A stretch of 64,000 nucleotides of DNA from Bacillota bacterium (GTDB lineage: Bacteria; Bacillota; Sulfobacillia; JAJZYS01; JAILZS01). The stretch covers positions 1 through 64,000 of the forward strand of contig JAILZS010000008.1 of the NCBI GenBank assembly GCA_023512375.1, in the 5' to 3' direction. Positions 1 through 64,000 of the stretch are shown here, piece by piece. The position numbers and the translations under genes are program-made. The first letter of the stretch is position 1; every line of letters begins with the position of its first letter. The notes beneath the pieces were generated by a model, which was not told where the DNA came from, ran no database searches, and saw nothing but the letters and a program-made list of their open reading frames with translations.

Positions 1-35
1 GGCCGCCCCCGCCCGCGCCCCCCGCCCCCTGGCCG

Positions 36-1688
36 GTGCGGGCGGCGCGGGCGGCGGTGGTGGTGCGCCTGGCGGCGGCCATCGCCCTACGCGCCTGGCT
101 TGCCACCCGCCTGGCGCGCGGGCGGGGCGCCGAGGCGCGACAGGCAGCCGAGGAACGCGTATGGGCGGACGCCGGCCGGCGCCTGGCCGCCGCCGCCACG
201 CGTTTGGGAGGGCTCCTCATCAAGGTGGGGCAGTTCCTCTCCACCCGGGTGGACCTCTTCCCCGAGGCGTTCACCGTACCCCTGGCCGGCCTGCGGGACG
301 TGGTGCCTGCTGCCCCTTGGCCCGAGGTGCGCGCCCGCTTGGAGGAGGCGTACGGCCCGCCTGACGGCTGGCCCTTCGCCGCCGTCGACGACCGCCCCCT
401 CGCCGCCGCCTCCCTCGCCCAGGTGCACCGGGCATCCCTGCGCGACGGGCGACCCGTGGTGCTCAAGGTGCTGCGCCCGGGCATCGAGGCCCTGGTCGAG
501 ACCGACCTGGCCACAGTGAGCCGCATCCTCGCCTGGGCGGGCCGCCACACGGCGTGGGGGCGGCGCTACGACCTGGGGGCGATCGCGCGGGAGTTCGCGG
601 CCGTCACGCGCCAGGAGCTCGACATGCCCGGCGAGGGCGTGCGCGCGGAGCGCTTCCGCGCCATGTTCGCCGACGACCCCCGCGTGCGCGCCCCCGCGGC
701 GCTGCGCGACCTCACCCGCCCCGGCGTCCTCGTGCTCGAGGAGGTGGGAGGGCTCCCGCCCCAGGCGGAGGCCCTCCAGGCCGCCGGGATCGATCCCGTG
801 GCCGTCGCCGACCTCCTGCTCGAGAGCTACATGCGCCAGTGGCTCAGCGAGGGCCTCTTCCACGCCGACCCCCACGCCGGCAACCTGTTCGTGCAGGCGG
901 ACGGCGCCGTCACCTACGTCGACTTCGGCATGATGGCGGAGATCGGGCCGGAGGACCGCGCCCACCTGCGCGACCTCGTGCTGTCGCTGGTGGGGCGCGA
1001 CGCCGAGGGCACGGCCGACGCCCTCGACGCCCTGGGGTTCTTGCGGCCGGGGGTGGACCGCCGTCCTCTGGAGCGCGCCCTCGCCTACCTCCTGGGCCGC
1101 CTGTTCGACCCCGCCGGCGCCGCCATGGCGGCGCGGGAGACGGCGGAGGTGGAGGCGATCCTGACGGAGATGCGCGCCTTCCTCCACACCCACCCCTTCC
1201 AGATCCCCGCCCGCTACGCCTTCCTGGGGAGGGCCCTGGGCATGCTGGCCGGCCTCACCGCCGCCCTCGCCCCCGACCGCCCGTTCCTCCCCGCCCTCGC
1301 CCGCGCCGCCCGGGCGGAGATGGCGCGCTCCCGCCGCCGCACCCCGTCGGGGTGGGACGTGCGCTCGGCCCTGCGGGCCGCACTCGCCTGGGCGCGGGGC
1401 GACCAGGAGGCCTTCGCCGCCGCCATCGAGCGCCTCTGGCCCGCCTGGCGCGACGTGGTGCGCGAGGGCGTCGCCCTGTGGCGCCTCGCCCGCCGCCTGG
1501 CGCGGGGAGAGCTGGTCCTCGCCCCCCCGCCCACCCCTCCCGCCCCGGGGGAGCGACGTACCGCCGCCGCCCTGGTGGCGGCCGGGGCGGGCGTCGCCGC
1601 CGCCGTGCTGGGCGCCGGCGCGCCCTGGGCGCGCGACCTCCTCGGCCTGGCGGCGGTGGCGCTCGCCCTGTGGGCCCTACGCCCCTGA
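36..1688 (+). CDS. ABC1/UbiB-family atypical protein kinase
   Basis: Member of the ABC1/ADCK/UbiB atypical kinase family, membrane-linked proteins tied to quinone or lipid metabolism; the substrate is usually unknown in Bacillota. Visible motifs in order: the family-specific KVGQ motif (residues 63-66), an alanine-rich nucleotide loop ASLAQVHRA (125-133), the ATP-contacting lysine in VVLKVLRPG (K144), the catalytic HADPHAGN (276-283) and the metal-binding DFG (296-298). The last ~35 residues are hydrophobic and could form one or two membrane helices. 550 residues is normal for the family. The start is a GTG 36 bases into the window; the frame is open to the window edge, so a longer N-terminus cannot be excluded. 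Its 3' end overlaps the convergent rluD by 12 bases, leaving no room for a separate terminator. Confidence 0.9.
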   Translation: MRAARAAVVVRLAAAIALRAWLATRLARGRGAEARQAAEERVWADAGRRLAAAATRLGGLLIKVGQFLSTRVDLFPEAFTVPLAGLRDVVPAAPWPEVRARLEEAYGPPDGWPFAAVDDRPLAAASLAQVHRASLRDGRPVVLKVLRPGIEALVETDLATVSRILAWAGRHTAWGRRYDLGAIAREFAAVTRQELDMPGEGVRAERFRAMFADDPRVRAPAALRDLTRPGVLVLEEVGGLPPQAEALQAAGIDPVAVADLLLESYMRQWLSEGLFHADPHAGNLFVQADGAVTYVDFGMMAEIGPEDRAHLRDLVLSLVGRDAEGTADALDALGFLRPGVDRRPLERALAYLLGRLFDPAGAAMAARETAEVEAILTEMRAFLHTHPFQIPARYAFLGRALGMLAGLTAALAPDRPFLPALARAARAEMARSRRRTPSGWDVRSALRAALAWARGDQEAFAAAIERLWPAWRDVVREGVALWRLARRLARGELVLAPPPTPPAPGERRTAAALVAAGAGVAAAVLGAGAPWARDLLGLAAVALALWALRP

Positions 1689-2627
1689 GCCTCTCGCCCC
1701 CGCGTCCGCCCCGCCCGGGGCAAGGGGGTCGAGCCCCCGGCGCAGCCGGTCGCGCGCCGCGAGGATGCGCTCCGGCCAGGGCGACTCGCACACTACCGGG
1801 CGGCCGTCGCGCGGGTGGGGGAAGGCGAGGCGCGCGGCGTGCAAGAGCTGGCCCTCCCCCGACCGCCGGTCGGCTGCCGTGCCGTACAGGGGGTCGCCGG
1901 CCACCGGGCAGCCCAGCGACGCCAGGTGGACCCGGATCTGGTGCGTGCGGCCGGTCTCCAGGCGGCACTCGACCACCGCCCCTCGGGCGTGCTGCTCCAG
2001 GACGGCGAAGTGCGTCACCGCAGGCCTGCCGTCCCCCCGCACCGCCTGGCGCAGGCGGTCGCGCGGATGGCGGCCCAGAGGCGCCTCCACCCGGCCGCGC
2101 GCCGCCGGCAGGTGCCCGCGTACGACCGCCACGTAGGTGCGTTCCACCTCGTGCCGGGCGATGAGGTCCGACAGGGCGCGCCGCACGCGCTCCTCCTTCG
2201 CCACGACGAGAAGGCCGCTCGTGTCTTTGTCGAGGCGGTGGACGATGCCGGGGCGCTGCGGGTCCTGGGACGCCAGGGGACCCCCCCGGCCCAGGAGCGC
2301 GTTGACCAGCGTCCCCTCGCGGTGGCCCGCGGCAGGGTGCACCACCATGCCTGCCGGCTTGTCCACCACCAGGAGGTCGTCGTCCTCGTACACCACGCGC
2401 AGCGGCAGGCGCTCGGGCGTAGGCGCCCCTTCGGGGACGGCGGCGGAGGCCGGCGTCCGCGCCACCGCCAGGCGGTCGCCCGCCGCCACCCGCGCGTCGG
2501 CCGCCAGGGGGCGGCCGCCCCGCGTCACCTCGCCGGCGGCGAACAGGGCGGCGGCCCGCGCCCGCGACAGTCCCAGGGCATGGGCGAGGGCGCGGTCGGC
2601 GCGCCAGCCGTCGGCCTCGGGCGGCAC
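1677..2627 (-). CDS. rluD: RluD-family 23S rRNA pseudouridine synthase
   Basis: Pseudouridine synthase of the RluA/RluD family that isomerises uridines in 23S rRNA. An S4 RNA-binding domain covers residues ~8-60. The catalytic signature HRLDKDTSGLL follows, with the catalytic aspartate at residue 133, and the length of 316 residues is typical. I start it at the GTG at 2627 because GGAGG lies five bases before it; another GTG two codons upstream (2633) has no such site, and the long open frame further upstream only shadows lspA. It lies 35 bases downstream of lspA, as in many Bacillota where lspA and rluD form one operon. Which uridines are modified cannot be read from the sequence. Confidence 0.93.
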   Translation of the reverse strand: MPPEADGWRADRALAHALGLSRARAAALFAAGEVTRGGRPLAADARVAAGDRLAVARTPASAAVPEGAPTPERLPLRVVYEDDDLLVVDKPAGMVVHPAAGHREGTLVNALLGRGGPLASQDPQRPGIVHRLDKDTSGLLVVAKEERVRRALSDLIARHEVERTYVAVVRGHLPAARGRVEAPLGRHPRDRLRQAVRGDGRPAVTHFAVLEQHARGAVVECRLETGRTHQIRVHLASLGCPVAGDPLYGTAADRRSGEGQLLHAARLAFPHPRDGRPVVCESPWPERILAARDRLRRGLDPLAPGGADAGARGSGA

Positions 2628-2662
2628 CGCCACCTCCGTTCCGCCGGCGCCCCCCTCCCCGT

Positions 2663-3145
2663 TCAGCCGCCCTCCCTCCCGTCCCAAGCGGGCATGCGCA
2701 CGAGCTCCCACGCCAGCCACACCACCCCGACGGTGACGGCGGCGTCGGCAAGATTGAACACCGGCCACGGGCCGACGCTGACGAAGTCCACGACCGCATG
2801 GCGGACCAGGCGGTCGAGGAGGTTGCCCACAGCTCCCCCCAGCACGAGGCCTAACGCCCACGCCACGGCAGGCCGCGCCGCCCGTCCGCTCACCCACCAC
2901 AGGCCTGCCGCCGCTAGCGCGCCCACCGCCGCCAGGGGGCGATCGCCGCCGCCGAACAGGCCGAACGCCGCCCCCGTGTTATGCACCAAAACGAGGCGAA
3001 GCCACGGCACCAAGAGGGTGAGGCCGCCTTCCGGGAGGCGGGTGAGCGCCAGCGCCTTCGTGGCCTGGTCGGCGGCCACGACTGCCAGGGCGGCGGCCAC
3101 CGCGCGTCCGCGCAGGCGCGCCCGCCCGCCGCTCTCCCCCGCCAT
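2663..3145 (-). CDS. lspA: Lipoprotein signal peptidase (signal peptidase II)
   Basis: Inner-membrane aspartyl protease that removes the signal peptide from prolipoproteins after diacylglyceryl transfer. 160 residues with four hydrophobic segments. Conserved family blocks are present: DQATK (26-30), VHNTGAAFG (54-62), the first catalytic aspartate in NLLDR (D111) and the second in FNLADA (D134). The ATG start follows the stop of the yteA-like gene by 17 bases, so the two are probably co-transcribed, with rluD following. Identification rests on the catalytic pair and topology and is secure. Confidence 0.95.
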
Positions 3146-3162
3146 GCCCTACCCCCCGCCCC

Positions 3163-3852
3163 TTAGGCGCCGCGCCCTCCCCGCCCGGCGCCCTCGCCTT
3201 CCTCCGGTTCGTAGGCGCGCCCGCCGGGCCGCCGGGCGAGCTCCGGGAAGGCCTGTCCCGGGGTGTCGGCACGCGGGTCGGCGAGGGCGTCCACCGCCTC
3301 GACCACGCCGTCGTCGCCCCCCTCGCCCGCCGCTTCGGGCGCGGCCTCGTCCTGCGGGCCGTTGGCCGTCCCGTGCGCAGCCAGCGCCCGCCACACATCC
3401 TCGCCGTCGACGCCGGGCGTCTCGCGCCCCCCGCCGTAGGGCATGGGGACGATCTCCTCGCCCAGCGTACGGGCCGTGCGGACAGCGCGCGAAGCCGCCT
3501 CCACCTCCTCCTGGCAGGGAAGGCAGAGGGCCGCCCAGGGGAGGGCGCGGAGGCGTGCGTCCCCGATCGGCCCGCCGCACCGCTCGCACCGCCCGAAGCG
3601 GCCGTCGGCCAGTCGCCTGCGCGCCGCCTCGACCGCCTCCAGGCGCGCCCGCGCCGCCAGGTAGAGGCCCATGTCCTTCTCCCGCTCGAAGGTCTCGCTC
3701 CCCAGGTCCGCGCCCTCGTTGTCTGCCGTCGGGTCTCCGCCCACGGACACGGAGAGCGGTCGGTCCAGGCCCGCCTCCACCAGGTTCTGGACGCGCTGTC
3801 GCGCCTCCTCCTCGGCGCGCCGAAGACGCCGAGCCGCCTCGTCCTGGTCCAC
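3163..3852 (-). CDS. YteA-like TraR/DksA zinc-finger protein
   Basis: Protein of 229 residues with an N-terminal helical coiled-coil region and a C4 zinc finger of the TraR/DksA type (C89, C92, C110, C113; spacing CxxC-17-CxxC). The layout matches the YteA group of sporulating Bacillota, including the motif DNEGADLGSETFEREKD upstream of the finger (residues 45-60) and a short segment after it with EIVPMPYGGG. DksA relatives act on RNA polymerase through the secondary channel; whether YteA does so is not established. It lies between the DUF5665/ileS genes and lspA, an arrangement common in Clostridia. The acidic, low-complexity C-terminus is not conserved in the family. Confidence 0.88.
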   Translation of the reverse strand: MDQDEAARRLRRAEEEARQRVQNLVEAGLDRPLSVSVGGDPTADNEGADLGSETFEREKDMGLYLAARARLEAVEAARRRLADGRFGRCERCGGPIGDARLRALPWAALCLPCQEEVEAASRAVRTARTLGEEIVPMPYGGGRETPGVDGEDVWRALAAHGTANGPQDEAAPEAAGEGGDDGVVEAVDALADPRADTPGQAFPELARRPGGRAYEPEEGEGAGRGGRGA

Positions 3853-3879
3853 GCCCTCGCCTCCCCCGCTTGGCTTCGC

Positions 3880-4257
3880 TCACCCCACCCGCATGGGCGT
3901 GGGGGCGGGCGCCGTCTCGCGCTGGACGATGCGCACCACCTCGGCCACCACGTGGCCGATGCCGGGCAGGTGGGCGAGGAAGGCGTTGCGCAGGAGGAGG
4001 ATGACCAGCGCCCCCAGGAGCGTGAAGCCCACCGCCATGCCCAGGCCGCGCGCCGCGCCGGCCGCGAAGTTGAGCCAGAGCATGCGCCAAGGCCGGCGGT
4101 AGAGGTCGACGTAGGCCCCCAGGTTGGCCTCCTCCAGGCGGGCGGCGATCTGGCCGAGGATCGCCTCTGCCCCGCGCCCTACCCGCCGAACGCCCCGCCC
4201 GTCCTCGCCCGTGCCAACCCCCCGCCGCCTAGCCTGCCTCGCCCGCCGTCCGCGCAC
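3880..4257 (-). CDS. DUF5665 small membrane protein
   Basis: Small protein (up to 125 residues) matching the DUF5665 family: a soluble helix with LEEANLGAYVDLYRRP followed by the block MLWLNFAAGAARGLGMAVG, one long transmembrane helix and a C-terminal amphipathic tail. Function unknown. DUF5665 genes frequently sit beside ileS in Clostridia. The only ATG upstream of the conserved part lies 29 bases inside the ileS 3' end. The basic residues before ~residue 25 are poorly family-like, so the true start may lie downstream at a non-canonical codon; I could not find an in-frame GTG or TTG there. Confidence 0.75.
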   Translation of the reverse strand: MRGRRARQARRRGVGTGEDGRGVRRVGRGAEAILGQIAARLEEANLGAYVDLYRRPWRMLWLNFAAGAARGLGMAVGFTLLGALVILLLRNAFLAHLPGIGHVVAEVVRIVQRETAPAPTPMRVG

Positions 4258-6994
4258 TCGCCTCCCGCGCCTCCAGCGCCTCCCGGCAGCGGCGGCACAC
4301 CGGCCCGCGAGGACCCTCCACCAGGTCCTCGACCACCCGCCAGCACCGGGCGCAGCGCGCGCCGGGCGCGGGCGCCGCGCCCACCTCCCCCGCCTCGCCG
4401 GCTACGGCGAGCGAGCTCACGCCGAACCATGCCGGCGCGTCCTCGCCCAGCGCGGCCAAGGCCTCGCGTTCGCCCGTGTCCAGGCCGAGCGTCAGGCGGG
4501 CTTCCAGATTGGCCCGGATGCGCCCTTCGGCGCGCGCCCGCTCGAGCGCCGCCAGGGCGCGCTCCCGCACCCCGGCGAGTCGTTCTACCGCCGCCCGCAC
4601 ACGGCGCTCCGCTTCCCCCACGACGGGGGGCGGTCCCCACTCGGCCAGGATGGCGCGGTCGGGGGCGCCGGCCGGGCGCGGCAGGTGCTCCCACGCCTCC
4701 TCCGCCGTGAAGGGGAGGACGGGCGCCAGGAGCAGGATGAGCCAGCGCGCGATCTCCCACAGCACCGACTGGGTGGCGCGGCGTGGCGGGGCGTCGGGCG
4801 CCTCCGCGTACAGGCGGTCCTTCACCATGTCGAGGTACTGGGCGGACAGGTCGGTCACGGCGTAGGCGTACAGGCGCTGGTAGACGGCGTGGAACCGGAA
4901 GGCGGCGTAGTCGTCCAGGCAGGCCGACACCACCTCGGCCAGGCGGGCGCGGGCGTCCATGTCCAGGGGCGAGAGCGGCCATGCCCCCGCGCCGGGCGTG
5001 AAGTCGCCCAGATTCGCGAGGAGGAAGCGCACCGTGTTGCGCAGCTTGCGGTAGGCGTCGCCCACCTGGTCGAGGATCGCCTCGGACATGCGGCTGTCGG
5101 CCGTGAAGTCGGCGGAAACCACCCAGAGCCTGAGGACGTCGGCGCCCCGCCGCGCCACCGCCTCCATGGCGTCGATGCCGTTGCCGAGCGACTTCGACAT
5201 CTTCCGCCCCTCGCCGTCCACCACGAAGCCGTGGCACAGGCAGTGGCGGAACGGCGCCTCGCCCTGGGCGGCCACCGCCGTGATCATGGCCGAGTTGAAC
5301 CAACCCCGGAACTGGTCGGTTCCCTCGAGGTACAGGTCGGCGGGGAACGCCAGGTCCGGGTCGCGCGCCAGCACGGCCTGATGGGATGAGCCGGCGTCGA
5401 ACCACACGTCGAGCGTGTCCCGCTCCAGGTCGAAGGCGTCGTGCCCGCAGGCGGGGCAGGTGAAGCCCAGGGGGACGAAGCGCTCGGGGGGCGAGGTCCA
5501 CCAGCTGTCGGCGCCCTCGCGCTCGAAGATGGCGGCGATGTGGTCGATCGTGGCGGGGGTGACGGCGGGGGCGCGGCAGGACCGGCACCAAAGGACCGGG
5601 ATGGGAAGGCCCCACACGCGCTGGCGGGAGATGCACCACGACTCGCGTTCGGCGAGCATGCGCGCCATGCGCTCCTCGCCCCAGGCGGGATGCCAACGCA
5701 CCGTGGCCACCGCCGCCCGAAGCGCGTCCCGCAGGGGGTCGAGGGTGCAGAACCACTGCTCGGTGGCGCGGAAGAGCACGGGCGTCTTCGATCGCCAGCA
5801 GTGCGGGTACTCGTGCACGATGCGGTCGTAGGCCAGGAGCACCCCCTTCTCCCGCAGGGCCTCCACGATCGCCCCTTCCGCCCCGAGCCAGTCCAGGCCG
5901 GCGAACGGGCCGGTCTCGGGCGTCAGGCGCCCGCGCTCGTCCACGCCCACCATGACCTCGAGGCCGTAACGCCGACCCGTGAGGAAGTCCTCGGCGCCGT
6001 GACCGGGGGCCGTGTGCACGAGGCCCGTGCCGTCCTCGGACGTCACGTACTCGGCCAGCACGAGGGGGACGGGGGCGGAAGAGAAGGGCGGGCGGGCCGA
6101 GAGCCCCTCCAGCTCCCTCCCCCGGCGACGCGGCCCCTCGCCCCGGCGCACGAGGCCCATGGCCGCCAGGGCGGCCTCGGCCCGCGCCACGGCCAGGAGG
6201 AGATGGCCGCGGTCGGTCGGCACCGCCTCGTACTCCAGGTCGGGGTGGACGGCCACGGCCCGGTCGGCCGGGAGCGTCCAGGCGGTAGTGGTCCAGATGA
6301 CGGCGCTCGTGTCGGCCGGCAGGCCCCCTGCATCCACGAGGGGGAAGGCGACGTACAGCGACGGGGAGGTCTCGGGCCCGTACTCGATCTCCGCGTCGGC
6401 CAGGGCGGTCTCGCACACCGGGCACCACATCACCGCGCGCAGGCCGCGCACGATGAGGCCGCGCTCGTACAGGCGGCCGAAGACGCGCGTCTCGGCCGCC
6501 TCGTAGGCGGGCTGCAGGGTGGCATAGGGGTGCTCCCAGTCGCCCAGCACACCCAGGCGCCGGAACTGCTCCGTCATGGCCTCGATGTGGCGCAGGGCGA
6601 AGGTGCGCGACACGCGCCGCACCTCCACCGGGTCGAGGGCGTGGCGGTCGAGCTCGAGCTCCGCCAACGCCTTGTGCTCGATGGGCAGGCCGTGGGTGTC
6701 CCATCCCGGCACGAACACCACGTCCTCGCCCATGAGCCAGTGGGCCCGGTTGGCGATGTCTTTGAGGATCTTGTTCATCGCCGTCCCCACGTGGATCTCG
6801 CCGTTGGCGTACGGGGGGCCGTCGTGCAGCACCCACCGTCGCCGGCCGGCGCGGGCGCGCCTCAGCCGCCCGTACAGGTCCTCCTCCTGCCACGCCGCCA
6901 AGCGCAACGGCTCGCGCTCCGGCAGCGAGGCGCGCATGGGGAAGTCGGTGCGAGGCAGGTTCATCGTGTCGCTGTAGGGGCTGCGCTCGGCCAT
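4229..6994 (-). CDS. ileS: Isoleucyl-tRNA synthetase
   Basis: Class I aminoacyl-tRNA synthetase charging tRNA-Ile, 921 residues. HIGH-type motif HVGT at ~68-71 within the block PYANGEIHVGTAMNKILKD; a central CP1 editing domain; KMSKS in GRKMSKSLGN at ~605; and a C-terminal zinc-binding pair, CARCW and CRRCR, typical of bacterial-type IleRS. The ATG at 6994 is chosen because GAGGAGGA lies six bases before it. The frame stays open upstream but there it crosses the T-box leader. Controlled by the T-box and promoter listed separately. Confidence 0.97.
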   Translation of the reverse strand: MAERSPYSDTMNLPRTDFPMRASLPEREPLRLAAWQEEDLYGRLRRARAGRRRWVLHDGPPYANGEIHVGTAMNKILKDIANRAHWLMGEDVVFVPGWDTHGLPIEHKALAELELDRHALDPVEVRRVSRTFALRHIEAMTEQFRRLGVLGDWEHPYATLQPAYEAAETRVFGRLYERGLIVRGLRAVMWCPVCETALADAEIEYGPETSPSLYVAFPLVDAGGLPADTSAVIWTTTAWTLPADRAVAVHPDLEYEAVPTDRGHLLLAVARAEAALAAMGLVRRGEGPRRRGRELEGLSARPPFSSAPVPLVLAEYVTSEDGTGLVHTAPGHGAEDFLTGRRYGLEVMVGVDERGRLTPETGPFAGLDWLGAEGAIVEALREKGVLLAYDRIVHEYPHCWRSKTPVLFRATEQWFCTLDPLRDALRAAVATVRWHPAWGEERMARMLAERESWCISRQRVWGLPIPVLWCRSCRAPAVTPATIDHIAAIFEREGADSWWTSPPERFVPLGFTCPACGHDAFDLERDTLDVWFDAGSSHQAVLARDPDLAFPADLYLEGTDQFRGWFNSAMITAVAAQGEAPFRHCLCHGFVVDGEGRKMSKSLGNGIDAMEAVARRGADVLRLWVVSADFTADSRMSEAILDQVGDAYRKLRNTVRFLLANLGDFTPGAGAWPLSPLDMDARARLAEVVSACLDDYAAFRFHAVYQRLYAYAVTDLSAQYLDMVKDRLYAEAPDAPPRRATQSVLWEIARWLILLLAPVLPFTAEEAWEHLPRPAGAPDRAILAEWGPPPVVGEAERRVRAAVERLAGVRERALAALERARAEGRIRANLEARLTLGLDTGEREALAALGEDAPAWFGVSSLAVAGEAGEVGAAPAPGARCARCWRVVEDLVEGPRGPVCRRCREALEAREASARTAGEAG

Positions 6995-7009
6995 GCGGGC
7001 TCCTCCTCG

Positions 7010-7243
7010 CTGCCGCGGACGCGACGCGCGCCCTCGCCGAAGGGGCGAGAGCGCGCGCTCCGCGGTACCACCATTCTTGGTCCTCTGCCCGGTAACGGCG
7101 GGGTGCCGTCGCGGTCTGGGGGCGTCGGCCCCTCGCCCGCGCCCTCGGGGGCGATGGCTTCGGGGGGGCGGACACCGGCTCGCACCCGACCCGGTTCGCT
7201 TGGCCCGCATCACACCCGTCGCGTCCCCGTCTGCGGTGTGCTT
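7010..7243 (-). promoter_or_regulatory. T-box riboswitch, isoleucine type, upstream of ileS
   Basis: On the minus strand the leader carries the hallmark T-box/antiterminator core AATGGTGGTACCGCGG at 7061-7076, which pairs with the NCCA end of uncharged tRNA. Upstream is a stem I-like region with GGTGCGAGCC around 7175-7184, then an ATC triplet at 7153-7155 followed by CGAGGG. This fits the specifier-loop layout, so ATC (isoleucine) is the likely specifier, matching the gene controlled. Between the T-box core and the ileS ribosome site is a GC-rich hairpin (about 7027-7060, tetraloop CTTC/TTCG region) without a clear T-tract, so control could be translational (ribosome-site masking) rather than by termination. 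The boundaries are approximate. Confidence 0.9.
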
Positions 7244-7264
7244 CGTTGCTTGTCGACGTACCGG

Positions 7265-7293
7265 ACCATACCAGAGGGAGGCCGCCGGGTCAA
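7265..7293 (-). promoter_or_regulatory. Sigma-A type promoter for the ileS T-box leader
   Basis: Reading the minus strand: -35 TTGACC (7288-7293), exactly 17 bases of spacer, -10 TATGGT (7265-7270). The predicted start is near 7258, a few bases before the T-box stem I. The -35 box overlaps the stop codon of the upstream dehydrogenase gene. Confidence 0.75.
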
Positions 7294-8177
7294 CGGCGCG
7301 CGGCCTGCGCCCTCTCCCCCCGGCCGGCCACCGCGCGCACCACCGTCTGGTCGAGCTCCCCCATGCCTTGCGCCGCCGCCTGCCAGAACATCTCGCTCCC
7401 CGCCGCCGTCAGGGGAAGGGGGCAGGCGGCGGCGTGCGCCATGTCGAGGGCGAGGACGAAGTCCTTGAGGCGGTTGGCGAGCGAGAAGCCCGGCTCGGTG
7501 CGGCCGCTCCGCACCCGGTCGAGGAGGATCTCCGCCGAGCGCGACTGGGAGGTGGTGGCGCCGAGCATCTCCAGCACCCGCTCGCCGTCCAAGCCGAGGG
7601 CGAGGGCGAGGGCGTACCCCTCGGCGGCGGCGGCCAGGTTGAGCCCCCCCACGAGGTTCTGGATGAGCTTCACGGCCTGCCCGGCCCCCACCGGCCCCAC
7701 GGCGTGGACGACGCGGGCGATGGCGTCGAAGAACGGCCGCGCCCGCTCCAGGGCCGCGCCCTCGCCGCCCACGAACACCGTCAGGCTCCCCTCCCGCGCC
7801 CCCGCCTCTCCCCCCGTGACCGGCGCGTCGAGGAAGGCGATCTGCCGGTCGGCGCAGGCCTGCGCGATCTCCCGCGCCGCCGCAGGGCCGACGGTGGACA
7901 GGTCGACGGCTACGGCGCCGGGCGGCGCCGCGGCGAGCGCCCCCGCCTCGCCCAGCCAAACGGCGCGCACGGCGGCGGTGTCCGTCACGCACGAGGCCAC
8001 CACCTCCGCACCCTGCGCCGCCTCGGCCGGGGTGGCGGCGGCCCGCGCGCCGGAGCGCACCAGCGGCTCCAACCGGGCGGGCGTCCGATTGTACACGCGC
8101 ACCTCGTGACCCGCCTTCAGGAGGTTCGTCACCATGCCCGCGCCCATGACGCCGGCGCCGAGGAATCCCACCCGCAT
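7290..8177 (-). CDS. NAD(P)-dependent beta-hydroxyacid dehydrogenase (GarR/3-hydroxyisobutyrate dehydrogenase family)
   Basis: 295-residue dehydrogenase of the 3-hydroxyisobutyrate/tartronate semialdehyde reductase family. N-terminal Rossmann motif GFLGAGVMGAGM (4-15), substrate-binding DAPVTGGEAGA (118-128), and the catalytic lysine K170 in KLIQN. NRT after the second beta-strand (30-32) suggests NADP preference, by family rule. The ATG at 8177 is chosen for its GGGAGGGCGCAAG site; the longer frame runs into the divergent sat promoter. The exact substrate (glyoxylate, succinate semialdehyde, hydroxyisobutyrate) cannot be decided from sequence. Confidence 0.87.
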   Translation of the reverse strand: MRVGFLGAGVMGAGMVTNLLKAGHEVRVYNRTPARLEPLVRSGARAAATPAEAAQGAEVVASCVTDTAAVRAVWLGEAGALAAAPPGAVAVDLSTVGPAAAREIAQACADRQIAFLDAPVTGGEAGAREGSLTVFVGGEGAALERARPFFDAIARVVHAVGPVGAGQAVKLIQNLVGGLNLAAAAEGYALALALGLDGERVLEMLGATTSQSRSAEILLDRVRSGRTEPGFSLANRLKDFVLALDMAHAAACPLPLTAAGSEMFWQAAAQGMGELDQTVVRAVAGRGERAQAARR

Positions 8178-8204
8178 CTTGCGCCCTCCCCGCGGCGCGC
8201 ACCC

Positions 8205-8233
8205 TTGCCGCCGCGCCGAATAATGTGTATACC
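8205..8233 (+). promoter_or_regulatory. Sigma-A type promoter for the sat operon
   Basis: -35 TTGCCG (8205-8210), 17-base spacer, -10 TATACC (8228-8233), ending 23 bases before the preferred sat start codon. It lies in the divergent gap between the dehydrogenase gene and sat; no clear operator or riboswitch was seen in the short leader. Confidence 0.6.
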
Positions 8234-8256
8234 GATGATGATTAGGGGGTATGGAC

Positions 8257-9402
8257 ATGGAGCCCCGGGAAACCGGCCCCGTCGCCAGCCTTCCCGTCGC
8301 CGACGATCCGCCCGAGGCCCTGGTCGCCGGTCTGCCGGCTGTCCGCCTCGGCGCCGCCGCCCTCTCCGATGTGGAACTTCTCGCCGTGGGCGCCTACTTC
8401 CCCCTGCGCGGCTTCGTCTCCGCCGTCGACCACGCGGCTGTGGTGGAGACGGCCTGCCTGGCCGACGGAAGCCCCTTCGGCCTGCCGATCGCCCTTGCCG
8501 CCTCCCCGGCGGAGGCGTCGGCCGCCTCCCGGCGGGGGGCCTGCGCCCTCGTGGGGCAGGACGGTCGGGTGTACGGTCGGTTGGACGAGGTGGAGGCGTA
8601 CACCATCGCGCCCGCGCCCACCGCCGCCGCCCTGTACGGCACCGCCGACCCCGCCCACCCCGGCGTGGCCCGCTTCCTCTCCCAAGGGCCGGTCCGGCTC
8701 TCCGGTCGCGTCACGCTTTTGCGCCGCCCCCCTCTGCCCCAGCGCCGGCACGTGCTCGATCCGGCCGAGGTGCGCCGCCTGGCGGGCGAGCGCGGCTGGC
8801 GCACCGTCGTCGCCTTCCAGACCCGCAACCCCGTCCACCGCGCCCATGAGTACATCCAGAAGGTGGCGCTCGAGCTCGTGGACGGCCTGCTCCTCCACCC
8901 GCTCGTGGGAGAGACGCGGGAGGAGGACCTGCCGGACGGCGCCCGCATGCGCGCCTACCGCGCCCTCCTCGACCATTACTACCCCCCGGACCGGGTCCTG
9001 CTCGCCGCCTACCCGGCGGCCATGCGCTACGCCGGCCCGCGCGAGGCCCTCCTCCACGCCCGCGCCCGGCGCAACTACGGGTGCACGCACTTCATCGTCG
9101 GCCGCGATCACGCCGGGGTGGGAGGCTACTACGCCCCCGACGCGGCCCAGCGCCTCGTGGCCGCCCACGCCGACCGCCTGGGCATTACGGTCCTCGCCTT
9201 CTCGCCCGCCTTCTACTGCCGGCGCTGCGGCCAGATGGCCACGGAGCGCACCTGCCCCCACCCTACCGGCGACCACCTCGCCCTCTCCGGGACGGAGGTG
9301 CGCCGGCGCCTGCGCGCGGGCGAGGCGCTGCCGCCCGAGTTCACCCGCCCCGAGGTGGCGGCGGCGCTGGCCGACGCGCTCGCCGCCCCCGCTTCCCGCT
9401 AG
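8257..9402 (+). CDS. sat: Sulfate adenylyltransferase (ATP sulfurylase)
   Basis: Converts sulfate and ATP to adenylyl-sulfate (APS) and pyrophosphate, the first step of sulfate assimilation. Monofunctional Sat type of about 381 residues with a PUA-like N-terminal domain, the active-site QTRNPVHRAHEYIQ block and GRDHAGVGGYY. A C-terminal four-cysteine zinc-like motif (CRRCGQMA...C) resembles that of bacterial and archaeal Sat enzymes. Two ATGs are in frame, at 8251 and 8257. AGGGGG ends two bases before the first, so the second, seven bases away, is more likely. It is followed by the APS reductase gene after 18 bases, and together they supply sulfite. Confidence 0.95.
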   Translation: MEPRETGPVASLPVADDPPEALVAGLPAVRLGAAALSDVELLAVGAYFPLRGFVSAVDHAAVVETACLADGSPFGLPIALAASPAEASAASRRGACALVGQDGRVYGRLDEVEAYTIAPAPTAAALYGTADPAHPGVARFLSQGPVRLSGRVTLLRRPPLPQRRHVLDPAEVRRLAGERGWRTVVAFQTRNPVHRAHEYIQKVALELVDGLLLHPLVGETREEDLPDGARMRAYRALLDHYYPPDRVLLAAYPAAMRYAGPREALLHARARRNYGCTHFIVGRDHAGVGGYYAPDAAQRLVAAHADRLGITVLAFSPAFYCRRCGQMATERTCPHPTGDHLALSGTEVRRRLRAGEALPPEFTRPEVAAALADALAAPASR

Positions 9403-9420
9403 GAGAACATCACAGGAGGG

Positions 9421-10143
9421 ATGTCTGTGCCTGACACGAACGCCCCGCTTCCCGCCTGGCTGGACGGCGCCAACGCGGTGCTGGAGCCCATGACGCCGCA
9501 GGCGGTCCTCGCCTGGGCCGTCGACCGCCACGGCGAGCGCATCGCCCTGGCCAGCGCCTTCGGTGCCGAGGACATGGTCCTCATCGACATGCTGGCCCGC
9601 CTCGGCCGCCCCTTCCGCCTCTTCTACCTCGACACCGACGTCCTCTTCCCTGAGACGTACGCCCTGGTCGAGCGCGTCGTCGAACGCTACGGCGTGCGCC
9701 CCGAGCGCGTGCGCCCCCTCCTCACCCTGGACGAGCAGGCGCGCCAGTACGGAGACGCCCTGTGGGCACGGGAACCCGACCGGTGCTGCGCCCTGCGCAA
9801 GGTGGAGCCGCTCGGGCGGGCGCTTTCCGGCCTCGAGGCCTGGATCACCGGCATCCGGCGCGACCAGACGCCCCAGCGCCGCACCGCCCGGCGCCTGGAG
9901 TGGGACGGCGCCCACGGCCTGTACAAGTTCAACCCCCTGGCACCCTGGCGGTCGCAGGAGGTATGGGACTACATCCGGGCGAACGACGTCCCCTACAACC
10001 CCCTGCACGACGCCGGCTACCCGAGCATCGGCTGCACCCATTGCACCCGCCCGGTGGCTCCCGGCGAGGACCCGAGGGCGGGGCGGTGGTCGGGGTTCGA
10101 CAAGACGGAGTGCGGCCTGCACGTCCCACTCGCCGGACGCTAG
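9421..10143 (+). CDS. cysH: Adenylyl-sulfate (APS) reductase, CysH family
   Basis: Thioredoxin-dependent reductase making sulfite from APS. The 240-residue protein has the ATP-pyrophosphatase-like fold signature ASAFGAEDMVLIDM and the sulfonucleotide-binding GIRRDQT. Both cysteine pairs that hold a [4Fe-4S] cluster are present (C122/C123 and C205/C208), which marks an APS reductase rather than a PAPS reductase. The catalytic cysteine is C231 in the ECGLH tail. The start is preceded by AGGAGGG. It sits directly after sat, so no APS kinase step is needed. Confidence 0.94.
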   Translation: MSVPDTNAPLPAWLDGANAVLEPMTPQAVLAWAVDRHGERIALASAFGAEDMVLIDMLARLGRPFRLFYLDTDVLFPETYALVERVVERYGVRPERVRPLLTLDEQARQYGDALWAREPDRCCALRKVEPLGRALSGLEAWITGIRRDQTPQRRTARRLEWDGAHGLYKFNPLAPWRSQEVWDYIRANDVPYNPLHDAGYPSIGCTHCTRPVAPGEDPRAGRWSGFDKTECGLHVPLAGR

Positions 10144-10162
10144 GTCGCCCCGGACGGGAGGG

Positions 10163-11146
10163 ATGGCCACGGGCAAGCCCCGCGTCGCCGTATGCCGCGC
10201 CCTTCCTGGGCGCACGCTGGAGATCCTGTCGGAGGCGTGCGAGGTGGAGCTCGCCTCCCCCGACGACGGTGCGCCCCCGCCCGAGCGCTGGGCCGAGGCC
10301 GTGCGCCGGGCGGAGGGCGTCCTCCTGTGCGTGGGTGAGCGCCTGGACGGGGTCCTTGTCGCCCAGTCGTCCGCCTTGCGCGCGGTGGCCAGCATGTCGG
10401 CCGGGGTCGACCACGTCGACCTCCGGGCCCTCGGGGCCCGCGGCATCCCGCTGGCCACGATCGGCCCCGTCTTGTCCGAGGCCACGGCCGACCTGGCCTT
10501 CGCCCTCGTGCTCATGGCCGCCCGCCGCCTGGGCGAGGGTGAACGGGCGGTGCGGGCGGGAACCTGGCGGGGCTGGGCGCCCGGGTACCTCACGGGCCTC
10601 GAGGTGCACGGCGCGACCCTAGGCATCCTCGGCATGGGGAGGATCGGCCGTGCCCTCGCCCGACGGGGGCGCGGGTTCGGCATGCGCGTCCTGTACCACA
10701 ACCGCCGCCCCCTGCCGCCCGAACAGGCGGAGGGGGCGGAATATCGTTCCTTGGAGGACCTCCTGGCGGAGAGCGACCATCTCGTCTCCCTCCTGCCGTC
10801 CACGCCCGAGACGCGCCACCTCCTCGACCGCGCCGCCCTCATGCGCATGCGCACCGACGCCGTGCTCGTGAACGCCGGCAGAGGCGACACGCTCGACCTC
10901 GACGCCCTGGTCGACCTTCTGCGCCAGGGGCGGTTTACGGGCGTGGGCCTGGACGTCTACCCGCGGGAACCACTGCCCCCCGACCATCCGGTGCTCGGCT
11001 TTGAGCGCGTCGTCGCCCTTCCCCACCTGGGGAGCAACACGCGCGCCACCCGGGCCGCCATGGCGGAGACGGCGGCACGCGCCCTCCTCGCCCTGTTGCG
11101 GGGGGAGGCGCTGCCGCCCGGGGCTGTGGCCGAGGCCACAGCTTGA
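10163..11146 (+). CDS. D-2-hydroxyacid dehydrogenase (glyoxylate/hydroxypyruvate reductase-like)
   Basis: 327-residue D-isomer-specific 2-hydroxyacid dehydrogenase. NAD-binding motif GILGMGRIGR (154-163); catalytic triad R240 (in NAGRGD), E269 (in YPREP) and H288 (in PHLGS). HNR after the second strand suggests NADPH use, as in glyoxylate/hydroxypyruvate reductases. The start is set by GGGAGGG just before the ATG at 10163; the frame is open further upstream only because it runs through cysH out of phase. It follows cysH by 19 bases and is probably co-transcribed, though it has no obvious sulfur role. Its stop lies 3 bases from that of the convergent LCP gene. Confidence 0.88.
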   Translation: MATGKPRVAVCRALPGRTLEILSEACEVELASPDDGAPPPERWAEAVRRAEGVLLCVGERLDGVLVAQSSALRAVASMSAGVDHVDLRALGARGIPLATIGPVLSEATADLAFALVLMAARRLGEGERAVRAGTWRGWAPGYLTGLEVHGATLGILGMGRIGRALARRGRGFGMRVLYHNRRPLPPEQAEGAEYRSLEDLLAESDHLVSLLPSTPETRHLLDRAALMRMRTDAVLVNAGRGDTLDLDALVDLLRQGRFTGVGLDVYPREPLPPDHPVLGFERVVALPHLGSNTRATRAAMAETAARALLALLRGEALPPGAVAEATA

Positions 11147-11149
11147 ACC

Positions 11150-12406
11150 TCAGGGCGCCTCCACCTCGATCCCCGGCACGGGCGCCTCGCGCAACACCTC
11201 GTTCGTGTTGCCCAGGGCCCGCCCCACCACTTCCGCCGCGGGCAGCTCCCCGGGCGGGTAGAGCACCAGGAGACCGCCTGCGCTCGCGGGCGCCCCCCCC
11301 ATCGTCACCCGCAGGCCCTGGGCCCGCAGGCGGGCGGCGTACGCCTGCCCCTCGGGGGTGTCTGACACCGCGGCGGTCACCTCGCCGGGCGGCGGCAGGG
11401 GGGGTAGGCCGGTCTGCGGGTGGCGCGCGCCGTAGGGCCGTAGCGCCGCCTCGATGCCCTGGGGGGTGAGGATGTCGTAGTAGGCGCCGATGATCCGCCC
11501 CTCCGCGTTGACACCCGGCAGGGCGGTGGAGTCGATCACCATCGTGTCGGCCAGGTGCCCGAGGCTCACGGAACGGATATGCGCCTCGTCCGCCAGGGCG
11601 AGGAGCGACACGAGCTGACCCGTGGAGAGGTCGGTGGCGAAGTCGGTGCGCAGGACCCCCGCCAGGCGCATGAGGCGCGACGGCGTGGCGTGGCGCAGGA
11701 CCTGGTTCTTGAGGGCCTCCATCACCTGCAGCCCGGCGCTCTGCCGCTGGAAGGCGTTGACGCGGTAGCCGTTGCCCGCCTCGTTCTGGCGGATGCGCAC
11801 GTAGGCCAGGGCCTGGGCCCCGTCCATGTGCTGGTAGCCGGGCGCGAAGTCGGCGTGGCTGTAGGTGGGGTCGTACAGGCGGGCGGGCACCCGGATCCAC
11901 ACCCCGCCCACGTCGTCGATGGCGGCCGCGAAGCCGGCAAAGTCCGCCTCCACGTACCCCTGGATGGGCATGCCGATGAGGCGCGACACCGCCTGCATCT
12001 CCAGTTGCGGCCCCCCCATGAGGAGGGCGGACTTGATCTTGGGGATCGGGTCGTTCCAGCCCGGGAAAGCCACCATCGTGTCGCGCGGCACCGAGATGAC
12101 CACCACCTCCCGCCGCGCCGGGTCGGTGTGGACGACGTACAGGAGGTCGGCCATGCCCGGCGCGGTGGGCGTCGCGGCGTCCCGCGCGTTGTTGCCGATG
12201 AGGAGGATGTTCTCGCTTCGGCCGCCGGCGAGCAGGGAGGCGGCGGCGCGGGCGAGCGAACGTCCGACCGGGGCGGCGTGCCTGCTGGCGGCCACCGCCG
12301 CCGCCGCTCCCAATGCGATGGCCACGGCGGCGGCGACGACCGGCCGGCGCACCCGCCGCCTACGGGCGGGGGGCGCGGCCTCGGACGGGCGACGGCGACC
12401 GGACAT
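11150..12406 (-). CDS. LytR-CpsA-Psr (LCP) family cell-wall glycopolymer ligase
   Basis: Membrane-anchored enzyme that transfers glycopolymers from a lipid carrier to peptidoglycan. 418 residues: basic cytoplasmic N-terminus, one membrane helix (~20-40), the LCP catalytic domain with NNARDA, ISVPRDTMV and RIRQNEAGNGYRVNAFQRQ (the arginines and aspartates that bind the pyrophosphate), then a C-terminal LytR_C domain (~330-410). The ATG at 12406 is chosen for GGGAGGGTGGCCCC before it. It appears to be a single-gene unit. Confidence 0.9.
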   Translation of the reverse strand: MSGRRRPSEAAPPARRRRVRRPVVAAAVAIALGAAAAVAASRHAAPVGRSLARAAASLLAGGRSENILLIGNNARDAATPTAPGMADLLYVVHTDPARREVVVISVPRDTMVAFPGWNDPIPKIKSALLMGGPQLEMQAVSRLIGMPIQGYVEADFAGFAAAIDDVGGVWIRVPARLYDPTYSHADFAPGYQHMDGAQALAYVRIRQNEAGNGYRVNAFQRQSAGLQVMEALKNQVLRHATPSRLMRLAGVLRTDFATDLSTGQLVSLLALADEAHIRSVSLGHLADTMVIDSTALPGVNAEGRIIGAYYDILTPQGIEAALRPYGARHPQTGLPPLPPPGEVTAAVSDTPEGQAYAARLRAQGLRVTMGGAPASAGGLLVLYPPGELPAAEVVGRALGNTNEVLREAPVPGIEVEAP

Positions 12407-12478
12407 GGGGCCACCCTCCCTCCCTACGTCGGGCGGGTCGTCCTGGCGGGCGGGGTGCGGACCGCGCCGCACCGCTAG

Positions 12479-12507
12479 GGTATACGCCTTCGCCTGCGCG
12501 AGCCGAA
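12479..12507 (-). promoter_or_regulatory. Possible sigma-A promoter for the LCP gene
   Basis: Minus strand: TTCGGC (12502-12507), 17-base spacer, TATACC (12479-12484). The -10 is the only AT-rich hexamer in a 150-base gap between the small gene and the LCP start; the -35 is weak. Confidence 0.45.
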
Positions 12508-12553
12508 CTCCTCTCCCCGGGGCGAAGCCGGTCGAACGGGGTCGATCCCGCCC

Positions 12554-12856
12554 TCACCAGGGGCGGGGTCCGAAGAGGACCCGCACCCCGTCGGCGCTGG
12601 CGAGCACGACGCGTCCGTCGGCATCGCGCTCGGCCGAGCGAAGGCGCGACAGGGCGAGCATCGCCTCCCCCACGAAGACCAGCTTGAGGGCGTCTTCGCC
12701 CCCCGCCGTCCCCGCCTCGCCGCGGGCCAGACGCACCGGCAGGTTGCGCAGGCGCAGGCCGCCCGCCTCCAGGCGCAGGTACACCTCGCCCGGAAGCTCG
12801 CCGAGCAGGGCGAGGGCGCGTTCCGCTACGCCTTCCCCGCCTCCGGGCGCCGTCAC
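12554..12856 (-). CDS. Unrecognised 100-residue protein after tlyA
   Basis: I do not recognise this protein. It starts with ATG overlapping the tlyA stop by four bases (ATGA), so it is translationally coupled to tlyA. Codons end in G or C throughout, as in real genes here. The sequence is a short alternating-strand pattern (EVYLRLEAGGLRLRNLPVRL, then LKLVFVGEAMLAL and VVLASADGVRVLF) that suggests a small beta-rich fold. It has no signal peptide, no cysteine and no helix-turn-helix. In related genomes argR or recN often follows tlyA, but this is neither. Confidence 0.7.
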   Translation of the reverse strand: MTAPGGGEGVAERALALLGELPGEVYLRLEAGGLRLRNLPVRLARGEAGTAGGEDALKLVFVGEAMLALSRLRSAERDADGRVVLASADGVRVLFGPRPW

Positions 12857-13683
12857 GTCGAACCGCCCGCCCGCGCCGCTCGAAGGGCCAGGGCGGCGGC
12901 CACCGCCTCCTCCAGCTCCGCCGTCGCCAGGCCATGCCCCGCCCCCGCCTCCGCCCAGAGCAAAAACTCGGCGTTCCCCTCCGGCCCGAGGATGGGCGAG
13001 GCCATGACCGCCCGCGCCCCCACGCCGACGGCCGCCAGGGAGGCGGCGACGGCCGTCACCGCCCGCCGCCAGTCGGCGGGGTCGGCGACCACCCCCCGCC
13101 GCCCCACCCGCGCCGGCCCCGCCTCGAACTGGGGCTTGACGAGGCAGACGGCGTGGCCGCCGGCGCGCAAGAGGTCGCCGATCGCCGGCGCCACCTTCGT
13201 GAGGGAGATGAAGGCGAGGTCGGCCGTGACCACCTCCACCCTCTCCGGCAGGTCGTCCGCCCGCAGGTGGCGCGCATTCGTGCCCTCGCGCACCACCACC
13301 CGCGCATCCTGCCTGAGGCGCCAGGCCAAGAGCCCGCGCCCGACGTCCACGGCGTAGACGCGCCGCGCGCCGTGGGCGAGAAGGCAGTCGGTGAAGCCGC
13401 CCGTGGAGGACCCCAGGTCGGCGCAGACGGCGCCGGCGACCGGCACCGGCCAGCGCTCCAAGGCCGCCTCCAGCTTCCTACCGCCGCGCGAGGCGTAGCG
13501 GGGGCCGGAACGCAGGCGCACGGCCGGCTCGCCCCGCACGCGGTCGCCAGGCCGGGGGCGCTCCGCGCCCTCGACCTCCACCTCGCCCGCCAACAGGGCC
13601 GCGGCCGCCTGCGATCGGGTGGCGAACAGGCCGCGCCGCACCAGGTGCTGGTCGAGGCGCTCCCCCCGACCCTCGGCCGCCAC
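12853..13683 (-). CDS. tlyA: TlyA family rRNA methyltransferase/putative hemolysin
   Basis: S4 RNA-binding domain (GERLDQHLVRRGL, ~6-18, through ~60) joined to an FtsJ-like methyltransferase domain with the SAM motif CADLGSSTGGFTDCLL. In mycobacteria TlyA 2'-O-methylates rRNA. I use the GTG at 13683, just after the dxs stop; another GTG at 13710 would extend the protein nine residues and overlap dxs. It follows dxs as in most Bacillota (dxs-tlyA). ~276 residues is the usual length. Confidence 0.9.
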   Translation of the reverse strand: MAAEGRGERLDQHLVRRGLFATRSQAAAALLAGEVEVEGAERPRPGDRVRGEPAVRLRSGPRYASRGGRKLEAALERWPVPVAGAVCADLGSSTGGFTDCLLAHGARRVYAVDVGRGLLAWRLRQDARVVVREGTNARHLRADDLPERVEVVTADLAFISLTKVAPAIGDLLRAGGHAVCLVKPQFEAGPARVGRRGVVADPADWRRAVTAVAASLAAVGVGARAVMASPILGPEGNAEFLLWAEAGAGHGLATAELEEAVAAALALRAARAGGST

Positions 13684-13684
13684 C

Positions 13685-15637
13685 CTAGCCCCCGCCCCCC
13701 CGCCGCTCACCCGCCACCCGTACCCGGCCGCGGCCCGCCGCCCCGAGAGGGGTGGCGGCGGGCAGGGCGGTGAGGAAGGCGTGGACGCGCTCGGCCACGC
13801 CGGCGCTGTCGAGGCCGAGCTCGGACAAGAGGGCCCCCCGCTCCCCGTGGGGGACGAAGGCGTCCGGCAGCCCCAGGCGGAGGAAGGGCACCGCGCCCAG
13901 CCCGGCCGCGTCCAGGCAGGCGCGCACGGCGTCGCCGAACCCGCCCGCCACGGTCCCCTCCTCTAGGGTCACCACCGCCCGCGCCGATCGCGCCGCCCGC
14001 TGCGCCAAGCCCTCGTCCAGGGGCTTGACGAAGACGGCGTCCGCCACCATCGCCTCGACGCCCTGGCGCGCGAGGATCTCCGCCGCCCCCTGCGCCACCG
14101 CCACCATGCTGCCGACGGCCAGGATGGCGACGTCGCGCCCGGTCCGCAACACCTCGCCCCGCCCCACCTGTACGGGGCGGGGGGGCCCGTCGTAAGCGAC
14201 GTCGGGCACGCTCCCCTTGGGGTAGCGCAGCGCCCAAGGGCCCTGGCTCGCCAGGGCGGCGGCCATGAGGTCGCGCAGCATGGCGGCGTCGCGCGGCGCC
14301 GCCAGCACGAGGTCGGGCACCGCCCGGAGGTAGGCGAGGTCGAAGGCGCCGTGGTGTGTCGGCCCGTCCTCGCCTGCGATCCCGGCGCGGTCGAGGCAGA
14401 ACAGGACGGGAAGGCGCTGGAGGGCGACGTCATGGATGACGATGTCGTACGCCCGCTGCAGGAAGGTGGAGTAGATGGCGACGATGGGGCGCATGCCCCC
14501 CGCGGCCAGGCCGGCGGCGAAGGTGACGGCATGGTTTTCCGCGATGCCGACGTCGAAGAAGCGGTCGGGGTAGGCGGCGTGGAACGCCCCCAGCCCGGTG
14601 CCGTCCTCCATCGCGGCGGTGATGGCCACCACGCGCGGGTCACCCCGCGCCAGGCGGACGGCGATCTCGCCGAACGCCTGGCTCCAGGAGGGCCTCCCCC
14701 CCTTTCCGCCCAGGGGGCGGCCGGTGGCGGGGTCGAACGGCCCGCCGCCGTGGAAGCGGTCGCGGGCGCTGGCCGCGGGGGCGTACCCGCGGCCCTTCTC
14801 GGTCACCGCGTGCACCACCACCGGCCCGCCCATGGCCCGCGCCCGCTCCAGGATATCCTCCACCAGGGCGCGGTCGTGGCCGTCGATGGGCCCTAGGTAA
14901 CGGAAGCCGAGCGCCTCGAAGAACGCCCCCGGCACCACGAGATGGCGCAGGCTCTCCTTGAGCCGCTCGGCAGCGCGGGCCGTGCGCGGGCCGACCACGG
15001 GGATGGCCCTGAGCGTGGCCTCCAGGTCATGCTTCATCTGCTGGTAGGTGGGGGCGCTGCGGATGCGCGTCAGGTAGGTGGAGAGCGCCCCTACGTTGGG
15101 GGAGATGGACATGGAGTTGTCGTTGAGGAGGACGACGATGTCCGTGCCCAGCGTGCCGGCGTTGTTGAGAGCCTCGAACGCCAGCCCGCCCGTGAGGGCG
15201 CCGTCCCCCACGAGCACCGCCACCGCGCCCCGGCCGCCCGACAGGTCGCGCGCCTTGGCGAACCCCAGGGCGGCGGCGATGCCCGTGGAGGCGTGGGCGG
15301 TGCCGTAGGCGTCGTACGGCGACTCCTCGCGCCGGGGGAAACCCGACAGCCCGCCGCGCTGGCGCAACGTGGCAAAGGCCTCCCGCCGCCCCGTCACCAG
15401 CTTGTGGGCATACGCCTGGTGGCCGACGTCGAACACGAGGACGTCGGCCGGGTCGTGGAACACGCGGTGCAGGGCGAGGACGAGCTCGACCGCGCCCAGG
15501 CTCGCCCCCACGTGCCCCCCGTTGCGGGCGCACGTCTCGACGATCTTCGACCGGATCTCCCGCGCCAGGGCGTCGAGCTCCGGCCCCGTCAGGGAGACCA
15601 GATCGGCGGGCGAGTCAACGCGGTCGAGGACGCCCAC
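13685..15637 (-). CDS. dxs: 1-deoxy-D-xylulose-5-phosphate synthase
   Basis: Thiamine-diphosphate enzyme joining pyruvate and glyceraldehyde-3-phosphate, the entry step of the MEP isoprenoid pathway. 650 residues: TPP-binding GDGALTGG (144-151) with the later NN of LNNAG, histidines in GHQAYAHK and YGTAHASTG, the central transketolase pyrimidine domain with LDRAGIAGEDGPTHHG, and the C-terminal transketolase domain. GTG start with AAGGGGG nine bases upstream. It overlaps the end of oapA by 23 bases, tying its expression to the OLE/oapA transcript. Confidence 0.97.
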   Translation of the reverse strand: MGVLDRVDSPADLVSLTGPELDALAREIRSKIVETCARNGGHVGASLGAVELVLALHRVFHDPADVLVFDVGHQAYAHKLVTGRREAFATLRQRGGLSGFPRREESPYDAYGTAHASTGIAAALGFAKARDLSGGRGAVAVLVGDGALTGGLAFEALNNAGTLGTDIVVLLNDNSMSISPNVGALSTYLTRIRSAPTYQQMKHDLEATLRAIPVVGPRTARAAERLKESLRHLVVPGAFFEALGFRYLGPIDGHDRALVEDILERARAMGGPVVVHAVTEKGRGYAPAASARDRFHGGGPFDPATGRPLGGKGGRPSWSQAFGEIAVRLARGDPRVVAITAAMEDGTGLGAFHAAYPDRFFDVGIAENHAVTFAAGLAAGGMRPIVAIYSTFLQRAYDIVIHDVALQRLPVLFCLDRAGIAGEDGPTHHGAFDLAYLRAVPDLVLAAPRDAAMLRDLMAAALASQGPWALRYPKGSVPDVAYDGPPRPVQVGRGEVLRTGRDVAILAVGSMVAVAQGAAEILARQGVEAMVADAVFVKPLDEGLAQRAARSARAVVTLEEGTVAGGFGDAVRACLDAAGLGAVPFLRLGLPDAFVPHGERGALLSELGLDSAGVAERVHAFLTALPAATPLGAAGRGRVRVAGERRGGGG

Positions 15638-16271
15638 GGCTGTTCCCCCTTCCGTCTCCTCCCCGCCCAGGGGCGTGCCGCCGTGACCGCGCGCCGAACA
15701 GGGGAGGCAGACCCAAGCGTTCGGTCCAGAATAGCACTTCCCCGCTCAGCCGCACCACCGCCACCGCGTCCGCCAACGCCAGCGTCTTGGCCACGGCCTT
15801 CAGGCCCACGTTGGCACCGGCCACCGCCCCCACCGCCACCGCCCCCCACAGCGGGTCGGGCCGGCCGCCCGCCAGGCGGTAGGCGGCACCGGTGGCCAGC
15901 GCGCCCGCCAGCGTCCCGGCCACGTCGCCCACGAAGTCGAGGCAGAAGTTCGCCACCTTGTCGGCGTGAGCGATGAGGCGCAGCGACTGCAACGCCCCCG
16001 GGTGGTGGCGCGCCGCCCGGGCATGGAAGGGCTCGGGCGGGCAGGCGGCGACGCTCACGCCCACCATGTCGAAGGCCAACCCGAGGGCCACCACGACGCC
16101 CACCACGGCCACCGACACCGGGACGGCGGCCGCCCCCGGCAAGGCGCGCTGGGTGGCGAGGACGACGGCGCCGCTCACAAAAAGGGAAAGCGCCCCCATG
16201 GCCAGCGCCCGGCGCCCCACCCCGGCAAGGGGACGGCGGCGTGCGGACGGCGCACGGCGGCGCAAACGCAT
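15615..16271 (-). CDS. oapA: OLE-associated membrane protein OapA
   Basis: 218-residue membrane protein with about four hydrophobic segments (~24-40, 50-68, 115-132, 142-160). The conserved core holds FDMVGVSVAACPPEPFHARAA (68-88, with a charged turn) followed by LRLIAHADKVANFCLDFVGDVAG. It has the CNNM/DUF21-like character I associate with OapA, the protein partner of OLE RNA. It lies between a structured noncoding region and dxs, the position reported for oapA in Bacillus halodurans and related extremophiles. The start is uncertain: ATG 16271 or ATG 16199, neither with a strong ribosome site. The identification rests on topology, recalled family motifs and context. Confidence 0.75.
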   Translation of the reverse strand: MRLRRRAPSARRRPLAGVGRRALAMGALSLFVSGAVVLATQRALPGAAAVPVSVAVVGVVVALGLAFDMVGVSVAACPPEPFHARAARHHPGALQSLRLIAHADKVANFCLDFVGDVAGTLAGALATGAAYRLAGGRPDPLWGAVAVGAVAGANVGLKAVAKTLALADAVAVVRLSGEVLFWTERLGLPPLFGARSRRHAPGRGGDGRGNSRGRPRPR

Positions 16272-16284
16272 GTCGGGTGGCGGC

Positions 16285-16822
16285 CGGCCGGATAAACGCT
16301 GCGGCTTAGGTCCAGCGGGCTTTCCCCCGCGGGCGGCGCCGGTGTCGCCACCGGCGGGGTTTCCCCGTCTCCCCGCCCGCCGCGCGGCGTCGCCGCGCGC
16401 GCTGCTGGACGGCCACTGAGTCCGCACTGTAATCCCCGGCCGGCCTCCTGTGGAACAGCCTAGGAGCTTTCCTCGACGCCTCGCGTCTCCCTTAGCCTCT
16501 GTTGCAGGCGCGGTTTCTGACGTCCTGCCGTCCACCGCGCCCACGCAAGGCAGGCTACGCTGCACCCAGCGCGGCCGCGCCAGCGCGCTCGCACCGCATG
16601 CAGGTTCTCCCCGGCCCGTAGCGTTCACCACGCGACCGGGTCTCCACGGAGGAGGGCGGAAGCCGCATGCCGTTGCGGCCGACCCCGCCTCCTTAACCCC
16701 CAGCAGCACCCGGGGCTGGGCGCCCCAAGCCACCACCAGGGACTTCATCGATTTGCCCGCGACGGCGTTTTACAACCGCCTTGGGGGAGGCGAGGCGCAC
16801 TAGGATACTGCGCCACCCGTGC
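16285..16822 (-). ncRNA. ole: OLE RNA (ornate, large, extremophilic RNA)
   Basis: About 540 bases directly upstream of oapA without a coding pattern, unlike the dense genes around it, and rich in nested hairpins. On the minus strand near the 3' end a GTCCAGC/GCTGGAC helix (16404-16410 with 16310-16316) closes a multibranch unit. That unit contains CGCGCGGC/GCCGCGCG (16381-16399), GCCGGTG/CACCGGC (16338-16355), GGGG-AAA-CCCC (16356-16366) and GCGGGC/GCCCGC (16329-16334 with 16375-16380). Purine-rich internal segments such as GAGGAAAGC, GGGGAGAACC and GTTAAGGAGG are OLE-like. The order OLE-oapA-dxs-tlyA is the published OLE context. Ends are approximate. I recognise it by context and structure, not by aligning a consensus. 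Confidence 0.75.
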
Positions 16823-16827
16823 GATGC

Positions 16828-16836
16828 AGTATACCA
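16828..16836 (-). promoter_or_regulatory. Extended -10 promoter for OLE-oapA-dxs
   Basis: Minus strand TGGTATACT: a TATACT hexamer (16828-16833) with the TG of an extended -10. No good -35 lies 16-18 bases upstream. The -10 lies inside a 7-base inverted repeat (ATACTGC 16805-16811, GCAGTAT 16826-16832). Confidence 0.6.
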
Positions 16837-17028
16837 TCGAGTCGCGACGGCACCGAGCGCCGGCACGGCGCGCCGCAACGTCACGCGACGCACCGTCGCG
16901 GTCGCGTGCGCGACTACCGCCGGCTTTCGCACCGCGCCGCGGCCAACCGCGCTGTCGCGTGTCGGTGCTGAACGCTTTCGCGTCCATGGCCGCATGCGTC
17001 CACGGGTGCGCACGCCTACGCACCGCGC
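16837..17028. other. Gap between the DUF192 gene and OLE, no gene seen
   Basis: About 190 bases between the stop of the DUF192 gene and the OLE promoter. CpG-rich with several short palindromes and no coding bias on either strand; the open frames here lack ribosome sites and recognisable motifs. The 5' end of OLE could extend into it if transcription starts upstream of the extended -10. Confidence 0.5.
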
Positions 17029-17463
17029 CTAACGCCGGCCGCCGCCCCGTGCCGGACCGACCGCCGTCTGGACGCCGGCCGTATCCTCCCCCGCCCTCTC
17101 TCGCACCAGGCGGTCGCCGGGCGTCACCCCGGCCGCCTCGGCCGCCCCCGCGGCCAGTTCGAGCACGGCGCGCGCGCGCAGCACGAGCGGCCCGAGGCGC
17201 CACGGGCGCAGGGGGGCGACCACCCGCAGGACGCGCCCCTCCCGGTCGAGGTACACGGCGTCGATGGCCATCCGCATGCCCAGGGCGTGGACGGCGTTGC
17301 ACGGCTCCAACCACAGCCCCTCGTCCGGTTCCAATGAGGTGCGCCCCAACAGGCCCACCATGCGGGAGCGCGCATCCGCGGCCAAACACACGCGCCCCGC
17401 CACCACCCGCCCGTCTTCGCTCCGGCGCACGCACCACGTGCCCTTCGCCGGCACCCTGCTCAC
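17029..17463 (-). CDS. DUF192 family protein
   Basis: 144-residue DUF192 protein: signature MVGLLGRTSLEPDEGLWLEP (residues ~36-55), then HALGMRMAIDAVYLDREGRVLRV, and a C-terminal beta-barrel part with LELAAGAAEAAGVTPGD. Function unknown; DUF192 genes often accompany tad/Flp pilus loci. The GTG start overlaps the stop of the VWA-like gene (GTGA). It lacks the signal peptide that many DUF192 proteins have. It is the last gene of the pilus unit before the OLE promoter. Confidence 0.87.
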   Translation of the reverse strand: MSRVPAKGTWCVRRSEDGRVVAGRVCLAADARSRMVGLLGRTSLEPDEGLWLEPCNAVHALGMRMAIDAVYLDREGRVLRVVAPLRPWRLGPLVLRARAVLELAAGAAEAAGVTPGDRLVRERAGEDTAGVQTAVGPARGGGRR

Positions 17464-18968
17464 GCTCCCTCCTGCGCCCGGTCGGTCCCGCCGCCGACGC
17501 CCCGCCGCCCCGTCCCGGCGCGCAGGCAGAGGGCCACGTCGGCCACCCGCACCCAGACCCCCTCCGGCAGGGCGAGGGACCGGCGCGGCAGCCCGTCCGC
17601 ACCGTACAGGTGATGGTGGCCTAACGCCTGCGCCCGCCACCCGGCGCCGACCCGCTCCAGACGCGCGAGGGCTCCCTCCTCGGCGGTGGGCACCGCCACC
17701 GTCACCCCGGGCCCCTCGGCCGCGCCCACCACCAAGACCCCGCGCGCCGGCGGGAGGGCGACGAGTCGCTCGCGCTCCCCCTCGCCCGCGCCGGCCGGGC
17801 GCACCGCCAACGTGACCGCTCGCGCCCACCGCCGCCTCCCCCGCAGGAGCGCGACCGCGGACAGGGCGAGGAGGGCCCCTGCCGCCGCAGCGGCCCCCAG
17901 GCGCACCGCGGACCGAAGGCGCGACGACGTCCCCCCACCGACCGGGCCCCCCGCCGCGTGCCGCGCGCCGGGTCGGGAGCCGGGCGGGGAGGGAGGGCTC
18001 CCCCCGGAGGCCTCCTGCACCGCCCCCGCCTGCCCCGGCGCCAGGCCGACGGTGGCGCCGTCCGGGGCGCCCACGATGCGCTCCTTCCCCGGGGAGAGCC
18101 GAAGTGTCTGGCGCCTGCCGCCCGCCTCCACCACGGCCGAGGCCGCGGTCGAGCCGTAGGCGACCAGGGCCAGCCGGCTCCCCAGCCGGCGCCACACCAG
18201 GAGCGGCGGCCCTCCCGGCGCCGCCCACAGCGTCGAGCTCGCACCCTTGGCCGGCACCAGCGCCACCGCCCCTCCGCCCGCCGGGACGAGGGCGAACAGC
18301 CCTGGCGCCGGCGCCGTCGGCGCCAGAGCGGGCGCCGGCCGCAGGGGCGTCCATCCCAACCAGCGCAACAGCCGCGCCGCGGCGGGAGCCATGGGCGACG
18401 CCCCCACCACCGGCCAGCGTTCCGGCCCCGGGTTGTCGCCCACCCGCACCGTCACCCATCCGTCGCCCCGGGCGGCGTAGGCGGCGTTCACCGCCGCCAG
18501 GCGGCGGGCGTAGGCGGGGGGAAAGGCGCGTTCGCCCGGATCGGGCTCGTCGTCCGCCACCACCACTGCCCGCACCCCACCCCGCCCGGTGCCGCCCAGC
18601 TGGCTGAGCGCCCACGCCGCCGCCGACGCCGCGTCTGTGGGACCCGACCACCCCAGGTGCGGCAGGCGCAAGAGCGAAAGAGGGCCCTCGGACGCGCCCG
18701 ACCCGAGCCAACGCCGCTCGCCCCGGGCCGCGAACAGCCCCACCGCCACGCGCCAGCCGCGCGGCGCCGCCTGGGACAGGAGATGCACCCAAGCCAGACG
18801 CAGGCGCCCGCCCGGGTCGGAGGCCGAGACGCTGGGCGCGACGTCGACCAGCACCGCCAGGACGGGGCCGGGCCGGGCGAAAGCCCCACCGACGCCGCCG
18901 GGCAACGCCCACGCCGCCAGGGCGAGCGCCGCCGCCCACGCGCCCCGGAAGACCGCCCCGCCCCTCAT
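17460..18968 (-). CDS. VWA-like membrane protein of the tad locus
   Basis: 502 residues. N-terminal signal or membrane helix (~10-28). Then a von Willebrand factor A-like start VLVDVAPSVSASD (~36-48), in which the usual D-x-S-x-S metal site reads D-x-A-P-S-V-S, so metal binding is doubtful. Next comes a proline- and glycine-rich linker, a second membrane helix near residue 370 and a basic cytoplasmic tail. I do not recognise a specific family. It is coupled to tadC by an ATGA overlap and to the DUF192 gene by GTGA, so it is probably a component or surface partner of the pilus apparatus; that is inference from position. Confidence 0.7.
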   Translation of the reverse strand: MRGGAVFRGAWAAALALAAWALPGGVGGAFARPGPVLAVLVDVAPSVSASDPGGRLRLAWVHLLSQAAPRGWRVAVGLFAARGERRWLGSGASEGPLSLLRLPHLGWSGPTDAASAAAWALSQLGGTGRGGVRAVVVADDEPDPGERAFPPAYARRLAAVNAAYAARGDGWVTVRVGDNPGPERWPVVGASPMAPAAARLLRWLGWTPLRPAPALAPTAPAPGLFALVPAGGGAVALVPAKGASSTLWAAPGGPPLLVWRRLGSRLALVAYGSTAASAVVEAGGRRQTLRLSPGKERIVGAPDGATVGLAPGQAGAVQEASGGSPPSPPGSRPGARHAAGGPVGGGTSSRLRSAVRLGAAAAAGALLALSAVALLRGRRRWARAVTLAVRPAGAGEGERERLVALPPARGVLVVGAAEGPGVTVAVPTAEEGALARLERVGAGWRAQALGHHHLYGADGLPRRSLALPEGVWVRVADVALCLRAGTGRRGVGGGTDRAQEGA

Positions 18969-19888
18969 CGGAACAGCCCCAGCCGCAGGGCGCGCAGCAC
19001 CGCCGGCCCCAGCACGAGGAGGAAGAGCCCCGGCAGGATGAACATCACCATGGGGAAGAGCATCTTGACCGGCACCTTGGCTGCGGCCTCCTCGCTGCGC
19101 ATGAGGCGCAGGCGGCGGAGAAGCTGGGACTGGGCGCGCAGCACGCCGCCGATGCTCGTGCCGAGCTCGTCCGCCTGGGCGACGGCGGCGGCGAACCGGG
19201 CCACGTCCTCCACCCCCGTGCGCCGGCCCATCTCCCGCAGGGCGTCGGCCCGCCCCTGGCCGTAGCGCATGCGCACGAGGGCGAGGCGGATCTCCTCCGA
19301 CAGGGGGTCGGAGCGCCCTTCCGCCACCCGCGTGAGCGCCGCCTCGAACCCGAGCCCGGCCTCCACGCACGTGACCAGCAGGTCGAGCGTATCCGGCAGG
19401 GCGCGGGCGATGGCGCGCTGTCGCGCCGTCACCGCCTGCGTGAGGGCGACGGTGGGCAAGAGGGGCCCGACCAGCAAGCCCAGGAGGGCGACGATGACGC
19501 CGAGGCGCGCCGGCAGGCCCAAGGCGAGGGCGAGGGTGAGGCCCGCTGCCAGGCCGGCCGCCGCCGCCAGGCCTCGGCCCAGGAGGGCCATGTCGGCCCG
19601 GGCCGGCGACCGGCCGGCCCTCTCCAGGGTTCGCGCCATGCCCTCGCGCAGGGAGGCGGGCGTCATGCGCCCGAGGCGTCGCGCCCACGCCGCCAGGAGC
19701 GGGTCGACCACCCTGCGCCGGAAGGGCTCAGGGCCCTCGGGTGCCCCCTGCCGCGGGCGGGCCACGGCCTCCAGACGGCGCCTGAGGTCCCGGACCGGGG
19801 CCTCCGCCTCCGCCCACGCCCCGACCGCCGCCGCGGCCACCCCGAGGACGAAGATGCCGTATGCCCACGTCGCCCCCTGCACGCCCAT
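18965..19888 (-). CDS. tadC: Flp pilus inner-membrane protein TadC
   Basis: 307-residue GspF/T2SSF-fold platform protein of the tad pilus. Membrane segments near residues 8-25, ~105-145, and at the C-terminus (VKMLFPMVMFILPGLFLLVLGPAVL). The central T2SSF block has ALPDTLDLLVTCVEAGLGF and ADELGTSIGGVLRAQSQ, the TadC signature. The start may be the ATG at 19888 or the GTG two codons later (19882); AGGGGG abuts the ATG and is better spaced from the GTG. It pairs with TadB to form the platform driven by TadA. Confidence 0.92.
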   Translation of the reverse strand: MGVQGATWAYGIFVLGVAAAAVGAWAEAEAPVRDLRRRLEAVARPRQGAPEGPEPFRRRVVDPLLAAWARRLGRMTPASLREGMARTLERAGRSPARADMALLGRGLAAAAGLAAGLTLALALGLPARLGVIVALLGLLVGPLLPTVALTQAVTARQRAIARALPDTLDLLVTCVEAGLGFEAALTRVAEGRSDPLSEEIRLALVRMRYGQGRADALREMGRRTGVEDVARFAAAVAQADELGTSIGGVLRAQSQLLRRLRLMRSEEAAAKVPVKMLFPMVMFILPGLFLLVLGPAVLRALRLGLFR

Positions 19889-19893
19889 CCCCC

Positions 19894-20832
19894 TTACACG
19901 TCGATGCGGCTGACGCGGCGGATCCACAGCGCGCCCACGGCGTCCAGGACGGCGATCGCGGCCAGGATGCCCAGGCCGGCGCGCGTCGTCCACAGCACGG
20001 ACACGAAGCTCGGCGCCGTGGCCAAGAGGAGCAGCCCCACCCCCACGGGCAGGAGGGTGAGGATGGTGGCGCTGAGGCGGTTCTGGGCCGTGGCGGCGCG
20101 CAGGCGCTGGCGCAACTGGATGCGTTCGCGCACGGTGGCGGCGATGCCGTCGAGGATCTCGGCCAGGCTACCGCCCACCTGGCGCTCCACGGCGATGGCC
20201 GTGGCCACGAGCGACAGGTCCGGTTGCCCCAGGCGCGCCGCCAGGTCGGCCAGGGAGTCCTCCATCGGCTGGCCCAGGGCGTGGCGGCGGTGGACCTCCA
20301 GGAGGTAGGGCCCCAGGGGTTCCGCGGTCTCCCGACCGGCGGCCGCGAAGGCCTGGGCCAGACCGTAGCCGGCGTGGAGGGCGGAGGCCACCAATACCAG
20401 CGCGTCGGCCAGCTGCCCCTCCATGGCCCGAAGGCGGGCCTCGGCCCGGCGCCCCAGAAGCCACGGCGGGAGGGCCAAGGCGACAGCCGCCCCCACCGCC
20501 GCCGCCGCCGGCCCGGCCACGGCCAGCCCGGCAAGCGAGACGAGGACGACGGCGCCGGCGCGCACCGCCAGGTACTCCCTCGGCGTCAGCCCGACGCCCG
20601 CCCGCGCCAGGGCGAGGGCTGCGCCCGAGGCCCGCCCGTCCGCCCCGCGCCGCGGCCGCCGCCGGCGCGGCGCGGCCGCGGGCGTCGGCAGGGCGGCTTG
20701 GGGCGAGCCCCCAGCCACCTCCGCCACGCGGCGCGAGAGGGCCCGTCCCGACGCCAGGAGGAGGGGACGGGCGGCGCCCAGGGCGATGCCCAGGCCGAGG
20801 ACGAAGAGCACCCATGCCCCGTATGCCCTCAC
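19894..20832 (-). CDS. tadB: Flp pilus inner-membrane protein TadB
   Basis: 312-residue T2SSF-fold protein. N-terminal membrane helix, a basic loop (~40-75), two helices at ~78-115, the T2SSF domain with QLADALVLVASALHAGYGLAQAF and EVERQ-like ERQVGGSLAEILDGIA, and a final membrane helix. It partners TadC in the pilus platform. GTG start coupled to the tadA stop (GTGA). Confidence 0.92.
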   Translation of the reverse strand: MRAYGAWVLFVLGLGIALGAARPLLLASGRALSRRVAEVAGGSPQAALPTPAAAPRRRRPRRGADGRASGAALALARAGVGLTPREYLAVRAGAVVLVSLAGLAVAGPAAAAVGAAVALALPPWLLGRRAEARLRAMEGQLADALVLVASALHAGYGLAQAFAAAGRETAEPLGPYLLEVHRRHALGQPMEDSLADLAARLGQPDLSLVATAIAVERQVGGSLAEILDGIAATVRERIQLRQRLRAATAQNRLSATILTLLPVGVGLLLLATAPSFVSVLWTTRAGLGILAAIAVLDAVGALWIRRVSRIDV

Positions 20833-22154
20833 GGCACCCTCCCCCCGGCGGCGCCGGCCGCGCCCGCTGCGACCAGGAGGTGGCGCACCCGGCGCCCGCC
20901 CCCCTCCAGACGGTCAAGCGCCTTCGGCAAGAGGCCCGTGGGGGCGAACCGTGCCGGTCCCCCGCCCGGGGGCGGGGCGTAGGCGAACAGGTCCTGGAGG
21001 GTGATCGTGTCCCCCTCCATGCCCACGACCTCCGTGATGCTCTCCACCCGGCGCCGGCCGTCCCGGTCCCGCCGCTGGTGCACGATGAGGTCGACGGCGG
21101 CCACGATCTGCTGGCGGATGGCGCGCAGGGGCAGTTCCGCCCCGCTCATGAGGACCATGGTCTCCAAGCGCGACATGAGGTCGCGCGGGGAGTTGGCGTG
21201 GGCGGTGGTGAGCGACCCGTCGTGGCCCGTGTTCATGGCCTGCAACATGTCCAGCGCCTCGCCGCCGCGCACCTCGCCCACGATGATGCGGTCGGGTCGC
21301 ATGCGCAGGGCGTTGATCACGAGCTGGCGGATGGTGACCTCCCCCCGCCCCTCGACGTTGGCCGGGCGCGCCTCGAGGCTCACCACGTGCTCTTGCTGCA
21401 ACCTTAGCTCGGCCGCGTCCTCGATGGTGACGATGCGCTGGTCGGCGGGGATGAACGAGGACAGGGCGTTGAGCATCGTCGTCTTGCCGCTGCCCGTGCC
21501 GCCGGAGACGACGATGTTGAGGCGGGCGTCGACCGCCGCCTGCAGGAAGGCGGCCATCTCCGGCGACAGCGTCCCCGCCGCCACCAGGTCGCGCATGCGG
21601 TAGGCGTCCGGGGCGAACTTGCGGATGGTGACCGCCACCCCGCGTACCGACACGGGGGGCACCACCACGTTCACGCGCGCCCCCGACGGCAGCCGTGCGT
21701 CCACCATGGGCGAGCTCTCGTCCACCCGCCGCCCGAGGGGGGCGAGGATGCGCTCCACCACCTGCAGGACGTGGGCCTGGTCGCGGAAGCGCACGGGAGT
21801 GCGCTGGATGCGCCCGTCGCGCTCCACGTACACCTCGCCCGGCGCGTTGACCATGATCTCGGTCACGCCCGGGTCCCGCAGCAGCGGGTCGAGCGGACCA
21901 TACCCCCCCGCCTCGTCGCGGGCCGCCGCCAAGATGGCCTCCCGCTCCGCCCGCGTGTAGGTGCGCGACGCCTCCGCCAGGACCTGGTCCACCATCTCCT
22001 CGACCGCAGGCCCGTGCGGGTCGGCCGCCTCGTCGGCCAGGCGGCGCAGCACCTCCCGCACGACGGCGTCGACCTCCGCCCCCGCGGCGGGCGGCGGCGC
22101 TCCTTCCGTCGCCCCCCCGACCGAGGGCGGACCCAACCGGCGCAGGACGCTCAC
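20829..22154 (-). CDS. tadA: Flp pilus assembly ATPase TadA/CpaF
   Basis: Hexameric secretion ATPase powering Flp pilus assembly, 441 residues. Walker A GGTGSGKTT (218-226), the aspartate-box segment TIEDAAEL, Walker B RIIVGEVRGGEALDML, and the histidine box NTGHDGSLTTAHAN, all diagnostic for the CpaF branch of PilT/VirB11 ATPases. GTG start in a GTGA overlap with cpaE; the frame is open far upstream but only as a shadow of cpaE. Confidence 0.96.
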   Translation of the reverse strand: MSVLRRLGPPSVGGATEGAPPPAAGAEVDAVVREVLRRLADEAADPHGPAVEEMVDQVLAEASRTYTRAEREAILAAARDEAGGYGPLDPLLRDPGVTEIMVNAPGEVYVERDGRIQRTPVRFRDQAHVLQVVERILAPLGRRVDESSPMVDARLPSGARVNVVVPPVSVRGVAVTIRKFAPDAYRMRDLVAAGTLSPEMAAFLQAAVDARLNIVVSGGTGSGKTTMLNALSSFIPADQRIVTIEDAAELRLQQEHVVSLEARPANVEGRGEVTIRQLVINALRMRPDRIIVGEVRGGEALDMLQAMNTGHDGSLTTAHANSPRDLMSRLETMVLMSGAELPLRAIRQQIVAAVDLIVHQRRDRDGRRRVESITEVVGMEGDTITLQDLFAYAPPPGGGPARFAPTGLLPKALDRLEGGGRRVRHLLVAAGAAGAAGGRVP

Positions 22155-23380
22155 GTCCGCCGCCCCCGAAACAGGCCGCGTCGGGGCGCCGGCCGGGCTC
22201 CGCCCACGAGGCGGGCGGCCAGCCGCTCGGCCGCGGCGGCCACGGGGCCGCGGCGGGCCACATGGGAAACCGGCAGGCCGCGGTTCATGGCGGTCACGGC
22301 CGCCCGGTCCTCGCCGGCGCGCGCCCACACCGGCAGGCCGAGGGTGCGCTCGAGGTCCGCCGGGTCGGGCCCGTCCGACCGCCAACGGTTGAGCGCCAGC
22401 CCGACCTTGGCCACCGGGATGTCGAAGCGGCCGAAGAGGTCGATGGCGAGGCGGGCGGCGGCGGCCGAGGGGAGGTCGGGCCCCAGGACGAGGATGACGC
22501 TGTCCGCCTCCTGCGCCGCGGCGAAGTCGGCCTCGCCCAGGGCGCTCGAGGTGTCGAGCACGGTGGCGGGGAAGGCGGAGCGGCTCGCCTCCACGATGGC
22601 GGCCACATGGGCGTGGCGCACGTACTCCGCCACCTCGGGCGCCTCCGGCGCGCACAGCACCTCGACCCCCGAGGCGGCGTGGGGCGTGAGGTAGGTGCGC
22701 AGGGTCTCGCCGTCCAGGCTCGCCGCCTCGCCCAGCAGGTCGCTCAGCGGCCGTGCGGGCCGCAGGCCTAGGGCCACCCCCACCGCCCCCGCGCCCAGCG
22801 CCAGGTCGGCCAACGCCACGGGGGAGGCGAGGCGGCGGCGCAACGCGGCGGCCAGTTCGATGGCCAGAGTCGTCTTGCCGACGCCACCCCGCAAGGAGAA
22901 GAGCGCCACGGTGAGCCCGCGCTCCGCCGCCGGCGCCGACGCCATCCCTGCGACCGCCGCCCCCCCGCTCGCCGCCTCCCGACCCGCCCGATACACCGCC
23001 TCGGTGAGCTCGGCCAGCTGGGCGCCGCGCGCCACCACCTCCGCCGCCCCCAGAGTGCGGCAGGTTCGGTACAGGGCGCCGTCCAGGCGCTCGGCCACGA
23101 CCACGAGCGCCGTCCGCCCCCCCCTTAGCCGCTGCCACGCCTCGCCCAGGGCGGACGGAAAGGCGCCTCCCTCGCCCGCGTCCCACACCACCACGTCGAC
23201 GCCATGCGCCAGCGCCGCCTCCACGTCCTCCGGCCGCTCGCTGTCGCCGTGGCGCACCACCCGGAGATCCTCCACCGGCGCCAGCCGCGCCGCCAAGGCG
23301 CTCCGCCAAGCGAGGTCGGGGGAGAGGACAGCCACCCGCAGGGCGCGCGGCGCGCTCGCGTCCGCCACCGCCGCCATCAT
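22151..23380 (-). CDS. cpaE: Pilus-localising MinD-like ATPase CpaE/TadZ
   Basis: 409 residues in two domains: a receiver-like N-terminal domain (~12-130) with the aspartate-bearing strand VDVVVWDAGEG (61-71), and a ParA/MinD-type ATPase domain with deviant Walker A RGGVGKTT (164-171) and the switch strand ATVLDTSSALG. TadZ proteins place the pilus machine in the cell. The start overlaps the cpaB stop (ATGA at 23377-23380); a second ATG follows one codon later. Confidence 0.9.
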   Translation of the reverse strand: MMAAVADASAPRALRVAVLSPDLAWRSALAARLAPVEDLRVVRHGDSERPEDVEAALAHGVDVVVWDAGEGGAFPSALGEAWQRLRGGRTALVVVAERLDGALYRTCRTLGAAEVVARGAQLAELTEAVYRAGREAASGGAAVAGMASAPAAERGLTVALFSLRGGVGKTTLAIELAAALRRRLASPVALADLALGAGAVGVALGLRPARPLSDLLGEAASLDGETLRTYLTPHAASGVEVLCAPEAPEVAEYVRHAHVAAIVEASRSAFPATVLDTSSALGEADFAAAQEADSVILVLGPDLPSAAAARLAIDLFGRFDIPVAKVGLALNRWRSDGPDPADLERTLGLPVWARAGEDRAAVTAMNRGLPVSHVARRGPVAAAAERLAARLVGGARPAPRRGLFRGRRT

Positions 23381-24099
23381 CGCACCCCTCCCACCAGCGC
23401 GGCCGGCGCCACCGTCGGCGACGGCGATCCGCTGTCGGACGGGTTGCGCAGGGCAAGCGACAGAGGACCCGACGTCTGGGCCAAGGCGAGGGCGGCGGCC
23501 TGGCGCGGCGTCACCTCCAGCACGACCGAGGTGTACGTGCCGCTCGTCACCTGCCCGCCTGCCTCCGCCGACCCCGCGCTGCCCCCCACCACGGCCAGGA
23601 CGGGGACGTCGGTCAAAAGGACCACGGCGCGGGCGGGCGAGACGCTGTTCACCACCGCCACCACGTCCACGCGATCCCCCGGCGCGAGCAGGCCCCCGAC
23701 CCCGGCGGCCGACGACACCGGCAGGTCGACGGCCCGCATGCCGTGCGGCAGCTGGGCGGCGAGCGTGGCCTGGGCCGCGCTGGCGTACAGCATGCCGGCC
23801 ACCACGGGTTCGCCCGCCCAAAGCGCCTGACGGGCGACCGCGCCCGCCACCGCCGCCGGCGAGGTCACGCTTCCCGGCGGCACGTCGGCCACGGGCAGAC
23901 GGCGCTGCACGAACTCCCCCGGGTTCAGGGAGGCGCCGGCGGCGATGTCCACCCGGGGGACCAGCACCGCCGCCGTCGCCGGAGCCGCCGCCCGTCCCGC
24001 CTGGGCGGCCGCCTCCTGCCTACGCATCCACACGAGGGCGGCGGCCGCCATGCCGACGCCGACCACGACCATGAACCGATACACGCCCTGCGCCCGCAT
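23377..24099 (-). CDS. cpaB: Flp pilus assembly protein CpaB (RcpC)
   Basis: 240 residues: N-terminal membrane helix (~9-25), then an SAF domain with VLVPRVDIAAGASLNPGEF and the RcpC/CpaB block LPHGMRAVDLPVSSAAGVGGLLAPGDRVDVV. CpaB is extracytoplasmic and links the pilus base to the envelope. Good ribosome site GGGAGGG eight bases before the ATG. No gene for the outer-membrane secretin RcpA is present, as expected for a single-membrane cell. Confidence 0.92.
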   Translation of the reverse strand: MRAQGVYRFMVVVGVGMAAAALVWMRRQEAAAQAGRAAAPATAAVLVPRVDIAAGASLNPGEFVQRRLPVADVPPGSVTSPAAVAGAVARQALWAGEPVVAGMLYASAAQATLAAQLPHGMRAVDLPVSSAAGVGGLLAPGDRVDVVAVVNSVSPARAVVLLTDVPVLAVVGGSAGSAEAGGQVTSGTYTSVVLEVTPRQAAALALAQTSGPLSLALRNPSDSGSPSPTVAPAALVGGVR

Positions 24100-24141
24100 T
24101 GCCCGGCCCTCCCTCCCGGCGGACGCCCGCCTCGCCCCCCT

Positions 24142-25395
24142 CTATCCGTCCGCGCTGGCCACGACCGGCCCGCTCACGCCCGCCGTCGGCATGAGGGCAG
24201 GCCGTCCGCCGAACACGCCGGTGGCCACGGCCGGGAGGCCGTCTGCCGCGCTGGGGAGCAGCGCCCCCACGAACTCCGCCTGCACCTCGCCCTGCTCGTT
24301 GCCGCTGGACGGCGTGTAGTGCTGCAGGAGGACGGCCGCGAACCCGGCCACCGTCACCTGGCCCGCCCCCCGGACGCATCCCCCCTGAGGGGTGTCCACG
24401 ACCGGCACCACCGCCAGCTGGGGGTCGCCGTTGGCGTAGTTGGCGAAGCGCTGTTCCATCGCCTGATCGGTCGGGCCTACCATGTCGCCCGGCTGGGTGG
24501 TGAGCACCTCGCCCACCTGCACCGGGCTTTGGGCGCCGTACACGATGTCGTTGCGGTACGCGTCCGCCCCCGGGCCGTCGATGCGGACGGCGCCGAAGTT
24601 GCCGTCGCTCGCCTCCCCCGCCCCCACCTTGAGGGTGATGGGCGTGTAGAGCGGGGTCTGGGTGACGGTGGCGACCGTGACGTCGAACGGCAGAAGGCCC
24701 GCCTGGCCCACGTCGTTGGGGTTGTAGGTGAAGGTCGACCAGCCTCCGCCGGAGCCGTCCGATCCGCCGGAGCCGTCCGCCTCGCCCGAGATCCCCTCGC
24801 CCTCCGTGCCGCCCGAGCCGTCGCCCTCCGACCCGCCGCCGTCCGCCTCCGAGTCCTGGGAGCCTCCGGGCCAGGGCCCGGCCGTGGAGAAGCCCGGCGG
24901 CACGGCGGAGAAGAACACGTAGCCGTTCTGCGCCGTCGCCGCACCCGCCGCCGGCGTCGAGTAGGAGGTGACGGCCGTGGCGGCACGCGCCGCGGCCGCC
25001 GCCGCCGCCACCGACGTACCGGGGTAGCCGAGGACCTGGGCGAAGAAGGAACCCTGCCCGCTCGTCACCGCGGCCTCGATGCACACGCCGCCGCACGCCA
25101 CCGCGTAGTGGGCAGCGGGAAAGCCGTTGGCCGCCCCCACCGCCTGGGCACGGGCCAGGGCCTGGCTGGGGTCGAACGGAAGGTCCGCCGCCCCCGCCAG
25201 GGCGGCGGCGGCCATGGCGTTCTCCGCCCTCGCCTTGAGCACGTACGCCCTCCCCACGTCCACCACCAGGGCGGCCGAACCCAAGAGCACGGTGGCCGTA
25301 AGGGCGAAGAGCGCCGTCGCCTGCCCGTCCTCCCGGGCCAGGGCGCACCGTCCCCACCGCCGCGCCGCCGCCAGCCACGGGCGCATCCTCGTCAC
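24142..25395 (-). CDS. tadG: TadG-like pilus assembly protein with Flp/TadE-type anchor
   Basis: 417 residues. N-terminal REDGQATALFALTATVLL is the TadE/TadG prepilin-like anchor, followed by DVGRAYVLKARAENAMAAAALAGA (~45-68), a typical TadG block. The rest is an extracellular domain with alanine-rich strands and a long low-complexity insert of Gly, Ser, Glu and Asp around residues 180-215 (EADGGGSEGDGSGG and similar). GTG start overlapping the tadE stop. Putative pseudopilin; how it acts in the pilus is not known. Confidence 0.85.
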   Translation of the reverse strand: MTRMRPWLAAARRWGRCALAREDGQATALFALTATVLLGSAALVVDVGRAYVLKARAENAMAAAALAGAADLPFDPSQALARAQAVGAANGFPAAHYAVACGGVCIEAAVTSGQGSFFAQVLGYPGTSVAAAAAAARAATAVTSYSTPAAGAATAQNGYVFFSAVPPGFSTAGPWPGGSQDSEADGGGSEGDGSGGTEGEGISGEADGSGGSDGSGGGWSTFTYNPNDVGQAGLLPFDVTVATVTQTPLYTPITLKVGAGEASDGNFGAVRIDGPGADAYRNDIVYGAQSPVQVGEVLTTQPGDMVGPTDQAMEQRFANYANGDPQLAVVPVVDTPQGGCVRGAGQVTVAGFAAVLLQHYTPSSGNEQGEVQAEFVGALLPSAADGLPAVATGVFGGRPALMPTAGVSGPVVASADG

Positions 25396-25745
25396 CCCCC
25401 GGCGGGCGTTTCCACCGCCTCCGTCACCGCCGCCGACAGCGTCACCGCCGACCCCAGCCCAGGCAGGTCCGGCACGAGGACGGGGAAGTCCCCCGTCGCC
25501 GTCACCGTCACCGTCGAACCGAGCCCGCCCCCACCCGTCACCCGCACGTTCAGGTTCTGCACCGTGGGCGCGTTGGCCGCCACCGCCGCCTGGACGCTCG
25601 CCTGCGGTGCGCCGAAGGCGGCCAGTTGCGCCCCCTCCCGCACCCCCTGGGTGAGGGCGAGCTGGGCGTTGAGCACGAGGCCGAACTGCACGATGCCGAA
25701 CGCCAGGAGCATGAGGACGGGCGCAACGAGGGCGAACTCCAGCAC
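25392..25745 (-). CDS. tadE: TadE-like pseudopilin
   Basis: 117 residues with an N-terminal hydrophobic TadE anchor LEFALVAPVLMLLAFGIVQFG and the family motif LALTQGVREGAQLAA. The codons before the GTG would spell the usual RGQ-A lead of TadE proteins but contain no start codon back to the stop at 25830. GGGAGGT sits seven bases before the GTG at 25745, so the shortened N-terminus is real and lacks the normal glycine of a prepilin cleavage site. Confidence 0.87.
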   Translation of the reverse strand: MLEFALVAPVLMLLAFGIVQFGLVLNAQLALTQGVREGAQLAAFGAPQASVQAAVAANAPTVQNLNVRVTGGGGLGSTVTVTATGDFPVLVPDLPGLGSAVTLSAAVTEAVETPAGG

Positions 25746-25848
25746 GGCCTGACCTCCCTGGCCGCCCCGGCCGCCCGCTCCGGCCGCCGTCCGCCGCGCG
25801 CCCGTCCCGGATCCCCCCCGCCCCGTCGGCTAGAGCGCGTTCACGCGG

Positions 25849-26055
25849 TTAGGGGCTTGGTGAGACGCAGCTTGACTCTGGAGACGAGACGCAGCTGCTG
25901 ACCTGGCCGAAGACCCCCTTGAGTCCCCCGCTGAGAGTGAACAGCGCCCCCGCCACGATCAACGCCACCACGCCGATGATGAGGCCGTACTCCACCATCG
26001 TCTGCCCCGACTCGTCGCGCCGCAGGCGCCCGAGCCACCGTCCCAGCCATGCCAT
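25849..26055 (-). CDS. flp: Flp-type pilin
   Basis: 68-residue major pilin precursor. Basic leader (WLGRWLGRLRRDES), then the Flp processing motif G-x4-EY as G/QTMVEYGLIIG with the cleavage site after the glycine (~residue 20), a hydrophobic helix, and FTLSGGLKGVFGQ. The C-terminus is unusual: SSCVS occurs twice, separated by SPE, ending in PSP, giving two cysteines. It is the first gene of the pilus unit. The prepilin peptidase (TadV/CpaA) is not in the window. Confidence 0.93.
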   Translation of the reverse strand: MAWLGRWLGRLRRDESGQTMVEYGLIIGVVALIVAGALFTLSGGLKGVFGQVSSCVSSPESSCVSPSP

Positions 26056-26079
26056 CCCCGCCACTCCCTTCCGCCTGCC

Positions 26080-26103
26080 GGCGCCCGACACGGGTCGGGC
26101 GCC
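26080..26103 (-). other. 10-bp perfect hairpin in the flp leader
   Basis: GGCGCCCGAC / GTCGGGCGCC with a 4-base loop, ending 25 bases before the flp start codon. No T-run follows, so it is not a standard terminator. It may stabilise the abundant pilin mRNA 5' end or act as an attenuator. The 150 bases further upstream are AT-richer than the surroundings and may hold the flp promoter; a weak TTGCGG-18-TACAAA is visible. Confidence 0.55.
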
Positions 26104-26255
26104 CCCCGTCTCCCGGGTAGCCTCTTTGTACATTGGGTCTATCCCTGCCCGCAAGCACGATTTTCCACCAAAGGAAGGTTCCACCGCCGCCCCGCACCCC
26201 CGCGCGGCGGAAATCGCCACTTCCTGTCGCCTTATACGCGATTCTTATTTGCGCA

Positions 26256-27086
26256 TTACACGGAAAGGGATCCCTGGCGCAGGACGTCGGCGACGAGAGC
26301 GCAAAGCGCCTCGGCCCCCGCGCCGTAGCCCGCCACCGCCTCGAGCGCCGCCTGCGCCCGCCCGCGCGCGTACGCCTCCGTCTCCCGCCTCCCCAGGCGC
26401 GCAAGGAGCGAGGGGCGGCCGTCGTCCTCCGCCGCGTCGGCCAGGTCGTCCACCGCCTGGTAGAGGGCGCCGAACGCCTCCCCGAACGCGGTGAGGGCGG
26501 CCAGGTCCGCCGGCCGCGCCCCCGCCGCCAGGCCGCCCAGGCGGGCGCTGGCCCGGAACAGGGCGCCGGTCTTCCTGCGGTGCAGGTCGTGGATCTCCTC
26601 CAGGCCCGCATCCGGCCCGAGCAGGAGATCGAGGTGCTGGCCGCCCACCATGCCCTGGGCTCCCGCCGCCCGGGCCAACTCCGCCACCAGCGGGGCCGAA
26701 GCCGGGTCTTCCGCCAGGACGCCGAAGGCCAGGGCCTGGAGCCCGTCCCCCACGAGGATGGCCTCTGCCTCGCCGAAGGCGCGGTGGGTCGAGGGACGGC
26801 CGCGGCGTTCGGCGGCGTTGTCCATCGCCGGCAGGTCGTCGTGCACGAGGGAGTAGGCGTGCACGCACTCCACCGCCACGGCCGCGCGCCACGCCAGGGG
26901 CGGGGGCTCCCCCCCGCCGGCGGCCTCAGCCGCCCCCAGGACCAGAAGCGGTCGCAGACGCTTTCCCCCGCCCAAAAGGGCGTAGGCCATGGCCCGGCGC
27001 AACCCTTCAGGGGCCGCGTCCGGCAGGGCGGCCTCAAGCCGACCCTCCAGCTCCCGCCGCCACAGCGCCAGCCGTTCGGCCGTCAC
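26256..27086 (-). CDS. ispA: Polyprenyl (farnesyl/geranyl) diphosphate synthase
   Basis: Short-chain trans-prenyl synthase condensing IPP with allylic diphosphates, 276 residues. First aspartate-rich motif DDLPAMD (83-89) followed by RRGRPSTH, second motif DDLAD in YQAVDDLAD, and the IPP-binding KRLRP (42-46). Where E. coli-type enzymes have a longer acidic run after the first motif, this one reads NAAE, still allowing the DDx4D metal site. GTG start in a GTGA overlap with xseB. In OLE-bearing genomes OLE normally follows ispA; here the tad locus does. Confidence 0.93.
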   Translation of the reverse strand: MTAERLALWRRELEGRLEAALPDAAPEGLRRAMAYALLGGGKRLRPLLVLGAAEAAGGGEPPPLAWRAAVAVECVHAYSLVHDDLPAMDNAAERRGRPSTHRAFGEAEAILVGDGLQALAFGVLAEDPASAPLVAELARAAGAQGMVGGQHLDLLLGPDAGLEEIHDLHRRKTGALFRASARLGGLAAGARPADLAALTAFGEAFGALYQAVDDLADAAEDDGRPSLLARLGRRETEAYARGRAQAALEAVAGYGAGAEALCALVADVLRQGSLSV

Positions 27087-27352
27087 CTGAGCGGGCTCGA
27101 ACCTTCCTCGCCCTCCACCTCCGCCACGCCGCCATCGGCCAAGAGGGCTTCGATTCGCCCCTCCGCCCCTTTCAGGTGGCGCTCCGCCGCCCGAGCCAGG
27201 CGCACTCCCTCCTCGTACAGGGCGAGCGCCTCCGCCAGCTTGAGCTCGCCCCGCTCCAGGGCGGCCACGATCTCCTCCAGGCGCTCCATGGCGGCCTCGA
27301 ACTCCACCTCCGGCTCGGCCGCATCCTCCCGGGCCGCCTCTTCCGTCGCCAC
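27083..27352 (-). CDS. xseB: Exodeoxyribonuclease VII small subunit
   Basis: 89-residue helical protein with the XseB core FEAAMERLEEIVAALERGEL and LALYEEGVRLARAAERHL. It forms a complex with XseA to degrade single-stranded DNA. GTG start with GAGGAG immediately before; the acidic C-tail is longer than usual. Confidence 0.93.
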   Translation of the reverse strand: MATEEAAREDAAEPEVEFEAAMERLEEIVAALERGELKLAEALALYEEGVRLARAAERHLKGAEGRIEALLADGGVAEVEGEEGSSPLR

Positions 27353-27380
27353 CGCTCCTCCCCCTCTCGCGCTCCCGACC

Positions 27381-28628
27381 CTAGCCCTCGCCCTCGGCCG
27401 TCACCGCCTCCACCCGGACCGCCAGGGCGCCGTCGCGCATCTCCACCCTCAGCCCCTCGCCCACCCGCGCCTGGGCCGCGCGCACCAGGGGCGTACCGTC
27501 GGGGCGCCGCACGAGCGCGTAGCCGCGGGCGAGCACCGCCAGGGGCGAGAGCGCCTCCAGGCGTTCCGCCGCCCCGGCCAGGCGGCGGCCGGCGCGTTCC
27601 AGGCGGAGGGAGAGGGCGCGGGCGAGGGCGCGCTCCAGGCCGTCCAGCCGCTCCCACTCCCGCTCCACCCGCGCTCGAGGCCGGCGCAGCGGCGGACGGG
27701 AGAGGAGGGCGCTCAACCGCAGCGCCTCGCGCCGGTGGCGCTGGCGCAGGGCGTGGGCCAGCCGCGCCCGCGCCGCCGCCACCGCCTGGGCGAGGGCGCG
27801 CCCGTCGGGCACCGCCATCTCCGCCGCCGCGCTGGGGGTCGGCGCCCTGGCGTCCGCCGCATGGTCGACCAGCGTCCAATCCGTCTGGTGGCCTACGGCG
27901 GCGATCACCGGCACGGGCGAGGCCGCCACCGCCCGCACCACCGCTTCATGGTTGAAGGCGCTCAGGTCTTCCGCCGCGCCGCCCCCGCGCCCCACGATGA
28001 CCACGTCCACCCCGGCGCGGCCGATGCGCGTAAGCGCGTCCACGATCTCCGCCGGCGCCGCCTCCCCCTGCACCTGGCACGGCGCCACCAGGATGGAAAC
28101 GGTGGGCAGGCGGCGGCGCACCACCGCCACCACGTCGCGCAGGGCGGCGCCGCTCAAGGAGGTGACCACGCCTACGCGCCGAGGCAGGCGGGGAAGACGC
28201 CGCTTGCGGGCGGGGTCGAACAGCCCCTCCCGCTCCAGCCGCTCCCGCAGCGCCTTGAGGGCGAGGAAATGGGCCCCCACGCCCGCCGGCAACAGCTCCT
28301 GCACCACCAGCTCCACGCTGCCGTCGCGCTCGTACACGGTGACGGCGCCGCGGGCCAGGACATCCATCCCGGGGGCGGGCTCGAAGGCGAGGGAACGGCC
28401 GGCGCTCTGAAACATGACCGCCCGGAGGGAGAGCGCCCCCTCCTTCAGCGTGAAGTAGCGGTGGCCGGAGGGGGCGTGGAGCTTGTAGGTGGAGATCTCG
28501 CCCCGCACCCAGACCGAGGCGAAGGCCGGCTCCGATTCCAGGCGCGCGCGCGCCGTGCGCAGAAGTTGGGCGACGGTGAACACCCGCGCCCCCTCCGCCA
28601 TGGCGCCGGGCGCCAGGGCGCCGCTCAC
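27381..28628 (-). CDS. xseA: Exodeoxyribonuclease VII large subunit
   Basis: 415 residues: N-terminal OB-fold (VFTVAQLLRTARARLE through the VWVRGEIS and HRYFTLK blocks, ~16-65), then the catalytic domain with RVGVVTSLSGAALRDV, VIVGRGGGAAEDLSAFN and VPVIAAVGHQTDWTLVD, and a helical C-terminal arm. The GTG start overlaps the folD stop by four bases; an ATG nine codons later is an alternative. Confidence 0.95.
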   Translation of the reverse strand: MSGALAPGAMAEGARVFTVAQLLRTARARLESEPAFASVWVRGEISTYKLHAPSGHRYFTLKEGALSLRAVMFQSAGRSLAFEPAPGMDVLARGAVTVYERDGSVELVVQELLPAGVGAHFLALKALRERLEREGLFDPARKRRLPRLPRRVGVVTSLSGAALRDVVAVVRRRLPTVSILVAPCQVQGEAAPAEIVDALTRIGRAGVDVVIVGRGGGAAEDLSAFNHEAVVRAVAASPVPVIAAVGHQTDWTLVDHAADARAPTPSAAAEMAVPDGRALAQAVAAARARLAHALRQRHRREALRLSALLSRPPLRRPRARVEREWERLDGLERALARALSLRLERAGRRLAGAAERLEALSPLAVLARGYALVRRPDGTPLVRAAQARVGEGLRVEMRDGALAVRVEAVTAEGEG

Positions 28629-29464
28629 GCCCCCACCGCCTCCAGGGCGTTGAGCAGGAGGTACGAGACGGTGACCGGGCCCACGCCGCCGGGTACGGGC
28701 GTATAGGCCGAGGCCACGGCGGCCACCTCGCCGGCCACGTCGCCGAGGAGCCGGCCCTCCACCTCCGTCACCCCCACGTCCACCACCACGGCGCCCGGGC
28801 GCAGGGCGGAGGCCGACACCACCCCCGGGCGACCGGCGGCCGCCACCACCACGTCGGCGTCGCGCACCGCCGCCTCTACGCCGTGCTCGGGCCGGTGGAC
28901 GACGTGCACCTGTGCCCCCGCCCCCAGGAGCATGAGGAGGGTCGGCAGCCCCGCCGTCCGGCCCGCCCCCACGAGGGTCACTCGGGAGCGCCCCAGGTCG
29001 ACGCCCGCCTGGGCGAGAATGGCCATCACCGCCCGGGCGGTGGCGGGCGCGCGGGCCGTCGGATCGACGGCCAGGCGCCCGAGCCAGGCGGGCGACAGCG
29101 CATCCACGTCCTTGCGCGGATCCAGCGCCTCCAGCACCCGTTCCCGCTCCAGGGCGGGCGGCAGCGGCCAGGACACGAGCACGCCGTCCACCTCCGGGTC
29201 GGCGTTCAGACGGGCCAGCCGCTCCCGCGCCGTCGCCGTGTCGACGGGCGGGTAGAGCGCCTCCAGGCGGAAAGCGAAGCCGGCCGCCTCGGCCGCGCGC
29301 GCCTGCGTCTCGAGGTAGGAGCGCTCGCCCCCCGTGGGGTCGACGGCGAACGCCACCAGGCGCGGCGCCCGACCGCCGCGCGCCAGGTGGACGCGCAGGC
29401 GCGCCGCCACCTCGGCCCGCACCTGGGACGCGAGGCCGCGGCCGCCCAAGCGGCGGGCGGTCAC
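28625..29464 (-). CDS. folD: FolD-like methylene-THF dehydrogenase/cyclohydrolase, divergent active site
   Basis: 279 residues with FolD architecture: N-terminal catalytic domain, Rossmann NAD(P) domain and the C-terminal TPVPGGVGPVTV signature. Key residues differ from the family. The YxxxK motif reads YLETQ (Y50, Q54), so the catalytic lysine is a glutamine; VQLPLP reads VSWPLP; KDVDGFHP reads KDVDALSP; PCTP reads APAT. In human MTHFD1 a lysine-to-glutamine change at the equivalent position abolishes cyclohydrolase but keeps dehydrogenase activity, as I recall. It may be dehydrogenase-only or altered in substrate. GTG start coupled to nusB (GTGA). Confidence 0.88.
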   Translation of the reverse strand: MTARRLGGRGLASQVRAEVAARLRVHLARGGRAPRLVAFAVDPTGGERSYLETQARAAEAAGFAFRLEALYPPVDTATARERLARLNADPEVDGVLVSWPLPPALERERVLEALDPRKDVDALSPAWLGRLAVDPTARAPATARAVMAILAQAGVDLGRSRVTLVGAGRTAGLPTLLMLLGAGAQVHVVHRPEHGVEAAVRDADVVVAAAGRPGVVSASALRPGAVVVDVGVTEVEGRLLGDVAGEVAAVASAYTPVPGGVGPVTVSYLLLNALEAVGA

Positions 29465-29967
29465 GCCCCGCCCCCCTGCCCCCGGGGCGCGGCCGCCGTG
29501 TGCGCCGCCCCCCCCGCCCCGGCGGGGCGGGGGGCCAGCGCCCCCAACACGCCGTTCACGAACCGCGGCGACTCGGCCGTGGAGTACTGGCGCGCCAGCT
29601 CCACCGCCTCCGCCACCGCCACCGCCGCGGGCGTGTCCGTGTACATGAGCTCGTACGCCCCCAGACGGAGGATGGCGCGGTCCACCGCCGCCATGCGGGC
29701 CACGCCCCAATCGGGCGCCACGGCGTCCAGCAGGGGGTCGATGACCTCGCGTCGGTCGACCGCGCCCGCCACGAGGGCCCGCGCGAAGGCGGCGGCCTCC
29801 GGGTCGCGCGCCGCCGACGCCTCGCGCTCCGGCGCCACCGCCTCCATGCGCGCCGCCGCCTCCACCAGCGCCTCGGCTTCCCCGCCCCCCTGGGCGTCCC
29901 ACATGAACAGGGCCTTCATCGCCCACCGCCGGCCCCGGCGCCGGGCCCGCACTTCCCCTTCGGCCAT
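29461..29967 (-). CDS. nusB: Transcription antitermination factor NusB
   Basis: 168 residues: an arginine-rich N-terminus, then the helical NusB fold with RRWAMKALFMWD and the C-terminal signature AAVDRAILRLGAYELMYTDTPAAVAVAEAVELARQ (in parts, ~95-130) and FVNGVLGAL. It binds boxA RNA with S10 in ribosomal RNA antitermination. Its place between the asp23-like gene and folD is conserved in Bacillota. Confidence 0.94.
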   Translation of the reverse strand: MAEGEVRARRRGRRWAMKALFMWDAQGGGEAEALVEAAARMEAVAPEREASAARDPEAAAFARALVAGAVDRREVIDPLLDAVAPDWGVARMAAVDRAILRLGAYELMYTDTPAAVAVAEAVELARQYSTAESPRFVNGVLGALAPRPAGAGGAAHTAAAPRGQGGGA

Positions 29968-29979
29968 CGTCGCCTCGCC

Positions 29980-30366
29980 CTACCCCTTTGCGCCGCCTTC
30001 GCCCGCCACGACCTCCACCCCGGTGACGTGGACGTTCACCGCCCGCACCCGGAGGCCGGTCATGCCCTCCACCGCCGCCTTCACGTTCTCCTGCACCCGC
30101 GCCGCCACCTCGGGGATGCGCACGCCGTAGCGTACGGTCAGGGTGAGGTCGATCGACGCCTCCCCCTCGTCCACCTCCACGCGCACGCCCTTCTGCGGGT
30201 TGCGCCGCCCCAGCATCTCGCTCAGGCCGCCCACGAGGCCGCCGCTCATGGCCACCACCCCGTCCACCTCCGTGGCGGCGATGGCGGCCACCGTGGACAC
30301 CACCTCGTCGGCGATCTTCACCACCGCCCGCCCCGGGTCGCCGGTGCGCGTCTCCTCCCCAGGCAT
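29980..30366 (-). CDS. Asp23/Gls24 family protein (YqhY-like)
   Basis: 128-residue Asp23 protein with VVKIADEVVSTVAAIAATEVDGVVAMSGG and the C-terminal VRYGVRIPEVAARVQENVKAAVEGMTGL core (quoted in parts). YqhY of Bacillus is encoded beside accB-accC and affects acetyl-CoA carboxylase; the same neighbourhood is kept here with accC immediately upstream. Confidence 0.92.
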   Translation of the reverse strand: MPGEETRTGDPGRAVVKIADEVVSTVAAIAATEVDGVVAMSGGLVGGLSEMLGRRNPQKGVRVEVDEGEASIDLTLTVRYGVRIPEVAARVQENVKAAVEGMTGLRVRAVNVHVTGVEVVAGEGGAKG

Positions 30367-30394
30367 CGTACCACCCCCGCCCTAGCCTCCCCGC

Positions 30395-31783
30395 CTACCC
30401 TCCGGACGCCTCCCGGTCGGCGGCGTGCACCGCCCGCACCCGTCCGGCCACGAGGTCCTCCAGGTACTCGATGTCCACCTCCCCGGCCACGAACGCCGGG
30501 TCGTCGAGGATGCGGCGGTGCAGGGGGATGGTCGTGGTGACGCCCTCCACCCGGAACTCGGCCAGGGCGCGGCGCATGCGCGCCACCGCCTCGGCCCGGT
30601 CGCGCCCGTGCACGATCACTTTGGCGAGGAGCGAGTCGTAGTAGGGCGATACGGTGTCGCCCGCCTCCACCCCCTGGTCGACCCGTACGCCGGGGCCGGC
30701 CGGCGGGTCGAAGCGGGTGATCCGGCCGGGGGAGGGGCGGAAGTCCCGATCGGGGTCCTCGGCGTTGATTCGGCACTCGATCGCCCAGCCGCGCATCTCA
30801 ACCGCTGCCGGGTCGAACGACAGCGGTTCGCCCGACGCCACGCGCAGCTGCTCCTTCACGATGTCGATACCCGTCACCCATTCCGTGCAGGGGTGCTCCA
30901 CCTGCACCCGGGTGTTCATCTCGATGAAGTAGAACTGGCCGTCGCGGTCGAGCAGGAACTCCACCGTGCCCGCCCCCACGTACCCCACGGCCTGCGCCAC
31001 GCGCACCGCGGCCTCTTCCATGCGGTGGCGGAGCTGCGGCGTCAGGGGGACGGCGGGCGCTTCCTCCAAGAGCTTCTGGCGCCGCCGCTGCAGGGACGAC
31101 TCCCTCTCGCCCAGGGCGGCGCAGCGCCCGCCGCCGTCGGCCAGCACCTGGATCTCCACGTGGCGCGGGCGCTCGAGCAGGCGCTCGATGTACAGGTCAC
31201 CCTGCCCGAAGGCCGCCTCGGCCTCGCGCGTGGCGCGCTCGATCGCCTCGTCCAGCTCCTCCATGCGGCGTACCACGCGGATGCCCCGACCGCCGCCGCC
31301 CGCGCTCGCCTTCACCATCAGCGGCAGGCCCACGCGCTCGGCCACCGCACGCGCCTCCGCCGCACTGCGCACCACGCCGTCGCTCCCCGGGATCACCGGT
31401 GCCCCGGCGGCGCGTGCCGTCTCCCGCGCGGCCGCCTTGTCCCCCATGCGCCGGATGGCCTCGGCGGACGGCCCCACGAACGTGATGCCCCACAGCTCGC
31501 ACAGGCTGGGCAGGTGCGGGTTTTCGCTCAAGAAGCCGTAACCCGGGTGGAGGGCGTCCACCCGCGCCTGCGTCGCCGCGTTGAGGATGGCCGGCAGCGA
31601 GAGATAGCTCTGACGCGCCGGCGCCGGCCCGATCGGCACGGCCTCATCGGCCATGCGCACAGGCATGGACCCGGCGTCCGCCTCCGAGTACACGGCCACG
31701 GTCGTGATGCCCAGTTCGCGCGCCGCCCGGATGACGCGCACCGCGATCTCGCCTCGATTCGCCACGAGCAGGCGGCGGATCAC
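30395..31783 (-). CDS. accC: Acetyl-CoA carboxylase biotin carboxylase subunit
   Basis: 462-residue ATP-grasp enzyme carboxylating biotin on the carrier protein. N-terminal domain LLVANRGEIAVRVIRAARE, glycine-rich ATP loop KASAGGGGRGIRVV, catalytic segment QRRRQKLLEEAPA and FIEMNTRVQVEH, with the C-terminal barrel sandwich domain. The GTG at 31783 is preceded by GGAGGG. The accB gene that usually precedes accC is absent: the 123 bases up to spoIIIAH hold only a CCGGGC/GCCCGG hairpin. Confidence 0.96.
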   Translation of the reverse strand: MIRRLLVANRGEIAVRVIRAARELGITTVAVYSEADAGSMPVRMADEAVPIGPAPARQSYLSLPAILNAATQARVDALHPGYGFLSENPHLPSLCELWGITFVGPSAEAIRRMGDKAAARETARAAGAPVIPGSDGVVRSAAEARAVAERVGLPLMVKASAGGGGRGIRVVRRMEELDEAIERATREAEAAFGQGDLYIERLLERPRHVEIQVLADGGGRCAALGERESSLQRRRQKLLEEAPAVPLTPQLRHRMEEAAVRVAQAVGYVGAGTVEFLLDRDGQFYFIEMNTRVQVEHPCTEWVTGIDIVKEQLRVASGEPLSFDPAAVEMRGWAIECRINAEDPDRDFRPSPGRITRFDPPAGPGVRVDQGVEAGDTVSPYYDSLLAKVIVHGRDRAEAVARMRRALAEFRVEGVTTTIPLHRRILDDPAFVAGEVDIEYLEDLVAGRVRAVHAADREASGG

Positions 31784-31906
31784 GCCTTCGTCCCTCCCTC
31801 GCGCGCCGAGGCCCGGGCGCGGGCCCGGGCGCGCGTCGCCGTCCGTCCTTGTCGTCCTCGCTCGGTCCCGGTCTTCATTCGCCCCCGGCGCGCCCAACCC
31901 CTGCGA

Positions 31907-32428
31907 CTACGCCCGGGGGCGGATGAGCACGCTCCAGGGGGCGATGCCGGCCAGGTTCCACAGGTCGGTTCCGATGCGCTCGGCCATCCCCACCGTCATG
32001 TTGCGGGCGGGCAGGACCACCATGGCATGGCCGTTGGAGATCACCACCGCCGACTCGGGCACGCCCTGGCCGGCCAGCACCTGCTCCACCTCGCTCTCCT
32101 CCCGCGCCCACCTCGCCAGCGCCGCCAGGTCCTCTGCCGCCGTCGCCCGCTGCCCCTCGGCCGCATGGGCGTCGTTGAGGATGCCCCGGAGCAGCGCCTC
32201 CTCCTGCGCCTCCGCGCGCTGGCGTGCCAGCCGGAAGAGGATGTAGTAGCCCGCCCCCGACGCCGACGCCACGCTCCCGCGCGCCGCCCCCGCGCCCGCC
32301 CCCGCCTTGCCGGGGGCGGGCGACGCCATCTCCGGCCCGCGCGTGCGCAGGACGAAGGCCAGCGCCCCCGCGACCACCGCCAGGAACAGGGCGAGACGCG
32401 CGATCCGCCCCACGATCGCCCGCTTCAT
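31907..32428 (-). CDS. spoIIIAH: Stage III sporulation protein AH
   Basis: 173 residues: N-terminal membrane helix (~7-27), linker, then the YscJ/FliF-like domain beginning with YYILFRLARQRAEAQE. It forms the mother-cell side of the SpoIIQ-SpoIIIAH channel between mother cell and forespore. Last gene of the spoIIIA operon, coupled to spoIIIAG by a 4-base overlap. Confidence 0.9.
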   Translation of the reverse strand: MKRAIVGRIARLALFLAVVAGALAFVLRTRGPEMASPAPGKAGAGAGAARGSVASASGAGYYILFRLARQRAEAQEEALLRGILNDAHAAEGQRATAAEDLAALARWAREESEVEQVLAGQGVPESAVVISNGHAMVVLPARNMTVGMAERIGTDLWNLAGIAPWSVLIRPRA

Positions 32429-33024
32429 CCGCCGTCGGCCCCCCTTCTCCCCGGTAGGACGAACACCTGGTTGGCGGCCAGCCCCAGCAGGGTCTCGACC
32501 GCCTGCGTGAGCTCTGCCCGCACAGCCGGGGACTCAGCCCCCGGCGCCACCACCACCGCCCCCACCACCGGGGGCGCCGTCTCGCCCGTGGCCACGGGCA
32601 CCTGCCCCGGCCCGTAGGCCAGGGCTTGCTGCTCGCTCGTGTCCACGCCTCCCCCCTGCACCTGACGGCTGAGGGACGTGTCGCGCGCCAGCTGGCGCGA
32701 CGGGCTGCGCGCCACCGTCACCGCCACCCACACCTTGCCCGCCCCCGCCACCTGGTCCAGCACGCCGGCCACATACGCGTCGAGATCCGCCTCGTAGGCG
32801 AGCACCGGGTCGCTCGGCGCCGCCGGCGCGGGCGCCGCGACCCGGGGACGGGCGGGCCTAGCCCTGGCCGGCGCCTTTGGGGTCGGCGAGCCCGTGCCGA
32901 CCAGGCCGCTCAGGAGAACGAGCAGCAGGCCCGCCGCCCCCAGGGCCAGGATGAGCCGCCAGCGGCCGCCGACCTCGCCCGCGCCGCCGGGCCACCGGGA
33001 GGCGCCCTGCCCCCTCCCCGCCAT
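32425..33024 (-). CDS. spoIIIAG: Stage III sporulation protein AG
   Basis: 199 residues: membrane helix (~22-43), alanine/proline linker, then the ring-forming domain with VLAYEADLDAYVAGVLDQVAGAGKVWVAV (in parts) and VVGAVVVAPGAESPAVRAELTQAVETLLGL, a typical SpoIIIAG end. It forms the large SpoIIIAG ring of the feeding-tube apparatus. The ATG at 33024 is preferred (GGAAGGGG upstream) over one eight codons earlier. Confidence 0.9.
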   Translation of the reverse strand: MAGRGQGASRWPGGAGEVGGRWRLILALGAAGLLLVLLSGLVGTGSPTPKAPARARPARPRVAAPAPAAPSDPVLAYEADLDAYVAGVLDQVAGAGKVWVAVTVARSPSRQLARDTSLSRQVQGGGVDTSEQQALAYGPGQVPVATGETAPPVVGAVVVAPGAESPAVRAELTQAVETLLGLAANQVFVLPGRRGADGG

Positions 33025-33057
33025 GCCGCCACCCCTTCCGCTTGGCATGGGAGACGC

Positions 33058-33609
33058 CTACCCGCCGGCGGGCGGGGCGCGCACCCGCACCCAGATCTTT
33101 CCTTCCCCCAAACCCAACGCCGAGGCGGCCGCCGCCCGCACGCGCGCGGCGAGCGCCTGCCCGTGCGCCGCCGCCCAGGGCGTGGGCCAGACGGTGACAT
33201 GCACGCCCATCACCTCGCCGTAGCCTGCCGGCGGCGCGGCCACGTCAACGGTCGCCGCCGCTTCCCGCACCCCCGGCACCGCACCGACGGCCCGGCGCAC
33301 GGCCGCCGCCGCCTCGGTCGCGAAGGCGCCCGCCACCTCCCGCGCCTGCACCTGGGGCGACAGCCCCTCCGCCATAAGCGCCGCCCCCAGGGAGGGCGCC
33401 CCGGCGCCCGCCAGCCCGTCCATGCCGCCTCCCAGGACGCCGCGCACGAGCCCCAGGACGGGGGAGACCACCGCCGCCAACAGGACGATGCCGATGACGA
33501 GGCGCACGTACCCCGCGGTGGCCCGCGACGGGAGGAGCAGCTCCGCCAGGAGCCCGAACAGGGCGAGGGCCACGAGGCCCCGTACCCAGTGGCCCAGGGC
33601 GGCGCTCAC
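33058..33609 (-). CDS. spoIIIAF: Stage III sporulation protein AF
   Basis: 183 residues with two N-terminal membrane helices (LVALALFGLLAELLLP, then YVRLVIGIVLLAAVVSPVLGL) and an extracytoplasmic alpha/beta domain ending in KIWVRVRAP. Position and topology match SpoIIIAF. GTG start coupled to spoIIIAE (GTGA). Confidence 0.88.
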   Translation of the reverse strand: MSAALGHWVRGLVALALFGLLAELLLPSRATAGYVRLVIGIVLLAAVVSPVLGLVRGVLGGGMDGLAGAGAPSLGAALMAEGLSPQVQAREVAGAFATEAAAAVRRAVGAVPGVREAAATVDVAAPPAGYGEVMGVHVTVWPTPWAAAHGQALAARVRAAAASALGLGEGKIWVRVRAPPAGG

Positions 33610-34955
33610 GGCAGGACACCGGCGCTGCCTGCCGCCATGAGGGCCGCCAGGGTGATGAAGCACATGAGCGCCATGGCACCCACGGCCACGGCGACGAACA
33701 CAAGCGTCTGGCCCATCGACCCCAGCACGTCGGGCACCGCCCCCCCCGACGCCGGTGCCACCGCCGCGCCCGCCAGGCGGTACGTGAAGCTTAAGGCCAT
33801 GAGCTTGGCCACGGGCAGGGCGAGGGTCACGAGGAGGGCGATGAGGCCCACGGCGCCCACCGCGTTCTTCAGGAGGAGCGAGGTGCCCATCACCATCTCG
33901 GTGGCGTCGGCGAACATCTTGCCCACCACCGGGATGAAGGCGTTGGCGAGGAACTTTCCCGCCTTGAGAGTGAGCCCATCGCTCACGGGACCCAGGCTTC
34001 CGGCCACCACCACCACGCCGAGGAAGGCGGTGAGGCCAGCCCCGAGCGCCCACAGCCCGGCGGCCCGTAGGAGGGAGGCGACGTTGCCCAGGCGGTAAGG
34101 GGTAAGGCGGCCCACCACCTCCAACACCCCGCCCGCGTACAGGAGGGGGAGGACGGCCGACGCCACCAGGTGCCCCACGAGCTCGGTGGCCCCCAGGACG
34201 AGGGGCTGGAAGAGCGCGGCCGAGGTCACCGCCCCCATGCCCGCCAAGAGGCCGATCATGAGGGGTAGGACGGCGGCCATGAGGGCCTCCAGGTCGTCCA
34301 CCACGGTGCGGGCGAGGGCGAAGGCCACGGTGAGCGAGGCGAGGGCGAGGGCCACCAGGGCCAGCTCCACCACGACGGCTCCCAGGCGCGCCGCCTCCTC
34401 GCGCCCCATGCTCCGCCCCAGCAGGTCGAGGAGCGACGCCCCCACGGCCAACACCACCAGGCGCCCGAGAAGCCCGGCCGCGGCCACCACTTCGCGCCCG
34501 AAGTCGCGCACCGCCAGGGCGAGGAGGGCGCGGGGCGCAAGCGGCAGGCGCCCGTGCAACAGCTCCCCGACGGCGGCGGCGGGTCCGGGCAGCGCGTCGA
34601 CCCCCGCCTGTGCCGCCAGGACGGAGAGGACTGCGTCCAGGTGCGCCGACGGAAGGTGGCGCAGCGCCTCCTGCACGAGCGCCCCCACCGCCCCCGCGGG
34701 CGAGGCGCCCGCGCCCCCCGCGGAGGTCGGCGCAGCCGCGCCCGGGCTGGGCGCAGACGCCCCGGACCCGGGCGCCAGGGGGGGCAGGGGCTTCGTCGGC
34801 GCCACGGGGGCGGCGGGCGCGGCGGGGGAAGCGGGGGGGCGCGGCGCGGCCGCCGCCCCTACCTCGACCGGGGCCGCCGCCAGCAGGCAGGCCAAGGCTG
34901 CCGCCGCCATCGCCCCGGCCCCACGGCGCACCGGCCGACCGATCGCCATCGCCAT
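33606..34955 (-). CDS. spoIIIAE: Stage III sporulation protein AE
   Basis: 449-residue polytopic membrane protein with a signal-like N-terminus, a long Ala/Pro-rich linker (~35-90) that is unusual for the family, then the conserved multi-span core with GLLAGMGAVTSAALFQPLV, LGNVASLLR and KAGKFLANAFIPVVGKMFADATE. Forms the central membrane channel component with SpoIIIAC/AD. Two in-frame ATGs (34955, 34949). Confidence 0.92.
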   Translation of the reverse strand: MAMAIGRPVRRGAGAMAAAALACLLAAAPVEVGAAAAPRPPASPAAPAAPVAPTKPLPPLAPGSGASAPSPGAAAPTSAGGAGASPAGAVGALVQEALRHLPSAHLDAVLSVLAAQAGVDALPGPAAAVGELLHGRLPLAPRALLALAVRDFGREVVAAAGLLGRLVVLAVGASLLDLLGRSMGREEAARLGAVVVELALVALALASLTVAFALARTVVDDLEALMAAVLPLMIGLLAGMGAVTSAALFQPLVLGATELVGHLVASAVLPLLYAGGVLEVVGRLTPYRLGNVASLLRAAGLWALGAGLTAFLGVVVVAGSLGPVSDGLTLKAGKFLANAFIPVVGKMFADATEMVMGTSLLLKNAVGAVGLIALLVTLALPVAKLMALSFTYRLAGAAVAPASGGAVPDVLGSMGQTLVFVAVAVGAMALMCFITLAALMAAGSAGVLP

Positions 34956-34965
34956 CGCCCCCCGC

Positions 34966-35355
34966 CTACGGCACCAAGCGCAAGACCAGAGAGAGCACCG
35001 CGTTCATCACCGGCACGCCGAGGAGCAGGATGAGCACCTTGCCGCCCAGCTCCACGCGCTGGCCCAGCGCCGTCTCCCCCGCGTCGCGGCAGACGCCCGC
35101 CGCCAGTTCGGTGAGGTAGGCGATGCCCAGGACGCGCATGACCGTTGCCAACAGGCGGTCCGTGACGCCCCCCCGCAGGGCGTAGGCCTGCACCAGCCGC
35201 ACCACCTCGGCCACGTCCGGCAGGATGTAGAGGAAGACCGCCACCGCCACCGTCACCGACAGCGCCACCGCGAACGCCGGGCTGTGCTGGCGCACCACCG
35301 CCAGGAGGAGGGCGCCGATCAGGCTGGCCGCCGCCAGCTGGGCCATGGTCGCCAC
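34966..35355 (-). CDS. spoIIIAD: Stage III sporulation protein AD
   Basis: 129 residues, four hydrophobic segments, with the SpoIIIAC/AD family blocks IGALLLAVVRQHSPAFAV and VMRVLGIAYLTELAAGVCRDAGE. GTG start with GGGGGAA upstream; an ATG three codons in is possible. Confidence 0.92.
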   Translation of the reverse strand: MATMAQLAAASLIGALLLAVVRQHSPAFAVALSVTVAVAVFLYILPDVAEVVRLVQAYALRGGVTDRLLATVMRVLGIAYLTELAAGVCRDAGETALGQRVELGGKVLILLLGVPVMNAVLSLVLRLVP

Positions 35356-35375
35356 GCCGATTCCCCCGTCCGCGC

Positions 35376-35576
35376 CTAGAGATGGAAGATGCTGCGTACG
35401 GCCTGGAAGAAGTGGGCGAGGAACTGGGCCACGACCAGGAAGACGGCGGCGATCCCGACGAGGGTGATCACCTGGGCGAACTCGTCCCGCCGCGCCTTGG
35501 TCAGCACCACGTCGATGAACGCCACCACGATGCCGATGGCCGCCACCCGGAAGACCAGGTCGAGGTCGAACCCCAC
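35376..35576 (-). CDS. spoIIIAC: Stage III sporulation protein AC
   Basis: 66-residue, two-helix membrane protein: LVFRVAAIGIVVAFIDVVL, then EFAQVITLVGIAAVFLVVAQFL. The size and the block KARRDEFAQV match SpoIIIAC. The GTG at 35576 has a strong AGGAGG site and lies 12 bases after the spoIIIAB stop. Confidence 0.92.
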   Translation of the reverse strand: MGFDLDLVFRVAAIGIVVAFIDVVLTKARRDEFAQVITLVGIAAVFLVVAQFLAHFFQAVRSIFHL

Positions 35577-35587
35577 CCCGCCGCCTC

Positions 35588-36115
35588 CTAGAGCACGAGG
35601 ATGGCCGCCGCCAGGCCGCCCAACAGCCCCAGCGCGCCCTGTACGCGGGCGAGGCGCTCCGCCTCTGGGGCGAGGCGGGCGGCGACCGATGCCAGGCGTT
35701 CCGCGGCCCGCGCCACGTGCGCCGTCTGATCCTCGCGGTGCGAACGGCCGAGGCTGGCCATGAGCTCCTCCACCGCCTCCACGTCCTCCCCCCGCACCGC
35801 CATCCGTCCCCGCCGCGCCGCCCACGCCTCCCGCCACGCCGTCTCCGGGCCCAGGCCGCGCCGCTCCAGGCCCTCGCCCACGGCGGCCAAGAGGTCGCCC
35901 GCCCCTCCCCCCGCCACGCGGGCCGCCCGGGCCAGGGCGGCGGGCAGGGGGGTGACAGCGAAGGCTACCTCGCTTCCCAGGACCCGCAGCCCCGCCTCCA
36001 GGGCCCTGAGCTCGGCCAGGCGCCGGCGCGTGCGCCAAGCCGCCTCCGCCCCCCCGCCGGCCCCGGCCGCCGCCACCAGGACGCTCCCCCACAGCCGAAG
36101 GGCGAAGGGGCTCAC
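35588..36115 (-). CDS. spoIIIAB: Stage III sporulation protein AB
   Basis: 175 residues: N-terminal hydrophobic segment, a helical cytoplasmic domain with RTRRRLAELRALEAGLRVLGSEV and TPLPAALARAA, and a C-terminal membrane helix (LGLLGGLAAAILVL). It resembles type II/IV secretion platform proteins. GTG start in a GTGA overlap with spoIIIAA. Confidence 0.9.
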   Translation of the reverse strand: MSPFALRLWGSVLVAAAGAGGGAEAAWRTRRRLAELRALEAGLRVLGSEVAFAVTPLPAALARAARVAGGGAGDLLAAVGEGLERRGLGPETAWREAWAARRGRMAVRGEDVEAVEELMASLGRSHREDQTAHVARAAERLASVAARLAPEAERLARVQGALGLLGGLAAAILVL

Positions 36116-37116
36116 GCCGGCGCCGGTGCCGTCACCGGCCGTCCCTCCCCGTCCATCACGCCCTCCAACGTTCCGGGACCGCGGCGCCGGCTGAGGACGA
36201 CGAAGCGCTCCACCACCCCCGCCGCCCACAGGGGGGCGAGGGCCGGACGGCGCCACAGCTCCTCACGGCTGCGGGCGTGCGCGGTGGCAAGGACGCGCAC
36301 CCCCGCCGTCGCCGCCTCGAGGAGGGCGAGCGCGTCCTCGGGGCGGCCGATCTCGTCCGTGGCCACGACGCGCGGCCCCATGGCCCTGACCAGGAGGAAG
36401 AGGCCTTCCGCCTTGGGGCAGGCGTCGAGCAGGTCGGTGCGGGGCCCGAGCGGCAGGGTGGCGACGCCCTCGTGCGCGCCCCCGATCTCCGACCGCTCGT
36501 CCACCACGCCCACGCTCTGCCCTACGAGCCCCAGGGAGGGGACGCCCTGGGACACCAGGCGCACGATCTCCCGCAGCAGGGTCGTCTTGCCGCCGCGGGG
36601 CGGGGCGACGATCACGGTGGAGCGCACCCCTCCCTCCCCGTCCAGAAGGAGGGGCAGGACCTCTCCGGCGCAGCCGGCGCGGGCGCGCGCCAGGCGGATG
36701 TCCAGGCCGGACACCCATTTGAGCCGGCTCAGGCGCCCCTCCCGCACCACCGCCCGGCCCACGAACCCGACGCGATGCCCGCCCGGCAGGGTGAGGAATC
36801 CCTGCCGCAGTTCCTCCTCCAGGGCGTACAGGCTGAACCCCGCCATCCGCTCCAGGGTGGCGGCCACCTCCTCCCGCCCCACCGGCGCCGCCCGCTCCGG
36901 GTCCGCCGTGAGCAGGCCGCGCGGGGTGAGGAAGAGCTCGCCCATCGCCCCCGTCACCGCCAGGGGGCCACCGGCACGCAGGCGGATCTCCTCCAGCCGG
37001 GCCAGCGTCTCCGCCGACAGGTTGACAAGCGCTGCGCGCACGCCGTCGGGGAGGTAGCGCGCCACGGAGCGCACGGCGGCGCAGGCGTCGAGCGGCTGCA
37101 CAGCGGCGGTGGTCAT
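36112..37116 (-). CDS. spoIIIAA: Stage III sporulation protein AA (secretion-type ATPase)
   Basis: 334-residue AAA+/secretion ATPase thought to power the SpoIIIA complex. Walker A APPRGGKTTLLR, followed by LGLVGQSVGVVDERSEIGG, LLDACPKAEGLFLLVRAMGP (Walker B region VVATDEIG) and a conserved ATAHARS block. ATG at 37116 with GGGGAGGGA upstream. First gene of the eight-gene operon; in Bacillus the operon is sigma-E dependent. I could not assign a specific promoter in the 84 bases shared with the divergent plus-strand gene. Confidence 0.95.
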   Translation of the reverse strand: MTTAAVQPLDACAAVRSVARYLPDGVRAALVNLSAETLARLEEIRLRAGGPLAVTGAMGELFLTPRGLLTADPERAAPVGREEVAATLERMAGFSLYALEEELRQGFLTLPGGHRVGFVGRAVVREGRLSRLKWVSGLDIRLARARAGCAGEVLPLLLDGEGGVRSTVIVAPPRGGKTTLLREIVRLVSQGVPSLGLVGQSVGVVDERSEIGGAHEGVATLPLGPRTDLLDACPKAEGLFLLVRAMGPRVVATDEIGRPEDALALLEAATAGVRVLATAHARSREELWRRPALAPLWAAGVVERFVVLSRRRGPGTLEGVMDGEGRPVTAPAPA

Positions 37117-37200
37117 GGCCGTCCCTCCCCACGCCGACCCTATGGCCAAGCGCCGGTGCCTATGCACGCGGGGCATGCTAGGCGACGGGGGTGGTGGCGG

Positions 37201-38127
37201 ATGCTGGGACCGCCGCCGGCGGCGTGGAGGCTCGAGGGTCCGACCCTGGTGCGGGTGGTCGGCGCCCGGGCGGCGCGCCCGGGGGCGCTCTACCGGGACA
37301 CGGTGTGGGGACGTTTCGTCGTCGCCCTCTCCCGCCTGCGCCTGGCCCGCCCCGACCTGAGGCCGGGGGTGGCGGTGGACAACCCCTCCCCGTTCCCGGT
37401 CCGCCTCGAAGGCTGGTACGCGCGCGCCGGCGGGACGCCGTCGCGCCCCGCCGGCCTCGTCCTCGTACCCGGCGGCCGCCTGGTATGGACCGCCGCCGGC
37501 GCGGCCGCGGCCCTGGCGGCCGGCGGGCGCGCCGTCTTCGCCGCCCCCTGGCCTCTGGGCGGGCGGCCGGCGCCGGTGGTCCTCACCCTGTTCGCCGCGC
37601 CGTCGCCCCCCGCCCGGCCCGCCTCCCTTCCCCTCCTCCCTCGCGCCGGCGCCGCGCGCGCCACGTTCGCCCATGCCGACGCCGTGCTACGCCTCGTCGC
37701 CCCGGCGCGAGGGCGCCTCCCCCTTCCCTGGGGGGCCGGGGCCTTCCCGCGCGAGCTGGGCGTGGACAGCGCAGACGGGGTATGGGCGTGGGCGGGGGTG
37801 GCGGCGCTCTCCCCCCGCGTCCATCTCGTGCTCCCCGCCCAGGCCTCGGCGTGGTGCCTTGTGCGCCGAGGGGGCGTGGGAAAGGGCCTCGCCGACGCCC
37901 AGGCGCTGTGCGTCGCGGGACGCCGTCGCCGATCCGTCGACTGGCGCCCCTCCCCCGCCGACCTCGCACCTGCCGCCCGTCTCACCCTGAGGGCCATGCC
38001 GCGGGCAGGGGGATGCGATCGACGCGCACCTCCGCCACGCGGTTGGGCAACCGCTCTTCGTGGCGTAGGAAGACCACCCTGGGCCTCAGGGTGGCCAGTT
38101 CCGACGCCGTGCACAGGGCGAAGCTGA
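37201..38127 (+). CDS. Unrecognised 308-residue protein, divergent from spoIIIAA
   Basis: I do not recognise a family. Third codon positions are almost all G or C along the frame, as in true genes here, and GGGGGTGG precedes the ATG at 37201. The first two thirds looks like small beta domains (VAVDNPSPFPVRLEGWYAR, LVLVPGGRLVWTAAG, VHLVLPAQASAWCLVRRGG). No signal peptide or membrane helix. The final ~45 residues lie over the 3' end of panD on the other strand and are basic and family-unlike. The divergent position beside spoIIIAA invites a sporulation role, but nothing in the protein shows it. Confidence 0.55.
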   Translation: MLGPPPAAWRLEGPTLVRVVGARAARPGALYRDTVWGRFVVALSRLRLARPDLRPGVAVDNPSPFPVRLEGWYARAGGTPSRPAGLVLVPGGRLVWTAAGAAAALAAGGRAVFAAPWPLGGRPAPVVLTLFAAPSPPARPASLPLLPRAGAARATFAHADAVLRLVAPARGRLPLPWGAGAFPRELGVDSADGVWAWAGVAALSPRVHLVLPAQASAWCLVRRGGVGKGLADAQALCVAGRRRRSVDWRPSPADLAPAARLTLRAMPRAGGCDRRAPPPRGWATALRGVGRPPWASGWPVPTPCTGRS

Positions 38128-38377
38128 GCACCACCACGTCGTCGCCGGGGCGGAACAGGCGCGCCGGCGGCCCGTTGAGCCCCACCGTGCCGGAGCCGGA
38201 CGGGGCCGGGATCACGTACGTCCGCCACAGGGTGGCGTTCGCGTAGTTCGTCACCTGCACGTACTCGTACGGGAAGATCTGCGCCGCCGCCAGGATGTCG
38301 CTGTCGATGGAGATGCTGCCCGCGTAGTCGAGGTCGCACTCGGTCACCCGCGCCCGATGCAGCTTCGCCTTCACCAT
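37982..38377 (-). CDS. panD: Aspartate 1-decarboxylase proenzyme
   Basis: Pyruvoyl enzyme making beta-alanine for pantothenate/CoA. 131 residues with KLHRARVTECDLDYAGSIS: self-cleavage expected between G20 and S21, giving the pyruvoyl group. Also YVIPAPSGSGTVGLNGPPARL, the family active-site region. ATG at 38377. panB/panC are not nearby. Its last ~146 bases are overlapped by the unknown plus-strand gene. Confidence 0.95.
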   Translation of the reverse strand: MVKAKLHRARVTECDLDYAGSISIDSDILAAAQIFPYEYVQVTNYANATLWRTYVIPAPSGSGTVGLNGPPARLFRPGDDVVVLSFALCTASELATLRPRVVFLRHEERLPNRVAEVRVDRIPLPAAWPSG

Positions 38378-38438
38378 CCACCAGTGCACGCGCCCACCCC
38401 CAAGGGGAGGGTATGCGCGTCCGCCCGCGGGTGCGCGC

Positions 38439-38912
38439 TCAGTCCTCGCCCTCCCGCCCGGCGGAGTCGATCCCGGCCGCGGCCCCCGGTTCCCCGTCGT
38501 TGCCTTCGGGGCCGTCGACAAGCTCGTCCTCCCCCGGCGTGTACACCACGTCGCCGCAGTTGGGGCAGGTGAGCTCCACCTCGTCCTCGTCGAGAAGGGA
38601 GCTGGCGAACGCCACCTCGCGCCCGCACGACGGACAGTCGACCACCACGTCCGCCGTCGGCACGCCGATCTCGTCCGCCAGCTCCTCCAGGTCCTCGGCC
38701 AGCGTCCGCTGCTCCCGCCGCACGGCCGCCAGCTCCCGCGCCATGTCCGCCAGCACGTCGACGATGCCGCTGAGGAGGCTGGCCCGCGCCGGTTCCTCCT
38801 CCTGCCGCACGCCCCGCACCAGCCCCGCCAGGTAGGCGAGTTTCTCCTCCCGCGTGGCGAACGCCCGGGCCGCCGCATCGTCCGGCCCCTCGCGCGCACC
38901 TTCGCGCTCCAT
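38439..38912 (-). CDS. CD1247-type protein with C-terminal zinc ribbon
   Basis: 157 residues: N-terminal helix pair (KLAYLAGLVRGVRQEEEPA, IVDVLADMARELAAVRREQRTLAEDLEEL in parts) characteristic of the CD1247 N-terminal domain, and a zinc ribbon with CPSCGREV and CPNCGDVV (two CxxC pairs). The tail is acidic. Function unknown; the family is restricted to Clostridia-like Bacillota. Confidence 0.8.
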   Translation of the reverse strand: MEREGAREGPDDAAARAFATREEKLAYLAGLVRGVRQEEEPARASLLSGIVDVLADMARELAAVRREQRTLAEDLEELADEIGVPTADVVVDCPSCGREVAFASSLLDEDEVELTCPNCGDVVYTPGEDELVDGPEGNDGEPGAAAGIDSAGREGED

Positions 38913-38965
38913 CTCCGATCACCCCCGGCGGCGCTAGCCTCCCCGCCGCCGGGCCGACCTACACG

Positions 38966-41023
<2,058 letters not shown>

Positions 41024-41050
41024 CGCGTATCCCTCCCACCGCGACGCCCG

Positions 41051-41608
41051 CTAGGCGCGGGACAGATAGGCCCCCGTCCGGGTGTCGATGACCAGCTCGT
41101 CGCCCGGGTTGACGAACAGCGGCACCCGCACCACGTACCCTGTCTCCAGGCGCGCCGGCTTGGTGCCGCCCGCCGCCGTGTCTCCCTTGACCCCCGGGTC
41201 GGTCTCCACCACCCGCAAGGTGACGGAGTTCGGCAACTCCACCCCGAGCAGCCGGCCGCCGTGGAACAGGAGGTTCAGGGTCATGTTCTCGGTCATGAAG
41301 TTGAGCGCCTCCCCCAGCTGCTCGCGGGTGAAGGTGAACTGGTCGAACGTGGCGCTGTCCATGAAGGCGTGCTCGTCGCCGTTCGCGTAGAGGTACTGCA
41401 CCTCGCGCTTTTCCACCTGGGCGCGCGGCACTTTCTCGCCGGCATTGAACGTGCGATCGATCACCGCGCCCGTGCGGGCGTTCTTCAGCTTCGTGCGCAC
41501 GAAGGCACTACCCTTGCCGGGCTTCACGTGCTGGAAGTCGACGACCGTGTACACCTCGCCGTCGATCTCCAGGGTCACGCCGTTGTGGAAGTCGTTGCTC
41601 GAGATCAT
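41051..41608 (-). CDS. efp: Translation elongation factor P
   Basis: 185 residues, three OB/KOW-like domains. Relieves ribosome stalling at polyproline. The tip loop [17 protein letters not shown] carries the conserved lysine. ATG at 41608 starts at the conserved MISSNDF. No EF-P modification gene (epmA/B, ymfI) is near. The 162-base gap upstream, before glyA, shows no clear promoter. Confidence 0.96.
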
Positions 41609-41770
41609 GGCGTCGGCCTCGCTCTCCCGTCGTTCATATGGAATCACCCATGGATGGTTCCCCGGCCGCCGGGCGCCGCCCCCTCCCGGGGCGGACGGAA
41701 CCGGCTGCCGCCTGGTTCACGATACCCGGTCCGCGGGCGCGGCGCGAGTCCCGCCCGGCCCGTCCTCCCC

Positions 41771-43039
41771 TCAGTCCCTTCCCAACAGGCGGGGCGGGTA
41801 GAACGGGAAGCGCTCGCACAGGGCGGCCACCTCCGCCCCCACCTCCGCCTGCACCGCCGAGTCGTCCGGCTGCCTGAGGACGCGGTCGATCCACTCCGCC
41901 ACCTGCGCCATCTCCCCCGTCCCGAGGCCGCGCGTGGTCACCGCCGGCGTGCCCAGGCGGATGCCGGAGGTCACCCGCGGCGGCCGGGTGTCGCCCGGGA
42001 CGGCGTTCTTGTTCACCGTGATCCCGGCCCGCCCCAGCGCCTCCTCCGCCTGGCGGCCGGTCAGCGTCCCGCCCACGAAGGAGACGAGCATGAGGTGGGT
42101 GTCCGTCCCGCCCGCCACCAGCCGCCAGCCCCGCTCCGCCAGGCCGCCCGCGAGGGCGCGGGCGTTGTCCACCACCGCCTGGGCGTAGCGCGCGAACGCC
42201 GGGGTCAGGGCCTCCCCGAAGGCGACCGCCTTGGCGGCGATGATGTGCATGAGCGGCCCCCCCTGCACGCCCGGGAAGACGGCGCTGTCCACGCGCCGCG
42301 CGTGCTCCGCCCGGCACAGGATGAGACCGCCCCGCGGCCCGCGCAGGGTCTTGTGCGTCGTGCTCGTGACGTAGTCGGCGTAGGGCACGGGGCTGGGGTG
42401 CAAGCCCGCCGCCACCAGGCCGGCGATGTGGGCCATGTCCACCATGAGCGCCGCGCCCACCTCGTCGGCGATGGCGCGGAAGCGGGCGAAGTCCAACATG
42501 CGCGGGTAGGCGCTTGCGCCCGTGACGATGAGCTTCGGCCGCTCGGCCAGGGCGAGGCGGCGCAGCGCCTCGTAGTCTACCTCCTCCGTTTCCGGGTCGA
42601 GCCCGTAGGGTACGAACCGGTACAGCTTGCCGGAGAAGTTCACGCTGCTCCCGTGCGTAAGGTGCCCCCCCGCGCTGAGGGAGAGGCCGAGCACGGTGTC
42701 GCCCGGGGCGAGAGCCGCCTGGTAGACGGCCATGTTCGCCTGGGCGCCGCTGTGGGGCTGGACGTTGGCATGCTCCGCCCCGAAGAGGCGGAGGGCGCGC
42801 TGGCGCGCGATCTCCTCCACCCGGTCGACGTGCTCGCACCCGCCGTAGTAGCGCGCCCCCGGGTAGCCCTCCGCGTACTTGTTCGTCAGTACGCTGCCCG
42901 CCGCCTCGAGCACGGCGGGGGAGGCGAAGTTCTCCGACGCGATGAGCTCGAGCGTGCCCATCTCCCGCCGCGCCTCCGCCCCGAGAAGCTCCCAGATCTC
43001 CGGATCCTGCGCGCGAAGCGCCGACTCATTCCCCGCCAT
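41771..43039 (-). CDS. glyA: Serine hydroxymethyltransferase
   Basis: PLP enzyme interconverting serine + THF with glycine + methylene-THF. 422 residues; PLP lysine K230 in [14 protein letters not shown], plus [18 protein letters not shown] and [10 protein letters not shown] blocks. Overlaps the sdaAA 3' end by 14 bases. Lies in a serine-glycine cluster: serine dehydratase upstream, glycine cleavage further upstream. Confidence 0.97.
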
Positions 43040-43967
43040 CCGCGCCGTCTCCCTCCCCTTCCCCTTCCGCCCCTGCTTGTGCCGCCTCCGGCGGCGGCGC
43101 CAGCCCCAGGCGCGCCGCCACCGCCCGGCCGGTTGGGGTGAGGGCGATGCCCCCCCACCCGGTCTCGCGCAACGAGGCCGGCATGGCCCGCCCCACCGCC
43201 CCCATGGCGTCGATGATCTCGTCCACCGGCACGGGGTGCACCACCCCCGCGAGCCCCAGCTGGGCCGCGAGGAGCGCCGCCGCCGCCCCTCCGGCGTTGC
43301 GCCCCAGGCACGGCACCTCCACCAGGCCGCCGATGGGGTCGCACACCAGCCCCAGAAGGTTCTGCAGGGCGAAGGCCACCGCCTGCGCCGCCTGGGCGGG
43401 CGTGCCGCCCAGGACCTCCACCGCGGCCGCCGCCGCCATGGCCGCCGCGCTCCCCGTCTCCGCCTGGCAACCGCCCTCGGCCCCCGACAGGCTGGCGCGG
43501 GCAGCGATCACGTCCCCCACGCCGGCAGCCCCGAACATGGCCTCGACCGTGCGGTGCCGCGCCACCCCCCGCACCTCCTCCAGGGCCAGGAGCACGCCGG
43601 GGAGGATGCCCGCCGCCCCCGCCGTGGGAGCCGCGACGATGCGGCCCATGGCGGCGTTCACCTCCGACACGGCCATCGCGCGCGCGGCGGCCGCCGCCAC
43701 CAGGTCGTCCACCGCCCGCCCCGCCCGGCGCGCCTCCTCCACGCGCCGCGCATCGCCCCCCACCAGGCCGCTCTCGCTCCGGGCGCGGCCGGACAGCCCC
43801 TCTGCCACGGACTGCGCCATGACCTCCAGCATCTCGGCCATGCGTCGGCGCACGCGCTCCACGTCCAGGCCGGACTCCGCCGCCTCCCGTTCGAGCATGA
43901 GGCGTCCCAGCCCGACACCCTGCCCTTCGGCCTCCGCCACCAGGCGGCTAAGCGAGGGCGGGTTCAC
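43026..43967 (-). CDS. sdaAA: L-serine dehydratase, iron-sulfur-dependent, alpha subunit
   Basis: Deaminates serine to pyruvate and ammonia using a [4Fe-4S] cluster. 313 residues with the conserved blocks [48 protein letters not shown] and [12 protein letters not shown]; the three cysteines there are the expected cluster ligands. GTG start overlapping sdaAB (GTGA). Confidence 0.95.
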
Positions 43968-44656
43968 TGACCCCCGCCCTCCCACGTGCCCTCGGCGCCG
44001 TCCTCTCCCCCCACCAGGCGGGCCGACACCTCGGGCAGGGCGTCGATGGCCACCGCCGCCGAGGGTGGGAACGGGCCGTCGCTCTCGATCACCATCAGCG
44101 CCTCCCCCCCGCGTTCCTTGCGCGCCACCTGCATGGCGGCGATGTTCACGCCGTGCCGGGCGAGGACGGCGGTGACCGCCGCCACCGCCCCGGGCCGGTC
44201 GCGGTGGAAGACGAGGGCCGTCGGGCGGGCCAGGTCGAACCGCAGGTCGAAGCCGTCCACCTCCAGCACCACCGCCCTCCCTCCCCCCACCGAGGAGGCG
44301 AGAACGTCCGCCTCGCGTCCCCTGCCGTCCCCCAGACGGATGCGCGCGGTGTTCGGGTGCACGCGTCCCAGGTCGGCCTCGCGGAAGTCGAATCGCAGCC
44401 CGGCCGCCGCGGCGTAGGCGAACGCCTGGCGTAGGCGCGGGTCGCCGGGGGAGAAGCCGAGAAGGCCGGCGACGATCGCCCGATCGGTACCGTGTCCCCG
44501 GCCCGTGGCGGCGAACGAGCCGTGCAAGGCGATGTGGGCGTAGGCCGGGGGCGCCCCGAGCACGGCCCGCGCCGCCCGCCCGATGCGCGCCGCCCCCGCG
44601 GTATGGGAACTCGAGGGGCCGACCATCACGGGCCCCAGGACCTCGAACACCCGCAC
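43964..44656 (-). CDS. sdaAB: L-serine dehydratase, beta subunit
   Basis: 230 residues: N-terminal SDH_beta domain with VMVGPSSSHTAGAARIGRAAR and HGSFAATGRGHGTD, and a C-terminal ACT domain (~150-225, ALVFHRDRPGAVAAVTAVLARHGVN in parts). GTG start with GGGAGGGGG upstream. It is the paired subunit of the two-gene Bacillota-type enzyme. Confidence 0.95.
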   Translation of the reverse strand: MRVFEVLGPVMVGPSSSHTAGAARIGRAARAVLGAPPAYAHIALHGSFAATGRGHGTDRAIVAGLLGFSPGDPRLRQAFAYAAAAGLRFDFREADLGRVHPNTARIRLGDGRGREADVLASSVGGGRAVVLEVDGFDLRFDLARPTALVFHRDRPGAVAAVTAVLARHGVNIAAMQVARKERGGEALMVIESDGPFPPSAAVAIDALPEVSARLVGGEDGAEGTWEGGGQ

Positions 44657-44680
44657 GCCGCGCCCCCCTCCCGCCCGCGA

Positions 44681-45526
44681 TCAGAGGGCCGGCCGCGCCC
44701 CCGCCGCCAGGCCGCCCGCGCCCCGGCGCCCCGGCGCCAGCGGCCCGAACGTCCCCAGGCGCACGAGCTCCTCCCGCCGGGCCCGTTCGCCGGGGGTGAG
44801 CTCGCCCGGCTCGAACCGAGCCCCGAGGGCGGAGGCGAACCCGGCCACCAGGGCTGCCCGCACGGCCTCCGCCCCCAGGCTACGCCCCGCGGCCTCCTCC
44901 AGGCCGCAGGCGTGCTCCGCCAGGCGGCGGGCCCACTCCCCCTTGTCGCCTCCCCGAAGCGCCAGGACGGCCCTGTCCGGGTCGAGGCTGAGCGGCACGG
45001 AGCCGTGCTGCAGCACCCTGCCCCGCCGGCGCAGCTGGGCGCTCCCCACCGTTTTCCTCCCCCCGACCAGAAGCTCATACCGGCTCGGGGTCTCGAAGCA
45101 GACCGGCCCCCGCTCCCGCGGTGCCACCACCTCCTGCGCCAGCTCGGCCGCCAACCCCAGCTCCGCCAGCGCCGCCACCAGCGCCTGGGCGATGAGGCGA
45201 TAGCCGTCCACCACCCCGGCGGGTAGGCCGTGTTCGGGCGCCACCACGCTGTAGGTCACCTCGAGCGCTCCGTCGTGCAGCACCGCCCCGCCCCCCGTCG
45301 GTCGGCGCACAACCTCGATGCCGGCGGCCCCCGCCGCCTCCCAGTCCACGACGCGCTCCGCGTCCTGCGAGTAGCCGAGCGAGAGGGTGGGGCGCCGCCA
45401 GCCGAACAGGCGCAGGACGGGGAGATGGCCGTCGCCCTCCAGCAGGGCCACGTCCTCCGCCATGTTGGCCGCACCGTCGCCCGCGCCCTCGGCCAGCAGG
45501 CGCCAGCGGCCGGCGAGGACGCTCAC
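44681..45526 (-). CDS. lipM: Octanoyl-[GcvH]:protein N-octanoyltransferase (LipM type)
   Basis: 281-residue biotin/lipoate A-B ligase fold protein. Blocks VVRRPTGGGAVLHDGALEVTYS and KTVGSAQLRRRGRVLQHGS, with the catalytic-type cysteine in VCFETPSRYEL, fit LipM octanoyltransferase rather than an ATP-dependent LplA. Modifies GcvH, whose gene is three genes upstream in the same operon. GTG start overlaps gcvPB (GTGA). Confidence 0.85.
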   Translation of the reverse strand: MSVLAGRWRLLAEGAGDGAANMAEDVALLEGDGHLPVLRLFGWRRPTLSLGYSQDAERVVDWEAAGAAGIEVVRRPTGGGAVLHDGALEVTYSVVAPEHGLPAGVVDGYRLIAQALVAALAELGLAAELAQEVVAPRERGPVCFETPSRYELLVGGRKTVGSAQLRRRGRVLQHGSVPLSLDPDRAVLALRGGDKGEWARRLAEHACGLEEAAGRSLGAEAVRAALVAGFASALGARFEPGELTPGERARREELVRLGTFGPLAPGRRGAGGLAAGARPAL

Positions 45527-47043
45527 GCGGGCGGTGCGGCGGCCCCCGCCGGCGCCGCCTGCGGATCGCGTTCGGGCAGGCTGAGGCCGGGGCGGTACCG
45601 GAGGTCGGGGTGGCGCGTGGCCCGCGCCTCGTCCAGACGCGCAGCCGGGGTGCGGTGCGGCGCCGTGCGCAGGCGCTCGGGGTCGGTGCGGGCGATCTCG
45701 GCCACGCGGCGGAAGGCGGCCGCCAGGCGGTCGAGGTTTTCCACCGCCTCCGTCTCCGTAGGCTCCACCATCATGGCCTCCTCGACGGTGAGCGGGAAGT
45801 AGACGGTGGGGGGGTGGACGCCTTCGTCGCACATGCCCTTCGCCAGGTCGAGGGCGCGCACCCCCGTCTCCCGCTTGAGCGCGGCGGTGCTCACCACGAA
45901 CTCGTGCATGGGCCTGCGGTCGTAAGCCAGCGGGTAGTCGGGGCCGAGCTCGTGCGCCAGGTAGTTGGCGGCCAAGACGGCGTCCTCCGCCACCCGGCGC
46001 AGACCCTCCCCCCCCTGGGCCAGGATGTAGGCGTAGGCACGCACCAGCACGAGGAAGTTCCCGTAGAACGAGCGCACCCGCCCGATGGAGCTTTCGGACG
46101 GCGGCTCCAGGCCGTACTCCTCCTGACCCTCCCGCGCCGCCAGGCGCACCGGCCTGGGTCCCGGCAAGTAGGGGCGGAGGAAGTCCTTCACCCCCACAGG
46201 GCCGGCCCCCGGCCCACCGCCCCCGTGCGGGGTGGAGAAGGTCTTGTGTAGGTTGAGGTGCACGAGGTCGAACCCCATGTCGCCCGGGCGGGCCACGCCG
46301 AGGATCGGGTTGAGGTTGGCGCCGTCGTAGTACACCAGGCCCCCCGCCTCGTGGACGATGGCGGCGATCTCCTCGATGCCGTCGTCGAATACCCCGAGCG
46401 TGTTCGGGTTGGTGAGCATGAGGCCGGCCGTCCGCTCCGAGGCGCGCGCCCGGAGGGCGGCCACGTCGACGTTGCCGCGCCGGTCGGAGGGCACGGCCAC
46501 CACCTCAAACCCGGCCATGGCGGCGGTGGCGGGGTTGGTGCCGTGGGCGCTGTCCGGGACGAGCACCTGCGTGCGCTGCCCTCCCTCGCCGCGCGCCCGG
46601 TGATAGGCCCGCACGATCAGCATGCCGGTGAGCTCGCCCTGGGCGCCCGCCGCCGGCTGCAGGGTGAAGGCGTCCATGCCCGTGATCTCGCACAGGGCCG
46701 CCTCCAGCTCGACCATGAGGCGCAACGCCCCCTGGACCGTGGCCGCCGGCTGACGGGGGTGGAGCGAGGCGAAGCCGGGCAGGGCGGCGACCGCCTCGTT
46801 CACCACCGGGTTGTACTTCATCGTGCACGAACCGAGCGGGTAGGGGCCGGAGGCGATGGAGTAGTTGCGCTGGGACATGGCCACGTAGTGGCGCAGGATG
46901 TCCACCTCCGCCAGCTCCGGCAGGCGGGGCGGCGTGCGCCGGCGCCGCCCCTCGGGCACGGCGTCGGCGGGGGCGGCCTCGCGCGCCGGCTCGAACCAGA
47001 CCGCCCTGCGCCCGGGGACGCTCTTCTCGAAGATGGTCTTCAC
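45523..47043 (-). CDS. gcvPB: Glycine dehydrogenase (decarboxylating) subunit 2
   Basis: PLP-bearing half of the two-subunit glycine decarboxylase. 506 residues; PLP lysine K267 in HLNLHKTFSTPHGGGGPG, plus SIASGPYPLGSCTMKYNP and VPDSAHGTNPATAAM. A 50-residue Ala/Arg-rich C-tail is probably disordered. GTG start in a GTGA overlap with gcvPA. Confidence 0.96.
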   Translation of the reverse strand: MKTIFEKSVPGRRAVWFEPAREAAPADAVPEGRRRRTPPRLPELAEVDILRHYVAMSQRNYSIASGPYPLGSCTMKYNPVVNEAVAALPGFASLHPRQPAATVQGALRLMVELEAALCEITGMDAFTLQPAAGAQGELTGMLIVRAYHRARGEGGQRTQVLVPDSAHGTNPATAAMAGFEVVAVPSDRRGNVDVAALRARASERTAGLMLTNPNTLGVFDDGIEEIAAIVHEAGGLVYYDGANLNPILGVARPGDMGFDLVHLNLHKTFSTPHGGGGPGAGPVGVKDFLRPYLPGPRPVRLAAREGQEEYGLEPPSESSIGRVRSFYGNFLVLVRAYAYILAQGGEGLRRVAEDAVLAANYLAHELGPDYPLAYDRRPMHEFVVSTAALKRETGVRALDLAKGMCDEGVHPPTVYFPLTVEEAMMVEPTETEAVENLDRLAAAFRRVAEIARTDPERLRTAPHRTPAARLDEARATRHPDLRYRPGLSLPERDPQAAPAGAAAPPA

Positions 47044-48386
47044 GCTCCCGCCTCCTCCAGAGCCGCCACCAGGCGGTCGACCTCCTCCTCCGTCCGCGCC
47101 TCGGTGACGGCGAACAAGAGCTCTCCCCGCCGCTCCGGATAGTCCTCGCCCAGGTCGCTGCCGCCCAACAGGCCGTGGCGCAACAGCGTCGCCTGCACCC
47201 TCTCGGCCGGCACGGGCGCGCGCACGGCGAACTCGTCGAAGAAGGGGGCCTCGTTGGCCAGGCGGTAGCCGGGAAGGGCGGCGATGCGGCGGGCGGCCGC
47301 GTGGGCCAAGGCGAGGGAGCGCTCCGCCGCCTCGCGCAGCCCCTGGGGCCCGAGGCTCGCCAGGTAGACGGAGGCGGCCAGGGCGAGCAGGGCCTGGTTC
47401 GTGCAGATGTTCGATGTCGCCCGCTCGCGCCGGATGTGCTGCTCGCGCGTCTGGAAGGTGAGGGCGAAGCCGCGCTCCCCGCGCGCGTCGTACGTGGCCC
47501 CCGCCAGCCGTCCCGGCAGGCGCCGGACGAGCGCCTCCCGCACGGCGAAAAAGCCCAGGTAGGGGCCGCCGTAAGCGAGGGGGATGCCGAGTGGCTGCCC
47601 CTCGCCCACGGCGACGTCCGCACCCCACTCGCCGGGCGGCGTGAGGACGGCGAGGGCCACGGGATCCACCTGGGCGACGCACAGCGCGCCGTGCCGGTGC
47701 GCCACCTCCGCCACCTCGGGCGCCGCCTCGATGACGCCGAAGAAGTTGGGATCGGCTACGATCACGGCGCACGTGGCGTCGTCCACCGCCGCCGCCAGGG
47801 CGTCGAGGTCGGCCCGCCCGTCCCCGCGGTCGCCCACCTCCACCACCTCGAGGCCGCGCCCGGCCGCGTACGTGCGCAGCACCGCCCGGCTTTGGGGGTC
47901 GACGCTGCGCAGGGCCACCACGCGGGAACGGCCCGTGGCGGAAGCGGCCAGGAGGGCGGCCTCCGCCACGGCGCTGGCGCCGTCGTACATGGACGCCTGG
48001 GCCACGTCCATGCCCGTCAGCTCGGCCATCATGGACTGGAACTCCCAGATCGCCTGCAGGGTACCCTGGCTGATCTCCGCCTGGTACGGCGTGTAGGCGG
48101 TGAGGAATTCGGCCCGGCCGACCACCTCGCGCACGAGGGCAGGGATGAAGCGGTCGGTGGCCCCTCCGCCCAAGAAGCAGACCAGCCGGTCCGTCCCCCG
48201 GTTGGCCTCCGCCAGGCTCGCCATCCTGCGCACCAGCGCCGCCTCCGACAGCCCCGGCGGCAACCTCAGGGGGCGGCCCAGGCGCACGCTCTCCGGCACG
48301 TCGGCGAAGAGATCGGAGACGTCGGCCACGTCGAGCCGCTCCAGCATGCGCCGGCGGTCGTCCGCCGTGTGCGCGAGGTAGCTCAT
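47040..48386 (-). CDS. gcvPA: Glycine dehydrogenase (decarboxylating) subunit 1
   Basis: 448 residues; P-protein N-terminal half with YTPYQAEISQGTLQAIWEFQ, MAELTGMDVAQASMYDGASA and GFALTFQTREQHIRRERATS. Acts with GcvPB to decarboxylate glycine and load the aminomethyl group on lipoyl-GcvH. ATGA overlap with gcvH. Confidence 0.96.
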   Translation of the reverse strand: MSYLAHTADDRRRMLERLDVADVSDLFADVPESVRLGRPLRLPPGLSEAALVRRMASLAEANRGTDRLVCFLGGGATDRFIPALVREVVGRAEFLTAYTPYQAEISQGTLQAIWEFQSMMAELTGMDVAQASMYDGASAVAEAALLAASATGRSRVVALRSVDPQSRAVLRTYAAGRGLEVVEVGDRGDGRADLDALAAAVDDATCAVIVADPNFFGVIEAAPEVAEVAHRHGALCVAQVDPVALAVLTPPGEWGADVAVGEGQPLGIPLAYGGPYLGFFAVREALVRRLPGRLAGATYDARGERGFALTFQTREQHIRRERATSNICTNQALLALAASVYLASLGPQGLREAAERSLALAHAAARRIAALPGYRLANEAPFFDEFAVRAPVPAERVQATLLRHGLLGGSDLGEDYPERRGELLFAVTEARTEEEVDRLVAALEEAGA

Positions 48387-48772
48387 GCCCCCGCCTCCGC
48401 TTGGACGTGGCGCTCGTAGGCGGCGCCGTCCATGAGCTCCTCCAGCTCCCCCGGGGCGCTGGGGCGGATGCGGATCATCCAGCCCTCCTCGTAGGGACTC
48501 CGGTTCACCGCCTCGGGCGCCGAGGCCAGGGCCTCGTTCACGGCCACGACGGTGCCCCCCACCGGCGCGTACAGGTCGGCCACCGACTTGACCGACTCCA
48601 CGACCCCGAAGGCCTCTCCCCGCCTCAGCTCCCGGCCCACGGCCGGGAGCTCGACGAACACCACGTCCCCGAGCTGGTTCTGGGCGTAGTCGGTGATGCC
48701 GACCACCGCCTCCTCGCCCTCCGGCCGGATCCACTCATGCTCCTTCGTGTACCGCCGATCCGTGGGATGCAT
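48383..48772 (-). CDS. gcvH: Glycine cleavage system H protein
   Basis: 129-residue lipoyl carrier; lipoylation lysine K62 in VVESVKSVADLY, plus YTKEHEW and GITDYAQNQLGDVVFVELP. Its start lies inside the 3' end of gcvT (38-base overlap). Confidence 0.97.
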   Translation of the reverse strand: MHPTDRRYTKEHEWIRPEGEEAVVGITDYAQNQLGDVVFVELPAVGRELRRGEAFGVVESVKSVADLYAPVGGTVVAVNEALASAPEAVNRSPYEEGWMIRIRPSAPGELEELMDGAAYERHVQAEAGA

Positions 48773-49937
48773 CGCTGCGTTCGGCCTCCCGCCTGTAGAA
48801 GGGTGTGGGAACCACCTCGGCGCCGACCGGACGGCCGCGCACCTCGACCGCCAGCCTGGCGCCCACCTCCGACACCTCGGCCGCCACCAGGGCGAGGGCG
48901 ACGGCGGCGCCCAGCGTGGGGGAGATGCCGCCCGACGTCACCCGCCCCACCTCGTGCCCCGCCGGATCGAGCACGCGGTAGCCCGTGCGCGGCACGGCGC
49001 GCTCGACGAGCCGAAGCCCCACCACCCGCCGCGGCAGGCCCGCGTCCCGCTCGCGTTGGAGCGCGTCGCGCCCGACAAAGTCCTTGTCGAGGTCGACGAA
49101 CCGCCCAAGTCCCGCCGCGAGCGGGCTCACGTCCGGACCCAGCTCCTGCCCGTAGAGGGGGAGGGCCGCCTCCAGCCGCAGGCTGTCGCGCGCCCCCAAC
49201 CCGGCCGGTACCACGCCCTCCCCCCGGCCCTCGGCCAGGACGGCCCGCCAGAGGGCTACCGCGTCGTCGGGGCGGCAGTAGATCTCGAACCCGTCCTCGC
49301 CCGTGTACCCCGTACGGGCGAGGAGCACCGTCCGCCCCGCCACCTCGGCGGTGCGGCAGCGGAATCGCCCCAGGGCGGAGGCTGCGCCCGCGCTCAGGCG
49401 GTCGAGCACCGCCGCCGCCCGCGGCCCCTGCAAGGCCATCTCCGCCGTCTCGTCCCCCACGTCTTCCACATCGACCGCTGTCCATCCCCCGGCCTGGGCC
49501 TTCACCCAGGCCCAGTCCGCCTCCCGCCGGGCGGCGTTCACCACGAGGAGGTAGCGCCCCTCGTCCAGCCGATAGACCATGAGGTCGTCGATCGTCCCGC
49601 CGTCGGGGGCGGTCATCGGGCTGTAGCGCGCCCGCCCCGGGGCGAGGTTGCCGATGCGGTTGGTGAGCAGGTGGTCCAGGAAGGCCCCCGCCCCCGACCC
49701 CCGCACCTCGATCTCCCCCATGTGGGAGACGTCGAACAGCCCCGCGGCGGAGCGCACCGCGCGGTGCTCGGCCACGATGGAACCGTAGTCGAGCGGCATG
49801 CGCCAGCCGTGGAAGTCCACCATACGCGCGCCCAGGGCCTCGTGTTCGCCGTACAAAGGCGTGCGGCGCTCGCCCGATCCGTCCGTCCTGCCCGCCTCCT
49901 CGTCGGCCTTGCGGGCCGCCCCAACAAAGTTCAGCAC
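48735..49937 (-). CDS. gcvT: Aminomethyltransferase (glycine cleavage T protein)
   Basis: Transfers the one-carbon unit from aminomethyl-lipoyl GcvH to THF, making methylene-THF. 400 residues: MVDFHGWRMPLDYGSIVAEH, GLFDVSHMGEI, ARTGYTGEDGFEIYC and the C-terminal barrel with FVGRDAL and VGRVTSGGISPTLG. A ~25-residue N-terminal extension precedes the usual start TPLY. It overlaps the aroKB stop by 7 bases. No glycine riboswitch is present because there is no leader between them. Confidence 0.95.
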   Translation of the reverse strand: MLNFVGAARKADEEAGRTDGSGERRTPLYGEHEALGARMVDFHGWRMPLDYGSIVAEHRAVRSAAGLFDVSHMGEIEVRGSGAGAFLDHLLTNRIGNLAPGRARYSPMTAPDGGTIDDLMVYRLDEGRYLLVVNAARREADWAWVKAQAGGWTAVDVEDVGDETAEMALQGPRAAAVLDRLSAGAASALGRFRCRTAEVAGRTVLLARTGYTGEDGFEIYCRPDDAVALWRAVLAEGRGEGVVPAGLGARDSLRLEAALPLYGQELGPDVSPLAAGLGRFVDLDKDFVGRDALQRERDAGLPRRVVGLRLVERAVPRTGYRVLDPAGHEVGRVTSGGISPTLGAAVALALVAAEVSEVGARLAVEVRGRPVGAEVVPTPFYRREAERSDASHGSAVHEGA

Positions 49938-51505
49938 CCCCTCCCCCGGGTGTCAAGGAACGGCCCCGCCCCCCCACCCAGCCCGGCGAGCGCAGCCAGA
50001 CGCACAAGCGTGGGCTCCTCCACCGCCACCGCTTCCACCCTTGCCACCCCCCGCGGCACGATCAGGCGTACGGCGCCGCCGCGCGCCTTCTTGTCCCGCC
50101 GCATGACCGCCGCCGCCTGGGCGGGGGAGGCGTCCAGCCAAGGGGGTGCCTCGGTGGGCAGCCCCTGCCGGCGCAGGGCGGCCCACATGGGCCGGGCCTC
50201 GCGCGGCGGCAACAGGCCGAGCTCCTCCGCCAACCGCAGGATGGCGGCGGTACCGATGGCGACAGCGTCGCCGTGCGAGAGGCGATGGCCGCTCAGGGTC
50301 TCGAGGGCGTGCCCCAACGTGTGCCCCAGGTTGAGGTGCTCGCGCACCCCGCCGGCGCTCTCGCGCGGGTCGGCCTCCACCCGCTTGCGTTTGACGGCGC
50401 GCGCCCGGCGCACCACCTCGTCCAGGTCGTCCGTCTCCGGCCCGACGGTCGCCGACGCGAGGCGCTCGAGCAGGTCGCCGTCCCCTAGGATTCCGGCCTT
50501 GACGCTCTCGGCCATGCCCTCCCGCCAACGCGCCCCGTCCAGGGTGGCGAGGAACGCCGTGTCCACGACGCTGGCCGCGGGGGGATGGAAGGCGCCCAGG
50601 AGGTTCTTCCCCTCCGGCAGGTCGACCGCCACCTTGCCGCCCAGGCTCGCATCCACCATGGCCAGGAGGGTGGTGGGTACGACCGCCCAGCGCACGCCGC
50701 GCATGTACAGGGCGGCCAAAAGCCCCGCGCTGTCTCCCAGGGCGCCGCCCCCCGCGGCGACGAACACGCTGTCCCGGTCCGCCCCCCGGGCAAGGGCGAC
50801 CCGCGCCGCCCGCACGACGGCCTCCATGCGCTTGGCGCGCTCGCCCTCGGGCATGCGGACGGTGCCCAGGCGCTCGCGCCCCAGCGCCGCCCGCAGGCGC
50901 GGCCCGTGCAGGCGGTCCACCCGTGGCTCCGTGACGAGGAGCGGGCGGCCGGCGAGCAGGGGGCGGAGGAAGGCGAGCGCCCCCCGCCCCACCACTTCTC
51001 CCGGCACCGGGCTCAGGGCCAGGTAGCGGGCGATCTCGGCCGCCACGCGCCTGGGGGAGCGGACGGCGGGGAATCGCGCCTCCGCCCGGGCGTAGAGGGG
51101 CCGGCGCTCCGCCATGAGCGCGCTGAGGCGCCGCTCCGGGCTTGCCGCCAGCAGGGGCCGTTCGCCCGGGCGGCGGCCGACGCGCTCCAACAGCACCTCG
51201 ACCGGCGCCTCCAGGGCCACGACCCGCCACGCTCCCGAGGCGAGGAGCGCCTCCACCCCTGGCGCGGTCAGCGTCCCCCCGCCGCTGGCCACGACAACGT
51301 CGTCCGGCAGGTTCGCCATGAGCCGCGCCTCGCGCGCGCGAAACGCCGCCTCTCCCTCCCGCGCCCACAGTTCGGCCACGCTTAGGCCGCTGTCCGCCTC
51401 GATGGCGGCGTCCGTGTCCACGAACGGCCGCCCCAGCGCCTCCGCCAGGGCGCGCCCCACCGCGCTCTTGCCCACCCCCGGGGGGCCGACGAGGACGACG
51501 GGCAC
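49931..51505 (-). CDS. aroKB: Shikimate kinase/3-dehydroquinate synthase fusion
   Basis: 524-residue two-domain shikimate-pathway enzyme. Residues 1-165 are shikimate kinase: Walker A GPPGVGKSA (7-15), DTDAAIE, VVASGGG. From ~170 it is 3-dehydroquinate synthase: AAGGGALGDSAGLLAA, VPTTLLAMVDASLGGK, NLLGAFHPP and NLGHTLGHALE. The two catalyse steps 5 and 2 of the pathway. The same order of fusion is known in Thermotoga. GTG start with AAGGGGGG upstream. Confidence 0.95.
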   Translation of the reverse strand: MPVVLVGPPGVGKSAVGRALAEALGRPFVDTDAAIEADSGLSVAELWAREGEAAFRAREARLMANLPDDVVVASGGGTLTAPGVEALLASGAWRVVALEAPVEVLLERVGRRPGERPLLAASPERRLSALMAERRPLYARAEARFPAVRSPRRVAAEIARYLALSPVPGEVVGRGALAFLRPLLAGRPLLVTEPRVDRLHGPRLRAALGRERLGTVRMPEGERAKRMEAVVRAARVALARGADRDSVFVAAGGGALGDSAGLLAALYMRGVRWAVVPTTLLAMVDASLGGKVAVDLPEGKNLLGAFHPPAASVVDTAFLATLDGARWREGMAESVKAGILGDGDLLERLASATVGPETDDLDEVVRRARAVKRKRVEADPRESAGGVREHLNLGHTLGHALETLSGHRLSHGDAVAIGTAAILRLAEELGLLPPREARPMWAALRRQGLPTEAPPWLDASPAQAAAVMRRDKKARGGAVRLIVPRGVARVEAVAVEEPTLVRLAALAGLGGGAGPFLDTRGRGC

Positions 51506-51535
51506 GTCTTTTCCCCCCTTACCGTTCCGCCCGCC

Positions 51536-52696
51536 TCAGCGGTACAGGCCGGCGCGGTAGCCGGCCAGGTTGCGCTCCACCTCCGCCATGCTGTCGCCGC
51601 CGAACTTCTCCAGGTAAGCGTCGGCCAGTACGAGGCAGACCATGGCCTCCGCCACCACCGCGGCGGCGGGGACGGCGGTGACGTCCGAGCGCTCCACCGC
51701 CGCCTTGATGGCCTCGCCCGTCGCCAGGTCCACGGAGCGCAGGGGGCGCAGGAGGGTGGACAGAGGCTTCATGGCCGCCCGCACCACGATCTCCTCGCCG
51801 TTGGAGATGCCGCCCTCCGTTCCGCCGGCCCGGTTCGAGGCGCGGCGAATCCCCTCCGGCGTGCGCACGATCTCGTCGTGGGCGGCCGACCCCGGTCCGG
51901 CCGCGATCCGGAAGGCGTCGCCCACCTCCACCCCCTTGAAGGCCTGGATGCTCACGAGGGCGGCCGCAAGGCGCGCGTCCAGGCGCGTGTCCATGCGCAC
52001 GTGCGACCCCAGCCCCGGCACCACGCCGCGCGCCCGCACCTCGACCACGCCGCCCAGCGTGTCGCCGGCGGCGCGGGCCGCGTCGATCGCCGCCACCATG
52101 GCCGCCTCCGCCTCCGCGTCGGCCACGCGCACCGGGGAGGACTCCAGGCGCGCGCGCACGCCCGGGTCGAACGGGTCGGCGGCGGCGGCGGCGATCCCCC
52201 CCAGGGACACCACCTGCCCCGCCACCTCCACCCCGAGGGCGGCGATGAAGGCGCGGGCGAATGCGCCCAAGGCGACGCGGGCCGCCGTCTCACGCGCGCT
52301 CGCCCTCTCCAGGATGTTGCGCAGGTCCGCGTACTCGCCGTACTTCATACCGCCAGCGAGGTCGGCGTGCCCCGGCCGGGGGCGGGTCACCGGCTTGGCC
52401 CGACCGGTCCCGAACACGGCCATGCGCTCGTGCCAGGCCTCGAAATCCCGGTTGCGAACGAGCACGGCGATGGGGCTTCCCAGGGTGCGCCCGAAGCGCA
52501 CCCCCGCCACCACCTCCATGCGGTCGCGCTCGATCTGCATGCGCTTGCCCCGCCCGTATCCCTGCTGGCGGCGCCACAGGTCGCGGTTGAGCGCCTCCTC
52601 GTCCAGCTCCAGGCCAGCCGGCAGGCCCTCCAGGATGCCCACCAGGGCGGGGCCGTGCGACTCGCCCGCCGTGTGGACGCCCAACGTGGTGAACAC
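51536..52696 (-). CDS. aroC: Chorismate synthase
   Basis: FMN-dependent last step of the shikimate pathway. 386 residues with [47 protein letters not shown] and [16 protein letters not shown], all family signatures. Followed by aroKB after 30 bases. Confidence 0.97.
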
Positions 52697-52750
52697 CGCC
52701 TTCCCCCCGCCGCGCCGAAGCGCCGATTCTGTCCCTGGGCGGTGGCAGGA

Positions 52751-53614
52751 TCAACCGCCCGCCTCCGCCCCCACCGCCCGAAGCATCACCTCAAGCGGCC
52801 CGCCCACCCCGAACCACAACCGCCAGGCGTGCGCCCCCTGGCGGGCCAGGATCTCCCGCCCCCCGACCACCTCCCGTCCGGCCGCGCGGGCGCGCGCCTC
52901 GAGCGGCGTAGGGCCGGGGCCGTAGGCCAGCTCCACCAAGGTGCGGGCGGGAAGGGCGTCGGGCGGCAGGGGATCGCCCCGCTGCCGTGTTCCGCCTCCC
53001 AGAGGGGTGGCCTGCACCACGACGGGGGCGCGCTCCACCCACCGCCCCCGCTCCGCCCAGGGATGGTGGGCGGCCTCGCCGCCCAGATCGCCCACCCGCC
53101 GGGCGAGTTCCGCCGCCGCCTCGGGGCGGCGCGCGATCACGGCCACCGCCGCCCCCGCCTCGGCCAGGGCCACGGCGGCGGCGCGCGCCACCCCGCCCGC
53201 CCCCAGGACGAGAGCGGGGGCGCGGGCAGAGGTCTCGCGCGCCCAACCCGACCGGCGCGCGGACAAGGCGTCGACGATCGCCTCCCCGTCCGTGAGGTCG
53301 GCCTCGATCGTGCCGTCGGGATGGAGGCGAAGCGTGTTCGCCGCCCCCGCCTGCCGCGCCCGCCGCCCGGGTGCGGTGGAGAGGGCGAAGGCCTTCTCCT
53401 TGTGGGGGGCGGTGACGTTGAGCCCCCACAGGCCGAGGGCGCAGGCCCCGGCCAGGGCACGCGCCAGGGCGCCCTCGGGGACGTCGAAGGCCAGGTAGAC
53501 CGCCCGCATCCCCAGATGGGCGAACGCGGCGCGGTGCATGGCAGGGGAGAGGCTGTGCCCCACGGCCGCCCCCACCACACCCAGCACCCGGGTCGCCTCC
53601 GCGCCGTTCGCCAC
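52751..53614 (-). CDS. aroE: Shikimate dehydrogenase
   Basis: NADP-dependent reduction of 3-dehydroshikimate. 287 residues: VGHSLSPAMHRAAF, catalytic lysine in NVTAPHK, TDGEA, and the Rossmann motif VLGAGGVARAAAVAL with ARR after the second strand (NADP). The usual NTDG is LTDG, a mild change. Starts the aroE-aroC-aroKB run. Confidence 0.95.
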   Translation of the reverse strand: MANGAEATRVLGVVGAAVGHSLSPAMHRAAFAHLGMRAVYLAFDVPEGALARALAGACALGLWGLNVTAPHKEKAFALSTAPGRRARQAGAANTLRLHPDGTIEADLTDGEAIVDALSARRSGWARETSARAPALVLGAGGVARAAAVALAEAGAAVAVIARRPEAAAELARRVGDLGGEAAHHPWAERGRWVERAPVVVQATPLGGGTRQRGDPLPPDALPARTLVELAYGPGPTPLEARARAAGREVVGGREILARQGAHAWRLWFGVGGPLEVMLRAVGAEAGG

Positions 53615-53629
53615 GCCCCGCCCCCCGCC

Positions 53630-54160
53630 CTACGTGCCGGCCGCGCCGAGGCGGCGGTCCACGGCCTCCTCCAACCGCCGCACCAGGCGCGTCGCCCATA
53701 GCTCGCGCCGGTCGACCGGTTCGACGAGCACGGTGTACAGCCCAGCCCGCCGCCCCCCCCACACGTCCATGAGGAGGCGGTCGCCCACCACGGCGGTGCA
53801 GGCCACCTCGCTCCCCAGGACGGCGAGCGCGCGGTGGAACGCCTGCCGGCGGGGCTTACCGGCGCGCGGCAGGGCGACCAGGCCCCAGCGGCGCGCGAAC
53901 GTCTCCACCCGGCGGGGGGAGTTGTTCGACAGCACGACGAGCGCCACGCCCGCCGCCTGCAGGCTGGCCAGCCACTCCGCCACGCCGGGCGCCGCCTCGA
54001 GCCCGTTCCAGGGCGCCAGGGTGTTGTCCAGGTCGAGGACGAGCGCGCTCAGGCCCCGCTCCCGGAGGAACCCCGGCGTGATCTCCGCCACGCTGGCTAC
54101 GCGCGCGTGGGGCCGAAACCGAGCCCACACGCCGGCGCCCGCCCTCCCGCTACCACCCAT
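53630..54160 (-). CDS. yqeG: YqeG family HAD-type phosphatase
   Basis: 176 residues, HAD fold: motif I VLDLDNTLAPWN, motif II VLSNNSP, motif III region KPRRQAFHRAL and VVGDRLLMDVWGGRRAG. YqeG is usually followed by aroE and others in Bacillota. The start is ambiguous: ATG 54160 without a ribosome site, or GTG 54130, whose product (MWARFRPHARV...) aligns better with the family length. Confidence 0.9.
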   Translation of the reverse strand: MGGSGRAGAGVWARFRPHARVASVAEITPGFLRERGLSALVLDLDNTLAPWNGLEAAPGVAEWLASLQAAGVALVVLSNNSPRRVETFARRWGLVALPRAGKPRRQAFHRALAVLGSEVACTAVVGDRLLMDVWGGRRAGLYTVLVEPVDRRELWATRLVRRLEEAVDRRLGAAGT

Positions 54161-54318
54161 GCTGGCAGGAGCATACGCCGCCCGCGCCGGCCGGGCAAGC
54201 GGTCGTCTCCGCCGGCCGCACCGGGCGGCGCCCCGCGGCCGTCGGCAGCAGGTCCGCCTGGCGCCCTCCCCAGGCGTGCGGCGGCGGGCAGGGTCGATAT
54301 CGGGCCGCACCCGCCCCT

Positions 54319-55074
54319 TCAGCGCGGACCCTGCCCCTTGCGGGTCGTGTGCCGGCGCGCGGCGGGCGGATCCCCCCCCTGCCAGTCCCGCGCCAACTTC
54401 ATCACCGCGTGCTTCTCGATGCGTGACACGTAGCTGCGGGAGATGCCCAGCATGCGCGCCACCTCGCGCTGCGTGCGCTCCCGCCCTCCCCTCAGGCCGT
54501 AGCGCATCTCCACCACCTGGCGTTCCTTGGGATCGAGGCGGGCGAGACGGGGTCCCAGGCGGCGCACCTCCACCTGCGTCTCGACCTCGCGCGCCACCGC
54601 GTCCGGGTCGGTGCCCAAGACCTCGATGAGGGCGATCTCGTTCCCTTCGCGGTCCGTCCCCACCGGCTCGTATAGGGAGACGTCGGCGCGCGACCGCCGG
54701 GTGGCGCGCAGGTGCATGAGGATCTCGTTCTCGATGCAGCGCGCGGCGTAGGTGGCCAGGCGCACCCCCTTGTCGGGGTCGAAGGTGCGCACGGCCTTGA
54801 TGAGGCCGATGGCGCCGATGTCGATCAGGTCCTCCGGGTCCTCCCCGGTGTTCTCGAACTTCTTCACCAGGTGCGCGACGAGGCGCAGGTTGTGCTCCAC
54901 CAGTTTGCGCTGGGCCTCGGGGTCGCCGCGGCGCAGCGCCTCGAGCGCCTCGCGCTCCTCCTCCGCCGACAGGGGCTGGGGAAAGGCGTTCCCCGTGAGG
55001 TGGCCCGCCAGCAGAAGGATGCCGCGCGCGAACGGCACGGCCAGAAGCAGGGCGAACAGCCATGCGGTGAGCAC
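54319..55074 (-). CDS. sigK: RNA polymerase sporulation sigma factor SigK (pro-sigma K)
   Basis: Late mother-cell sigma factor. 251 residues: N-terminal hydrophobic pro-sequence (about 30 residues, AWLFALLLAVPFARGILLLAG), then NAFPQPLS, EHNLRLVAHLVKKFENTG, IGLIKAVRTFD, ATYAARCIENEILMHLR and the region 4 helix-turn-helix GISRSYVSRIEK. The gene is uninterrupted, with no skin-type element. GTG at 55074 with GGAAGGAGGGG upstream. The pro-sequence implies membrane-tethered activation by a SpoIVFB-type protease. Confidence 0.94.
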   Translation of the reverse strand: MLTAWLFALLLAVPFARGILLLAGHLTGNAFPQPLSAEEEREALEALRRGDPEAQRKLVEHNLRLVAHLVKKFENTGEDPEDLIDIGAIGLIKAVRTFDPDKGVRLATYAARCIENEILMHLRATRRSRADVSLYEPVGTDREGNEIALIEVLGTDPDAVAREVETQVEVRRLGPRLARLDPKERQVVEMRYGLRGGRERTQREVARMLGISRSYVSRIEKHAVMKLARDWQGGDPPAARRHTTRKGQGPR

Positions 55075-55332
55075 CCAGCCCCTCCTTCCCGCGCCCCCGG
55101 CGTCGCCGAGGCCGCGTCGCCATCGTCGCCGTGGACGGGCCCGGATGGCAACGCGCTTGTCCCGCCGCCCGATGAGACCGGCACGCACAGGCCCGCAGCC
55201 GGACACCTTCCGCCCGCCGGCAGCGGGGCGCGAGGGCGGGCTCCCTCGACCCGGTGCGACCGGCAGGGGAGGCATTGGTCCGGCTCGAACACGGTGGCGT
55301 CGGGCAGACGGCAGCGCGAGGGGGTGGACGGG

Positions 55333-57273
55333 ATGGCGCATGGCGGTCGGCTCACCGTTCCGCTGGTGCGCGACGGCGGCGGGCTCAGGCCGGCCACCTG
55401 GGACGAGGCCCTGGACCGGGCGGCGGCCGGCCTGGGCGCCGCCGTGGCGCGGGGCGGTCCCCGCTCGGTGGGCGTGTTCAGCTGCTCGAAGGCCACCAAC
55501 GAGGTGAACTACCTGGCGCAGAAGTTCGCTCGCGTCGTACTCGGCACAAACAACGTCGACAGCTGCAACCGCACCTGACACGCCCCCAGCGTCGTCGGTC
55601 TGGCGACGGTGTTCGGTGCCGGTGGCAGCACCAGCTCCTACGAGGAGATCGAGAACACGGATGCGATCCTCCTGTGGGGCTCCAACGCCCGGGAGACGCA
55701 CCCCATCTTCTTCCACCACGTCCTGCGCGCCCTGCGGCGCGGGGCACGCCTGTACGTGATCGACCCCCGGCGGACGTCGACGGCCTCCTTCGCCCATCTA
55801 TGGCTGGGCATCGACGTGGGCAGCGACATCGCCCTCGCCAACGCGATGGGCCGGGAGATCATCCACGCCGGATTGGTGAACACCCGCTTCGTCGAACGCG
55901 CCACCACAGGCTTCGAGGCCTACCGCCGAGCGGTCGAGCCCTACACCCTCGAGTTCGCCGAGCGCACGACCGGCGTCCCGGCCGAGGCCATCGCCCGCCT
56001 GGCGCACGACTACGCCCGCGCCGACCGGGCCGAGCTGTGCTGGACGCTGGGCATCACGGAGCACCACAACGCCGTCGACAACGTCCTCGCCCTCATCAAC
56101 CTGGCGCTGCTCACGGGACACGTGGGACGGTACGGCAGCGGCCTCAACCCCCTGCGCGGGCAGAACAACGTGCAGGGAGGGGGCGACATGGGCGCCTTGC
56201 CCAACCGCCTTCCGGGGTTTCAGGACCTCGAGGGCGACGCCGAGGCCCGGCGCCGATTCGAGGAGGCCTGGGGGTGCCGCATCGACCCCCAGCGCGGCTA
56301 CCACCTGTCGGAGATGTTCGACGCCGTGGAGCGGGGCGAGCTCACCGCCCTCTACGTGCTGGGGGAGAACCCCGCCCAGTCGGAGGCCGACGGCCGCCGC
56401 GCCGTACGCCTCCTCGAGCGCCTCGACCACCTCGTGGTGCAGGACACGTTCCTCACCCGCACTGCCGAGCTGGCCGACGTCGTCCTGCCCGCCACCGCTT
56501 CGTGGTGCGAGGGCGAGGGCACCGTCACCTCGAGCGAGCGCCGCGTCCAGCGCGTCCGCCCGGCCCTCTCGCCGCCACCCGGGGCGCGCGACGACCTGGC
56601 GATCCTCGCCGCCCTCGCCCGGCGGCTCGGGCACGACTGGGGCGAGCCGACGGCCGAACAGGTGTGGGACGAGTGCCGCCGCCTCTCGCCCATGCACCGC
56701 GGCATGCGCTACGACCGCCTCGAGGCCTTGGGCGGCATCCAGTGGCCCTGCCCGGACGAAGAGCACCCGGGCACCCAGTTCCTGCACGCCCGCCTCTGGC
56801 GCGAGCCCCTGGAGGGCCCCCCTGCCCCCTTCCACCCCGTCGCCTGGGAGCCCCCGGCCGAACCCCTGAGCGCCGAGTTCCCCCTGCGCCTGACCACCGG
56901 GCGCCGTCTCGACGCGTTCAACACCGGCGTCCAGTCCGGGCGCTACCCGTCACCTCTCGGGCGGCGGGAGGCCGTCCACCTCGCCCCCGAGGACATGGCC
57001 CGGATGGGCATCCAGGAGGGGGAACGCGTACGGGTCGTGTCGCGCCGTGGCAGCGTGGAGGCACCGGCGCACTCGGACCCCACGCTGCGGCCGGGGCTGG
57101 CGTTCATGACCTTGCACACGCCGGACGAGGTGGACACCAACCTGCTCACCCTGGACGCGTGGGATCCCCGGTCGGGCACGGCCGAGTTCAAGGCCGCCGC
57201 CGTCCGCGTCGAGCGCCCGGGCGCAGGCGCGGGCGCGACGACCACGGGAAGGAGGGCGAGCGATGGAGGCTAA
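55333..57273 (+). CDS. fdhF: Formate dehydrogenase catalytic subunit, selenocysteine-containing, molybdopterin domain only
   Basis: Oxidises formate (or reduces CO2) at a Mo/W-bis-MGD centre. Read through the in-frame TGA at 55576-55578, it is 646 residues with selenocysteine at position 82 in NNVDSCNRT-U-HAPSVVGL, the exact place of Sec/Cys in FdhF enzymes. Later blocks ILLWGSNARETHPI, LRGQNNVQGGGDMGALP, ADVVLPATASWCEGEGT and the C-terminal dinucleotide-binding domain LTTGRRLDAFNTG are intact. It lacks the N-terminal [4Fe-4S] domain, supplied by the gene at 59086. ATG with GAGGGGG upstream. The 258-base gap to sigK shows no clear promoter. Confidence 0.95.
55576..55610 (+). promoter_or_regulatory. 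SECIS element and UGA selenocysteine codon
   Basis: Hairpin just after the TGA: CGTCG (55590-55594) pairs with CGACG (55604-55608). The apical loop contains GGTCT at 55597-55601, beginning 21 bases after the T of TGA. E. coli fdhF has the same GGUCU apical motif at the same distance, bound by SelB. Confidence 0.88.
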
Positions 57274-59089
57274 CGGGCGCGCACCCGCATCCGACCCCGC
57301 CGAGCGCGCTGCTCTGGACGAGGTGCTCGGGCCCCCGCCCACCGCCTGGCTGGGAGGGGCACGGCGCGAGGTCGACCTGCACGTGGCAAGCGCCGACGCC
57401 CGCCCGGGCCGGGACCGCCTCCTTCCCGCCCTCCTGGCCCTGCAGCGGACGGCGGGCACTCTCACCCCGGGCGCCGTGCACGACCTCGCCCGTCGTCTCG
57501 ACCTGCCGCCGTCCGAGGTATACGGCGTGGCGAGTTTCTACGCCCTTCTCACCCAGTCGTCGCCTGCGGCCGCTACGCTGCACGTGTGCGACGACATCGC
57601 CTGCTCCCTCGCCGGGGCGGCCGAGGTGGCGGCGCAGGCGCGGGAGGCGATCGGCCCCGAAGGGGAGGTGGGGCGCGGCGGCCTTCGCTGGCGCACGAGT
57701 CCCTGCCTGGGGCAGTGCGACCGGGCCCCCGCCGCCTTCCTCCAGCGGACAGGGGAGGAGGACCAAGTCCTCGCCCCGGTTTCGCTTCCATGGAGCGCCT
57801 GGGCCGCACCCCGCCCGCCCGCGCCCACGCCTCCCCCGCCCCAGGTGGGCGGCGAACGGCGCCTTTTGGCGCGCGTCGAGGTCGTCGACCCCGAGGACCT
57901 CGACGCCTACCGCGCCCACGGCGGCTACGAGGCGTTGCGCCGCGCCCTGGACCTGGGGCCCGAGGGCGTGGTGCGGGAGCTGGCCGCCGCCCGCCTTAGC
58001 GGGCGCGGCGGCGCGGCCTTCCCGACGGCGGCCAAGTGGGAGGCGGTGGCCCGCCAGCCCTCCCGCCCCCACTACGTGGTGGCCAACGCCGACGAGTCGG
58101 AGCCCGGCACCTTCAAGGACCGGGTGTTGCTCGAGGGCGACCCCTTCGCCCTGGTCGAGGCCCTCACCATCGCGGGCCTCGCGACCGGCGCCGAGAGGGG
58201 CTACGTGTTCGTGCGCGCCGAGTACCCCCTGGCGCGCGCCCGCATCGCCCACGCCGTGGAGGTGGCCCGGCGGCGCGGCTACCTGGGGCGGGGCATTCTG
58301 GGCCGCCGTTTCGACTTCGACGTCGAGGTGCGCTCCGGCGCCGGCGCCTACGTGTGCGGCGAGGAGACGGCCCTCTTCCAAGCCATCGAAGGGCGGAGGG
58401 GGGAGCCGCGCAACAAGCCGCCCTACCCCACGGCCAAAGGCCTGTTCGGAAAGCCCACGGCCGTCAACAACGTGGAGACGCTGGCCAACGTGCCGCTCAT
58501 CCTGCGCCTGGGCGGCGCGGCCTACGCCGCGGACGCCGACGCCGACGCCACCGGCACGCGTCTGTTCGCCGTCTCGGGGGCGGTGGCCCGTCCGGGGGTG
58601 TACGAGGTGCGGGCGAGGGTCACTCTGGGCGACCTCATCGGGCTGGCGGGAGGCGCCCCACGCGGCGTGCGGGCTGTCCTCCTCGGCGGGGCGGCCGGCG
58701 CCTTCGTCGGTCCCGACGCGCTCGACATGCCCCTCTCCCCCGCCGCCGCCCGCGCCCGCGCCGCCACCCTCGGGTCGGGTGCGGTGGTGGTCTTCCCCCG
58801 CGGCGCCGACCTGACGGCGGCGGTAGGCCGCATCGCCCGCTTCTTCCGGGACGAGTCGTGCGGCCAGTGCGTACCCTGCCGCATCGGCACGGTCCGCCAG
58901 GAGGAACTCGTGCGCCGCCTGGCCGAGGGGAGCCCCCTGGGCACCGCAGCGGAGGAACGGGCCCTGTTCGACGACCTCGCGCGGGCCATGCGCGACGCCT
59001 CCATCTGCGGCCTCGGCCAGAGTGCGCCCAACGCCGTCGAGTCCGCCCTGCGCCTGGGGCTCATCGCGGGAGAGGGGGAAGGGGAATGA
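57263..59089 (+). CDS. NuoE-NuoF fusion: NADH-binding subunit of formate dehydrogenase
   Basis: 608-residue diaphorase subunit linking the formate dehydrogenase to NAD(H). Residues 1-160 are NuoE-like with a [2Fe-2S] site (C109, C114, C148, C152). A proline-rich linker follows, and then a NuoF-like domain with FMN/NADH blocks LSGRGGAAFPTAAKW, NADESEPGTFKDR and GAGAYVCGEETAL, and the [4Fe-4S] motif CGQCVPC plus a later cysteine in SICGLGQ. Start overlaps fdhF by 11 bases with GGAAGGAGGG upstream; stop overlaps the next gene (ATGA). Confidence 0.93.
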   Translation: MEANGRAPASDPAERAALDEVLGPPPTAWLGGARREVDLHVASADARPGRDRLLPALLALQRTAGTLTPGAVHDLARRLDLPPSEVYGVASFYALLTQSSPAAATLHVCDDIACSLAGAAEVAAQAREAIGPEGEVGRGGLRWRTSPCLGQCDRAPAAFLQRTGEEDQVLAPVSLPWSAWAAPRPPAPTPPPPQVGGERRLLARVEVVDPEDLDAYRAHGGYEALRRALDLGPEGVVRELAAARLSGRGGAAFPTAAKWEAVARQPSRPHYVVANADESEPGTFKDRVLLEGDPFALVEALTIAGLATGAERGYVFVRAEYPLARARIAHAVEVARRRGYLGRGILGRRFDFDVEVRSGAGAYVCGEETALFQAIEGRRGEPRNKPPYPTAKGLFGKPTAVNNVETLANVPLILRLGGAAYAADADADATGTRLFAVSGAVARPGVYEVRARVTLGDLIGLAGGAPRGVRAVLLGGAAGAFVGPDALDMPLSPAAARARAATLGSGAVVVFPRGADLTAAVGRIARFFRDESCGQCVPCRIGTVRQEELVRRLAEGSPLGTAAEERALFDDLARAMRDASICGLGQSAPNAVESALRLGLIAGEGEGE

Positions 59090-60021
59090 CCGCATCCGTG
59101 ACGGCCACGGTGGACGGGCGGCCGGTCACCGTGCCGGCCGGCACCACCATCCTCGAGGCCTGCCGGCGCCTGGGCGTCGAGGTGCCCACCCTGTGCTTCC
59201 TGGAGACGCTCGAGCCCGTGAACGTGTGCCGTCTGTGCGTCCTCGAGGTGGAAGGCTCCCGTGCCCTGGTGCCGGCTTGCTCCCGCCCTCTGGAGGAGGG
59301 TATGGAGGTGCGCACCGACACCCCCCGCGTGCGCCACAGCCGGCGCATGGTCCTGGAACTTCTCGCCTCAGCCGTCGACCTCGGCGCCGCCGGACCGGAG
59401 GTGGCGCGTTGGCTGGCCGAGTACGGGGCGCGACCCGAGCGCTACGGTCCTCCCGCCCCGCCCGCCCCCGCCGGCGCGCGCGATGGCCGCCAGGCCGGCC
59501 ACCACCCGGGGGCGCCCACCGGCACGCGGGAGACGCTCGCTCAGCCGGTCAAGGTGGACAACGCCCTGTACGTGCGCGACTACGAGAAGTGCATCCTATG
59601 CTACAAGTGCGTGGAGGCGTGCGGCGAGCAGGCGCAGGCGACCTTTGCCATCGCCGTCGCCGGGCGGGGATTCGACGCGCGCATCGCCACGGAGTTCGAC
59701 GTCCCCCTCACCGAGTCGGCGTGCGTCTTCTGCGGCAACTGCATCGGCGTCTGCCCCACCGGCGCACTCATGGTGCGGCGGGAGTACGAGATGCGCCGCG
59801 AGGGGACGTGGGCCCCCGAACGGCAGAGCGCCACGGCGACGATCTGCCCGTACTGCGGCGTAGGCTGCACGCTCGTGCTCCACGTCCAGGACAACCGCAT
59901 CGTCAAGGTCACCTCGCCCCTGGACGCGGACGTGACGCGCGGGCACCTGTGCATCAAGGGGAGGTTCGGCGTCACCTTCGTGGAGGACGCCGCGCCGACG
60001 TCCGACCGCGGCGGCGCCTGA
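59086..60021 (+). CDS. Formate dehydrogenase iron-sulfur N-terminal module (split FdhA)
   Basis: 311 residues equal to the N-terminal half of NAD-linked FdhA: [2Fe-2S] ferredoxin domain (C37, C48, C51, C65), a pair of [4Fe-4S] clusters (CILCYKCVEAC and CVFCGNCIGVC), and finally the Fe4S4 domain of molybdopterin oxidoreductases, CPYCGVGC through HLCIKGRFG, which normally runs straight into the catalytic domain. It ends ~16 residues after GRFG. The His/Cys cluster motif that usually follows LELL is missing. It must assemble with the Sec subunit encoded two genes upstream. Confidence 0.93.
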   Translation: MTASVTATVDGRPVTVPAGTTILEACRRLGVEVPTLCFLETLEPVNVCRLCVLEVEGSRALVPACSRPLEEGMEVRTDTPRVRHSRRMVLELLASAVDLGAAGPEVARWLAEYGARPERYGPPAPPAPAGARDGRQAGHHPGAPTGTRETLAQPVKVDNALYVRDYEKCILCYKCVEACGEQAQATFAIAVAGRGFDARIATEFDVPLTESACVFCGNCIGVCPTGALMVRREYEMRREGTWAPERQSATATICPYCGVGCTLVLHVQDNRIVKVTSPLDADVTRGHLCIKGRFGVTFVEDAAPTSDRGGA

Positions 60022-60037
60022 GGCACGGCGTAGAGGC

Positions 60038-60724
60038 CTACGCGGGCGCCGGTTCCAGGCACGAGGGGTCGTCGTGACGGGGGGAGTTCACCCGCGAGCC
60101 GACGCGCACGTCCACCAGGGCGACGCCGTCTTCCGCCGCCAGGAGCCCCTTCACCCGTTCCGCCTCCGTGTCGGGGCGTAGCCAGGCCTCCCAGCGTTCC
60201 GGCGGCAGGACGAGGGGCATGCGGTCGTGCACCGCAGCCACGGGGGGCGACGCCGGGACGGTGAGGATGCTCGCCGTGCGCAGCACCACGCCGGGCAGGG
60301 CGCGCCGGTTCTCCTCCCAGATCCCGGCCAGGGCGAGGGGGCGGCCGTCGGCCCCGCGGTAGGCGTGCGCCTGCGGCGGGCCTCCCGCCCGCCGCTCCCA
60401 CTCGTAGAAGGCCGTGGCCGGCACGAGGCAGCGGCGGCGGGCGAACGCCTGGCGGAAGGCCGGGCGCGTGGACGCCGTCTCCGCCCGGGCGTTGAACATG
60501 CGCGCGCCTGCGCCGGCGTCCTCCGCCCAGGCCGGCACGAGGCCCCACCTCAGCCACGCGCCCCGCCGCCGGCCGCCCTCCCACACGACCGCCAGGATCG
60601 GCGCCTGGGGAGCGATGTTGTACACCCGTCGCCCTTCGCCCCCCGCGGCCACGTCGCCCAAGGGAAAGGCGAACAGGGCCGCCACCTCCGGCAGCGGCTC
60701 CACCAGGGCGAACCGGCCGCACAT
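60038..60724 (-). CDS. SRAP/HMCES-family DNA-protein crosslinking protein (YedK-like)
   Basis: 228 residues with all SRAP hallmarks: MCGRF with catalytic Cys2, FNARAETAST, ATAFYEWER with the active glutamate, and HDRMPLVL with the conserved histidine. Such proteins cap abasic sites in single-stranded DNA. Convergent with the formate dehydrogenase operon and likely co-transcribed after the PhzF gene. Confidence 0.94.
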   Translation of the reverse strand: MCGRFALVEPLPEVAALFAFPLGDVAAGGEGRRVYNIAPQAPILAVVWEGGRRRGAWLRWGLVPAWAEDAGAGARMFNARAETASTRPAFRQAFARRRCLVPATAFYEWERRAGGPPQAHAYRGADGRPLALAGIWEENRRALPGVVLRTASILTVPASPPVAAVHDRMPLVLPPERWEAWLRPDTEAERVKGLLAAEDGVALVDVRVGSRVNSPRHDDPSCLEPAPA

Positions 60725-60739
60725 AGTCGCCCCGCCGGC

Positions 60740-61657
60740 CTAGGCGAGGAAGTCGGGGAGGAGGTGGCCGCGGGCCACCGCCCGCACGCTGCCGCCCACC
60801 TCTACCTCGTCCGCACCCGGGCGGGCCAGGTGGAGCTCGCTCGGCCGCCCCACGTGCCGTCCCTGCTCCACCACCAGGCGTCCGCCCACTTCCAGGCGCC
60901 CGCGCGCCGCCAGGTAGCGGGCCAGGTAGGCGGCGGCGGAGCCTGTGGCGGGATCCTCGGCGATGCCCAGGGCGGGCGCGAAGCCGCGCGCCTCCAGGCG
61001 GCCGTCCGCTCCCGGCGGGGAGAAGGCGTAGACCGCCGTCCACCCCGTCCCCAGGCTCAGCGCAGCCAGCGCCCGGCCGTCCGGCGACATCGCGCCGAGA
61101 GCCTCCCGCCGCACGGGGACCAGGAGCTGTCGCGTGGGCCCGACGGCGACGGCGGCGCCGAGGCCGTCGGGCTCGAGGTCGCTGCGCTCCACGCCCAGGG
61201 CCCGCGCCACCGCCGCCGCCTCCGGCGGGGGGGCGAACGCCACCTCCGGCGCCGCCATGAACGCCATGTGGCCGATCTCCCCCGGCCGCCGCTCGACCGC
61301 CACCGACACGCTCGCCCCTGCGCTGCGCTGATCGAGGCGCAGGCGCTCCACCATCGGGGCCGTCTCCAGCGCCCACACCACGGCGCTGCCCAGGGTGGGG
61401 TGGCCGGCGAAGGCCAGCTCCTCGGCGGGCGTGAAGATGCGGCAGCGGTAGGCGCCGGCGTCCTCCCGCCCGTCGTCGGGCACGAGGAAGGTCACCTCCG
61501 AGAAGGCCACCTCGGCGGCGATCCGCCGGCAGACCGCCTCGTCCTCCCACACCGAGGTGGCGGGCACGAACACCATGAGGCGGTTGCCGCTCACCGCCGC
61601 CCGCGTGGCGAACACGTCCACCCACCAGAACGAAAGGCCCGTCCGACCGTCCGACAC
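60740..61657 (-). CDS. PhzF-family isomerase
   Basis: 305 residues, two-lobed PhzF fold (diaminopimelate epimerase-like). Motifs VDVFATRAAVSGNRLMVF, catalytic-type glutamate in FSEVTF, FTPAEELAFAGHPTLGSA and GIAEDPATGSAAAYLARYL. Substrate unknown; no phenazine genes nearby, so the name is structural only. Confidence 0.9.
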   Translation of the reverse strand: MSDGRTGLSFWWVDVFATRAAVSGNRLMVFVPATSVWEDEAVCRRIAAEVAFSEVTFLVPDDGREDAGAYRCRIFTPAEELAFAGHPTLGSAVVWALETAPMVERLRLDQRSAGASVSVAVERRPGEIGHMAFMAAPEVAFAPPPEAAAVARALGVERSDLEPDGLGAAVAVGPTRQLLVPVRREALGAMSPDGRALAALSLGTGWTAVYAFSPPGADGRLEARGFAPALGIAEDPATGSAAAYLARYLAARGRLEVGGRLVVEQGRHVGRPSELHLARPGADEVEVGGSVRAVARGHLLPDFLA

Positions 61658-61711
61658 CGCGCTCCCGCCTCCCCTGGCCTGGATTCGCCGTCCCCGCCCG
61701 CCGCCCTCCCC

Positions 61712-62725
61712 TCAGCCGCCGCGGGCGGCGCGCTCCGCCGCCACCTGCTGGGCATACGTGCGGCTGAAGACGTACCTGCCGTCGGGGCGGGCGAAGAAGT
61801 ACAGGTAGTCCGCCCGCGCCGGATGGAGCGCCGCCGTGAGGGCGCCGCCCCCGGGGTTGTCGATCGGCCCGGGCGGGAGGCCGGTGTGGAGGTAGGTGTT
61901 GTACGGGCTCGGCAGGGCGAAGTCGGCCCGCGTGAGCCTACCTCCCGGCGCCACGTCGGCCGCGTAGTAGACGGTGGCGTCGCTGCCCAAGGGCATCCCC
62001 AGGCGCAGGCGGTTGAGGAACACCGCTGCCACCAGGCGGCGCACGTGCGGGTCGCTCGCCTCCCGCTGCACGATGGAGGCGAGGGTCACCGCCTCCGCCG
62101 GCGTCAGCCCCTCGGCCCGGGCCGCCGCCCGCTCCTGGGGTCCGAAGGCGGCGGCGAACTCGCGCAACATGGGGGCGACGATCTCCGCCGGCGTGCTGCC
62201 GACGGGGATGCGGTAGGTGTCGGGGTAGAGATACCCCTCGAGCGGCTGGCGCACGCCCGCCGCGGCGGCGAAGCCGGGCGGGGGAGCGGCGTGCGCCGCG
62301 TACCGCAGGAAGGCGGCCACCCCCACCAGACCGTGCGCCGCCAGGACGTGCGCGACCTCGACGACGGTCATCCCGGGCACCACCGTGACCGCGACCGTCG
62401 CGGTCTCGCCCCGGACCAGGCGCCTCAGGATGTCCCCAGGCGGCATGCCGGGGGACAGCCGGTAGGTGCCGGCCTCAAGCCGGCTGGCGTCCCCCCGCAC
62501 CCAGGCGAGGAACGCGAAGTACACCGGGCTGCGGACGAGGCCGTAGCGCCCGAGCGTCCGCGCCACGTCCATGAGACCCGCGCCGGCGGGGATGCGCACC
62601 AGCACCGTCCGCCGCTCCCCCGGACGGGCGGGGGCGGCGGAGGTGACCGTCCCCGCCCCCACCGCCAACGCCAGGAGCCCAAGCGCGGCGGCACGGGTGC
62701 GGGTGGCGAGCGGGCGCACCGGCAT
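61712..62725 (-). CDS. mltG: Endolytic murein transglycosylase MltG
   Basis: 337 residues: N-terminal signal or membrane helix, a LysM-like part (VRIPAGAGLMDVARTLGRYG), then the YceG domain with the catalytic glutamate in LASIVQREASD, NRLRLGMPLGSDATVYYA and SPYNTYLHTGLPPGPIDNPG. Cleaves nascent glycan strands to set their length. The order alaS-ireB-ruvX-DUF1292-mltG is standard in Bacillota. Confidence 0.95.
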   Translation of the reverse strand: MPVRPLATRTRAAALGLLALAVGAGTVTSAAPARPGERRTVLVRIPAGAGLMDVARTLGRYGLVRSPVYFAFLAWVRGDASRLEAGTYRLSPGMPPGDILRRLVRGETATVAVTVVPGMTVVEVAHVLAAHGLVGVAAFLRYAAHAAPPPGFAAAAGVRQPLEGYLYPDTYRIPVGSTPAEIVAPMLREFAAAFGPQERAAARAEGLTPAEAVTLASIVQREASDPHVRRLVAAVFLNRLRLGMPLGSDATVYYAADVAPGGRLTRADFALPSPYNTYLHTGLPPGPIDNPGGGALTAALHPARADYLYFFARPDGRYVFSRTYAQQVAAERAARGG

Positions 62726-62743
62726 CAGGCGAGGGGGCCGGCG

Positions 62744-63094
62744 TCAGGCGTCCTCGCCCTCGTCGCCGTCCTCCTCCTCGTCCAACTCCTCGTAGTCTTC
62801 CTCGTCCTCCTCGTCCACCAGGCGGTCGTACTCGGCCGCCACCCGCTCCCACTCCTCGTCGTCCTCGATCTCCACCAGCACCTGTTCTCCCTCGTCGTCG
62901 CGGTCGATGCGGAAGATCATGGCCTCTCCCGCACCCTCGTCGTCCGCTTCCTCCTCCTCCTCCTCGGTGGGCGCCAAGATCGCGTACTCCTTGCCCTGGA
63001 CCTCGATCACGTCCACGACCTCGAAGGTGTGGTCCTTGCCCTCCTCGTCCGTGAGGACCACGTGATCGTCGTCCATCCACGCCTCGTCCGCCAT
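62744..63094 (-). CDS. DUF1292 acidic protein (YrzB-like)
   Basis: 116 residues, DUF1292: VVLTDEEGKDHTFEVVDVIEVQGKEYAIL (in parts) and MIFRIDRDDEGEQVLVEIEDDEEW, followed by a very acidic C-terminus of Asp/Glu. Start at ATG 63094 because GGGAGGG abuts the ATG two codons upstream and fits this one. Function unknown. Confidence 0.93.
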   Translation of the reverse strand: MADEAWMDDDHVVLTDEEGKDHTFEVVDVIEVQGKEYAILAPTEEEEEEADDEGAGEAMIFRIDRDDEGEQVLVEIEDDEEWERVAAEYDRLVDEEDEEDYEELDEEEDGDEGEDA

Positions 63095-63129
63095 CTCCAT
63101 CCCTCCCGGTCGTGTCGCCGCCGCCCGCG

Positions 63130-63564
63130 CTAGGCTGGGCGTCCGCGGCGCGCGTCGAGAAACCCCTGCAGGATCAACGCGGCCGCCATCTTGTCCACCT
63201 TCTCCCGCCGCCGCCGCGCCGATACACCCCCCTCGCGCAGGGCGCGCTCGGCCGCCACGGTCGTGAGGCGTTCGTCCCACAGCTCCACCCGCAGGCCGAG
63301 GCGCTCGCGCAGGTCGGCGGCGACGGCGCGCGCCACGCGCGCCCCTTCGCCCTCCTGGCCGTTCATGTGCCGCGGCAGGCCGACGACCACGACCTCCACC
63401 CCGAGCGCGCGCGCCGTCTCCGCCACCGCCTGCGCGGCGCCGGCGACGGCGTCGCCCCCGCCCTTGGGGGCGATCGCCTTCCACGGTTGCGCCACGGTGC
63501 CCGTGGGGTCGCTCAGGGCCAGCCCGATCCTCCGTCCGCCCAGGTCCACCCCCAGGGCCCGCAC
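63130..63564 (-). CDS. ruvX: Holliday junction resolvase-like RuvX/YqgF
   Basis: 144 residues, RNase H-like nuclease: GVDLGGRRIGLALSD with the first acidic residue, GLPRHMNG, LWDERLTT and KVDKMAAALILQGFLD. Implicated in rRNA processing/recombination in other bacteria. GTG start sharing its first bases with the ireB stop. Confidence 0.95.
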   Translation of the reverse strand: MRALGVDLGGRRIGLALSDPTGTVAQPWKAIAPKGGGDAVAGAAQAVAETARALGVEVVVVGLPRHMNGQEGEGARVARAVAADLRERLGLRVELWDERLTTVAAERALREGGVSARRRREKVDKMAAALILQGFLDARRGRPA

Positions 63565-63803
63565 TAGCCGGCCCCTTCTCGCCCGAGGTAGCTCCGCACC
63601 AACTCCTCCAACAGCTCGTCCCGCTCCAAACGCCGGATGAGGTCGCGCGCTCCGCGGTGGCTCGTGATGTACGCAGGATCTCCCGACAGGAGGTAGCCGA
63701 CGATCTGGGTGACCGGGTTGTAACCCTTCTCCTCGAGGGCGCCCACCACCGACTCCAGGATCAGGCGGGTCGCGTCCGAGCTCTTCTGGGGTCGACCGAA
63801 CAT
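63564..63803 (-). CDS. ireB: IreB family regulatory phosphoprotein (UPF0297)
   Basis: 79 residues; the block [28 protein letters not shown] (quoted in parts) is nearly invariant in IreB/YrzL. In enterococci IreB is a substrate of the IreK kinase. The N-terminus is shorter than usual and lacks the typical MHF lead, with a weak ribosome site. Threonines near the N-terminus, where phosphorylation occurs, are limited to T13 here. Confidence 0.94.
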
Positions 63804-63879
63804 GCGCGTCTCGTGCCTTCGGTCGCCCGCGTCCTCCGCCACGGCGCTTCCCCCTTCCGGCCCCCCGTCGTCCGACCGC

Positions 63880-64000
63880 CTATTCTGCCCGCCGCGCCCC
63901 CTTTCCTTCCCCGCCCACCGCCGCGGGCGCGCGCAGGAGGGCGCGCGCACGCCCAACCGCCGCTGCCAGCGCTTGGGATAGGCGCTCCGGGTCCGACACG
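63880..64000 (-). CDS. alaS: 3' end of alanyl-tRNA synthetase (partial)
   Basis: Open frame entering from the right edge and ending at TAG 63880-63882. The last residues ([21 protein letters not shown]) resemble the C-terminal segment of AlaRS, where a glycine-rich stretch is followed by DPxxLxxAL. Position directly upstream of ireB agrees. Only ~39 residues are visible. Confidence 0.6.

Follow-up and report, generated by a model that had tools for sequence, protein, structure and literature searches.

The window analysed here, a stretch of 64 000 nucleotides from a Bacillota bacterium (JAILZS010000008.1:1-64000 of assembly GCA_023512375.1), carries on its minus strand an OLE RNA followed by oapA, dxs and tlyA (table 1), exactly the order that a first-pass annotation had read at this locus. 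The draft genome comprises 104 contigs with a total of 2.68 Mb and is 93% complete, and the window itself has a GC content of 75.8%; Spo0A is encoded, which supports the earlier description of the organism as a spore former.

Table 1. Positions in the window of the OLE RNA, its structural elements and the genes that follow it.
Feature	Position	Strand	Details
Extended -10-like element TGGTATACT	16828-16836	-	read from sequence; no -35 match; weak
OLE RNA (RF01071)	16261-16832	-	572 nt by model borders, 71% GC; cmscan 322.4 bits; fold z -5.15
P1 5' strand, GGGUGG	16813-16818	-	pairs with CCAC 16277-16280; sequence, MFE structure
P3/P3.1 5' strand, stem proposed to cross the membrane	16784-16799	-	14 bp with 16475-16492; duplex -27 kcal/mol
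P4 hairpin and A-rich loop L4 (dimer bridge B1)	16761-16780	-	GUAAAAC
k-turn 5' half for OapC, GAUGAAG	16743-16749	-	fits family consensus
L5 GCGCCCAGC, one side of bridge B2	16715-16723	-	its GCC is the complement of the GGC in L6
L6 CCGCAACGGCAUGCGG, other side of bridge B2	16663-16678	-	comparison of 55 class copies
k-turn 3' half, CGUGGAG, J6/7	16642-16648	-	fits family consensus
P9 arm, 66 nt	16493-16558	-	retains its base and the conserved GGA/GAAA internal loop; lacks the tip of about 40 nt with L9.3
P3/P3.1 3' strand	16475-16492	-	pairs with 16784-16799
P13 terminus with its loop GGUGGCGACACC, OapB-binding region	16341-16352	-	alignment
oapA, CNNM-like membrane protein, 218 aa	15615-16271	-	alignment, 21 relatives; AF2 pLDDT 86; Foldseek
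dxs	13685-15637	-	TIGR00204, 747 bits
tlyA	12853-13710	-	TIGR00478, over cut-off

The OLE RNA and its flanks

The RNA aligns from 16832 to 16261 with the whole of the Rfam covariance model (1-616 of 616; E 5e-91 for the window, gathering score 50), and is the sole match above gathering returned by cmscan for the entire window, in which a tRNA search found none. The conserved OLE blocks (GCAGUAUCCUAG, AUCGAUGAAG, GCAACGGCAUGC, CCGUGGAGACCC, GUAGCCUGCCUUG, GGAAAGCUCCUAG, GGGGAUUACAGUG, GGACCUAAGCCGCA and UUUA) are intact in the alignment, and the predicted fold of the OLE strand, at -334 kcal/mol versus -298 kcal/mol for dinucleotide shuffles, is more stable than each of the 100 shuffled sequences. 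The full-length match, the intact blocks and the fold therefore bear out the first-pass identification of a highly structured OLE RNA, for which a search with this very model had been suggested, so that the assignment of 16261-16832 may be regarded as near certain on sequence grounds. As to the length, the stretch proposed is indeed non-coding, but it measures about 570 rather than about 540 nt. The 3' flank of the model reaches about 10 nt into the start of oapA, and the oapA ATG starts 6 nt past the 3' strand of helix P1.

A promoter had also been annotated in front of the RNA; of this, the extended -10-like element TGGTATACT is present, but a scan upstream of the window OLE for consensus -35/-10 pairs found no full promoter. 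As regards a -10 element shared in position upstream of OLE RNAs, the best position holds 21 of 134 copies. The approximately 190 bases between the OLE RNA and the preceding DUF192 gene (16840-17028, minus strand) contain no evident gene and no Rfam match, and the genes upstream (17029-23456, minus strand) resemble those of a DUF192 protein and of Tad-type pilus/secretion systems rather than xseAB-ispA, which are common before OLE.

OLE ranks with the largest RNAs of bacteria for which no biochemical function is known. More than 2,800 OLE-containing genomes have been catalogued (PMC11332333). The window OLE belongs to this known family, to which the present analysis adds the loss of the P9 tip, the covariation of P3/P3.1 and, in a sister family, the joint loss of OapB and its P13 site.

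OapA, the other partners and their co-occurrence

The product of oapA shares 27-46% identity with 21 OLE-adjacent relatives, with nine residues invariant in the alignment, and, used as a query, matches 61 of 62 named Bacillota loci, in agreement with its first-pass naming as OapA. Its AlphaFold model (alignment of 22 rows) has long helices at residues 16-43, 49-76, 103-133 and 140-167, consistent with four membrane spans and hence with the small four-span protein envisaged earlier. The top six Foldseek matches of the model are all CNNM/CorC Mg2+ transporter structures (probability 1.00), which agrees with the published link between OapA and MpfA (PMC11332333). At the level of sequence, searches gave no match in Pfam (up to E 1) or NCBIfam, the cut-off of the CNNM family PF01595 not being reached, and none in the PDB for the window protein, where a profile returned chance matches only; used on its own as a query, it retrieved no relative from either genome_contigs or viral_contigs. 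Among loci with enough sequence downstream of OLE to be testable, oapA directly follows the RNA in 50 of 54 from the class, as does dxs (50/54), and the named Bacillota loci give 61 and 54, respectively, of 62.

The remaining known partners are encoded elsewhere in the genome. An OapB homologue lies between map and infA (L075:1182-1511), its best PDB match being 7K9B, 'OLE-associated protein B' (E 1.7e-4); an OapC homologue lies between rpoC and rpsL (L057:1465-1758; best PDB match YbxF, E 8e-15), and bS21 is present as well. On the RNA side, L13 keeps the GGCGAC motif. No MpfA-like CNNM protein over the Pfam cut-off, the threshold used throughout for MpfA, was found in the window's genome. 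Among the class genomes, such proteins occur in all three near-complete genomes without OLE (G020, G026 and G045, also without OapA and OapB) versus 7 of the 56 with OLE, counts that are not corrected for phylogeny and a contrast that rests on few events, because two of the three share one family. Replacement of OLE by MpfA is, moreover, not strict, since those seven genomes hold both.

In the sample of 61 class genomes, OLE was found in 56 and OapA in 57; the OLE of the additional OapA genome is cut by a contig end, so that the two co-occur in 57 of 57. The most divergent complete OLE RNAs of the class (272-282 bits) are those of family f9 (G019, G044 and G060; loci L046, L051 and L052), in which no OapB match was found, the P13 loop lacks GGCGAC and has a tetraloop-like end, the k-turn is altered, the P9 tip is lost and MpfA-like proteins are present. 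OapB and the P13 site were thus lost together in f9, in a single event; a joint loss of OapB and its site is reported for TANB77 (PMC11332333). L13 differs as well in two further genomes that do encode OapB. As a separate observation, one OLE (L128, PWYO01000232.1) sits on a contig that bears the label Actinomycetota (MAG T3Sed10_139); a binning error or transfer may account for it, the explanation that the same source gives for most OLEs outside Bacillota.

The P3/P3.1 stem and the P9 arm

Lyon and Breaker (PMC12265935) have proposed that P3/P3.1 crosses the membrane, for which, by their estimate, about 14 bp are needed. As this stem is absent from the Rfam structure, it provides an independent test. 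Its covariation was assessed on 118 OLE RNAs (55 class and 63 named copies), in which the copies' own strands pair over a mean of 14.0 bp (-19.6 kcal/mol) versus 10.1 bp (-10.4 kcal/mol) when strands are swapped between genomes. The 5' segment is 20-22 nt long in 117 of the 118 copies although it comprises 99 distinct sequences, and a pattern search of the named loci, with the gap left free at 8-28, returned a gap of 18-20 in 80 of 80. For a stem expected to have about 12-14 bp in OLE, that of the window, with 14, is GC-rich, well paired and formed in the predicted fold, and its pairing is compensated across the 118 RNAs; the expectation that a copy of this GC content would be a strong source of covariation thus holds for P3. 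The window stem has the length needed by the membrane-crossing model. Constant length alone is, however, no proof of membrane crossing, because P5 is equally constant. The position of the OapB gene in a translation operon fits poorly with a placement outside the cell of domain 2, to which OapB binds.

In the cryo-EM dimer of Clostridium OLE, three bridges are described (PMC12286853): L4-L4 (B1), L5/L6/L7 (B2) and an L9.3 kissing loop (B3). The GCC of L5 and the GGC of L6 are kept in all 55 class copies, while L4 has five A residues in 54 of 55, the window copy, from a draft genome in 104 contigs, alone having four. The P9 loop of the window is GCAGGA, without a palindrome, and L9.3 is missing. 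Across the class, P9 arms are either short or long (n = 55; OLE alignments were made with MAFFT on divergent RNAs, P9 borders being set by conserved anchors), with 64-77 nt in 10 copies versus 97-126 nt in 45, a bimodal distribution. A palindromic loop (GGCC, GGGCCC, GGCGCC or GAGCUC) is present in 42 of the 45 long arms and in none of the 10 short ones, and the very variation among these palindromes supports self-pairing of the loop. Short arms are found in families f1 (represented by the window's draft genome alone), f3 (of the same order), f9, f12 and f28 and in one f18 genome, corresponding to about five changes of state, one of them at an ambiguous root, on a tree of the OLE RNA (not of the species) built without P9. 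P7 length showed no significant association with P9 loss (p 0.14). Two long OLE RNAs, of 676 nt (L020, G035) and 688 nt (L044, G015), have a P9 that folds as two hairpins, with a palindrome in neither loop in G015.

Short P9 stems are reported for OLE variant 1 (PMC11332333); in the portions of the OLE papers covered, no statement was found on what a short P9 means for bridge B3. Judged from its sequence, the window OLE is without the P9 kissing-loop contact, though OapA, OapB, OapC and bS21 are still encoded.

A probable membrane-held ribonucleoprotein and its alternatives

We consider it very likely that both the RNA and the membrane component of an OLE ribonucleoprotein (RNP) are specified here, in which a membrane-held RNA, together with OapA, OapB, OapC and bS21, would act as a regulator of stress responses and Mg2+. 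By analogy with the OLE RNAs of Halalkalibacterium and Clostridium, from which membrane placement, particle make-up and regulatory role are taken, synthesis in front of oapA-dxs-tlyA and presumably trimming would yield the RNA, which a dimer of the CNNM-like OapA would keep at the membrane; OapC at the k-turn, OapB at P13 and bS21, all supplied from elsewhere in the genome, would complete the particle. The best supported role, which rests on published work in H. halodurans, would be in stress and Mg2+ homeostasis, the particle probably serving in place of the MpfA-type transporter that is absent from this genome. The window OLE is predicted still to pair with a second OLE through the modified L4 (B1) and through L5/L6 (B2), without the P9 arch. 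The P9 tip and L4 are both dimer contacts in the Clostridium RNA, and the loss of the one and the change in the other could instead point to a weakened or non-dimeric RNA.

Two other readings concern the nature of the RNA itself. A frame of 377 codons, open from 16748 through oapA and covering most of OLE, would be compatible with a coding region and a protein fused to OapA, but it is read as the product of chance, since at 75.8% GC frames open by accident and the oapA frame of the relatives is stopped inside or after OLE; with the full-length match to an RNA covariance model, the coding reading is for practical purposes already refuted, its probability being negligible, and the open frame looks like an accident of GC content. 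Neither conserved protein coding through the region nor a lack of covariance match and OapA similarity, the outcomes that the first-pass annotation had named as refuting it, was thus observed. That OLE is mainly a 5' leader controlling oapA or dxs in cis is improbable, even if it stands before oapA-dxs in almost every genome and P1 ends only 6 nt short of the oapA start. Indeed, oapA is located away from OLE in four genomes of three families (G021, G040, G046 and G058; OLE loci L007, L012, L023 and L053, oapA loci L077-L080), and in G058 the two are about 363 kb apart on the same contig, so that the link between RNA and protein has no need of cis linkage. A point for control in cis is that dxs directly follows OLE where oapA has moved, as found in G021, G040 and G046, the genomes covered by the scan (G058 is the sister of G040); against it, OLE is, in the published accounts, an abundant, processed and protein-bound RNA (PMC9723947, PMC12265935). 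That both components are kept even where they are unlinked argues strongly that they work together in trans. Beside the relocated oapA of G046 lies a gene for a sugar transferase.

The other two readings concern the departures of the window RNA from its relatives. It is unlikely, though by no means negligibly so, that this is a plain OLE whose missing P9 tip and changed L4 are meaningless, arising from neutral drift or from mistakes in an assembly of 104 contigs. In favour of such an explanation, the lengths of P7 and P8 likewise range widely across the class, and a single genome shows the altered L4; the bimodal P9 with its repeated changes on the tree speaks against it, the three short f3 copies come from separate genomes and agree in length, and a clean short hairpin with a conserved internal loop is hardly expected from assembly error. 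A decaying OLE on its way to loss, suggested by the lowest score of its order (322 versus 368-419 bits) and by the lost P9 tip, shortened P7 and altered L4, has a low probability, as f9 is the likelier example of such decay, and the window keeps the k-turn, P13, OapA, OapB and OapC, is without MpfA and has a well paired P3 of 14 bp.

Returning to a functional OLE RNP, we put forward tentatively, as a proposal that may quite possibly hold, that OLE RNPs in nature function without the P9 arch, lost about five times in the class, even when every known partner is present, so that a B1/B2-only dimer, or no stable dimer, would be needed, the length-locked P3 being the part that could not be lost. 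It is currently debated whether OLE acts as a dimer whose P3 stems pass through the membrane, and the class is natural test material, as arch-less and arch-bearing OLE RNAs are found within one order. For comparisons of dimerization, binding and stress, it also offers a P3 with many distinct 5' sequences yet almost fixed length, genomes in which oapA is unlinked but kept, and a family from which both OapB and its binding site in the RNA have gone.

Among known systems, the CNNM/CorC transporters and MpfA have a fold like that predicted for OapA, from which they differ in that the 218 residues of OapA leave no room for CBS and CorC domains; the resemblance is one of fold, without a Pfam match by sequence. 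With full-length OLE (RF01071; Fernando and Breaker 2024, PMC11332333) the window RNA shares the whole model, the loops and the k-turn, the order oapA, dxs, tlyA, and a genome with OapA, OapB and OapC and without MpfA; it differs in P9 (66 nt versus a median of 106), P7 (35 versus 51) and L4 (four A versus five). With variant 1 (TANB77 clade), described in the same paper, it shares the short P9 and the shorter P7, but its P8 is not short (48 versus a median of 38), and it keeps the P13 end, OapB and OapC, whereas in variant 1 the OapB site is often missing and OapB and OapC are mostly absent. Variant 2 (RF39 clade) is described there as lacking P7 and P8 entirely, both of which the window RNA has, the core loops being common to the two. 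Finally, in comparison with the Clostridium dimers (PMC12286853, discussed in PMC12265935), the window RNA, being without L9.3 (B3), would have no P9 arch, and its L4 (B1), though A-rich, is one A shorter; the L5/L6 complementarity of B2 is common to both.

Follow-up and report, generated by a model that had tools for sequence, protein, structure and literature searches.

The folD gene of a Bacillota bacterium, carried in the window (the whole stretch of 64,000 nucleotides analysed here), encodes a protein in which the catalytic lysine of the family is replaced. The question raised is whether such a FolD still hydrolyses methenyl-THF and, if it does not, which protein takes over this step.

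The folD locus and its product

The folD reading frame is genuine and is flanked on the same strand by two further frames.

28625..29464, minus strand: folD, 279 aa, GTG start, a predicted dehydrogenase-only methylene-THF dehydrogenase
27381..28628, minus strand: ORF that we take to be xseA-like, directly downstream of folD; homologues adjoin folD in most relatives
29461..29967, minus strand: ORF, presumably nusB-like, directly upstream of folD

Neighbourhood comparison shows nusB-folD-xseA to be the usual setting of folD in relatives, and a search of the organism's own assembly (2.68 Mb, 93% complete) found no second folD, leaving the 28625-29464 gene as the single copy. The window gene is the organism's ordinary operon copy.

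Both Pfam domains of FolD score far above cut-off in the encoded protein (PF00763, 78.4 bits; PF02882, 138.6 bits), and its AlphaFold model (mean pLDDT 93.2, pTM 0.91) aligns with most solved FolD/MTHFD entries at Z of 33-38; on this model the product is predicted to be a well-folded FolD. Among the best 25 of 30 families, its top score of 202.2 bits falls below the NCBIfam FolD equivalog cut-off of 355. The closest sequences in the PDB are FolDs annotated as bifunctional, the label that databases attach to such proteins.

Substitutions in the folate pocket

In the human enzyme, Tyr52, Lys56, Gln100 and Asp125 are assigned to substrate binding and catalysis (PMC3368264). An alignment of FolDs from 179 genomes locates the corresponding positions as follows.

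29303..29305, minus strand: codon of Gln54, replacing the catalytic Lys (human Lys56, E. coli Lys54)
29171..29173, minus strand: codon of Ser98, replacing the partner Gln (human Gln100, E. coli Gln98)
29102..29104, minus strand: codon of Asp121, the folate-binding Asp, retained

Tyr50 of the folate pocket and the C-terminal signature are likewise retained. A first-pass annotation had claimed that the catalytic lysine and other substrate residues are replaced while the C-terminal signature and the fold are kept, and the alignment and the predicted structure bear this out. Its readings YLETQ (residues 50-54), VSWPLP (97-102) and DALSP (within KDVDALSP, 118-125) also stand, but the PCTP counterpart, given there as APAT, aligns as PATA (140-143).

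Conservation in relatives, by which the first-pass annotation had proposed to judge these changes, indicates that the four are unequal in weight. Specifically, the 140 genomes with an intact FolD are defined by Lys at position 54, and in these residue 98 is Gln in 114 and Glu in 26, and never anything else, so that Gln54 and Ser98 are each informative rarities. Of the 114 ordinary FolDs, 3 have Ala122 (DA for DG) and 1 has Ala141 (PAT for PCT), the latter residue being found in 20 of 26 Gln98Glu FolDs; on these counts DALSP is weak evidence, and PAT is common to another class linked to FTCD_C, the domain (PF04961) of the FchA family. A further 33 named loci were fetched with patterns including KDVDA and are unusable for judging that motif. 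Residues of the NADP loop (167-168 and 191-193) are also altered, reading VGAG for VGRS and HRPE for HSRT; with Gly168 common to 23 of 26 Gln98Glu FolDs, these changes suggest that cofactor use may differ.

According to the first-pass annotation, the Lys-to-Gln change in the human enzyme reportedly removes cyclohydrolase activity; our literature search did not find this result, and its K56Q match was an unrelated mutation in CcpA. Evidence for both positions comes instead from E. coli FolD, for which PMC5688156 gives about 19% dehydrogenase and undetectable cyclohydrolase activity for K54N, and about 8% dehydrogenase and about 1% cyclohydrolase activity for Q98H.

Association of FolD type with FTCD_C

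The survey compared the aligned FolDs of 179 genomes (the organism's own, 80 relatives and a phylum sample) with the presence of PF04961, 7 of 186 genomes having been dropped for lack of a usable FolD (G024, G075, G098, G153, G157, G173 and G181). FTCD_C was present in all 39 genomes without any FolD keeping Tyr, Lys and Asp, whereas 85 of the 140 with such a FolD carried it (Fisher p 6e-8, a naive value that ignores kinship among genomes). Among the latter, FTCD_C accompanied Gln98 in 59 of 114 genomes and Glu98 in 26 of 26, and residue 98 was altered in 35 of the 39 Lys-less genomes; altogether, every genome with the Lys or the Gln changed (65/65) had FTCD_C. Similarly, of five named genomes picked by FolD type, the two Lys-less ones (Atopobacter sp. 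AH10 and Anaerotignum lactatifermentans) have FTCD_C and the three Lys-bearing ones (a Chloroflexi bin, Butyricicoccus faecihominis and Angelakisella massiliensis) do not. G139, considered as an exception with a Lys-less FolD and no FTCD_C, was rejected as such on finding that its second folD bears the Lys.

FTCD_C is frequent in the sample of relatives (66/81), and six genomes of the same order (G002, G003, G005, G006, G008 and G010) have a hut-linked FTCD_C beside an ordinary FolD. A tree of the FolDs resolves the Lys-less proteins into only 8 clades, and a tree-aware pair test of Lys loss against FTCD_C was not significant, the contrasts being too few to reach significance. The window FolD groups with those of G029, G049 and G064 (SH-aLRT 94), joined by G001 (81), apart from a 28-member Lys-less clade.

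Together, the E. coli data of PMC5688156 and the co-occurrence survey support the suggestion of the first-pass annotation that this FolD is dehydrogenase-only, which we regard as probable. More generally, the Lys and Gln pair seems, from these alignments, to distinguish dehydrogenase-only from bifunctional FolDs; a literature search, with most subscription papers outside its reach, did not find the link between this Lys and FchA stated in print. Should enzyme assays bear this out, the sequence would allow annotation to be put right, together with metabolic models of formate and glycine use, and Lys-binding FolD inhibitors (carolacton, for example) would be expected not to work against these organisms.

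Other unusual FolDs were seen in the survey. The operon copies of G007 (L109), G009 (L105) and G012 (L110) lack Tyr, Lys and Asp, and those of G013 (L108) and G014 (L107) lack the Tyr; all five genomes carry a second, Lys-less folD beside fchA elsewhere, and the operon gene looks like an older copy that has degenerated or been repurposed. Additionally, a YxxxQ/KDVEG paralogue (Asp to Glu) lies in tandem with or close to a Lys-bearing FolD in L247 (G107), L213 (G148), L241 (G185), L250 (G136) and L253 (G177), is present also in genomes without FTCD_C, and is perhaps a heteromer partner.

A candidate cyclohydrolase in a histidine-degradation cluster

The first-pass annotation had predicted a second FolD or a methenyl-THF cyclohydrolase (FchA), and had pointed to fchA, folD and fhs as the genes to look for. 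The prediction held for the FchA family and failed for folD: outside the window, the genome carries one FTCD_C/FchA-family gene (G000:C32, about 11771-12421), which is diverged, and one Fhs gene scoring over its cut-off, and PurH is also present. At 43.3 bits against the NCBIfam FchA model NF045657 (cut-off 275), the FTCD_C protein scores far below the level of a standard FchA and is, by sequence, a candidate cyclohydrolase of another kind. The assembly being 93% complete, a standard FchA may have escaped it. A search of the genome for an archaeal-type Mch returned none; Mch and a second folD, neither being found in the assembly, were both rejected as the missing cyclohydrolase.

The FTCD_C gene is surrounded by hutH, an IclR regulator, hutI, an AIR-synthase-related gene and rarA, and has both the PF04961 domain and the hut neighbours of a histidine-type cyclodeaminase. 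In relatives of the same order hutH, hutI, FTCD_C and rarA also occur together, and in L114 and L119, the two loci in which the domains were read, hutH and hutI flank a formiminotransferase. The formiminotransferase domain is found in 14 of 15 genomes of the order, the organism's own being the only one without; none was found on searching its assembly (93% complete), and the IclR gene occupies the spot expected for it. The FTCD_C gene itself retains an open frame, the PGGG loop and three residues invariant in the family (Asp, Asp and Asn), and has lost a nearly invariant Pro (kept in 97%); in the FTCD_C tree its terminal branch is the longest of all, and it falls apart from the other copies of the order.

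Each member of the FolD clade (five genomes) has a single FTCD_C, of the stand-alone or the fused formiminotransferase-cyclodeaminase kind. The fused form occurs in three sister genomes, with domains read in G029 and G049 and G064 assigned by a shared open frame; in L124 (G029) and L132 (G064) this frame adjoins the flagellar gene fliW, and in L124 also fliS. A separate arrangement is seen in L130 (G017, contig C9 24000-31500), where Fhs, FTCD_C, hutI and a formiminotransferase lie together in a genome whose FolD is Lys-less (Ile).

The window also encodes the following proteins, identified by domain search.

48383..48772, minus strand: GCV_H, glycine cleavage H protein
48735..49937, minus strand: GCV_T, glycine cleavage T protein
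55609..59089, plus strand: molybdopterin oxidoreductase (55609-57273) with a Nuo51/thioredoxin-type subunit (57263-59089)

These are in line with the glycine cleavage system and formate dehydrogenase that had been noted here; the last pair fits an NAD-linked formate dehydrogenase, and we infer its specificity for formate. Beside these enzymes, a dehydrogenase-only or repurposed FolD might, as the first-pass annotation proposed, reshape one-carbon flow.

A proposed division of labour

According to the reading we favour, FolD would interconvert methylene-THF and methenyl-THF but leave methenyl-THF unhydrolysed, Fhs would make 10-formyl-THF from formate, and the FTCD_C protein, once a formimino-THF cyclodeaminase and now without its formiminotransferase partner, would carry out the methenyl-THF/10-formyl-THF step. 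Its parts differ in strength: a dehydrogenase-only FolD is likely, and a former cyclodeaminase acting as cyclohydrolase is plausible, if unproven, with the chances that the FTCD_C protein performs this step about evenly balanced; the reading as a whole has somewhat better than even prospects. A cyclodeaminase that no longer has a supply of formimino-THF may be decaying or may be kept for cyclohydrolysis, and the second option fits the altered FolD. More tentative, and rather doubtful as it stands, is the history this would imply, in which the histidine-breakdown cyclodeaminase took over the housekeeping cyclohydrolase role in this lineage, FolD lost its cyclohydrolase residues and the present genome also lost the formiminotransferase, leaving a stand-alone methenyl-THF cyclohydrolase. 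Such a hut-derived partner would be new, none having been found in the literature search, to which most subscription papers were out of reach.

The most serious alternative, although unlikely, is that FolD is dehydrogenase-only and that no enzyme replaces the lost activity, Fhs making 10-formyl-THF, methenyl-THF being hydrolysed spontaneously and FTCD_C being a decaying leftover of histidine breakdown. The presence of Fhs, the strong divergence of FTCD_C and the absence of formiminotransferase accord with this, as does the survival of E. coli K54N mutants, which their authors credit to the spontaneous reaction (PMC5688156); the same mutants grow very slowly, however, and the presence of FTCD_C in all 39 Lys-less genomes speaks against this alternative, as do the open frame and intact invariant residues of the copy found here. 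Moreover, G001, from the window FolD's own clade, has PurH but no Fhs, so that some source of 10-formyl-THF is needed there.

That FolD is still bifunctional, with other pocket residues standing in for the Lys and the changes serving as tuning, is improbable. It draws on the MTHFD of Bombyx mori, in which K53A retains cyclohydrolase activity (kcat/Km 0.097 vs 0.13), as does Q97A (PMC6443876, Table 2). Against it are the loss of cyclohydrolase in the E. coli mutants (PMC5688156), the simultaneous alteration of both sites in the window FolD, and the restriction of such changes to FTCD_C-bearing genomes in the survey.

We consider it equally improbable that FolD is under relaxed selection, or has been repurposed for another substrate or cofactor. 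Changes at 22 of 75 conserved columns (rank 12 of 237) and the altered NADP loop would suit this explanation, as would the clearly degenerate operon copies of G007, G009 and G012, but many other Lys-less FolDs have 17-23 changes whereas degenerate operon copies have 25-33. The intact Tyr50, Asp121 and C-terminal signature and the status of the gene as the only folD also argue against it, as does a dN/dS of about 0.24-0.33 in sister-genus FolDs, indicative of purifying selection, albeit less strict than on xseA. Finally, the Lys might have been given up to resist a natural product that binds it in the manner of carolacton. This would recall K54N and Q98H, which were obtained in E. coli as mutations conferring resistance to carolacton, a compound that K54 anchors (PMC5688156). 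The idea is highly improbable; it leaves the FTCD_C link unexplained, there is no sign of exposure, and it concerns cause rather than present function.

Relationship to known systems

The large Lys-less clade (28 FolDs) shares with the window FolD the replacement of both Lys and Gln and an FTCD_C in the genome, but differs in that the Lys is mostly changed to Ala and the gene belongs to an fchA-folD pair rather than the nusB-folD-xseA operon; many of its folDs lie beside fchA (G007, G009, G026, G037, G051 and others). Aluri et al. reportedly described in 2016 the FolD, FchA and Fhs of Clostridium perfringens, in which a dehydrogenase-only FolD works with a separate cyclohydrolase. The present system resembles it in having Fhs, a separate candidate cyclohydrolase and a FolD predicted to be dehydrogenase-only, whereas C. 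perfringens has a dedicated FchA and the candidate here is a divergent FTCD_C encoded among histidine-degradation genes. The yeast NAD-dependent methylenetetrahydrofolate dehydrogenase is monofunctional. Its structure (PDB 1edz) shares the fold of the window FolD, with Z 30.4 and an rmsd of 2.1 over 266, at 23% sequence identity. The E. coli K54N and Q98H mutants (PMC5688156) are altered at the same two sites, with cyclohydrolase lost and dehydrogenase partly kept, but are resistance mutants with other residues and a single site changed in each. Taken together, the loss of cyclohydrolase residues and the presence of an FTCD_C-family gene are both found here, as in the type with a dehydrogenase-only FolD and separate FchA, a split already known elsewhere and in this organism apparently reached by a route of its own.
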